In this document: one piece after another, positions 1-31,454 of the stretch | Position numbering within the stretch: the first letter of the stretch is position 1 | How the letters are laid out: each line of letters starts with the position of its first letter | From: a virus | DNA: 31,454 nucleotides | Virus record (IMG/VR): IMGVR_UViG_3300020469_000161 | Coordinates: 1 to 31,454 of that record | Strand: one strand, 5' to 3' | Notes under the pieces: model-generated | What the model was told of the DNA's origin: nothing | What the model saw: only the letters and a program-made list of their open reading frames with translations | The model's database searches: none | Position numbers and translations under genes: made by a program

Positions 1-918
1 GAGTCAATCGAGAAAGCATACCAAGCACCTTCTGCTCAACCTGCAGTTGAAGCATCTTATGTTCCAAGCAAAGATGAGACCTTTACTAAGTTCGGTTCTT
101 TTGATTCAATCCAAAAGATTATCAAGTCAAAATTATTTTACCCTGCATTCATCACAGGTCTATCTGGTAATGGTAAAACATTATGTGTAGAACAGTCATG
201 TGCAGTTCAGAAGAGAGAAATGATCAGAGTCAATATTACTATTGAAACTGATGAAGATGATTTGATTGGTGGATTTAGATTGATCAATGGTTCTACTGTA
301 TGGCACAATGGACCTGTAGTCGAAGCACTTGAGCGTGGTGCTATCTTATTACTTGACGAGATTGACCTTGCATCAAACAAGATCTTATGTTTACAATCTG
401 TACTAGAAGGTAAGGGTGTCTTCCTTAAAAAGATTGGTAAGTATGTCAGACCTGCAGCAGGGTTCAATGTTATTGCAACTGCTAACACTAAAGGTAAAGG
501 TTCTGAGGATGGTAGATTCGTAGGTACTAATGTACTTAATGAAGCATTCCTTGAGAGATTCCCTGTAACCTTTGAGCAAGAGTATCCATCTGCAGCAGTT
601 GAGAGTAGAATTCTTATTGCTAATGGTTGTGATAAAGACTTCACAGAGAACCTAATCAAGTGGGCAGGTGTTATCCGTAAGACATTCTATGATGGTGGTG
701 TTGATGAAGTTGTCACTACACGTCGTCTAGTTCACATTGCAAAAGCATTTGCTATCTTTGGTGATCGTTTGACAGCAGTTACTAACTGTATCGCACGTTT
801 CGATGAGGATACTAAGGAATCATTCCTTGCTCTTTACACTAAGATTGATGCAGGTGATGACATGGAAGATGAAGATGACCATGGTTATGAACCAGAAGAT
901 ACATCATCAAGATTCTAA
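1..918 (+). CDS. cobS: CobS-like AAA+ ATPase (5' end cut by window)
   Basis: The frame is open from the first base, so the gene starts upstream of the window. About 305 C-terminal residues are visible. A Walker A loop (GLSGNGKT) is encoded at 157-180 and a Walker B stretch (LLLDEIDLAS) lies near 345-375, followed by a sensor-like ATANT segment and an acidic C-terminal tail (EDEDDHGYEPEDT). This arrangement fits the MoxR/CobS branch of AAA+ ATPases. In T4-like cyanophages the relative is annotated CobS, the ATPase subunit of cobaltochelatase in cobalamin synthesis, but its role in infection has not been established to my knowledge. No CobN or CobT partner is visible here. The gene ends directly before a terminator/promoter element, so it closes one transcription unit. 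Family assignment is firm; the cobalamin role is inferred from the name of the family. Confidence 0.8.
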   Translation, partial: ESIEKAYQAPSAQPAVEASYVPSKDETFTKFGSFDSIQKIIKSKLFYPAFITGLSGNGKTLCVEQSCAVQKREMIRVNITIETDEDDLIGGFRLINGSTVWHNGPVVEALERGAILLLDEIDLASNKILCLQSVLEGKGVFLKKIGKYVRPAAGFNVIATANTKGKGSEDGRFVGTNVLNEAFLERFPVTFEQEYPSAAVESRILIANGCDKDFTENLIKWAGVIRKTFYDGGVDEVVTTRRLVHIAKAFAIFGDRLTAVTNCIARFDEDTKESFLALYTKIDAGDDMEDEDDHGYEPEDTSSRF

Positions 919-923
919 AATCA

Positions 924-949
924 GAGGGTGCTTGACACCCTCTTTTTTT
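924..949 (+). terminator. Rho-independent terminator after the CobS-like gene
   Basis: A perfect 7-bp stem (GAGGGTG at 924-930, CACCCTC at 936-942) with a 5-nt loop is followed by seven T residues at 943-949. It sits 6 nt past the stop codon. The 3' arm and loop contain the -35 box of the promoter that follows, so the two signals share DNA. Confidence 0.85.
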
Positions 950-959
950 ATGCTATAAT
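932..959 (+). promoter_or_regulatory. Near-consensus sigma70 promoter with extended -10
   Basis: TTGACA (932-937) and TATAAT (954-959) are both perfect consensus hexamers spaced by 16 nt, and TG at 951-952 forms an extended -10. Transcription would start near 966 and read the operon beginning with the DUF3310-like gene and gp45. A small hairpin (GAGAA 966-970, TTCTC 974-978) lies in the expected leader. A nearly identical element occurs at 10094-10129. Confidence 0.85.
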
Positions 960-986
960 AGATTTGAGAAAACTTCTCGGTATATA

Positions 987-1271
987 ATGAAATACAATGA
1001 AGATGTGATCCTTGACGAAGTGCGATCATATGTCTCCTCGACGTATGGTCGCCATTATTCTTCTGGGAATATTCAAACCCTAGACTTAATAGAAGCGTGT
1101 GGTGATGCAGAAGCATTTTGTCGCAGTAACATTTTGAAGTATGCCTCTCGATATGATCGTAAAGGTACACCCAAAGATGATATGCTAAAGATAATGCACT
1201 ATGCGATTCTTCTTTACCATTTTAATCAAAACAACAATGACAGTAACTATTCCAACTTACCCAACAATTAA
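987..1271 (+). CDS. DUF3310-like small protein
   Basis: This 94-residue protein is the first gene behind the strong promoter at 932-959. The central part (GDAEAFCRSNILKYASRYDR, then KGTPKDDMLKIMHYAILLYHF) resembles the DUF3310 pattern: a Gly/Asp followed by an amphipathic helix with KY-x(2)-R, a KG turn and a second helix with an acidic D-x-x-K element. DUF3310 proteins are common in phages and have no agreed biochemical role; some are annotated as nucleotide-kinase-like. No Shine-Dalgarno sequence is evident before the ATG; the leader hairpin at 966-978 ends 8 nt upstream. The C-terminus is Asn-rich (NQNNNDSNYSNLPNN) and probably disordered. It lies 16 nt ahead of gp45 and is most likely co-transcribed with it. 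The family call is tentative. Confidence 0.6.
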   Translation: MKYNEDVILDEVRSYVSSTYGRHYSSGNIQTLDLIEACGDAEAFCRSNILKYASRYDRKGTPKDDMLKIMHYAILLYHFNQNNNDSNYSNLPNN

Positions 1272-1287
1272 ACAGTCTAGAAAAGAA

Positions 1288-1947
1288 ATGATTGACATTA
1301 CACCTAGAACAGTTGAGATTCTAAAGAATTTCTGTTCTATAAACAAATCAATAGTAATCAAACCAGGAGCACAACTTGCAACTCTCAGTATAAACAAAAA
1401 CATACTAGCAGTTGCTGATGTAGAAGAAGCATTTGATTCTGAGATTGCAATCTATGATCTAGGTATGTTCATCAATGGTTTGACATTATTAGATCAACCA
1501 AAGATCGATACAACTAGTAGCAGTTATGTTACTATCACTGATGCTAAAGGACGTTCTAAAACTAGATTTTTCTATGCTGATCCTGATATTATTACACAGG
1601 CACCAGAAGAAGAAATTAAACTTCCAAGTATGGATGTATCATTCCATCTTGATGCTGAAACTTTGAGGCAACTCAATAAGGCAGCATCCATCTATGCACT
1701 TCCAGACCTATGTCTGTTTGGTGATGGACAAGAAATGAACTTAACTGTAACAGATAAGAAGAATGAAACTTCTAATAACTTCTCTGTTAATGTTGGATCT
1801 ACGACTGAGAACTTCTGTTATTGTTTCAGAGTAGAAAACTTGAAACTACTTGCAGGTGCGTATGACGTATCTATCAGTAGTAAGAACGTTGCTAAATTTC
1901 AAGGCAACGGTATTAAATACTTTATTGCACTAGAACCAAATGCATGA
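1288..1947 (+). CDS. gp45: Sliding clamp (DNA polymerase processivity factor)
   Basis: This is the T4 gp45-type clamp, a trimeric ring that tethers gp43 to DNA and in T4 also activates late transcription. Starting at the ATG at 1288 gives 219 residues, close to the 228 of T4. The N-terminus (MIDITPRTVEILKNFCSIN, then IVIKPG) aligns with T4 MKLSKDTTALLKNFATIN. The motif FDSEIAIYDLGMFI matches T4 FDVAIYDLNGFL, and the end (AKFQGNGIKYFIALEPNA) matches the T4 terminus AKFEG-NYVVALE. The frame is open back to 1201, but those extra codons overlap the upstream gene and do not match the family, so 1288 is preferred. The gene overlaps gp44 by 8 nt, suggesting translational coupling. Confidence 0.93.
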   Translation: MIDITPRTVEILKNFCSINKSIVIKPGAQLATLSINKNILAVADVEEAFDSEIAIYDLGMFINGLTLLDQPKIDTTSSSYVTITDAKGRSKTRFFYADPDIITQAPEEEIKLPSMDVSFHLDAETLRQLNKAASIYALPDLCLFGDGQEMNLTVTDKKNETSNNFSVNVGSTTENFCYCFRVENLKLLAGAYDVSISSKNVAKFQGNGIKYFIALEPNA

Positions 1948-2884
1948 TGATTTTCTCTGGGTTGAGAAATATCGTCCTAAAAAAGTAGGGGATTGTATAC
2001 TCACTCAGGATGTGAAAGATACCTTCTCTAGTTTTGTTGATCAAGGGGAGATACCAAATCTTCTCTTGTCTGGCACAGCAGGAGTCGGTAAGACTACTAT
2101 TGCGAAAGCACTTTGTAATGAACTTAATGCAGACTTTTATGTTATTAATGGATCAGACGAAGGTAGGTTCCTCGACACAGTTAGGAACCAAGCACAAAAC
2201 TTTGCTGCAACTGTATCACTTACAGGTGGAGCAAAGCACAAAATCCTTATCATTGATGAGGCAGACAACACTACCCCAGATGTACAACTCTTACTTCGTG
2301 CATCGATAGAAACGTTCCAAAAGAACTGTAGATTTATTTTTACTTGTAACTACAAGAATAAGATCATTGAACCTCTACACAGTAGAACAACTGTAATTGA
2401 TTTCAATGTTCGTGGTAAGTCTAAACAACTTCTAGCGGGTGAGTTCTTTACCAGATGTCGTGACATTCTTTCTAAAGAGAAAGTCACTTTCAACAACAAA
2501 GTTGTAGCAGAAGTAATCCAAAAGTATTTCCCTGACTTTAGGAGAACATTAAATGAACTACAGCGTTATGCTTCTACAGGTAGCATAGATACAGGGATAC
2601 TAGCAACACTCGGTGATGCCAAGATCGATACTCTCGTAGATAGTATGAGAGATAAGAAGTTCAATGATGTGAAAGCATGGGTACAACAGAATTTAGATTC
2701 AGACCCTGCATCAATCATGCGTAACTTATACGATAACTTGACAGGTGTAATGGATGGTCCTAGTACTGCAGCAGCAGTTCTAATTCTTGCAGACTATCAA
2801 TACAAATCTGCATTCGTAGCAGATCAAGAAGTAAATCTTCTTGCATGTCTTACTCAACTTATGATGGAGTGTAACTTTAAATGA
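1940..2884 (+). CDS. gp44: Clamp loader large subunit (AAA+ ATPase)
   Basis: This is the ATPase subunit of the clamp loader, which with gp62 opens gp45 and places it on primer-template junctions. It is 314 residues against 319 in T4. Walker A is GTAGVGKTT at residues 45-53 and Walker B is ILIIDEAD with D106-E107. A sensor-type segment (FIFTCNYKNKI) and an SRT motif, equivalent to the SRC arginine-finger motif of clamp loaders, follow. The N-terminus (LWVEKYRPKKVGDCIL) is typical of RFC-like subunits. The start overlaps the end of gp45, and its stop overlaps the next start as ATGA. Unlike T4, the gp62 gene does not follow directly; three other genes intervene. Confidence 0.93.
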   Translation: MHDDFLWVEKYRPKKVGDCILTQDVKDTFSSFVDQGEIPNLLLSGTAGVGKTTIAKALCNELNADFYVINGSDEGRFLDTVRNQAQNFAATVSLTGGAKHKILIIDEADNTTPDVQLLLRASIETFQKNCRFIFTCNYKNKIIEPLHSRTTVIDFNVRGKSKQLLAGEFFTRCRDILSKEKVTFNNKVVAEVIQKYFPDFRRTLNELQRYASTGSIDTGILATLGDAKIDTLVDSMRDKKFNDVKAWVQQNLDSDPASIMRNLYDNLTGVMDGPSTAAAVLILADYQYKSAFVADQEVNLLACLTQLMMECNFK

Positions 2885-3123
2885 ATCTTTTCCTATCATG
2901 TCCACCAGTATACACATTGCCTGGGACTTGGAATGATCCAGAAAAAATAGCAAGGTGTTATGAAACTATAGTACCTCATGGTGACTTTGCAGGTTTAAAT
3001 CAAACAGGACAGTTTGTTGCAATCGTAGCAGGTGCATTTATAATCTTGACAATCTATGGTGCTACTAGAGCATTCTTTAATAATGAGGATTTAACAGATC
3101 CTTGGGATGATCATGATGACTAA
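2881..3123 (+). CDS. Small single-pass membrane protein, unknown function
   Basis: An 80-residue protein I do not recognise. A hydrophobic segment at about residues 42-66 (FVAIVAGAFIILTIYGATRAFF) should span the membrane. The N-terminal part contains SCPPVYTLPGTW with a single conserved-looking Cys-Pro-Pro, and the C-terminus is strongly acidic (NNEDLTDPWDDHDD). The start codon overlaps the gp44 stop as ATGA and its end overlaps the next gene by 17 nt, so it is embedded in the clamp-loader operon. The following gene is also a small membrane protein, and the two may act together, but this is inference from adjacency only. Confidence 0.65.
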   Translation: MNLFLSCPPVYTLPGTWNDPEKIARCYETIVPHGDFAGLNQTGQFVAIVAGAFIILTIYGATRAFFNNEDLTDPWDDHDD

Positions 3124-3379
3124 CAAACTTATGAGAAAACGTGAGAAGATCAGAGCACAAATGAAGTCCAGATTCTACTATTGGTTCTGGGGTGCTATGG
3201 CAGGTGCTGTTGTAGGTGGTCAACTATATGTTGGATCGTCTTATAGGTTTATGGCAAGATCAATGAACAGATGGTTTGAGGAAACCATTGACATGTTGCA
3301 AGAACCAATAAAACCTAGAAGTGGTGATAAAGGATACTACATGCCTATTCCTACACCTGAGGTATACCCTCAATACTAA
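3107..3379 (+). CDS. Small membrane protein with basic N-terminus, unknown function
   Basis: A protein of 87-90 residues; ATG codons at 3107, 3113 and 3116 are all possible starts. A basic stretch (MRKREKIRAQMKSR) precedes a hydrophobic, Gly-rich segment (FWGAMAGAVVGGQLYVG), suggesting a single membrane span with the N-terminus inside. The C-terminal part contains an amphipathic helix (SMNRWFEETIDMLQ) and ends in a proline-rich tail (YYMPIPTPEVYPQY). The gene overlaps its upstream neighbour by 17 nt and shares 1 nt with the next start. I do not recognise a family. Confidence 0.62.
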   Translation: MIMMTNKLMRKREKIRAQMKSRFYYWFWGAMAGAVVGGQLYVGSSYRFMARSMNRWFEETIDMLQEPIKPRSGDKGYYMPIPTPEVYPQY

Positions 3380-4212
3380 TGGCATTTCTTAAGACACCTC
3401 TAAGATATCCTGGTGGTAAGTCTCGTGCTATTAAAAAGATAGCACAGTTTTTCCCTGATCTTGATGCATATACAGAATATCGTGAACCCTTTTTAGGTGG
3501 AGGTTCTGTAGCAATCTATATCACTCTACAGCATCCTACCTTGGATGTATGGGTGAATGATTTGTATGAACCATTGTATACTTTCTGGAAACAACTTCAG
3601 TTATCAGGAGAAAAATTAAGAGACGAACTATTACAACTTAAGCAAAGACATCCAGATCCATCATCTGCTAGGAATCTTTTTATTGAAGCAAAAGAATACC
3701 TACAGAAAAATGAATGGACTACTGAACCATTCCATAAGGCAGTCTCCTTTTACATTGTAAATAAATGTTCTTTTAGTGGGTTGACTGAGAACTCATCGTT
3801 CAGTAAAATGGCATCAGATCAAAACTTCTCGATCACAGGTATAGATAATCTACCTTACTATAGTTCCTTGATTAAGAAGTGGCACATCACAAACTTACCA
3901 TTTGAAAAGTGTATGACTGACGATCCTTATGCATTTATATACTTGGATCCTCCTTATGCCATTAAAGATAATCTTTATGGACACAAAGGAGATATGCATA
4001 AAGGGTTTGATCATGATAGATTCTATCGTAAGTGTGCAGCGTGTGATTGTGATCAGATGGTATCATATAACTCAGATAGATTGATTAAAGAAAGGTTTAA
4101 AGATTGGCAAGCACAAGAATACGATCACACATATACAATGAGATCAGTTGGTGAATATAATAAAGAACAAGAAAACCGTAAAGAACTTCTCCTATTAAAC
4201 TATGCCTTATGA
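3379..4212 (+). CDS. DNA adenine-N6 methyltransferase, Dam/D12 class
   Basis: This 277-residue enzyme would transfer a methyl group from S-adenosylmethionine to adenine N6 in DNA. The N-terminus TPLRYPGGKSRAI is the motif preceding the SAM pocket of D12-class enzymes, motif I is EPFLGGGS at residues 36-43, and the catalytic motif is DPPY at residues 190-193. An HKGFDHDRF segment after DPPY is also typical. Length matches the T4 Dam/DpnM group (about 260-285). The target site cannot be read from the protein. No restriction enzyme gene is adjacent, so it is probably a solitary methylase that protects phage DNA or marks it. It lies between gp44 and gp62, and its 3' end overlaps gp62 by 11 nt. 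Confidence 0.92.
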   Translation: MAFLKTPLRYPGGKSRAIKKIAQFFPDLDAYTEYREPFLGGGSVAIYITLQHPTLDVWVNDLYEPLYTFWKQLQLSGEKLRDELLQLKQRHPDPSSARNLFIEAKEYLQKNEWTTEPFHKAVSFYIVNKCSFSGLTENSSFSKMASDQNFSITGIDNLPYYSSLIKKWHITNLPFEKCMTDDPYAFIYLDPPYAIKDNLYGHKGDMHKGFDHDRFYRKCAACDCDQMVSYNSDRLIKERFKDWQAQEYDHTYTMRSVGEYNKEQENRKELLLLNYAL

Positions 4213-4606
4213 TGATCGGTATCCTCTAAAGGATTATCTCAACTCTATCAACCTTGACAAAAAGAATAGACTAGATACAGATGACCCTGGATGGGAAAAG
4301 AACTACCCTGCTTACATAATTAACAAGTGTATGTCACACCATATGGATACTATTTTGTATGCTAATGAGATGAATATGCACCCAGAAATAGATAAGCGTT
4401 TACAGTATGATTTTTATATACATATAGTCAGACCAAGAAAGAGATTCTCTCCTTGGGGCAAGCAGGATAAGGTGAAAGATCTTGATGTTGTCAAACAATA
4501 CTATGGTTATAGTAATGAAAAGGCAAAGCAAGTATTACGAATCCTATCTCCTACACAATTAGACTACATTAAATCCAAACTGAACAAAGGGGGTAAGAGA
4601 TTATGA
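4202..4606 (+). CDS. gp62: Clamp loader small subunit
   Basis: This 134-residue protein corresponds to gp62, the non-ATPase subunit that completes the clamp loader with four gp44 copies. The diagnostic part is YIINKCMSHHMDTILYANEM followed by a segment ending in PRKRFSPWGK, equivalent to the T4 region ending PRGKRYGKWAK. A second region (VVKQYYGYSNEKAKQVLRIL) matches the T4 helix that contains LLAKRYQVNTNDA. It is shorter than T4 gp62 (187 residues), as is usual for cyanophage forms. It overlaps the methylase by 11 nt and regA by 4 nt. Assignment rests on motif likeness and position before regA, which is the order seen in T4. Confidence 0.85.
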   Translation: MPYDDRYPLKDYLNSINLDKKNRLDTDDPGWEKNYPAYIINKCMSHHMDTILYANEMNMHPEIDKRLQYDFYIHIVRPRKRFSPWGKQDKVKDLDVVKQYYGYSNEKAKQVLRILSPTQLDYIKSKLNKGGKRL

Positions 4607-5019
4607 ACGAAGTTGAATGGACTAAAGATAATATGATTGAAGTGAACCTCAAAGAACCTGATGATTTTTTGAAAGTTCGTGAAACACTTACTAGGATAGG
4701 AGTAGCATCTCGTAAGGAGAGAAAACTATATCAGTCATGTCATATCCTCCATAAGAAAGGACAATACTACATTGTACACTTTAAAGAATTGTTTGCATTA
4801 GACGGAAAGAAAGCAAACTTATCAGACAACGATATACAAAGAAGAAATAGAATCATCAAACTACTATCTGATTGGGGTCTCGTAGAGATTGTAAAAGAAA
4901 CAGAAATAAAAGACGTAGCACCTTTAAGTCAAATCAAAGTTATAGCATATAAAGAGAAGGGTGAGTGGACTCTTGAATCCAAATACAACATAGGAAAGAA
5001 ACGCACCCCTACAGAATGA
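4603..5019 (+). CDS. regA: RegA translational repressor
   Basis: RegA binds the start regions of early phage mRNAs and blocks ribosome loading; T4 targets include gp44, gp45 and regA itself. The identity is clear: residues from Met11 onward (MIEVNLKEPDDFLKVRETLT, then RIGVA) closely follow T4 RegA, as do LYQSCHILHKKGQYYIVHFKE and LLSDWGLVEIV. The annotated start at 4603 overlaps the gp62 stop (ATGA) and has a purine-rich SD-like AAAGGGGGTAAGAG just upstream. The alternative ATG at 4633 corresponds to the T4 start. The protein would be 138 or 128 residues against 122 in T4. Its place in the clamp operon matches T4. Confidence 0.95.
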   Translation: MNEVEWTKDNMIEVNLKEPDDFLKVRETLTRIGVASRKERKLYQSCHILHKKGQYYIVHFKELFALDGKKANLSDNDIQRRNRIIKLLSDWGLVEIVKETEIKDVAPLSQIKVIAYKEKGEWTLESKYNIGKKRTPTE

Positions 5020-5663
5020 ACGACTTTAACTACCACATTCAGTGGTTAAAATCTCCTGGTTATCTATTAGCAGAAGTCCCTTCTCCAATCGTAGCAGAAC
5101 TACGACAAAGTATGGACTCATTAGAAAAGACCCCTGAGACGGACGCTAGGACGACTCTGAGAGGTCATATACAAGAAGAGTGGTCTTTGCCTCTTACTAA
5201 AGAGATTAGTGCATTCACTCGTTGTCTTTCATACGAATACATCAAGCAGTTTGGTTTCCAACCTTCTATGGGTGTAGCAGAGACAATGAGGAATATAGAT
5301 GAGTGTGACTTTAAATTAAAGAGACTATGGGTAAACTATCAAAAGAGATACGATTTCAATCCTTTACATATACACAGTGGTTTATTCTCATTTGTAATCT
5401 GGGTACAGATACCATATGATATAAAGAAAGAACAAGAACAATATGTAACTAATGGAAATGAGACAGCAGCATTCATGTTCCAGTATAATACAGCACTAGG
5501 TGGATTAGATACAGAATACCTTTACATAGATAAAACTTGGGAATGGAAGATAGCATTCTTCCCTGCAAGACTCAATCATGGAGTCAATCCCTTTTATACT
5601 ACAGAAAATACACGCATCTCAATAAGCGGAAATATATATGTTATAGATAATAGTGCAGAATAG
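5016..5663 (+). CDS. Putative 2OG-Fe(II) oxygenase (2OG-FeII_Oxy_5 type)
   Basis: A 215-residue protein with the layout of the phage-enriched 2-oxoglutarate/Fe(II) dioxygenase group. Candidate iron ligands are His118/His120 in the LHIHSG segment and distal His188 in FFPARLNHGVNPF; the downstream TRISISGNIY contains the arginine that usually binds 2-oxoglutarate. A beta-strand segment (FSFVIWVQIPY) follows the first ligand motif. These enzymes hydroxylate protein side chains or other substrates; the substrate here is unknown. The gene overlaps regA by 4 nt and is the last gene in this run before the membrane-protein block. Two further oxygenases occur at 14368 and 17003, and they are not close copies of this one. 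Confidence 0.75.
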   Translation: MNDFNYHIQWLKSPGYLLAEVPSPIVAELRQSMDSLEKTPETDARTTLRGHIQEEWSLPLTKEISAFTRCLSYEYIKQFGFQPSMGVAETMRNIDECDFKLKRLWVNYQKRYDFNPLHIHSGLFSFVIWVQIPYDIKKEQEQYVTNGNETAAFMFQYNTALGGLDTEYLYIDKTWEWKIAFFPARLNHGVNPFYTTENTRISISGNIYVIDNSAE

Positions 5664-5671
5664 AAATTATT

Positions 5672-6076
5672 ATGGCAGAACCAAAGAAAGAAGATAAACC
5701 AAAAGGTATTATCGGAAAGATTAAAGAAGCAGCAGAGGATAAGGAGGAGCAACTTGCTATCCTCTCGACTTTCGTGCGACTAGGAATCTTGGTCTGGTCT
5801 GGTGGAATTTTAACATTAGCGTATGTTGATTTACCACCTGCACTAAAAATTCCTAAACAGGATATGGATCCAACTTTCATAGCTTCGGTCTTCACAGGAG
5901 TCGTAGCTACCTTCGGTGTCTCCGCAGGAGGTAAGAAGAAGAATGGTGCTGATGGAAGTGCTAACATATCTAAAAAGGATATGGAGTTTCTTATTGCTAA
6001 AGCATCAGAAACTGCACCTGCTCAAACTATAAGGATCGAACAAGGTCCTGTTAAAATTGTTCCTGATTCAAAGTAA
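5672..6076 (+). CDS. Two-pass membrane protein, holin-like in layout
   Basis: A 134-residue protein with a charged, Lys/Glu-rich N-terminus (about residues 1-27), a hydrophobic segment (LSTFVRLGILVWSGGILTLA, about 30-50), a short loop rich in Pro, and a second hydrophobic segment (FIASVFTGVVATFGVSAGG, about 68-86) followed by a basic KKK cluster and hydrophilic tail. Two spans with both ends in the cytoplasm is a common holin arrangement, but no holin family is recognised. It starts 8 nt after the oxygenase gene and heads a group of four membrane-associated genes. The holin idea is an inference from topology alone. Confidence 0.6.
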   Translation: MAEPKKEDKPKGIIGKIKEAAEDKEEQLAILSTFVRLGILVWSGGILTLAYVDLPPALKIPKQDMDPTFIASVFTGVVATFGVSAGGKKKNGADGSANISKKDMEFLIAKASETAPAQTIRIEQGPVKIVPDSK

Positions 6077-6081
6077 ACATC

Positions 6082-6285
6082 ATGCAAAAAATTATCAATG
6101 TACTTGCTATTGCGTCTAGCGTTGTATCTCTTACCGTTGTTGGCGGTGGCGTATATCTATATACACAAAAGGATGCCATCTTAGATGACATTAAATCAAA
6201 AGCATTAGAGTCTGTAACCTCTGCAGTTCCCAACATAGTTGGTGAAGCAATGCCAGATCTTACAGGACCTGCTCTACCTTTCTAG
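6082..6285 (+). CDS. Small N-terminally anchored membrane protein
   Basis: A 67-residue protein with one hydrophobic segment near the N-terminus (VLAIASSVVSLTVVGGGVYL, about residues 7-27) and a hydrophilic C-terminal helix followed by a proline-containing tail ending GPALPF. The segment could be an uncleaved signal anchor; I see no good signal peptidase site. It begins 5 nt after its neighbour. The SD sequence of the next gene overlaps its stop codon. Function unknown; its place in the membrane block suggests a joint role with the flanking proteins. Confidence 0.6.
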   Translation: MQKIINVLAIASSVVSLTVVGGGVYLYTQKDAILDDIKSKALESVTSAVPNIVGEAMPDLTGPALPF

Positions 6286-6289
6286 GAGG
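6284..6289 (+). promoter_or_regulatory. Strong Shine-Dalgarno site (AGGAGG)
   Basis: A perfect AGGAGG overlaps the stop codon (TAG, 6283-6285) of the preceding gene and stands 5 nt before ATG 6295. Most genes in this window lack an SD this strong, so high translation of the glycine-zipper protein is likely. Confidence 0.75.
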
Positions 6290-6294
6290 ACATC

Positions 6295-6882
6295 ATGAAT
6301 AAATGGTTTTCGTTAAGTCTAGGAGCAGTTCTAGGTGTAACGCATATTGGATTGATTGGATTGATTGCTACGAATAATCGTAACAGTTTACCTAAGATTG
6401 ATATTCCTGTAGGTGACTATACGTCATATGTTGTACAGGCAAGCAAAGAAGGATATAAGATCAGTTATAAAGGAAACGATCCCAAGACTGCATACCTTAC
6501 TAAAGATATTAAGACTAAGGCAGGTTTCTTAGGACTATCAAACAACACAACTAAAGTTGCTGAAGAATACTTCATGGATGGTAAGACCAACCAAGGAGGT
6601 CCTGTATCTAATCAAAGATCGTGGATAGATTCACCACCTGGGTTGACCCAAGAACAAGCAGCAGCAATAAGTGCTGAAAGAATTGCATGTATAAAAGCAG
6701 TAGGGTCAGGAGAAGGAACTGGAAGAGTTGTTGGAACTAGCGTTGGCGCAGCAGCAGCACCTGCTCTTAGTGGTATACCATTCGTAGGATGGGTAGCAGC
6801 AGGATGGGTAGCAATGTTCGGTGGTAACCAAGGTGCAGAGATAGGTGGTAATATGGCAGAGGGAATGAGTAAGGATTGTTAA
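6295..6882 (+). CDS. Exported/anchored protein with glycine-zipper C-terminus
   Basis: A 195-residue protein with a hydrophobic N-terminal segment (WFSLSLGAVLGVTHIGLIGL) acting as signal or anchor. The middle (YTSYVVQASKEGYKISYKGN) is hydrophilic. The C-terminal third is rich in Gly and Ala (VVGTSVGAAAAPALSG, then FVGWVAAGWVAMFGGNQGAEIGG) and resembles glycine-zipper membrane segments that form oligomeric helices in some outer-membrane and pore proteins. Two Cys residues, one near the end (SKDC), could form disulfides if exported. Start choice is supported by a perfect SD AGGAGG at 6284-6289, 5 nt before the ATG. No named family is recognised. It directly precedes the 265-residue membrane protein with no gap. 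Confidence 0.65.
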   Translation: MNKWFSLSLGAVLGVTHIGLIGLIATNNRNSLPKIDIPVGDYTSYVVQASKEGYKISYKGNDPKTAYLTKDIKTKAGFLGLSNNTTKVAEEYFMDGKTNQGGPVSNQRSWIDSPPGLTQEQAAAISAERIACIKAVGSGEGTGRVVGTSVGAAAAPALSGIPFVGWVAAGWVAMFGGNQGAEIGGNMAEGMSKDC

Positions 6883-7680
6883 ATGTCGATACCTAATATA
6901 GGTGTTGGTCAAGTACAAACTATCGGAACTACACAGATTTGGTTACCACATCCTGTACTGACCGATCAACCTATTCAAGCAATACCTATCTATGGACCTG
7001 TAACAAGTCCTGATATGATTGGTGTGCCTATTATTGATATGCCTGGGTGTGTAGAAGCACATGAGCAGAACAGTAATAGTATAATGAAAAATAAAGAACT
7101 AGAGAAAGATGATCCTGATGGTGTCTTGGTGTTTTGTGATGCAGGATATCCAACTTACGATGCTATGGATTATACTCCAGAGAATTTAATCATTACGAGA
7201 GAAGAAGAAATACCACCTGTAGCACCACCACCAGAAGTTGACCCACCTGAGGTTCCCCCTACTGGTGATCTTGGAGGAGAAGTACCTTGCCCAGGTCCTG
7301 CCAACTTAAGAGTTGGTGACTTAACACAGGCAGGTGATGAGAAAGTTATAGGTCATGAACTGAGTCAAGATGGTAAGATCTGTGTGACATTGTATGAACC
7401 CACTACACCTGCTGAAAAATTTCTACCCTCTGTAAATCAGTCCACAACTACAGTGGCAATAGCAGTCCTCGCAACTGCAGGTGCTGCTGCCACACCATTA
7501 TTATTGAGAGTTATAAAACCAGTCATAAAAAAACTAACCTCTTTCATACAAAAGAAGTTAGGAAAAAAACCATATAAACCATCTCGTAAAGAGATAGCGA
7601 CTAATCGATTACGCCAACAGAAAGGTTTAAGTCCTTTAAACTTTGAGAAGATGTCGAAACATTCTTCAAAGAAACCTTAG
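6883..7680 (+). CDS. Large membrane-associated protein with proline-rich linker
   Basis: A 265-residue protein starting right after the preceding stop. The N-terminal half is rich in Pro and Ile (IGVGQVQTIGTTQIWLPHP) without a signal peptide. A proline-rich linker (PPVAPPPEVDPPEVPP, about residues 113-129) separates it from a second region with Cys (GGEVPCPGPANLRVGDL). A hydrophobic segment (TTVAIAVLATAGAAATPLLL, about 190-210) is followed by a strongly basic tail (KPVIKKLTSFIQKKLGKKPYK), which suggests a C-terminal anchor. It could be a virion or membrane protein; I cannot name a family. Its last 80 nt overlap the 3' end of a gene on the opposite strand. Confidence 0.65.
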   Translation: MSIPNIGVGQVQTIGTTQIWLPHPVLTDQPIQAIPIYGPVTSPDMIGVPIIDMPGCVEAHEQNSNSIMKNKELEKDDPDGVLVFCDAGYPTYDAMDYTPENLIITREEEIPPVAPPPEVDPPEVPPTGDLGGEVPCPGPANLRVGDLTQAGDEKVIGHELSQDGKICVTLYEPTTPAEKFLPSVNQSTTTVAIAVLATAGAAATPLLLRVIKPVIKKLTSFIQKKLGKKPYKPSRKEIATNRLRQQKGLSPLNFEKMSKHSSKKP

Positions 7681-8323
7681 ATGAAATCTCATGATTGTGA
7701 GGAGTTATAGCATTCTTACCTTTAACTACTACGTCAGCACATATAGCATAGTAAGGAGATTTTGGATGGAATGATATACCCTCTTTGAGTAAAGTTCCAC
7801 AGTTCTTTAATCTCGCGATCTCAAAATCTAATCTTTTATTTGCAATCGTTTGTTCTTGTAATTTTATCTGTGTTTCTACTGCTTGCTTACACTGCTCTTG
7901 TGCTTTTTTGTCTAGTGGTTTAGACCATGTAGCACTGACACCTAGACTTAGGTTATAGTTATCTTTTTGTCCTGTACGGTTTGGAGTGTAATATAATATC
8001 TGCCCTGGATTATCTGGTACACCATCATCGTCAGCATCAATCATGTTGTACACTGGCGAATCCCAATAGTCTTCCCATGGTTTTTGTGCTGATGCTGTTC
8101 CTGTGGCGTATGGCGTAATGTTGAGTGTAGCACCCTGACACTGTATACCACCACCGTATGTGTTTGTTATATATGGACCTTGTAAAACTTGTATTGCCTG
8201 ATTGGTAACTGAGCCACTACTATTCGCGATGGGACTAGCGGTTGCACTCACACCTCCTACATCTGATGCATGTACAGGGATTACACTTACACTTGCTGCA
8301 AATAATAGACATAACTGTTTTAT
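7601..8323 (-). CDS. Secreted protein with signal peptide, apparent AUA start
   Basis: The frame is open back to 8485, but the part upstream of 8323 only shadows the neighbouring gene. Read from the ATA at 8323, the protein is 240 residues and begins as a textbook signal peptide (KQLCLLFAASVSVIPVHA, cleavage before SD). No ATG, GTG or TTG lies in frame near this point; the next Met is far inside. The ATA overlaps the upstream stop as ATAA, in the place where ATGA normally occurs. The mature part has Gly/Asn-rich segments, an acidic DADDDGVPDNPG loop resembling calcium-binding repeats, and a helical region (AQEQCKQAVETQIKLQEQTI) with several Cys. A periplasmic or surface location is likely; function unknown. 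The 3' end overlaps the + strand gene by 80 nt. Confidence 0.68.
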   Translation of the reverse strand: MKQLCLLFAASVSVIPVHASDVGGVSATASPIANSSGSVTNQAIQVLQGPYITNTYGGGIQCQGATLNITPYATGTASAQKPWEDYWDSPVYNMIDADDDGVPDNPGQILYYTPNRTGQKDNYNLSLGVSATWSKPLDKKAQEQCKQAVETQIKLQEQTIANKRLDFEIARLKNCGTLLKEGISFHPKSPYYAICADVVVKGKNAITPHNHEISSKVSLKNVSTSSQSLKDLNLSVGVID

Positions 8324-8778
8324 TGACTGAAAATTGAGGTTGTATCGGTTACCGAAGTAACGTTTGTTGTCCGATTTATTATCGTGTGATTTGAAAGACC
8401 TGGGGCTTGATACGTCTCGCTGAACTGAAACGCTGCTCCTGGTGTTGTTTGTGTGAAGGTGGGTTTTGTCCCTACTCCAGTCCATGTCGAAGTCACTCCA
8501 TTAATAGTAACGTTGGTATCAGTAGTACTCGGTGAGAGGTTACCAGAAGCGGTAACTCCTGAGCCTGTTACAGAAAATTGATACCCTGTGTTGTAGTCCA
8601 TCGAAGAAATTGTCTCTGTCACTGTGGAAGTCGTTTCCGTGTGAGACGTCATGGATCCCTGTTGGAAATTTGGCACCACGGGGACCGCTAGTGCAGGTAC
8701 AGCACTTGTCATAGCAATAGCCGCACCTAGTACAGATATCTTCTTGGTTATTATATGTATACGGTTCACCAAAGTCAT
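8320..8778 (-). CDS. Secreted Thr/Ser-rich protein
   Basis: A 152-residue protein with a basic N-terminus (MTLVNRIHIITKK), a hydrophobic core (ISVLGAAIAMTSAVPALA) and a likely signal peptidase site after ALA. The mature part is dominated by Thr, Ser, Gly and Val with few charges (SHTETTSTVTETISSMDYNT) and shows beta-strand-like alternation. There are no Cys residues. The start at 8778 is preceded by AGGTTGAAAG, a modest SD. It lies 12 nt after the preceding minus-strand gene, and its stop overlaps the apparent AUA start of the next gene by 3 nt. Composition suggests an extracellular beta-rich or fibre-like protein; no family recognised. Confidence 0.65.
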   Translation of the reverse strand: MTLVNRIHIITKKISVLGAAIAMTSAVPALAVPVVPNFQQGSMTSHTETTSTVTETISSMDYNTGYQFSVTGSGVTASGNLSPSTTDTNVTINGVTSTWTGVGTKPTFTQTTPGAAFQFSETYQAPGLSNHTIINRTTNVTSVTDTTSIFSQ

Positions 8779-8790
8779 CTTTCAACCTAA

Positions 8791-9309
8791 TTAAAACGCA
8801 GTAACCTCTGTTACGAACTGACCTGTTGTGTTTGTACCTATGTTACCTGTACCTGTTAGAGTAATCGCATGAGCACTAGTTATAGTACCTGGTGCATTAG
8901 CAGAAGTGTTTTGAGTTCCTGCATTCGTTACTGAAACACTACCGAAGTCTAGGTATTCAGATCCTGTTCCACCTATGTCACCTTGTGTCCATGACTGAGC
9001 AAAGGCGAATGATCCAGTTCCATTGGTTGTTCCTTGAGTTCCTGCGACTGTACCGACTGTTCCAACACCAGTTGTTCCACTGTAAGTGTTGACACCTAAT
9101 CCACCAGTTGTTGCACTTGATGCACCTGCTGCTGTATGTTCTGTCGTTACGTTAGTTCCAGATATAGAGTATGAGTTACCTATTCTTGAATATGTTGCCA
9201 TCTGAGAGTCCACGGTATGCTGTAAACTTGATTGATGTCTTATCGATAAGTTAGCCATAGCAGGGGAACTCACTCCTGCTAATAATAATATGGCGAATAA
9301 TTTTTTCAT
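8791..9309 (-). CDS. Secreted Gly/Thr-rich low-complexity protein
   Basis: The first gene of the minus-strand block. With the ATG at 9309 it is 172 residues; a GTG at 9318 would add three. The start gives a classic signal peptide (MKKLFAILLLAGVSSPAMA, cleavage before N). The mature protein is mostly Gly, Thr, Ser, Ala and Asn (TGVGTVGTVAGTQGTTNGTG), with short tandem GT-type repeats, and ends in an aromatic residue (FVTEVTAF), a feature common in outer-membrane beta proteins though not diagnostic. No SD is seen. It diverges from hsp20 across a 151-nt region. The composition and export signal link it to the two genes downstream. Function unknown. Confidence 0.68.
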   Translation of the reverse strand: MKKLFAILLLAGVSSPAMANLSIRHQSSLQHTVDSQMATYSRIGNSYSISGTNVTTEHTAAGASSATTGGLGVNTYSGTTGVGTVGTVAGTQGTTNGTGSFAFAQSWTQGDIGGTGSEYLDFGSVSVTNAGTQNTSANAPGTITSAHAITLTGTGNIGTNTTGQFVTEVTAF

Positions 9310-9398
9310 GTTATACACACTATGATATACATCTATATATGTTCTGCATTCTCTACATTTATGTTCGGCATGTTACATATACCTAGTCTGGAATACAT

Positions 9399-9408
9399 GG
9401 TTAAATAG
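9399..9408 (+). promoter_or_regulatory. Possible T4-late-like promoter box upstream of hsp20
   Basis: GGTTAAATAG resembles the TATAAATA late -10 element of T4-like phages, and the same TAAATAGTA string precedes the Ig-like virion gene at 27341. It lies about 55 nt before the hsp20 ATG. There is no recognisable -35 box, as expected for late promoters. The match is short, so this is tentative. Confidence 0.35.
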
Positions 9409-9411
9409 TAG

Positions 9412-9428
9412 TGTCGCCTTCGGGGACA
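9412..9428 (+). other. UUCG-capped hairpin in the hsp20 leader
   Basis: The transcript would fold TGTC, a bulged G, CC, the tetraloop TTCG, GG, then GACA. This gives a 6-bp stem closed by a very stable C(UUCG)G loop, 33 nt before the hsp20 start and not followed by a T-run. It is therefore not a terminator; a stabilising or regulatory 5' hairpin is more likely. Confidence 0.45.
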
Positions 9429-9460
9429 AAAACTAAACACTCGCTTATTAAAGGAGAACT

Positions 9461-9907
9461 ATGACTAACCTAACACGTTGGACATCTAAGGATGTCGATG
9501 CAATTTTTAACGCAGCAAACAGATACAGTATTGGATATGACGATCTATTCGACAGATTCCATGCATATGGTACAGGAACACCAAAAGGACAATACCCTCC
9601 ATATAATATTGTCAAAGAGTCCTCAGAGAAATGGAGACTGGAACTAGCACTAGCAGGATGGTCTAAGGATGACATAGAAGTATCAACTGAACAGAATGTG
9701 ATACTGATTAAATCTAAGGATCAAGAGAAGGCAGACACCACTGAATATGTACACCAAGGTGTAGCAGCAAGATCTTTTGCTAGAGGATTCAACCTATCAG
9801 ATGATGTAGAGATTGGAGAAGTAACCTTTGTTAATGGAATGCTAACAATAGAGTTACAAAAGGTAATCCCAGAACATCAGAAAAGACGAGTCTATGACAT
9901 AGGTTAA
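9461..9907 (+). CDS. hsp20: Small heat-shock protein (Hsp20/alpha-crystallin)
   Basis: A 148-residue ATP-independent chaperone that holds unfolding proteins. The alpha-crystallin domain covers roughly residues 43-135: YPPYNIVKESSEKWRLELAL opens it, AGWSKDDIEVSTEQNVILIK forms the central strands, and the signature ARSFARGFNLSDDVE plus FVNGMLTIELQK closes it. The C-terminal tail (IPEHQKRRVYDIG) carries only a weak version of the usual I-x-I element. T4-like cyanophages regularly carry an Hsp20 of this size. The start is supported by AAGGAG at 9451-9456. The gene stands alone between a divergent block and a terminator, with its own leader hairpin and possible late promoter, so it is probably separately controlled. 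Confidence 0.93.
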   Translation: MTNLTRWTSKDVDAIFNAANRYSIGYDDLFDRFHAYGTGTPKGQYPPYNIVKESSEKWRLELALAGWSKDDIEVSTEQNVILIKSKDQEKADTTEYVHQGVAARSFARGFNLSDDVEIGEVTFVNGMLTIELQKVIPEHQKRRVYDIG

Positions 9908-9920
9908 CAGGAACTTATTC

Positions 9921-9949
9921 AGACCTCTACATAGTAGGGGTCTTTTTTC
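9921..9949 (+). terminator. Rho-independent terminator after hsp20
   Basis: A 10-bp stem (AGACCTCTAC 9921-9930 with GTAGGGGTCT 9934-9943, one G-T pair) with a 3-nt loop runs into six T residues at 9943-9948. It lies 14 nt past the hsp20 stop. Confidence 0.85.
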
Positions 9950-9953
9950 TGTA

Positions 9954-10094
9954 ATGAATTTACTCAAGCATCCGTTGTTTCAAATCAACATGATATTAGT
10001 GTGTTCTCTTGTGTTCATAGAGGTATTACACATCACCTATCACAAAACAGCACCACCTTGTCCTGCACCAACGTTGACAGATGATGATTGGTAG
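9954..10094 (+). CDS. 46-residue membrane-anchored peptide with Pro-Cys-Pro tail
   Basis: A short open frame fills the gap between the hsp20 terminator and the next promoter. It encodes a hydrophobic N-terminal segment (LFQINMILVCSLVFIEVL, about residues 8-25) followed by HITYHKTAPPCPAPTLTDDD and a final Trp. The first codon lies 5 nt after the hsp20 terminator, and the stop codon touches the hairpin of the next terminator, which fits a real translated unit. The C-terminal PPCPAP resembles the end of the 29-residue peptide at 17727 (PPPPSCPA). No SD is visible and the upstream promoter is unclear, so expression is uncertain. Confidence 0.5.
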   Translation: MNLLKHPLFQINMILVCSLVFIEVLHITYHKTAPPCPAPTLTDDDW

Positions 10095-10119
10095 AGAGTG
10101 CTTGACACCCTCCTTTTTT
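10094..10119 (+). terminator. Terminator hairpin fused to promoter (second copy)
   Basis: GAGAGTG (10094-10100) pairs with CACCCTC (10106-10112) around the loop CTTGA, with one A-C mismatch, and is followed by six T residues (10114-10119). It is nearly identical to the element at 924-949, including the -35 box inside the hairpin. The imperfect stem may terminate less efficiently. Confidence 0.65.
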
Positions 10120-10129
10120 ATGGTATAAT
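10102..10129 (+). promoter_or_regulatory. Near-consensus sigma70 promoter with extended -10 (second copy)
   Basis: TTGACA (10102-10107), a 16-nt spacer, TG at 10121-10122 and TATAAT (10124-10129) repeat the 932-959 promoter almost base for base. Transcription would begin near 10136, 15 nt before the first Sm-like gene, and would serve the gp43 operon. Confidence 0.85.
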
Positions 10130-10150
10130 AGAAGAGTTCCTATTCAACAT

Positions 10151-10609
10151 ATGAGTATAAGAATCGTAAGAACTAGAAACGGTGAAGATATCATCGCTGA
10201 CTTGTTTGAAGTTACGACAAAAGAAAAACCAAAAGATGTAGTCGCTTTCCAACTACGTTATCCTTATAGCGTATGGTTAGAGAATGCTCCAGAACCTCAG
10301 TTATTATCTGAGAATGATTCTGGTGAAGTTATAACTAAGAACAGTAACCCAGAGATTCGTTTTGAACCTTGGGCACCACTAGCAAAAGATCGTAGCATTA
10401 TGCTGAAACTTGAAGAGGTTATCAGTGCATACGAAACCTACCCTGAGGTAGAAGCAAAGTACACTAAAATTATGGAGGCAGAAAGTGGAAGAGGAAATGA
10501 TGCAACAGGAGCTTCGTTTGATCCTCCTCAAGGAGCGCAACGAGTTCCTGTTGGGAAAGATAACGGAGATGGACGAGGAACCATCGATACTAATAGAGAA
10601 CTGTTATGA
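10151..10609 (+). CDS. Sm-like phage protein, long form
   Basis: A 152-residue protein, first in the gp43 operon. The N-terminus (IRIVRTRNGEDIIADLFEVT) has the strand-turn-strand pattern with NG/GE seen in Sm-like domains, followed by VVAFQLRYPYSVWLEN. The segment RFEPWAPLAKDRSIMLKLEE and the stretch ending VEAKYTKIME match, in layout, the pattern P-x-x-P, hydrophobic strand, E-x-Y-x-K shared by many marine phage proteins and by the gene just downstream. The last 43 residues (from about EAESGRGNDATG) are Gly/Asp-rich and probably disordered; they are encoded in DNA that also codes for the next protein in another frame. RNA binding is suggested by the fold family only; I am not certain of the fold. 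Confidence 0.68.
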   Translation: MSIRIVRTRNGEDIIADLFEVTTKEKPKDVVAFQLRYPYSVWLENAPEPQLLSENDSGEVITKNSNPEIRFEPWAPLAKDRSIMLKLEEVISAYETYPEVEAKYTKIMEAESGRGNDATGASFDPPQGAQRVPVGKDNGDGRGTIDTNRELL

Positions 10610-10742
10610 GATAAGAGGTGAGGACGAGTTAGTTCCTTTCCCTCCATATTCATCACAACGTGATTTGTTCTTGACAAGTGAAGCAATCTTTACTATACTA
10701 GAACCCAGTGCAAAATTTGTAGAGATCTACAACAAATTATAA
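10500..10742 (+). CDS. Sm-like phage protein, short paralogue overlapping its neighbour
   Basis: An 80-residue protein in a different frame from the preceding gene, which it overlaps by 110 nt. The sequence LRLILLKERNEFLLGKITEM, DEEPSILIENCYEI, then LVPFPPYSSQRDLFLTSEAI and FVEIYNKL has the same order of elements as the long Sm-like protein upstream, so its N-terminal part inside the overlap is needed for the fold. Possible starts are GTG 10485, ATG 10497 and ATG 10500; GAGG at 10491-10494 best fits 10500 with a 5-nt spacer. The stop shares one base with the gp43 start. Function unknown; a hetero-oligomer with its paralogue is plausible. Confidence 0.65.
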   Translation: MQQELRLILLKERNEFLLGKITEMDEEPSILIENCYEIRGEDELVPFPPYSSQRDLFLTSEAIFTILEPSAKFVEIYNKL

Positions 10743-13234
10743 TGAGTTCATTCTATACGAACATTCAACTTGCAGGAGATACAATCCTGTATAGAGGATA
10801 TGAAGATGGCGAACCAGTACAATATCGTGCTAACTTCTCTCCATCTTTATATGTTCTTTCAAAGAATCGTAAAGAAGTATGTTCAACTCTTGATGGTCGT
10901 CCAGTAGCACCTATACAGTTTCAAACTGCAAGGGAAGCAAGAGAGTTTATCAAAACCTATAATCAGGTTGAGAACTTTGAAGTCCATGGTTATGAAAGAT
11001 TTGTCTATCAGTATATTCGTAGAGAGTATCCAAATGAGGTTGACTATCGAATTGACCAGATGAAAATCTATGCACTTGATATTGAGGTGCAATGCGAGAA
11101 CGGATTCCCGAATGTAGAAGAAGCAGCAGAAGAAATGCTTTCTATCTCCATCAAAGATATGGTGACTAAGAAGTATATAAGTTGGGCAACTAGAGAGTGG
11201 GACGCACCTGATAATGTAGAAGCAAGAATCTTTTGGACAGAGAATGAACTACTAGAAGACTTCTTAAAATGGTGGGCACAGAACACTCCTGACATACTTA
11301 CAGGGTGGAATGTCAACCTTTACGACGTTCCGTACATTGCTCGTCGTGTAAATAGAGTGTTGGGGGAAAAATGGATGAAGAGTCTATCCCCATGGAACAG
11401 GGCAAATGAAAGGGAGGTTTATGTCCAAGGAAGGAAGAACTATGCTTATGACCTTAGTGGGATCAATATCCTTGACTATCTCGATCTTTATCGTAAGTTT
11501 ACTTATAGTAACCAAGAGTCATATCGTTTAGACCATATTGCTTTTGTCGAGTTAGGACAGAGAAAGGTTGACCATAGTGAGTATGAAAACTTCAAAGACT
11601 TCTATACGAAGGATTGGCAGAAGTTTATGGAGTACAACATTCAAGACGTTGAGTTGATTGACCGTCTTGAAGACAAGATGAAATTGCTAGAACTAGCAAT
11701 CACAATGGCATATGATGCCAAAGCAAATTTTGAAGATGTGTATTCACAGGTAAGAATGTGGGATACAATGATCTTCAACTATCTTGCTGACAAAAATATT
11801 GTACCACCCCCTCGTAGAGGTGGTATCAAAAAGGATGAGAAGTATGCAGGTGCTTATGTTAAAGAACCGATTCCAGGTAAGTATGATTGGGTTGTTAGTT
11901 TTGACCTTAACAGTCTATATCCCCACCTCATCATGCAGTATAATATATCCCCAGAGACACTCAGTGAAAAGAGACACCCAAAAGCAACTGTTGATAGAAT
12001 ACTTGAGAAACAGATCGAAATAAATAAGGACAAAACAGTATGTGCTAACGGTGCTCAGTATCGTAAGGATATACATGGGTTCTTGCCTGAGATGATGCAG
12101 ACAATCTATGATGAACGCACCATCTACAAGAAGAAGATGTTAGTTTCAAAACAGAAGTATGAAAAGCAACCAACCGAACAACTCAAAAGAGACATCTCAA
12201 AGTTCAACAACATCCAAATGGCAAGAAAGATTCAACTTAACTCTGCCTACGGTGCTATCGGGAACCAATACTTCAGGTATTACAATCTTACGAACGCTGA
12301 AGCGATCACACTCTCAGGACAAGTCTCAATCAGATGGATAGAGAACAAAATGAATGCGTTCTTAAACAAGACGCTAAAAACAAAGGAGACTGATTATGTT
12401 ATTGCTGCTGATACCGATTCCATTTATCTTAACCTCGGTCCTTTGGTCGAAGGTGTATACAAGGGAAGAGAGAAAACTGATGAAAGCGTTGTCAGGTTCC
12501 TTGATAAGATCTGTCAAGTGGAACTCGAACCTTTTATTTCGCGTTCTTACGAAGAACTGGCAGGGTACGTCAACGCATACGAACAAAAAATGGTAATGAA
12601 GCGAGAGAACATCGCTTCATCAGGTATATGGACAGCAAAGAAAAGATATATTCTAAACGTATGGGACAGTGAAGGTGTAAAATACGAGGAACCTAAACTA
12701 AAGATCATGGGTCTAGAGGCAGTTAAGTCATCTACACCTATGGCATGTCGTAATGCTATTCGTGAATGTCTTGAGGTTATTGTCAACAAAGATGAGAAAG
12801 AAGCACAGGCATTCATTAAAAAATTCAAGAACCAGTTCTCATCGTTACCTGTTGAAGATATCTCATTCCCTCGTGGGTGCAATGGGATAAATAAGTGGGC
12901 GAACCCGACAACAATCTATAGTAAAGGAACACCGATACATGTTAGAGGTGCTCTATTATACAACTTCTATAACAAGAAGCATAAACTAACACACAAGTAT
13001 CCTCTAATACAGGATGGTGAAAAGGTCAAGTTTGTTTATCTTAAGACACCAAACAGGATGAGTGAAAATGTTATCAGTTATCTGAACACTTTCCCTAAAG
13101 AGTTTGAACTTAACAAACACATTGACTATGACTTACAGTTCACAAAAACTTTCTTAGATCCTATAAAAGTTATACTTGATACGATTGGTTGGCAACCCGA
13201 AAAAGTAGCATCATTGGAGTTTTTATTTACATGA
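10742..13234 (+). CDS. gp43: Family B DNA polymerase
   Basis: The replicative polymerase with 3'-5' proofreading, 830 residues against 898 in T4. Exonuclease motifs are LDIEV at about residue 112 (ExoI), TGWNVNLYDVPYI (ExoII) and YNIQDVELIDRL (ExoIII). Polymerase motifs are SFDLNSLYPHLI near residue 387 (motif A), KIQLNSAYGAIG near 496 (motif B) and AADTDSIYLNL near 555 (motif C, catalytic aspartates). All are intact and there is no intron or inserted domain. The C-terminus ends ASLEFLFT, matching the C-terminal clamp-binding tail of T4 gp43 (SLDFLFG-like), so it should bind gp45. It overlaps the preceding gene by 1 nt and the next by 4 nt. Confidence 0.97.
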   Translation: MSSFYTNIQLAGDTILYRGYEDGEPVQYRANFSPSLYVLSKNRKEVCSTLDGRPVAPIQFQTAREAREFIKTYNQVENFEVHGYERFVYQYIRREYPNEVDYRIDQMKIYALDIEVQCENGFPNVEEAAEEMLSISIKDMVTKKYISWATREWDAPDNVEARIFWTENELLEDFLKWWAQNTPDILTGWNVNLYDVPYIARRVNRVLGEKWMKSLSPWNRANEREVYVQGRKNYAYDLSGINILDYLDLYRKFTYSNQESYRLDHIAFVELGQRKVDHSEYENFKDFYTKDWQKFMEYNIQDVELIDRLEDKMKLLELAITMAYDAKANFEDVYSQVRMWDTMIFNYLADKNIVPPPRRGGIKKDEKYAGAYVKEPIPGKYDWVVSFDLNSLYPHLIMQYNISPETLSEKRHPKATVDRILEKQIEINKDKTVCANGAQYRKDIHGFLPEMMQTIYDERTIYKKKMLVSKQKYEKQPTEQLKRDISKFNNIQMARKIQLNSAYGAIGNQYFRYYNLTNAEAITLSGQVSIRWIENKMNAFLNKTLKTKETDYVIAADTDSIYLNLGPLVEGVYKGREKTDESVVRFLDKICQVELEPFISRSYEELAGYVNAYEQKMVMKRENIASSGIWTAKKRYILNVWDSEGVKYEEPKLKIMGLEAVKSSTPMACRNAIRECLEVIVNKDEKEAQAFIKKFKNQFSSLPVEDISFPRGCNGINKWANPTTIYSKGTPIHVRGALLYNFYNKKHKLTHKYPLIQDGEKVKFVYLKTPNRMSENVISYLNTFPKEFELNKHIDYDLQFTKTFLDPIKVILDTIGWQPEKVASLEFLFT

Positions 13235-13377
13235 AATATGTTGTTGAGTATCAAAAAGCATTTGGTATACCAGACAAAAGAGAGCAAGTCTTTGACGATG
13301 AGTCAGAAGCAAAATGGTTTGAACGTGCCATGAAACGTACTAATTTTATTACTAAACTTACGGAGGTAAATGAGTGA
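13231..13377 (+). CDS. 48-residue hypothetical protein between gp43 and uvsX
   Basis: A small protein beginning [20 protein letters not shown] and containing an acidic-basic helix ([18 protein letters not shown]). The ATG at 13231 overlaps the gp43 stop as ATGA, and the stop overlaps the uvsX start as GTGA, so it is tightly coupled on both sides. The frame is open further upstream, but those codons are inside gp43. No family is recognised; no membrane segment is present. Confidence 0.65.
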
Positions 13378-14378
13378 ATTTTTTAAAGGATGTTGCGAGT
13401 GAAATTGGCAATGAGTATGCTAGTCTTGTATCCGACGGTATTTCAGCAGGAGATACTAGCGGTTACATTGACACTGGTAGTTATATCTTTAATGCTCTCT
13501 GCTCTGGAAGTATCTATGGGGGTGTACCAGGGAATAAGATCACTGCTATCGCAGGTGAGTCTAGCACTGGTAAAACTTTCTTTTGCCTTGGCATTGTTCA
13601 ACATTTTCTTGAGTCTAACCCAGACGCAGGGGTAATATATTTTGAGTCTGAGTCTGCTATATCAAAGCAGATGATTGAGGATAGAGGTATTGATTCTCAA
13701 CGTATGTTGATTGTACCTGTAACTACAGTACAAGAGTTTCGTCTACAATCAATAAAGATCTTAGATAAGTATCTGACAATGAAAGATCAGAAACCTATGA
13801 TGTTTGTTCTTGATTCATTAGGTATGCTATCAACATCTAAAGAAGTGGAAGACTCTGAAGCAGGTAAAGAAACTAGAGACATGACAAGAGCACAAGTTGT
13901 TAAGTCTATTTTTAGAGTATTGACATTAAAATTAGGTAAAGCAAACGTACCTTTACTTGTCACTAATCATACATATGATGTAGTAGGTGCCTATATTCCT
14001 ACAAAAGAAATGGGCGGTGGTAGTGGTTTAAAATATGCAGCATCAAGTATCATCTATCTTTCTAAGAAGAAAGAGAAGGATGGGAAAGAAGTAGTTGGTA
14101 ACATTATCAAATGTAAAAATGCGAAGTCACGTTTAACGAAGGAGAATAGTACAGTTGAAACTAGATTATACTATGATCGTGGTCTTGATCGATACTACGG
14201 ATTACTGGAGTTGGGTGAGAAACATGGAGTTTTCGAGCGTAAGGGAAACCGTATTGTTGTTGGGGAGTCTAGCGTCTACCCTTCTGCTATGCTCAAGGAT
14301 CCTGACAAATACTTCACAGAAGAAGTAATGAAAAAGTTAGATGAGGCAGCAGCAAAAGAGTTTAGATATGGCAACTAA
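13374..14378 (+). CDS. uvsX: UvsX RecA-like recombinase (GTG start)
   Basis: UvsX forms filaments on single-stranded DNA and drives recombination-dependent replication and repair. This 334-residue form has Walker A GESSTGKT at residues 61-68, a Walker B region ([11 protein letters not shown]), and conserved segments ARDMTRAQ-like ([18 protein letters not shown]), LVTNHTYD and [20 protein letters not shown], all as in T4 UvsX (391 residues; the T4 acidic tail is missing, as is common in cyanophages). The start is GTG 13374, supported by GGAGGT at 13362-13367 with a 6-nt gap. An ATG at 13370 is in another frame. It overlaps the following oxygenase gene by 11 nt. Confidence 0.94.
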
Positions 14379-14934
14379 CTTAGTAGATTATGTTAAGACG
14401 TATGATGCAATGGTGCCTGACGATTTTTGTCAGGGGATACTTGAAGCGTATGGAAAGTCCGACCTCCAGTATATTGATAGAGAGTTCAGACCTACATTCA
14501 CGCAACTAAATTTAACACAAAGACTGCAACTTAAAGATCCTCTATGGGTAGATATTCATAAGAAACTTGAACAGCATTTTGTAGATGCTACTGAGTTATA
14601 CATGGATGATCTAAAGTTGGGAGTGGATTTTCCTGGAAAATATTGTTTTGAAGAGTTCCGTTTGAAATGGTACAAACCAAATAACTATGATCAATTTAAA
14701 GAACATGTAGATGTATATGATTACAATAGTGCTCGTAGATTTCTTGTAATATTTTTATATCTGAATGATGTAGCAGAAGGAGGAGAAACATCTTTTCCAC
14801 CTTTACAGTTGTCAGTTTCACCTAAACGTGGTAGAATATTAATATTCCCTCCTACTTGGATGTATAGGCATGCAGGATTACCTCCTGTATCTAATGACAA
14901 GTATATTTTGGGAACCTATTTACATTACCTATGA
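14368..14934 (+). CDS. 2OG-Fe(II) oxygenase, prolyl 4-hydroxylase type
   Basis: A 188-residue dioxygenase. The iron triad is visible as His113-x-Asp115 (KEHVDVYD) and His168 (YRHAGLPP), and the fold motif [16 protein letters not shown] with [11 protein letters not shown] is characteristic of the prolyl 4-hydroxylase alpha-subunit group found in marine phages. Residue [11 protein letters not shown] supplies the conserved Lys after the distal His that binds 2-oxoglutarate in this group. The frame is open to 14341, but ATG 14368 gives [20 protein letters not shown], a sensible start with only an 11-nt overlap with uvsX. The substrate is unknown; protein or nucleic-acid hydroxylation are both possible. 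It overlaps the helicase start by 4 nt. Confidence 0.87.
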
Positions 14935-16304
14935 ACCTAGAACTCACGATTTTATCTAATCTCGTCTATAATGAGAGATATGCTCGTAAGGTTCTTCCGT
15001 TCTTAAAGGTAGAATACTTTACTGACAAATCTCATAAGATTATCTTTCTAGAGATCCATGAGTACATTAGTCAGTATGATGCTCTACCATCTCTTAATGC
15101 TCTTTCAATAGAATGCCAAGAGAGAGTTGACCTTACTGAAGATCAGTTCAAACTTATACTGGAGATTTTAAATGTCCTTTCCGATGATTCCTCAGACTAC
15201 GATTGGATCGTTGATACTACAGAAAAGTGGTGTCAAGAGCGTGCGATCTACCTATCTCTTATGGAGAGTGTCAAGATTGCTGACGGTCAAGATACCAAAC
15301 GTGACAAAGGTTCTATCCCCACAATTTTATCTGAGGCACTTGGTGTCTCGTTTAATCAAAGTGTTGGACACGATTACCTAGACAATGCTACTGAGAGATT
15401 TGACTTCTACCAACGTAAAGAAGATAAGATCCCATTTGATCTCGACTTCTTTAACAAGATTACAAAAGGTGGATTACCTAATAAGACTCTTAATGTTGCT
15501 CTTGCAGGTACTGGTGTTGGTAAGTCTCTATTCATGTGTCACGTTGCCTCTTCTTGTTTATTACAAGGTAAGAATGTTTTATACATTACTCTTGAAATGG
15601 CAGAAGAAAAGATTGCAGAAAGAATTGACTCCAACCTTTTGAATATTCCTATTCAAAAATTATCTGATTTACCAAAAACAATGTTCCAAAAGAAGATTGC
15701 TACTCTTGGTAAGAAGACACAAGGTAAGTTAATCATCAAAGAATATCCTACTGCTTCTGCTCATGTTGGACATTTTAAGTCTTTGATCAACGATCTAGCA
15801 CTAAAGAGGAGTATTAAACCTCATATAATCTTCATTGATTATCTAAATATCTGTGCCTCTAGTAGGTACAAAGGATCTATAGTAAACTCGTATACCTATG
15901 TTAAAGCGATTGCTGAAGAACTCCGTGGTCTTGCAGTTGAAACTAATGTACCTATCGTCTCCGCAACTCAGACGACTCGTTCTGGTTTTGGTAGTAGTGA
16001 CGTTGACCTTACTGATACGTCAGAATCCTTTGGTCTCCCTGCCACTGCTGATCTTATGTTCGCTCTCATTAGTACGGAGGAACTGGAGGAGATGAATCAG
16101 ATCATGGTTAAACAACTTAAGAATAGATACAACGATCCTACAATGAATAAAAGATTCTGCGTAGGTATTGACAGAGCGAAGATGAGGTTGTATGATGTTG
16201 AAGAGTCTGCTCAAACAGACATTGTTGATTCTGGTCAAGTAGAACTAGACATTGCAGCAAAGTTTACCGCTAAGAAAAATTTCCAAGAACTTAAATATGA
16301 TTGA
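14931..16304 (+). CDS. gp41: DnaB-like replicative helicase
   Basis: The 5'-3' hexameric helicase that works with primase gp61. It is 457 residues against 475 in T4. The N-terminal helical domain begins LELTILSNLVYNERYARKVL. The RecA-like core has Walker A AGTGVGKS near residues 192-199, LYITLEMAEEKIAERID (motif H1a), Walker B HIIFIDYLNIC and motif H3 around PIVSATQTTRSGF. An arginine-finger region (QLKNRYNDPTMNKRFCVGID) follows. The C-terminal QELKYD stretch is short. It overlaps the oxygenase by 4 nt and mazG by 8 nt, so the gene is within one continuous operon from gp43. Confidence 0.95.
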   Translation: MNLELTILSNLVYNERYARKVLPFLKVEYFTDKSHKIIFLEIHEYISQYDALPSLNALSIECQERVDLTEDQFKLILEILNVLSDDSSDYDWIVDTTEKWCQERAIYLSLMESVKIADGQDTKRDKGSIPTILSEALGVSFNQSVGHDYLDNATERFDFYQRKEDKIPFDLDFFNKITKGGLPNKTLNVALAGTGVGKSLFMCHVASSCLLQGKNVLYITLEMAEEKIAERIDSNLLNIPIQKLSDLPKTMFQKKIATLGKKTQGKLIIKEYPTASAHVGHFKSLINDLALKRSIKPHIIFIDYLNICASSRYKGSIVNSYTYVKAIAEELRGLAVETNVPIVSATQTTRSGFGSSDVDLTDTSESFGLPATADLMFALISTEELEEMNQIMVKQLKNRYNDPTMNKRFCVGIDRAKMRLYDVEESAQTDIVDSGQVELDIAAKFTAKKNFQELKYD

Positions 16305-16698
16305 TTTTAACAAGTATACAAAGTTTGTTAACGCTGTAACATCAGAAGAAAGTAAGTACGGTGGTCATTTCCAAGATCGTCTAAGAGACTTATACTCTAA
16401 AGATTTTCAAACACACAGAGCACTGACTGCTGCACTAGGACTATCTGCTGAGTCAGGTGAGTTCACTGAGATAGTAAAGAAGATACTATTCCAAGGTAAA
16501 CCAGTCAGTCAAGAGAATCTATTTCATATGAAACGTGAACTAGGTGATATCATGTGGTACTTTATACAGGCATGTATAGCATTAGATGTATCACCAGAAG
16601 AGATCATTGAAATGAATGTAGAGAAGTTGAAAGATAGATATCCAGATGGAGAATTTGATGTACACTATTCTGAAAATCGTAAACAAGGAGACGTATGA
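16297..16698 (+). CDS. mazG: MazG-type nucleotide pyrophosphohydrolase
   Basis: A 133-residue all-alpha NTP pyrophosphatase. The metal-binding pattern is visible as E52-x-x-E55 (with E58) in LSAESGEFTEIVKK and E81-x-x-D84 in RELGDIMWYF, which is the MazG signature. Cyanophage MazG enzymes hydrolyse nucleoside triphosphates, with reported preference for dGTP/dCTP, and have been proposed to alter host nucleotide or (p)ppGpp signalling; the latter is debated. The start at 16297 gives MIDFNKYTKFVNAVTSEESK and overlaps gp41 by 8 nt; the frame is open further upstream inside gp41. It ends with a 4-nt overlap with the next gene. Confidence 0.93.
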   Translation: MIDFNKYTKFVNAVTSEESKYGGHFQDRLRDLYSKDFQTHRALTAALGLSAESGEFTEIVKKILFQGKPVSQENLFHMKRELGDIMWYFIQACIALDVSPEEIIEMNVEKLKDRYPDGEFDVHYSENRKQGDV

Positions 16699-17006
16699 TT
16701 GGTAAACTAGATCCAGAAGAAAATGTATTGAGTGCAGATAACACAATGCAACTCACACCAGATATGATTGACAGAATCAACGAACTCATGGCACATACAA
16801 AGAAAGATGGAAGTGTCAACTGGAAGAAAGATGATGAGTACGAAGTACAAATAGCAGGGACATTTGCTGCTGATAGATTTATTGTTATCAAGAATAAGTC
16901 TAAGAGTCCTGTTGTAAGTGCTGCACCACATCCTTACTTTGATTATGAAAAGAAAGTGTTTACTAAAGATGGTAGAGAAGAGTACATAAAAAAACAAAAG
17001 AAATGA
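16695..17006 (+). CDS. Hypothetical protein downstream of mazG
   Basis: A 103-residue soluble protein I do not recognise. It has an amphipathic helix (TPDMIDRINELMAHTKKDGS), a central strand pair (DEYEVQIAGTFAADRFIVIK) and a basic C-terminus (EEYIKKQKK). Starts and stops overlap both neighbours by 4 nt, consistent with coupled translation. No metal or nucleotide-binding motif and no membrane segment are visible. Confidence 0.65.
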   Translation: MIGKLDPEENVLSADNTMQLTPDMIDRINELMAHTKKDGSVNWKKDDEYEVQIAGTFAADRFIVIKNKSKSPVVSAAPHPYFDYEKKVFTKDGREEYIKKQKK

Positions 17007-17557
17007 ACTTTATAGTTCGTTATGATAACGTATTACCTGAGGAGGTAATAGGTAAGTTGACTTCTGTTGTAGATCAGAACATATCATATAGTTCTAGATC
17101 AGATAGTATTGTAAAAGATAAGCAGTTATCTCTAGAAGTTTTCTGGCCAGAACTAGCATCAGAAATTAATCAATCGTTACTTAATAGAACTTTAAAAGAT
17201 TACCTTGACAAATATCCATGTTTGAAATATAATACTGAGTGGACGAGTGGAAATACCATCCTACAAAAAACTTCCCCCATGGAAGGATATCATTCATGGC
17301 ATTGTGAGAATGCTTCATGGACGAACTCATCGAAAGCGATAGCATGGATGATTTATCTCAACACGGTGGAAGAAGGAGGAGAAACTGAATTTCTTTATCA
17401 ACAAAAGAAGTTCAAACCCACTAGGAATACTGCGTTGTTGTGGCCTGGGTCTTGGACACATCAGCATCGTGGGAATCCTCCTATGTTAGGAAATAAATAT
17501 ATACTAACAGGATGGTATAGTCCACTTGCAGGTATGCCCAAATTTCAAGAACCATGA
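17003..17557 (+). CDS. 2OG-Fe(II) oxygenase
   Basis: A 184-residue putative dioxygenase, the third in this window. The likely iron ligands are His100-x-Glu102 in the segment YHSWHCENASW (His97 is an alternative) and His153 or His155 in SWTHQHRGNPP. The middle part IYLNTVEEGGETEFLYQQKK and the strand NTALLWPGSWTHQHRG match the order seen in the 14368 protein, and KYILTGWY closes the fold. If Glu102 is a ligand, this is an HxE variant of the usual HxD. Substrate unknown. It overlaps the preceding gene by 4 nt and the next, very small gene by 4 nt. Confidence 0.8.
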   Translation: MNFIVRYDNVLPEEVIGKLTSVVDQNISYSSRSDSIVKDKQLSLEVFWPELASEINQSLLNRTLKDYLDKYPCLKYNTEWTSGNTILQKTSPMEGYHSWHCENASWTNSSKAIAWMIYLNTVEEGGETEFLYQQKKFKPTRNTALLWPGSWTHQHRGNPPMLGNKYILTGWYSPLAGMPKFQEP

Positions 17558-17727
17558 AGTATCACTTGTACGACCAACAGGAAAGACATCAAGGCAGATT
17601 TGATTCTGTCTATGAACTAAGAAAGTTTTTGTGTGACAGAAAGTATGATGTAAATTGTGATAAAGATATTGGTTGTACATTTGATTACATCAAATCTATC
17701 AAATGGTTTTTTGAGATAGAAGAATAA
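17554..17727 (+). CDS. 57-residue hypothetical protein
   Basis: A short protein reading MKYHLYDQQERHQGRFDSVY and then ELRKFLCDRKYDVNCDKDIG. It overlaps the oxygenase by ATGA and shares one base with the next start. Three Cys residues and a C-terminal aromatic helix (YIKSIKWFFEIEE) are visible, but no known zinc-binding arrangement. The tight overlap on both sides supports translation. Function unknown. Confidence 0.6.
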   Translation: MKYHLYDQQERHQGRFDSVYELRKFLCDRKYDVNCDKDIGCTFDYIKSIKWFFEIEE

Positions 17728-17816
17728 TGGATAAGAAGATAAAAGATTTTATAGAAAGATGGAAGAAGAGATTAAGATTTCCTAAGTTACCTCCACCTCC
17801 TAGTTGCCCTGCGTAA
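17727..17816 (+). CDS. 29-residue basic peptide ending PPPPSCPA
   Basis: A tiny frame encoding an amphipathic basic helix (MDKKIKDFIERWKKRLRFPK) and a proline-rich tail ending SCPA. It begins on the last base of the preceding stop (TAATG). The tail resembles the PPCPAP end of the 46-residue peptide at 9954. Its small size makes it uncertain, but coupling and the motif argue that it is real. Confidence 0.45.
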   Translation: MDKKIKDFIERWKKRLRFPKLPPPPSCPA

Positions 17817-17832
17817 AAATATGTGTTATACT
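17804..17832 (+). promoter_or_regulatory. Possible extended -10 promoter, leaderless transcript
   Basis: TTGCCC (17804-17809), 17 nt, then TG at 17824-17825 and TATACT (17827-17832). Expected initiation is near 17839, exactly at the next ATG, so the mRNA might have no leader. The -35 matches four of six consensus bases. Confidence 0.4.
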
Positions 17833-17838
17833 TAAATC

Positions 17839-18348
17839 ATGAATATCTTTGTTACAGATCCATCCCCAACATTATCTGCTCAGTCTTTACCAGACAGGCA
17901 TGTCGTCAAGATGCCACTAGAAACATGTCAAATGTTATCTATTGTATGCTCTGACAAATGGGGTCATGGATATGGTAAAATCCATCGTACTGATGGTCAA
18001 CCATACAAAACTGAGAAGGGTGCATTTCGTAATCATCCTTGTACCGCATGGGCAAATGAATCAAACATCAATGCTTGGTGGTTGGTTGCTCATGGTATGG
18101 CATTGTGTGAAGAGTATACTCATCGTTATGGTAAAACCCATAGTTGCGAAGAGACTATACTAGAAGCAGGTCATCTTATTCCATTCACTTTGGAAAGACC
18201 AAAAACATTTACTAGAGCAATGTATCCTGAGTTTAAATTCGATAACAATATCGATACTTTTACTGCATACAAGAGATACATAGCAGCAAAACCTTGGGTA
18301 AAAAATAACTACCTAAGAAAACCTGATCGCAAACCAAACTGGGTATGA
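17839..18348 (+). CDS. Conserved phage-type protein, unknown function
   Basis: A 169-residue soluble protein. Its N-terminus (MNIFVTDPSPTLSAQSLPDR) continues into HVVKMPLETCQMLSIV, a pattern D-P, then L-x-D-x-H-V-x-K-M-x-x-E-x-x-Q-x-L that I associate with a group of phage and bacterial proteins lacking an agreed function. Other recurring elements are FRNHPCTAWANES, ALCEEYTHRYGKTHSC and a terminal AAKPWVKNNYLRKPDRKPNW. Many conserved His, Asp and Glu residues suggest an enzyme. A relation to pyrimidine-dimer glycosylases has crossed my mind, but I cannot support it from motifs. It may have its own promoter at 17804-17832. Confidence 0.6.
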   Translation: MNIFVTDPSPTLSAQSLPDRHVVKMPLETCQMLSIVCSDKWGHGYGKIHRTDGQPYKTEKGAFRNHPCTAWANESNINAWWLVAHGMALCEEYTHRYGKTHSCEETILEAGHLIPFTLERPKTFTRAMYPEFKFDNNIDTFTAYKRYIAAKPWVKNNYLRKPDRKPNWV

Positions 18349-18428
18349 ACAACATTGGATTAGAGGTTGTCTTTTGGACAATCTTAGCACTCTACGTCTT
18401 GTCAAAGGTGGGAGTATTTAAAAAATGA
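18345..18428 (+). CDS. 27-residue single-pass membrane peptide
   Basis: A tiny frame encoding MNNIGLEVVFWTILALYVLS and KVGVFKK: one hydrophobic span followed by a basic end. It overlaps the preceding stop and the following start, each as ATGA, which is the normal coupling pattern in this genome. This double overlap is the main evidence for translation. Function unknown. Confidence 0.5.
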   Translation: MNNIGLEVVFWTILALYVLSKVGVFKK

Positions 18429-18898
18429 GTAGTGTAATTTTTAGAAAGCATCGTGTGTTTCGTGAGACAGACGATGTTGTTTTCTATGATATATCTGTAG
18501 AAGAGTGTAATGCAGCAGACCTAGTTGTTCATGAAGGTCCTGCAATATCACCACCAAATGATATAGTTGGTGCAAAACAATTTTATATTCATGGATTTCA
18601 AGATGATTATAATAGAGTGGTATCAGGTGAAAGGATATTTGAGATAGTAAACTATGATTGGAAGTGTCCATATCATATAGTACACCTTAATAGACAGAGT
18701 GGTGCACTGTTTCTACCTCGTGGTACATTTCATAGATCTACATCAGGAGAGAACGGATCTATCGTAATCAATCAAGCACATAGATACGATGGGTTTGATC
18801 CTAGTGCTGAGTTTTACCCTGTATCTACTGCTGAAAATAAGGAGTTATATAATATATTAAGGTCAGAAAAACCAATCATACATTCCTTGGGAGAATAG
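18425..18898 (+). CDS. Cupin-like protein preceding GcvP
   Basis: A 157-residue protein with a beta-rich pattern: FRKHRVFRETDDVVFYDISV, later GALFLPRGTFHRSTSGENGS and IVINQAHRYDGF. The element PRGTFHR followed by a strand with H resembles the second half of a cupin barrel, where His residues hold a metal. The first cupin half is less clear, so the fold is a suggestion. It ends directly against the gcvP start (TAG then ATG), implying co-transcription and perhaps a functional link with glycine metabolism. A dioxygenase or sugar/amino-acid-binding role cannot be decided from sequence. Confidence 0.5.
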   Translation: MSSVIFRKHRVFRETDDVVFYDISVEECNAADLVVHEGPAISPPNDIVGAKQFYIHGFQDDYNRVVSGERIFEIVNYDWKCPYHIVHLNRQSGALFLPRGTFHRSTSGENGSIVINQAHRYDGFDPSAEFYPVSTAENKELYNILRSEKPIIHSLGE

Positions 18899-21625
18899 AT
18901 GTTTTCACAGCGTCATATTGGACCTTCAGAAGAAGAGCAAAAGAAAATGCTCGAAGATTTAGGTCTCACTAATCTAGATGAACTTGTTAGAAAAATTGTA
19001 CCAGATTCAATCTTGTATAGAGAGAAGACAACCTTACCAAAAGGTTGTGATGAGTACAAAGCATTAAATGAACTAAAGAATATTGCTCAAGCAAACAAAC
19101 CTAAACCATGTCTTATAGGACAGGGTTACTATAATACGGTAACACCATCTGTTATCAAAAGAAATGTGTTAGAAAATCCTGCATGGTATACATCTTATAC
19201 ACCATATCAGGCAGAGATATCTCAGGGAAGATTAGAATCATTATTTAATTTCCAGACTCTAGTGACAGAGTTGACTGGATTACCAATAGCAAATGCATCT
19301 CTATTAGATGAAGGCACTGCAGCAGCAGAGGCAATGACGTTAGCATATAACTCATCTAAAAGAAATACATTTTTAGTAGACAGTAGAGTATTTTTCTCTA
19401 CACTTCAAGTTTTACAGACAAGAGCAGAACCATTAGGTATTAGTATAGTAACTGTAGATTTGGATGCACCTATACCATTAGCAGAGTTTGAGGATGCCTT
19501 TGGTTTTCTGATACAGATGCCAAATAGTGAAGGTAAGATCAAAGAACCTAGTGGAATAATAAGAGTATGTGAAGTGCATAATGTTGTCAAGATTGCAGTT
19601 GTAGATCCTATGGCACAGGTGTTGATGAAACCTGTAGGAGAGATGGGATTTGATATAGCAGTTGGTAGTATGCAGAGGTTTGGTATACCTATGGGATTTG
19701 GTGGACCACATGCTGCATTCTTTGCAACAGCAGACAAATATAAAAGAAAGATTCCAGGTAGAATTGTAGGTCAATCTAAAGATAGTGAAGGTAATCCTGC
19801 ATTAAGATTAGCATTGCAGACAAGAGAGCAGCACATTCGTAGAGATAAAGCAACGAGTAATATATGTACAGCACAGGCACTACTAGCAAACATGTCTGCG
19901 TTCTATGCAATCTATCATGGACCAGAGGGACTAGAAAAAATAGCAAGAAGGATATGGTTACTACGTCAAACTCTAGTTCGTGCACTTAAATGGTGTGGTG
20001 TTACTGTAGATGATAGTGAAGGATTTGATACAGTTAGATTCAAGTCAATCAAGATGGTTGATGGATACAATGTGACTATCAAAAATGGTTGGATTACATT
20101 ATCAATTGATGAAACAACTACATTCGATACTCTTTATACTATCATCAATAGTCAAGTTATATTTGAATCTAATCAATCTACAATCATAAGTGTATGGGAT
20201 AGTTGTGTCGATGAATCATGGACTAATATACCCTTAAGAACTAAACCATGGTTACAACAAGAAGTCTTTCACAAGTATAGAAGTGAGACTAACTTGATGA
20301 GATATATTCGTGAGTTAGAGAATAAAGATTTCTCATTAGTACATGGTATGATGCCACTCGGAAGTTGTACTATGAAGTTAAATTCTGCAGCAGAACTTAC
20401 TCCTGTATCATGGGAAGAGTTTGGTAACGTACATCCTCATACACCCATGGGTCAGATCCTTGGATATGATAGAATAATTAAAGACTTATCAGAATGGTTA
20501 TGTGATATTACTGGTTTCCATTCTATGACTTTTCAACCTAACTCTGGTGCACAGGGTGAGTATGCAGGTCTATTGGCAATCAGAGACTACCATGAATCAA
20601 GAGCAGATTTTAAACGTAATGTATGTCTGATACCAGAGTCAGCACATGGTACTAACCCTGCATCAGCAGTCATGGCAGGTATGAAAGTTGTAGGTATTAA
20701 ATGTGATGGTGATGGTAATGTTGATATACACGATTTAAGAATCAAAGCATGTCTAGAAGCGAATGAACTAGCAGCATTGATGATTACATACCCATCAACA
20801 CACGGTGTATTTGAACAGAACATCAAAGAGATCTGCAGTATCGTTCATGAGTTTGGTGGACAGGTTTATATGGATGGTGCAAACTTTAATGCACAGGTAG
20901 GATTGTGTCAACCTGGAGAATTTGGTGTAGATGTATCACACTTGAACTTACATAAAACATTCTGTATACCACATGGAGGTGGAGGACCTGGGGTTGGACC
21001 TATCGGTGTAGCAGAACATCTAGCACCATTCATAGATCAGAAAGTATCATCAGCAGAACATGGTAGTGCATCTATATTACCTATTGTCTGGATGTATATA
21101 AGAATGATGGGTGAAGAAGGACTACGAAATGCAACAGAGGTAGCACTATTAAATGCAAACTGGTTAGCAAAGAAAATAGATCCTCATTTTAAGGTATTAT
21201 ATAAAGGTAAAGGTGATTGGGTAGCACATGAATGTATCTTTGATTGTCGTAATCTAGGAGTAACTGCAGAAGATATAGCAAAGAGATTGATGGACTATGG
21301 TTTTCATGCACCAACCTTGTCATGGCCTGTGTTAGGAACTATGATGGTAGAACCTACAGAGTCAGAATCACTTGATGAGTTACAAAGATTCGTAGATGCT
21401 ATGGTAAAGATTAGAAAAGAGATTGCTGAACTACCTAAGATAGTAAAGAATGCTCCACATACACAGTCAGAAGTGTGTGGTCAGTGGACTCATTCATATA
21501 CAAGAGAAGAAGCATGCTTTCCTAATCAACCTAAACAGAAATTCTGGCCTGCTGTAGGTAGGATTGATAATGTATATGGTGACAGGAACCTAGTATGTTC
21601 GTGCACTGTTGAGATAAATACTTAG
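18899..21625 (+). CDS. gcvP: Glycine dehydrogenase (decarboxylating), P-protein
   Basis: The pyridoxal-phosphate enzyme of the glycine cleavage system: it decarboxylates glycine and passes the aminomethyl group to the lipoyl arm of H-protein. At 908 residues it is a complete, single-chain P-protein (bacterial forms are about 950). The N-terminus FSQRHIGPSEEEQKKMLEDL, the GLPIANASLLDEGTAAAEAM-like segment and FGIPMGFGGPHAAFFA mark the first half; MPLGSCTMKLNSAAE, PNSGAQGEYAGL and HGTNPASA the second. The cofactor lysine is Lys686 in HLNLHKTF, followed by PHGGGGPGVGP. No frameshift is present and A-ending codons match the surrounding phage genes, so it is adapted to this genome. No T, H or L protein is in the window. 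It would need the host's partners to feed methylene-tetrahydrofolate to thymidylate and purine synthesis. Confidence 0.96.
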   Translation: MFSQRHIGPSEEEQKKMLEDLGLTNLDELVRKIVPDSILYREKTTLPKGCDEYKALNELKNIAQANKPKPCLIGQGYYNTVTPSVIKRNVLENPAWYTSYTPYQAEISQGRLESLFNFQTLVTELTGLPIANASLLDEGTAAAEAMTLAYNSSKRNTFLVDSRVFFSTLQVLQTRAEPLGISIVTVDLDAPIPLAEFEDAFGFLIQMPNSEGKIKEPSGIIRVCEVHNVVKIAVVDPMAQVLMKPVGEMGFDIAVGSMQRFGIPMGFGGPHAAFFATADKYKRKIPGRIVGQSKDSEGNPALRLALQTREQHIRRDKATSNICTAQALLANMSAFYAIYHGPEGLEKIARRIWLLRQTLVRALKWCGVTVDDSEGFDTVRFKSIKMVDGYNVTIKNGWITLSIDETTTFDTLYTIINSQVIFESNQSTIISVWDSCVDESWTNIPLRTKPWLQQEVFHKYRSETNLMRYIRELENKDFSLVHGMMPLGSCTMKLNSAAELTPVSWEEFGNVHPHTPMGQILGYDRIIKDLSEWLCDITGFHSMTFQPNSGAQGEYAGLLAIRDYHESRADFKRNVCLIPESAHGTNPASAVMAGMKVVGIKCDGDGNVDIHDLRIKACLEANELAALMITYPSTHGVFEQNIKEICSIVHEFGGQVYMDGANFNAQVGLCQPGEFGVDVSHLNLHKTFCIPHGGGGPGVGPIGVAEHLAPFIDQKVSSAEHGSASILPIVWMYIRMMGEEGLRNATEVALLNANWLAKKIDPHFKVLYKGKGDWVAHECIFDCRNLGVTAEDIAKRLMDYGFHAPTLSWPVLGTMMVEPTESESLDELQRFVDAMVKIRKEIAELPKIVKNAPHTQSEVCGQWTHSYTREEACFPNQPKQKFWPAVGRIDNVYGDRNLVCSCTVEINT
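21613..21620 (+). promoter_or_regulatory. Possible T4-late-like promoter box after gcvP
   Basis: GATAAATA differs by one base from the T4 late element TATAAATA and lies 23 nt before the next ATG, a suitable distance. It overlaps the last codons of gcvP. Tentative because the motif is short and the region is A/T-rich. Confidence 0.35.
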
Positions 21626-21643
21626 TGGAGACCTGCTGAACTA

Positions 21644-22972
21644 ATGGCAAAGACAGAAGACAACGACGAACAACGACTCGAACGAGCATTTGCAGCATTT
21701 AAAAAAGGTGCTAAAGACATCAAAGGTGTTGATGATAGCATCAAGAAAGAAGGTGGAAAGAGTGTGGTAAAATATATGGTGAACTCTACTGATAGAGAAA
21801 CTTCTCGTGATCGTGTAGAGACAGCATTAAAGAAAGAATTTAAAAAAGTTACTCGTGTGCAAAGATCAGAGTCCTCTTTAGAGTGTACAAAAGTAGAAGG
21901 TGAAAATAAAGATAAGAAAGAAAAGAAAGATTACATTTTTATATACAAACCAATCTCAGGTGGTATGTCACAGACCACATTAAATGCTACTATCACAGAA
22001 CTATATCCATGTATTGCTTTTGAGACAGGTATAAAAGCAACTTCTGTAGGTAAAATGGATCTTAAAAAATTTCATCAGCAAGTATCAAAAAACTGGAGTA
22101 AAAATTTAAACTGTTTTGTAAATTCTAAAGATGCACAGGCAGGGAAAGAGTTTATTGATAACGCAGAGAATGGTAAGTTTGATGAGAAGGTAAAGAATGC
22201 TATAAACATATTGAGATGGATACAAGGAGTCAATAGAAAACATCCTATCAAAAATATAGTATGGGGGTATCGTGCTAAACCTGCAGGTGTAATGGCAAAT
22301 CATCCTGGGGATATATTTTTACAGTTTAAAAATAACAAATATCTAGGTATATCACTTAAGGCAGGTGGTGCAAAAACTGATGAACCAAAATTAAATACCT
22401 ATGTCAAACCAATCTTTGATTATTTTGGTAAGTCAAATGATTATGAAAAAATAAAAGATAAACTGTGGCCACAGTATCTAGAAATACCTGGCATAGAAGA
22501 GGAAGATAAAAAGGATTGGGGTAAGAATACATTAGCATTAAAAACCTATGAGTTTGAGAAGATGGATAGTGCTAGATACGATGCATTGTATGATATGAAT
22601 CTTAAGATTATCAAAGACGAACTTATAAAACTTATAGGTAGTCCACAAAACTTTAAGAAAGCAAAAGAGTGGGTGTCAGAAAAGGTTGCACAACAGCAGC
22701 AAGATGTACCTTTACTTCTTGTAAAAGCAACTACGATTACTGCAAGACGAGATATGTCTAGTGATCTTCTTATTGAGGCAGTTGCTGCTGTTAGAAAAAT
22801 AGAAGCAAAGGTTGCAACTACTGGTGGTAAACAAGCATTTAAAGTTAGATTATCAGACGGTTCTAGAGTAGAATTAGATTTTACTACTCGTACTAACAAG
22901 GTAGGTGCTATGCATAAACTAGGACAGTTCACAAACTTAGCAGTGAAATTTAATAAAGTTAAGAAGGTATAA
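21644..22972 (+). CDS. Putative PD-(D/E)XK-like nuclease
   Basis: A 442-residue protein with a Lys/Glu-rich N-terminal region (about 1-100, including EGENKDKKEKKDYIFIYKPI). The centre contains HPGDIFLQFKNNKYLGISLK followed by AGGAKTDEPKLNTY. Asp223 and Lys239 with Ser237 form a D-x(13)-S-x-K arrangement that resembles the PD-(D/E)XK nuclease core with Ser in place of Glu, and a proximal Gly-rich AGG turn. The C-terminal domain (about 360-440) has strand pairs (KVRLSDGSRVELDFTTRTN). This nuclease call is an inference from that motif, not a confirmed family. It follows gcvP by 18 nt and is followed by a 76-nt gap with a promoter. Confidence 0.55.
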   Translation: MAKTEDNDEQRLERAFAAFKKGAKDIKGVDDSIKKEGGKSVVKYMVNSTDRETSRDRVETALKKEFKKVTRVQRSESSLECTKVEGENKDKKEKKDYIFIYKPISGGMSQTTLNATITELYPCIAFETGIKATSVGKMDLKKFHQQVSKNWSKNLNCFVNSKDAQAGKEFIDNAENGKFDEKVKNAINILRWIQGVNRKHPIKNIVWGYRAKPAGVMANHPGDIFLQFKNNKYLGISLKAGGAKTDEPKLNTYVKPIFDYFGKSNDYEKIKDKLWPQYLEIPGIEEEDKKDWGKNTLALKTYEFEKMDSARYDALYDMNLKIIKDELIKLIGSPQNFKKAKEWVSEKVAQQQQDVPLLLVKATTITARRDMSSDLLIEAVAAVRKIEAKVATTGGKQAFKVRLSDGSRVELDFTTRTNKVGAMHKLGQFTNLAVKFNKVKKV

Positions 22973-23015
22973 CCAGTTATAAAAGTGGCACACTAGTCTG
23001 CACAATGCTCTAGAG

Positions 23016-23028
23016 TATGCTATAATAG
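23016..23028 (+). promoter_or_regulatory. Extended -10 promoter before the ligase-like gene
   Basis: TATGCTATAATAG repeats, base for base, the extended -10 region of the promoter at 949-961, including TG-C-TATAAT. No good -35 hexamer is found 16-18 nt upstream, which an extended -10 promoter can tolerate. Initiation is expected near 23033, 16 nt before the next ATG. It lies in the only intergenic gap of this part of the window. Confidence 0.65.
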
Positions 23029-23048
23029 TAGTATACAACAGGGATACG

Positions 23049-23957
23049 ATGCCAAACAGACACCTTGAACACCCAGAAGACACCGTTCTACTCAGTAGAA
23101 GAATGTGTTATCAAGTGGTGTGCACTCTAATGCAGGAAGAGATTCCTCTAGGAGTCAAGTGGGATGGTGCCCCTGCTATAGTATTTGGTACTGACCCTCG
23201 CAATGATAAGTTCTTTGTTGGTACTAAGTCTGTATTCAACAAGAAGAGGGTTAAAATTTGTTATTCTAATGAGGACATTGATGAACAGTACAAAGGTGAA
23301 GTGGCGAACATCCTTCGTTTATGCTTTAGGCATCTTCCTAGGATTGGTGGCATTGTCCAAGGGGATTACATTGGCATATCTGGTGGTACTAGGTATACTC
23401 CTAATACCCTTGAGTATATTTTTTCTGCCCCAACTACTGAGCATATTGTTTTTGCTCCTCATACTAACTATACCGAAATATCTCCCACTGCTACTGCTAC
23501 TTTTGGTTGTGTTTTGTATGGTGAAACTGGCACTTATATGGTCGGTCCCAACGAAGCTAGTGCAGTTATTAAAGAGAGCGAGAAGAAGTTTAACTGGTTC
23601 AAGTTCATCTACAACCTTGCGAAAGCGAAGAGACCGAGCAAAAAATATTACGCAGAGATACTAAAACATGTAAACAAATGGGTGCGAGACGGTCTTGTTC
23701 CTCCTGCAGAAGAAATGTATAAGACATTACCTGCTAAATATAAGGGAGAAGTAAATGAATACACATTCAAAGTGTGGGATCAAATCTTCCAACTGAAACA
23801 GTCACTCATGAAACAGATAGAAGTAAGTGGTTCAGTAACTCCATACTTAAATGGAGAACCAACTGCTCATGAAGGGTTCGTCACACAGACAGATCACCCA
23901 GTGAAACTTGTAGACAGATTGACTTTTAGTAAAGCAAACTTCAAATTAAATGGGTAA
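23049..23957 (+). CDS. Ligase/nucleotidyltransferase-like protein (KxDG motif)
   Basis: A 302-residue protein with the motif order of covalent nucleotidyltransferases (DNA/RNA ligases, capping enzymes): motif I KWDG with Lys37 in GVKWDGAPAIVFG, a later EGFV (Glu275-Val278, motif IV) and VKLV (Lys286, motif V). The segment FFVGTKSVFNKKRVKICYSN follows motif I, as in phage proteins annotated DUF6267. Lys37 would be the residue that takes AMP. A substrate (RNA, DNA or protein) cannot be told. The gene has its own promoter and is followed without a gap by a cytidylyltransferase-like gene, suggesting a joint pathway. The stretch 23230-23570 uses C/T-ending codons far more than its flanks. Confidence 0.72.
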   Translation: MPNRHLEHPEDTVLLSRRMCYQVVCTLMQEEIPLGVKWDGAPAIVFGTDPRNDKFFVGTKSVFNKKRVKICYSNEDIDEQYKGEVANILRLCFRHLPRIGGIVQGDYIGISGGTRYTPNTLEYIFSAPTTEHIVFAPHTNYTEISPTATATFGCVLYGETGTYMVGPNEASAVIKESEKKFNWFKFIYNLAKAKRPSKKYYAEILKHVNKWVRDGLVPPAEEMYKTLPAKYKGEVNEYTFKVWDQIFQLKQSLMKQIEVSGSVTPYLNGEPTAHEGFVTQTDHPVKLVDRLTFSKANFKLNG

Positions 23958-25121
23958 ATGAAAAAGTTTAGTGCTTTCCTAAACGAAGCAGAAAGATCTT
24001 TCGCTGCCAAAGAAGCAGAAAAATTAAAACTTAAACATGTAGGATATGGTAAGTATGCCGACGTATCTGGCAACGTAACTCATGTGTCTAAGGATGGGAA
24101 ACTAGTAAAAATATCAGCAGCAGATGCAGGTGGTGGTGCAGGAGCACAAACATCTGGCGAAGAACCAACAGCAGATGGCAACGGTGTAGATCAAGGCAGT
24201 ATATCAATAACCTTTGGAAGGTTTAATCCTCCTACTACTGGACATGAAAAACTTCTAGACAAAGTAGCAAGAGAGGCAAAAGCAAGTGGAGGAGAATATA
24301 GAATATACCCCTCAAGGTCGGAGGATCCTAAGAAGAATCCCCTCGACGCAGGGACTAAAGTTAAATATATGCGGAAAGCATATCCAGATCACTCGAACTC
24401 GATTATTGATAATGCTGATATGCGTACCATTTTTGATGTTCTCACAGCACTCGACTCTGATGGGTATAGCAGCGTTAATATTGTTGTGGGCGGGGATAGG
24501 GTCAGTGAGTTTAACTCATTAGCAAACAAATATAATGGTGATCTATACACCTTTGATGAAATTAAAGTAACATCAGCAGGTGATCGTGACCCAGATGGTG
24601 AAGGTGTTGAAGGTATGAGTGCATCTAAGATGAGAAAGGCAGCAGCAGATGGTGATCTTGAATCATTTAAGAAGGGTGTACCATCAGGAATCAAAGATAA
24701 AGACATACAATCTCTTTACGGAACGTTAAGAACTGCAATGAAAGTTGAAGAGGTTGACGATTTCGGTGATTGCTCTTATAATTTATTTGAGATAGCACCA
24801 AAACTAGATCCTCAAGGATTGCGTGAAGCATACTTTGATGGAGAATTATTTAAAGAGGGCACATTCGTTGAAAACAGCAACACAGGGATCATTTCTAAGA
24901 TTGTTAGTCGGGGTAGCAATCACGTCATCTCTATTGATGAGCGTGATAATATATTTCGCTCTTGGTTAAGGGATTTAACTGAGAAAAATAATATAACATT
25001 CTTCACTTATAAACCTGCGGGTGAGTGGGGAACGGATGAACTTACCAACTATATGAAGAAGATGACACCTGGTGAGTTTGTTAAGAAGATAAATAAAAAG
25101 GACAAAGTAGCGACAACTTAA
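23958..25121 (+). CDS. Cytidylyltransferase-like protein with capsid-targeting-like N-terminus
   Basis: A 387-residue protein. It opens with MKKFSAFLNEAERS, very like the T4 internal-protein leader MKTYQEFIAEA, which directs proteins into the capsid and is cut by gp21 after an L/I-x-E site; here LNE precedes A. Residues about 80-260 form a nucleotidyltransferase domain: ITFGRFNPPTTGHEKLLDKV carries the (H/T)xGH motif with His96, and EGMSASKMRKAA fits the downstream S-x-S-x-x-R/K element. Such enzymes join a nucleotide to a phosphate (for example NMN or CMP-type transfers). The C-terminal part (GTFVENSNTGIISKIVSRGS, ISIDERDNIFRSWLRDL) is a small barrel-like module I have seen in other marine phage proteins. 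The substrate is unknown. Confidence 0.7.
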   Translation: MKKFSAFLNEAERSFAAKEAEKLKLKHVGYGKYADVSGNVTHVSKDGKLVKISAADAGGGAGAQTSGEEPTADGNGVDQGSISITFGRFNPPTTGHEKLLDKVAREAKASGGEYRIYPSRSEDPKKNPLDAGTKVKYMRKAYPDHSNSIIDNADMRTIFDVLTALDSDGYSSVNIVVGGDRVSEFNSLANKYNGDLYTFDEIKVTSAGDRDPDGEGVEGMSASKMRKAAADGDLESFKKGVPSGIKDKDIQSLYGTLRTAMKVEEVDDFGDCSYNLFEIAPKLDPQGLREAYFDGELFKEGTFVENSNTGIISKIVSRGSNHVISIDERDNIFRSWLRDLTEKNNITFFTYKPAGEWGTDELTNYMKKMTPGEFVKKINKKDKVATT

Positions 25122-25123
25122 CA

Positions 25124-25738
25124 ATGTACGACGACAAACTACCCGATATGTCCTCTGCATACGCAGAGATACAGGAAAAAATGAAGAAGAAACTTGACGC
25201 TGTAGGCAAGGAAGACGGTGACGTTGATAATGATGGTGATAAGGATTCATCAGATTCTTATCTTGCTAATCGTAGAAAGGTTATAGGTTCTAAACTAAAG
25301 AAAGAACATCATCAGAAAGATGAGAACGGTAAAGTTATTGAGCATGATGGAGAAGATCTTGATGAAGCAATGGTCGTTACTAATGCTGATAAGAAAGGTA
25401 ATACACCTGCATACCAGAACTTCAAAAAAGGTATGAAGTCTAAGACAACTGGTAAACCTATGTACAAGGCAGCAGATCATATGAAGGAAGAAGAGATTCA
25501 TCCTGATGATAATGCACTATCACCAGAAGAATTAGAGAAGGTAGCACAACTTTCTAGAGACTGGGATGCCAAGATGGAAGAAGGATATGGTGGCAAACCT
25601 ATGATGAGTAAGGGTGGAGAAGTAAAACCACCAAGAACTGCAAAGGGTGCTATGGCATATGATGGTCCTAACAAGGCAGCATCAGAAGCAAGAGATAGAC
25701 TAGTTGCAAAAACAAAAGCAATGAGAGAGAAAAAATGA
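25124..25738 (+). CDS. Highly charged protein with EF-hand-like loop
   Basis: A 204-residue, Lys/Asp/Glu-rich protein without membrane segments. Residues about 31-50 (DGDVDNDGDKDSSDSYLANR) form a D-x-D-x-D-G-D loop like the calcium-binding loops of EF-hands and dockerins, followed by RRKVIGSKLKKE. The rest is low-complexity (EEIHPDDNALSPEELEKVAQ; MREKK end). Proteins like this are common near the structural genes of marine T4-like phages and could be internal head or scaffold-like proteins, but that is inference. It starts 2 nt after its neighbour and shares ATGA with the next gene. Function unknown. Confidence 0.65.
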   Translation: MYDDKLPDMSSAYAEIQEKMKKKLDAVGKEDGDVDNDGDKDSSDSYLANRRKVIGSKLKKEHHQKDENGKVIEHDGEDLDEAMVVTNADKKGNTPAYQNFKKGMKSKTTGKPMYKAADHMKEEEIHPDDNALSPEELEKVAQLSRDWDAKMEEGYGGKPMMSKGGEVKPPRTAKGAMAYDGPNKAASEARDRLVAKTKAMREKK

Positions 25739-25908
25739 AATCCTTTAAACAGTTTTCAGAAAACTATAGGGCAATGAGAAATCCTAAAGAGGATAAACCA
25801 GAGTCAGAAATGTCCTATGATGAAAAAAGAAAGAAGAGAATGAATGATCCTAAGAAAGGAATCAACTCTCCTGCATTTAAGAAGTTCATGGCAGACCGAG
25901 GAATGTAA
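25735..25908 (+). CDS. 57-residue basic protein with capsid-targeting-like start
   Basis: This small protein starts MKSFKQFSENYRAMRNPKED and continues with a Lys-rich tail (YDEKRKKRMNDPKKG). The MK-x-F-x-x-F-x-E beginning repeats that of the cytidylyltransferase-like protein and of T4 internal proteins. The high positive charge is consistent with DNA binding inside the head. It overlaps its upstream neighbour by 4 nt and the next start by 1 nt. It was found by reading the gap between larger genes; its function is unknown. Confidence 0.6.
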   Translation: MKSFKQFSENYRAMRNPKEDKPESEMSYDEKRKKRMNDPKKGINSPAFKKFMADRGM

Positions 25909-27113
25909 TGTTACTATCATTTAAAGCACTTAATGAAAAAAAGAAAACTAATGTCCTGATCAATCCTACAAAAAAGGATTTGCAGGAGAAGAATCATGGT
26001 GAAGACTGTGATTGTCCTAAGTGTGAAAAGAAACGTAGAAGTGAAGACGTCAATGATGGTCCTGATATAGCAACTGAAGAAACTTGTGGTAAAGGTGAAT
26101 ACTACTGCCATGATGATATGAAGTGTAAACCTATGCCTAAAGGTATGACAGTAGGAGCAGATGGTATGCTCGTCAAAGAAGCAAAGTATGAAGCAGGTGC
26201 ATCAAATTATGGTAAGATGTCTATCAGAAATAAAAGAGCAGTGGGATATGGTGGTAATGCTGCACCTCCAGAGGAGAGAAGGAAGGCACATGATGAGAGA
26301 ATGAAGAAGCATAAAAAAGAAGATGCAGAAGTATACTGGTCAAGTAAAGCATTAGATCAGTTAGATGAAATAACTGCAAAAGACAGAATGAAAAGAGACG
26401 CAGGTGCTATTGCTAAAAAGAAAATGCGTAACAAGGAGCACAATAAGTATGTTAATTTCCTAGACGTAGATGAAAGCAATATACATAGTTTTAACCAGTT
26501 CATCCAAAATAACAAACCGTATGACAGTCAAAAAGAAGTTTCAGAAGAAGGCGATAAAAAGAGGAAAGTTGAAACTTCACTGTTAACATTTGGGGAGTGT
26601 TGGAAGACACATAAGAAAGTAGGCATGAAAATGAAGGGTGGTAAACTCGTCAATGATTGTCGTCCAAAAACAGCGAACGAAGAAATTGATAGACCATACA
26701 CAGGACCTGACAAGAAAGACAGAGCAGTCATCAAGAAGATGGATAATAAAAAGTTTGCTTCTAAACTAGCAGACTATGAAAAGAACATGGATCCTAAGAA
26801 GCGTCAGGCACTTAAGGATAAAGCAACTAAGGGTATGAAGTTTACACATGAATCAAAAGATGCTGCACTTGACTTTGTGAAAGCAAAGTATAAAGGACAG
26901 ATAATGAGAAAGGGTAGCAACCAACCTAAGAAAGTTAGGGGTGCTAAGTCTACTGTGGGAACTAACAAGTATAAAGATGCTGCAGATAAAAAGAAAGAGA
27001 CTGCTGCTGATGCTAAGAAGAGAGGGTTCAAAGACTCTAAATCTTACATTGAAACTATGGCAAGATATGGTGGAAAAAGCAACTATGACAAGGGTAAAGG
27101 ATTAGGTACTTAA
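25908..27113 (+). CDS. Large basic modular protein with Cys motifs, unknown function
   Basis: A 401-residue protein rich in Lys. It starts MLLSFKALNEKKKT, again resembling a capsid-targeting leader (F-x-x-L-N-E). Cys clusters occur at EDCDCPKCEKKRR (C-x-C-x-x-C) and CGKGEYYCHDDMKCKPMPKG, which may bind metal; a third motif, GMKMKGGKLVNDCRPK, is a short Gly/Lys loop ending in Cys seen in other marine phage proteins. An internal SFNQFIQNN echoes the leader motif. The remaining length is charged helices and basic low-complexity (YKDAADKKKETAADAKKRG). It is probably a virion or DNA-associated protein; I do not recognise a family. The gene ends 36 nt before the next start, a gap holding a weak hairpin (27123-27137). 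Confidence 0.6.
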   Translation: MLLSFKALNEKKKTNVLINPTKKDLQEKNHGEDCDCPKCEKKRRSEDVNDGPDIATEETCGKGEYYCHDDMKCKPMPKGMTVGADGMLVKEAKYEAGASNYGKMSIRNKRAVGYGGNAAPPEERRKAHDERMKKHKKEDAEVYWSSKALDQLDEITAKDRMKRDAGAIAKKKMRNKEHNKYVNFLDVDESNIHSFNQFIQNNKPYDSQKEVSEEGDKKRKVETSLLTFGECWKTHKKVGMKMKGGKLVNDCRPKTANEEIDRPYTGPDKKDRAVIKKMDNKKFASKLADYEKNMDPKKRQALKDKATKGMKFTHESKDAALDFVKAKYKGQIMRKGSNQPKKVRGAKSTVGTNKYKDAADKKKETAADAKKRGFKDSKSYIETMARYGGKSNYDKGKGLGT

Positions 27114-27149
27114 GTCGTATATATAGGGTAGACCTATCAATTTATTATC

Positions 27150-27347
27150 ATGATTGGAAAATTTTTAATGCCACTGGCATACAAAGTAATCGATTCTGCT
27201 GTTAAGAAAATTCCTGACGATGCAGAACTTGGAGAAAAACTAATAGAAATTTGCTTACTTATTATTGGTAAAGCAGTAAAACTAACTAAGACTACAGCAG
27301 ATGATGAACTCTTTGCTAAAGTTAAAGAAGCGTTGGCTGCTAAATAG
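27150..27347 (+). CDS. 65-residue amphipathic protein, unknown function
   Basis: A small protein with a hydrophobic stretch (MIGKFLMPLAYKVIDSAVKK) and another (LIEICLLIIGKAVKLTKTTA), each likely an amphipathic helix rather than a clear membrane span. The last part (DDELFAKVKEALAAK) is a charged helix. It lies just before the Ig-like virion gene, and its 3' end contains the TAAATAG string of a possible late promoter. No family is recognised. Confidence 0.6.
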   Translation: MIGKFLMPLAYKVIDSAVKKIPDDAELGEKLIEICLLIIGKAVKLTKTTADDELFAKVKEALAAK

Positions 27348-27348
27348 T
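27340..27348 (+). promoter_or_regulatory. Possible late promoter box before the Ig-like virion gene
   Basis: CTAAATAGT closely resembles the T4-like late element and shares TAAATAGTA with the box upstream of hsp20. It lies about 30 nt before the virion gene, whose ATG also has a good SD (GGAGA at 27369-27373). A late promoter is expected for a virion protein, so this is the best of the three late-like candidates. Confidence 0.45.
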
Positions 27349-27377
27349 ACATAGAAAAATAAACCGACGGAGAACAA

Positions 27378-28232
27378 ATGTCAATCTACGGAGTACTTGA
27401 CGCAAAGGCAATGGGTACCAACGTTGGAGTTACCAACGGTGATGCTACAGTTACTACATCGGGAGACTTTACGTCTGCTTCTGACAACCTTGTCGTAGTC
27501 GGAGACGTATTGGAACTCGGTGGGGTTGCGTATATCGTCAAACAAGTAACAAGTGCAACAGCACTAGAACTACACACTACATACGCAGGATCAACTGCAA
27601 CTATTACTGCAGCAAACGCAGTACGCAGAAATCCTCCTCGCACAGTTGCAGAATATGTAGTCAAAGGTGGAGACACAAACTCATACTCATTAGTATTTGT
27701 AGATACTACTGAAGCAGCACTTGCTGAAAACAAATCAAGAGGAATCACTGGACCAGGATGGTGGTTGTATAGAACATACACTACACATAATGGAGACACC
27801 AAGTATAAGTCTGAGTGTCTAGCAGTTGTATCTTCAACAGCATCTGCATCTGGTGACGATACAGATGACACAGTTGTAGCAGATGTAGCATCAGCAGTTA
27901 CTATAAGTTCTCAACCTGCAAACTCTACTTCCTCCTCTGGAGCAGGTACATTCGCAGTCAGCACCAGTACAACTGGAACACCTGGAACTCTTACATACAA
28001 ATGGCAGAGACAGACAGCAAATGCAACTACTCGTTGGGTTGACATTGTTGGTGGAGCAGGTGGACTTGATACAGGTATCACATACTCTAACTTCACAACT
28101 GCAACACTTGCATACGCATCACTTGGTGGAGCAACCTTAGACGGTTACAAGTACAGAGTGAAGATCAACTCAGCAGGTGGTACAGAAGAGATCATCTCAA
28201 ACGGTGCAGCAACACTAACCTTCGGCAGTTAA
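27378..28232 (+). CDS. Virion-type protein with C-terminal Ig-like domain
   Basis: A 284-residue protein with Ser/Thr/Gly/Ala-rich composition and almost no Cys. The N-terminal part (IYGVLDAKAMGTNVGVTNGD) resembles virion surface proteins of T4-like cyanophages. A linker (SSTASASGDDTDDTVVADVA) leads to a C-terminal Ig-like domain at about residues 170-284: TISSQPANSTSSSGAG, LTYKWQRQTANATTRWVDI and YKYRVKINSAGGTEE show the Trp and Tyr of an Ig fold. Ig-like domains on phage heads or tails are thought to bind carbohydrate or host surface. The start has a clear SD. The placement among replication genes, with a possible late promoter, suggests separate late expression. The exact virion position is not known. 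Confidence 0.75.
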   Translation: MSIYGVLDAKAMGTNVGVTNGDATVTTSGDFTSASDNLVVVGDVLELGGVAYIVKQVTSATALELHTTYAGSTATITAANAVRRNPPRTVAEYVVKGGDTNSYSLVFVDTTEAALAENKSRGITGPGWWLYRTYTTHNGDTKYKSECLAVVSSTASASGDDTDDTVVADVASAVTISSQPANSTSSSGAGTFAVSTSTTGTPGTLTYKWQRQTANATTRWVDIVGGAGGLDTGITYSNFTTATLAYASLGGATLDGYKYRVKINSAGGTEEIISNGAATLTFGS

Positions 28233-28243
28233 TAACTAACTAA

Positions 28244-28606
28244 ATGAAATTTGACGAACTGAATGAGTCTAACTACATTCTGTTCGCCATAAAACATTAT
28301 GAAAATCCTCATTGTGTTACACGAGAGGATTTCGATGAAGATGTGAAACGCTTCAAATATTTGAAACGTTTATTGAAAAGATATTTAAGAGGGGGTCCTT
28401 TAAGGATCCCTTTAATCTTAAATCACCTCATCATACTTTATAATGTCTTTGGCGAAGCAGCAACACCATTGCTCTTTTTTAAATTTGAGAGAGAATATTG
28501 GTGCTTACTTAAGACTCTACTACTTTATTTGAATAAATACCCAGTAGGGATGATGCCAGAACTTGACATTGATCCTACACTTCAAGAAGAACTAGACAAG
28601 ATCTAA
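28244..28606 (+). CDS. Conserved marine-phage protein, unknown function
   Basis: A 120-residue protein beginning MKFDELNESNYILFAIKHYE. The stretch VKRFKYLKRLLKRYLRGG, LILNHLIILYNVFGEAATPL and EYWCLLKTLLLYLNKYP is helical and rich in Leu and Tyr; I recall a very similar protein in many T4-like marine phages, without known role. The EAATPLLFFK segment is hydrophobic but too short for a confident membrane span. It shares one base with the next start. The function is unknown. Confidence 0.7.
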   Translation: MKFDELNESNYILFAIKHYENPHCVTREDFDEDVKRFKYLKRLLKRYLRGGPLRIPLILNHLIILYNVFGEAATPLLFFKFEREYWCLLKTLLLYLNKYPVGMMPELDIDPTLQEELDKI

Positions 28607-29139
28607 TGAACGAAGAAATGATGACAGCAGGAACAGGCGGTTTCAGTGGCAGTGCTGCTGCAACTGGTCCCAATGCGGGGTATGATCCTGTCATAAAGTT
28701 CAGAAAGAAAATTAAAAAGAAAAAAATACAAAAAGAATCCAGAGAAAATCCGACAGAACCATCCAAACTATACCAATATAAGGTTACTATACCGACAGTT
28801 GGAGAAACTATTATCTATGCTAATAGTCCTGCTGAACTTAAAATGAAACTTCGCATGTCTATCATGCCACAGTACAGAAATGACATAAGCATAGAACGTA
28901 TACTTCCCGCCATGGCAGGTAAGTTCTTTTACGACAAGAGAATGAAGCACATGAGGAACGTTCAAGAAGAGAACGGTGGCGATCAGCAGATGAAGGCAAA
29001 GCAAGCACAGATGAAGATCGCTATTGAGAAGAAGAAGGTTCAAATGAAGAAGCAAGAGTTAGCAAAGCAACTCCAAATGAAGACTCAACAGTTAAAGAAA
29101 CAGGCAAGGGCAGGGGCAGAACAAGACGCAACAAGGTAA
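28606..29139 (+). CDS. Coiled-coil protein with phage Gly/Ala-rich N-terminus
   Basis: A 177-residue protein. The start (TAGTGGFSGSAAATGPNAGY followed by DPVIKFRKK) is a Gly/Ala motif that recurs at the N-termini of several T4-like marine phage proteins. A central domain (YQYKVTIPTVGETIIYANSP, AELKMKLRMSIMPQYRNDI) precedes a long Lys/Gln helix (about 125-170), probably a coiled coil (MKIAIEKKKVQMKKQELAKQ). The protein is strongly basic. It overlaps both neighbours by 1 nt. No enzyme motif is seen; a virion or DNA-associated role is possible. Confidence 0.65.
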   Translation: MNEEMMTAGTGGFSGSAAATGPNAGYDPVIKFRKKIKKKKIQKESRENPTEPSKLYQYKVTIPTVGETIIYANSPAELKMKLRMSIMPQYRNDISIERILPAMAGKFFYDKRMKHMRNVQEENGGDQQMKAKQAQMKIAIEKKKVQMKKQELAKQLQMKTQQLKKQARAGAEQDATR

Positions 29140-29519
29140 TGTCGGACATTAATACAGCAATACTAGAAAGACTTGAAAAGGTCGTTGATTCCTTACAGGA
29201 AAATTCTGTAAAGATGGGGCAACTTCTTGCGGTTCATAATGAGAAGTTAGATAAACAGGACAGGATCGACGCAGTGCTATTTGAAAAGATAGACAGTCTG
29301 CATAAAGATATGACTAGGGAGACTGAATCAATAAAGAAGGGATGTGAACGTGATATTCGTAAGGTGGATGACAGATTAAGATTGATGGAAAAGAAAATGT
29401 GGACTATAGCAGGTGGACTCGTAGTAATAAGTTTTATCATATCCCTTCCAGGGCAAGTCATCATGAGAAACTTGACAAGTGACCCAGGTAATAGTACAAT
29501 AGAAAGGTTAGTTAAGTAA
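29139..29519 (+). CDS. Coiled-coil protein with C-terminal membrane anchor
   Basis: A 126-residue protein. Residues about 5-88 are predicted coiled coil (ILERLEKVVDSLQENSVKMG, later RKVDDRLRLMEKKM), and a hydrophobic segment follows (WTIAGGLVVISFIISLPGQV, about 88-107) with a short outer tail. This N-coiled-coil plus C-terminal span is the layout of XhlA-type haemolysin/lysis accessory proteins and of some DUF1515-like phage proteins. It lies 9 nt upstream of the primase start. The role in lysis or in anchoring replication to the membrane is speculative; the topology is clear. Confidence 0.68.
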   Translation: MSDINTAILERLEKVVDSLQENSVKMGQLLAVHNEKLDKQDRIDAVLFEKIDSLHKDMTRETESIKKGCERDIRKVDDRLRLMEKKMWTIAGGLVVISFIISLPGQVIMRNLTSDPGNSTIERLVK

Positions 29520-29528
29520 CTACCTTTA

Positions 29529-30530
29529 GTGATTGATTTACTCTATACTAATTTAGTATCAGCAAGACTGGACAAATTTAAAAAGATTAAAGAAGGCACC
29601 TATAATTTTAGGTGTCCTTATTGTGGTGACTCACAAAAATATAAAAACAAAGCAAGAGGTTATCTCTTCCAGAAAAAAGCAGGACTTATCTACAAGTGCC
29701 ACAACTGTGGTGTAGGTAGGTCCTTTGCTAATTTCTTAAAAGACCAAGCAAGTGATCTTTATGATGAGTATATCATGGAGAGATACAAGGCAGGTACAAC
29801 AGCAAAGAAGGGTGTTCATGGAGGATTTAATGTACCAGAACCTAAACTAGATTTTGATAAACCAACATTCAAAAAGAAGGGAGAACTGCAAGATATCCGA
29901 TCACTAAATATATCGCACCCCGCAAAAAAATACATCGTCGGTAGAAAGATTCCAGAGAAATATTTCTCTGATTTATACTACGTTGATGAGTTTTGTACAT
30001 GGGTAAACACACAAAAACCAACTTTTACAAATGTCAATAAAGATCATCCCAGAGTTATTATCCCATTCATCGATGAGAAAGGAGAATGGTTTGGTTTCCA
30101 AGGGAGATCACTTGATGTAAGAGATAAACTACGTTACATCACGGTCATGTTGGATGACTCTCGAACCAAAGTATTTGGATTGAACAGAGTTGACTTCAAA
30201 AAAACTGTATACATTACAGAAGGACCATTTGATAGTCTCTTTATTGACAATGCAATCGCTATGGCAGGTGCCGATATAGATTGGGACACGATTAAAGATA
30301 AAGAGGCAGTCTTCGTTTTCGATAACGAGAGACGAAACCCAGAGATAGTCAAACGTATGTCAAATGCTATTGACAGGGGTTACGAAATTGTCATTTGGCC
30401 AACACATTTGGTTGAAAAAGATCTTAATGATATGACAATGGGTGGACATAATGTTCAATCTCTGGTAGAATTTAATACTTACAACGGATTAGAAGCACAC
30501 GTTAAACTTAGTGAATGGAAAAAGGTATGA
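29529..30530 (+). CDS. gp61: DNA primase (GTG start)
   Basis: The T4-type primase that makes RNA primers with helicase gp41; 333 residues against 342 in T4. An N-terminal zinc-binding domain has C29-P-Y-C32-G and C57-H-N-C60-G. The Toprim core shows VYITEGPFDSLFI with the catalytic Glu231 and the acidic VFVFDNERRN near residue 259. The start is GTG at 29529; there is no ATG near, and starting at GTG gives MIDLLYTNLVSARLDKF, which matches the length of the family. The upstream SD is weak. It ends with a 4-nt overlap with nrdA. The pairing with gp41 in the same window gives a complete primosome. Confidence 0.93.
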   Translation: MIDLLYTNLVSARLDKFKKIKEGTYNFRCPYCGDSQKYKNKARGYLFQKKAGLIYKCHNCGVGRSFANFLKDQASDLYDEYIMERYKAGTTAKKGVHGGFNVPEPKLDFDKPTFKKKGELQDIRSLNISHPAKKYIVGRKIPEKYFSDLYYVDEFCTWVNTQKPTFTNVNKDHPRVIIPFIDEKGEWFGFQGRSLDVRDKLRYITVMLDDSRTKVFGLNRVDFKKTVYITEGPFDSLFIDNAIAMAGADIDWDTIKDKEAVFVFDNERRNPEIVKRMSNAIDRGYEIVIWPTHLVEKDLNDMTMGGHNVQSLVEFNTYNGLEAHVKLSEWKKV

Positions 30531-31454
30531 CACCAACAGCAGAAGCAACTAAAATAAATGTTATCAAGAGGGATGGTTCTAAATGTCCTCTTGACATTAA
30601 CAAGATTCATAAGATGGTAGAACTTGCTTGCGAAGGACTCGCAGGTGTATCTGAATCTCATATAGAAGTGAATGCAAACCTACAGTTCTTTGATGGAATC
30701 AAAAGTTCTGACATCCAAGAGATTCTTATTAGATCAGCAAATGATTTGATTGATCTTGAGGCACCAAACTATCAGTATGTTGCTGCTAGACTTCTTTTAT
30801 TTTCCTTAAGAAAATCTGTCTATGGTGATCATCCAGACAACCATCCTTCTCTATTGACTCACATTCAAAAGTGCGTTGAGGGGGGTGTATATGACCCTAC
30901 AATCGTCGATAAGTTTACTAAGGAAGAATGGGGTATACTCGATAGTTATATTGATCACGATAGAGACTATCTTTTTACCTATGCAGGTATTAGACAAGTA
31001 GCAGATAAATACTTGGTACAGTGCAGAACGACTGGTGAAACATATGAGACACCACAGTTCATGTACATGATGGTTGCTGCAACACTCTTCCAAGATGATG
31101 ATAAATTTTACAGGTTAGAATATGTCCGAAAATACTACGACGCAATCTCAAAGCACAAAATCAACATCCCCACACCTATCATGGGAGGGGTTAGAACTCC
31201 AATTAGACAGTTTGCTAGTTGTGTTCTTGTTGATGTTGATGACACCCTCGATTCTATCTTTAGCAGTGATATGGCGATTGGCAAATATGTTGCACAACGT
31301 GCGGGGATCGGTATCAACGCAGGTCGCATCAGGGGTATCAACAGCAAAATCCGTAGTGGAGAAGTACAACACACAGGCGTTGTACCTTTCCTCAAAAAGT
31401 TTGAAAGTACTGTCAGATGCTGCACTCAGAATGGCATTAGAGGTGGATCAGCGA
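30527..31454 (+). CDS. nrdA: Ribonucleotide reductase class Ia alpha subunit (3' end cut)
   Basis: The frame is open to the window end, giving about 309 residues of NrdA, the large subunit that reduces ribonucleotides to deoxyribonucleotides. The N-terminal ATP-cone is visible (KINVIKRDGSKCPLDINKIH). The later part follows E. coli NrdA closely: TPIRQFASCVLVD contains Cys232, equivalent to catalytic Cys225, and VAQRAGIGINAGRIRGINS, EVQHTGVVPF and GIRGGSA match their counterparts. The remaining active-site residues and the NrdB gene lie beyond the window. The start overlaps the primase stop as ATGA. It supplies dNTPs for the replisome encoded upstream. Confidence 0.95.
   Translation, partial: MTPTAEATKINVIKRDGSKCPLDINKIHKMVELACEGLAGVSESHIEVNANLQFFDGIKSSDIQEILIRSANDLIDLEAPNYQYVAARLLLFSLRKSVYGDHPDNHPSLLTHIQKCVEGGVYDPTIVDKFTKEEWGILDSYIDHDRDYLFTYAGIRQVADKYLVQCRTTGETYETPQFMYMMVAATLFQDDDKFYRLEYVRKYYDAISKHKINIPTPIMGGVRTPIRQFASCVLVDVDDTLDSIFSSDMAIGKYVAQRAGIGINAGRIRGINSKIRSGEVQHTGVVPFLKKFESTVRCCTQNGIRGGSA

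Follow-up and report, generated by a model that had tools for sequence, protein, structure and literature searches.

Leader-like starts of the three ORFs

The window, a virus contig of 31,454 bases that carries T4-like cyanophage genes, raises the question of whether a block of adjacent proteins is addressed to the virus head by a short N-terminal peptide. Three open reading frames (ORFs) are at issue: the ORF at 23958 encodes 387 residues starting MKKFSAFLNEA, that at 25735 encodes 57 residues starting MKSFKQFSEN, and that at 25908 encodes 401 residues starting MLLSFKALNEK. The block adjoins the head proteins phrog_613 and phrog_696. The initial annotation took the three starts to be alike; the peptides and start codons are all as it gave them, but the likeness is unequal. 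The classical motif, defined as aromatic-x-x-aromatic-[ILMVF]-x-E at most four codons from a start, is found among all ORFs of the window at 23958 only. Within the N-terminal ten or so residues, aromatics at positions 4 and 7 are present in the 23958 and 25735 products and absent from that of 25908 (one Phe only); L/I-x-E at positions 8-10 is present in the 23958 and 25908 products (L8-N9-E10 in both) and missing from that of 25735 (S8-E9). The description of the latter two proteins as basic is borne out (K+R 16 versus D+E 9 in the 57-residue protein, 96 versus 63 in the 401-residue protein). The window, a 31 kb fragment, contains neither gp21 nor gp23, and the mature bodies of the three proteins show no homology to T4 IPI-III, matching PF01467, phrog_24078 and phrog_1784 instead.

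Domain layout of the cytidylyltransferase

The 23958 product is a member of the cytidylyltransferase-like superfamily PF01467, both by profile (E 1.4e-7, 32.2 bits against a cut-off of 21) and by fold (Foldseek: CoaD/PPAT, E 5e-5; NadD, E 2e-4). It matches phrog_395 at E 7e-123, a PDB sequence search with it gave no match, and its type is present in 533 phage records, mostly from cyanophages. The ORF is laid out as follows.

23958-23990, + strand: capsid-targeting-like leader MKKFSAFLNEA, with a predicted prohead-protease cut after E10 (FLxEA as in the T4 gp23 site and cyanophage major capsid proteins)
23991-24128, + strand: portable N-terminal module, residues 12-57, LxLxxxGxGxYxDxxGxxxxxxxxGKL (module HMM, beta domain in the model)
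24129-24191, + strand: disordered linker (pLDDT <50, residues 59-75)
24192-24767, + strand: nucleotidylyltransferase domain (PF01467, phrog_395, Foldseek)
24768-25121, + strand: C-terminal region with a small beta domain (strands at residues 303-343) and stop

The enzyme shares its fold and the G-R-F-N-P-P-T-T-G-H motif with NMNAT/PPAT-type nucleotidylyltransferases (PF01467) but adds the leader, the beta module and the C-terminal domain. Residues 12-57 form a separate compact beta domain (pLDDT about 90). The module HMM hits 172 fetched ORFs, nearly all of them cytidylyltransferases, and in 168 the module lies at residues 10-19. It is also fused to the kinase and 'Cas9-like' proteins of S-CREM2; leader and module stand alone in a 183-residue protein of S-CRM01, and the leader-plus-module unit is doubled in S-CREM2 gp14 and in one contig protein (L036). 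These fusions suggest that the leader is portable.

Comparison with the T4 system

In T4 IPIII, residues 4 and 7 are needed for targeting and residues 8 and 10 for processing, and the T4 gp21 protease cuts after L/I-x-E (PMC9026906). All of these critical positions are matched in the 23958 leader (F4, F7, L8 and E10). Their conservation is seen in an unbiased set of 79 relatives of the cytidylyltransferase, collected with peptides from outside the leader: K2, F4, F7, L8, E10 and A11 are kept in 79/79; the codons differ among relatives at F4, F7 and A11 and are constant at L8 and E10. Positions 3, 5, 6 and 9 are variable in a set picked partly by the leader. The resemblance to the capsid-targeting peptide (CTS) of T4 IPII and IPIII, MKTYQEFIAEA, extends to length, N-terminal place, the aromatics at 4 and 7, I/L-x-E at 8-10 and A11, and in the wider set of carriers T/S is favoured at position 3 and Q/E at position 6. 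The cyanophage-type leader differs in being carried by enzymes, often with the conserved beta module next to it, whereas the T4 internal proteins are small, basic and of unrelated body; tandem and internal leader copies occur in the present set.

The predicted cut site also has a counterpart in the capsid proteins. In T4 gp23, the gp21 cut site is GSFLTE|A, with its Glu at residue 65 (position checked). In capsid proteins of cyanophages the sequences are SGSFLAEA and GLLTEA, which are FLxEA or a close variant. FLTEA is found identically in the leader of the S-CREM2 cytidylyltransferase, and the window has FLNEA; the gp23 propeptide, however, is 65 residues long, not 10 as in the leader. T4 Alt, an injected ADP-ribosyltransferase, is likewise a packaged enzyme and is processed by the head protease (PMC9026906); both the enzyme and the propeptide are different. 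When T4 was scanned with the leader pattern (F or Y allowed at position 4), only IPII, IPIII and gp61.1 matched, and the reversed pattern matched nothing. The gp61.1 product (AF158101 18966-19130, 54 residues, hypothetical) has a CTS-like start, MKTFKEFIKED, and is a candidate T4 internal protein. In the open-licence papers searched, capsid targeting and cyanophages are linked nowhere beyond a passing mention.

Virion proteomes

Published mass spectrometry places orthologues of the cytidylyltransferase in purified virions of S-SM1 (T4-GC190), S-SCSM1 (annotated NMNAT, gp91) and S-CREM2 (gp154). Virion presence of this type of carrier is thus documented through orthologues in three other phages, not in the window's phage itself. 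For S-CREM2, 219 proteins were reconstructed and compared with the 52 detected by mass spectrometry. The leader core lies within the first 30 residues of 7/52 detected and 1/167 undetected proteins (Fisher P 2e-4); the seven are gp6, gp12, gp13, gp14, gp122, gp136 and gp154, the match in the baseplate protein gp122 being probably due to chance. The strict T4-derived form is the fairer test, because the S-CREM2 N-termini had already been viewed when the looser regular expressions were drawn up; it is found in 3/52 detected and 0/167 undetected proteins (P 0.013), and 3 in 219 proteins compares with 0.002 expected from shuffling. The leader marks all four S-CREM2 virion enzymes other than tail-associated lysins: the SAM lyase (gp6; PF23780, E 2e-19), the kinase-like gp14, the 'Cas9-like' gp12 and the cytidylyltransferase. 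The label of gp12 is its authors' term, and Pfam gives it no support. As packaged cargo, the virion-detected SAM lyase (OR473000 3837-5081, leader MKDFDSFLEE) could deplete SAM once inside the cell.

S-SCSM1 taken alone shows no enrichment (leader in 1/~45 virion proteins versus 1/~237 others), and its gp30 has the leader (MKTFKQFMSES) and no virion-protein label. The neighbours of its cytidylyltransferase, gp89, 90, 92, 93, 95 and 97, are all labelled virion proteins. A virion-labelled protein of 69 residues (MK867354 91626-91835) has a leader-like RTFKEFLEYIE at its C terminus. S-CREM1 was considered as a third mass spectrometry test and set aside, the part of its record examined having no virion labels; its supposed virion lipase is a 1404-residue product beside baseplate genes.

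These detections might instead reflect carry-over of abundant proteins, the leader being part of the folded enzyme or an aid to translation or stability. The S-CREM2 authors themselves say that contamination is not excludable and allow for carry-over through CsCl; the S-SCSM1 virion-labelled proteins include RegA, and the NMNAT of S-CBWM1, a distant phage, is reported from virions and is leaderless. We nevertheless regard this explanation as improbable: the leader is rare in the undetected S-CREM2 proteins, in the model of the 23958 enzyme it lies apart from the folded domains and has low confidence, the jumbo-phage homologues do without it, and among the matches listed it is common to about 50 unrelated families. 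Packaging of the cytidylyltransferase by a T4-type leader, as the initial annotation had proposed, is strongly supported by the conservation of the functional CTS positions, by the orthologues in three virions and by the association with virion proteins in S-CREM2.

Carriers in other viruses

In viral contigs the leader pattern matches at least 120 stretches, compared with 28 in the whole collection for a control pattern with its letters permuted; among the matches listed, 102/123 leader stretches and 1/23 control stretches look like gene starts. Those listed include about 60 cytidylyltransferases and, after a k-mer filter, 57 non-redundant other bodies that represent about 50 unrelated proteins (Pfam matches to GNAT, DPBB, WYL_2, DUF192, DUF5661 and others). 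Within these 57 listed bodies the T4-like residues are favoured at the two positions that the pattern leaves free, with S/T at position 3 in 46/57 (background 14%, P 5e-30) and Q/E at position 6 in 44/57 (background 11%, P 9e-32), P values that are optimistic given residual homology among the bodies. Both the S77 protease and Gp23 are present in S-CREM2, S-SM1, S-SCSM1 and Syn9. They co-occur in 7/14 long leader contigs, among them each of the four that exceed 120 kb, and in 2/8 controls, which is moderate support only, as the contigs are fragments.

The leader is not universal among homologues. That of the Pelagibacter phage HTVC008M has only MKTLKELLRKK, that of S-RSM4 is leaderless, and the jumbo-phage enzymes (121Q, CBB, XbC2) have neither leader nor module and begin at the catalytic domain. 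The leaderless CBB_73 is absent from the list of the CBB virion proteome.

Two further observations concern the contigs. Five different leader-bearing ORFs are clustered on one of them (L122 5915-9422), possibly a cargo operon. In three others (L180, L035 3736-4149 and L068 1211-1858) the leader is followed by HGT...GF...YTST, reminiscent of ADP-ribosyltransferases (Pfam PARP E 0.13; AlphaFold model pLDDT 49).

Neighbours of the cytidylyltransferase

The features downstream of the enzyme are as follows.

25124-25738, + strand: charged protein of 204 residues, leaderless (modules common to virion proteins)
25735-25908, + strand: basic protein of 57 residues with the degenerate leader MKSFKQFSEN (starts of relatives)
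25908-27113, + strand: Lys-rich protein of 401 residues, phrog_1784, start MLLSFKALNEK (relatives; Cys module shared with the virion protein S-SCSM1 gp29)
26448-26474, + strand: internal leader-like YVNFLDVDE of the 401-residue protein (conserved, 24 places in fetched relatives)
26577-26606, + strand: internal LLTFGECWKT of the 401-residue protein (LLTFGQFxE in relatives and other proteins, for example TFGQFLAEM)

Relatives of the 57-residue protein are of two kinds: some start MKSFKQ[FY](C)SENYRAMRN, and in others the same body lies within a larger fusion protein. The leader-like start was therefore acquired when the larger gene split. The window copy has both aromatics and no L/I-x-E, and thus no good cleavage site (relatives: MKSFKQYCSEN); it is a degenerate copy of the leader. 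Relatives of the 401-residue protein start MLSFK[EA]L[SQTN]EKK, retaining the first Phe and L-x-E but not the second aromatic. A similar F-x-x-L-x-E start, MKFDELNESN, is found in the DUF7207 protein at 28244, whose orthologues are undetected in S-CREM2 or S-SCSM1 virions; for this reason the start of the 401-residue protein is weak evidence by itself, and F-x-x-L-x-E was rejected as an alternative leader class, being not specific.

The likeness of the three proteins could then be partly chance, with a true leader on the cytidylyltransferase only. The restriction of the classical motif to 23958 within the window, and the presence of a motif like that of 25908 in a family undetected in virions, speak for this. 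We think it rather unlikely, as relatives conserve the start peptides of both 25735 and 25908 and the splitting of the 25735 gene was accompanied by the gain of MKSFKQ[FY]. Of the earlier suggestion that the two basic proteins are packaged there remains, for the 57-residue protein, a conserved but degenerate leader; the 401-residue protein has a different conserved motif, and its packaging is suggested mainly by modules common to virion proteins detected by mass spectrometry. The 204-residue protein is 68% identical over 44 residues to S-SCSM1 gp89 and 58% over 53 residues to gp92, both virion-labelled. From such shared modules, and not from a classical leader, the 401- and 204-residue proteins (25908 and 25124) are probably internal head proteins. 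Within 25124-25738, the DVDNDGDKDSSDSYL stretch resembles an EF-hand/dockerin-type calcium loop and is common to the virion protein S-SCSM1 gp92.

Proposed role of the leader

Taken over all the evidence, we consider it likely that the N-terminal 10-11 residues of the 23958 enzyme are a CTS of the T4 kind, with packaging, cleavage and delivery as follows. During head assembly the aromatics at 4 and 7 would dock the enzyme to the prohead core, as shown for T4 IPIII. A gp21-type (S77) protease would then cut after E10 in FLxE|A, a form of its own site in the major capsid protein. The enzyme so released, still bearing the small beta module, would stay inside the head alongside the DNA and enter the cell at infection, where its NMNAT/cytidylyltransferase-like activity could act in the host ahead of phage gene expression. 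The proteins of the block would in that case be injected effectors.

Alternatively, the leader may target the prohead core while its carriers are assembly factors or structural components of that core, not injected effectors. Among the proteins with leader or module, many are rich in Lys and have few known domains, like the T4 core proteins, and the block lies beside the head proteins phrog_613 and phrog_696. Several carriers, however, are enzymes without an obvious assembly role (the SAM lyase of PF23780, kinase-like, GNAT and DPBB proteins), and we hold this alternative to be doubtful. Delivery to the host remains our preferred reading, and we lean, with some reserve, towards a wider one, in which MK[ST]FxxF[IL]xEA, often with the adaptor module of 45 residues, serves as a zip code that sends dozens of unrelated proteins to the heads of T4-like marine viruses, from which they would pass into the host. 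Besides many proteins without a known function, those so addressed would comprise a SAM lyase, kinases, GNATs and nucleotidylyltransferases. Cyanophage virion proteomes keep yielding enzymes that may be cargo or contaminants, and their authors say that they cannot tell which; a leader recognisable in the sequence would offer a way to decide, and would make the cargo of uncultured marine T4-like viruses predictable from contigs. If true, the sequence would show which effectors uncultured viruses inject, and in marine viruses enzymes such as SAM lyases, kinases and NMNAT-like proteins would reach the host at time zero, ahead of phage expression.

Other features of the window

The N-terminus of the phrog_696 head protein (28606-29136) resembles the stretch of the cyanophage major capsid protein that directly follows the presumed cut; it is 60% identical over 30 residues to S-CREM2 gp160 and matches the major capsid protein at E 9e-6. 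An ORF of 908 residues (18899-21625) reads as glycine dehydrogenase (gcvP), which is reported among 16 cyanophages in P-HM1 and P-HM2 only (Sullivan 2010).
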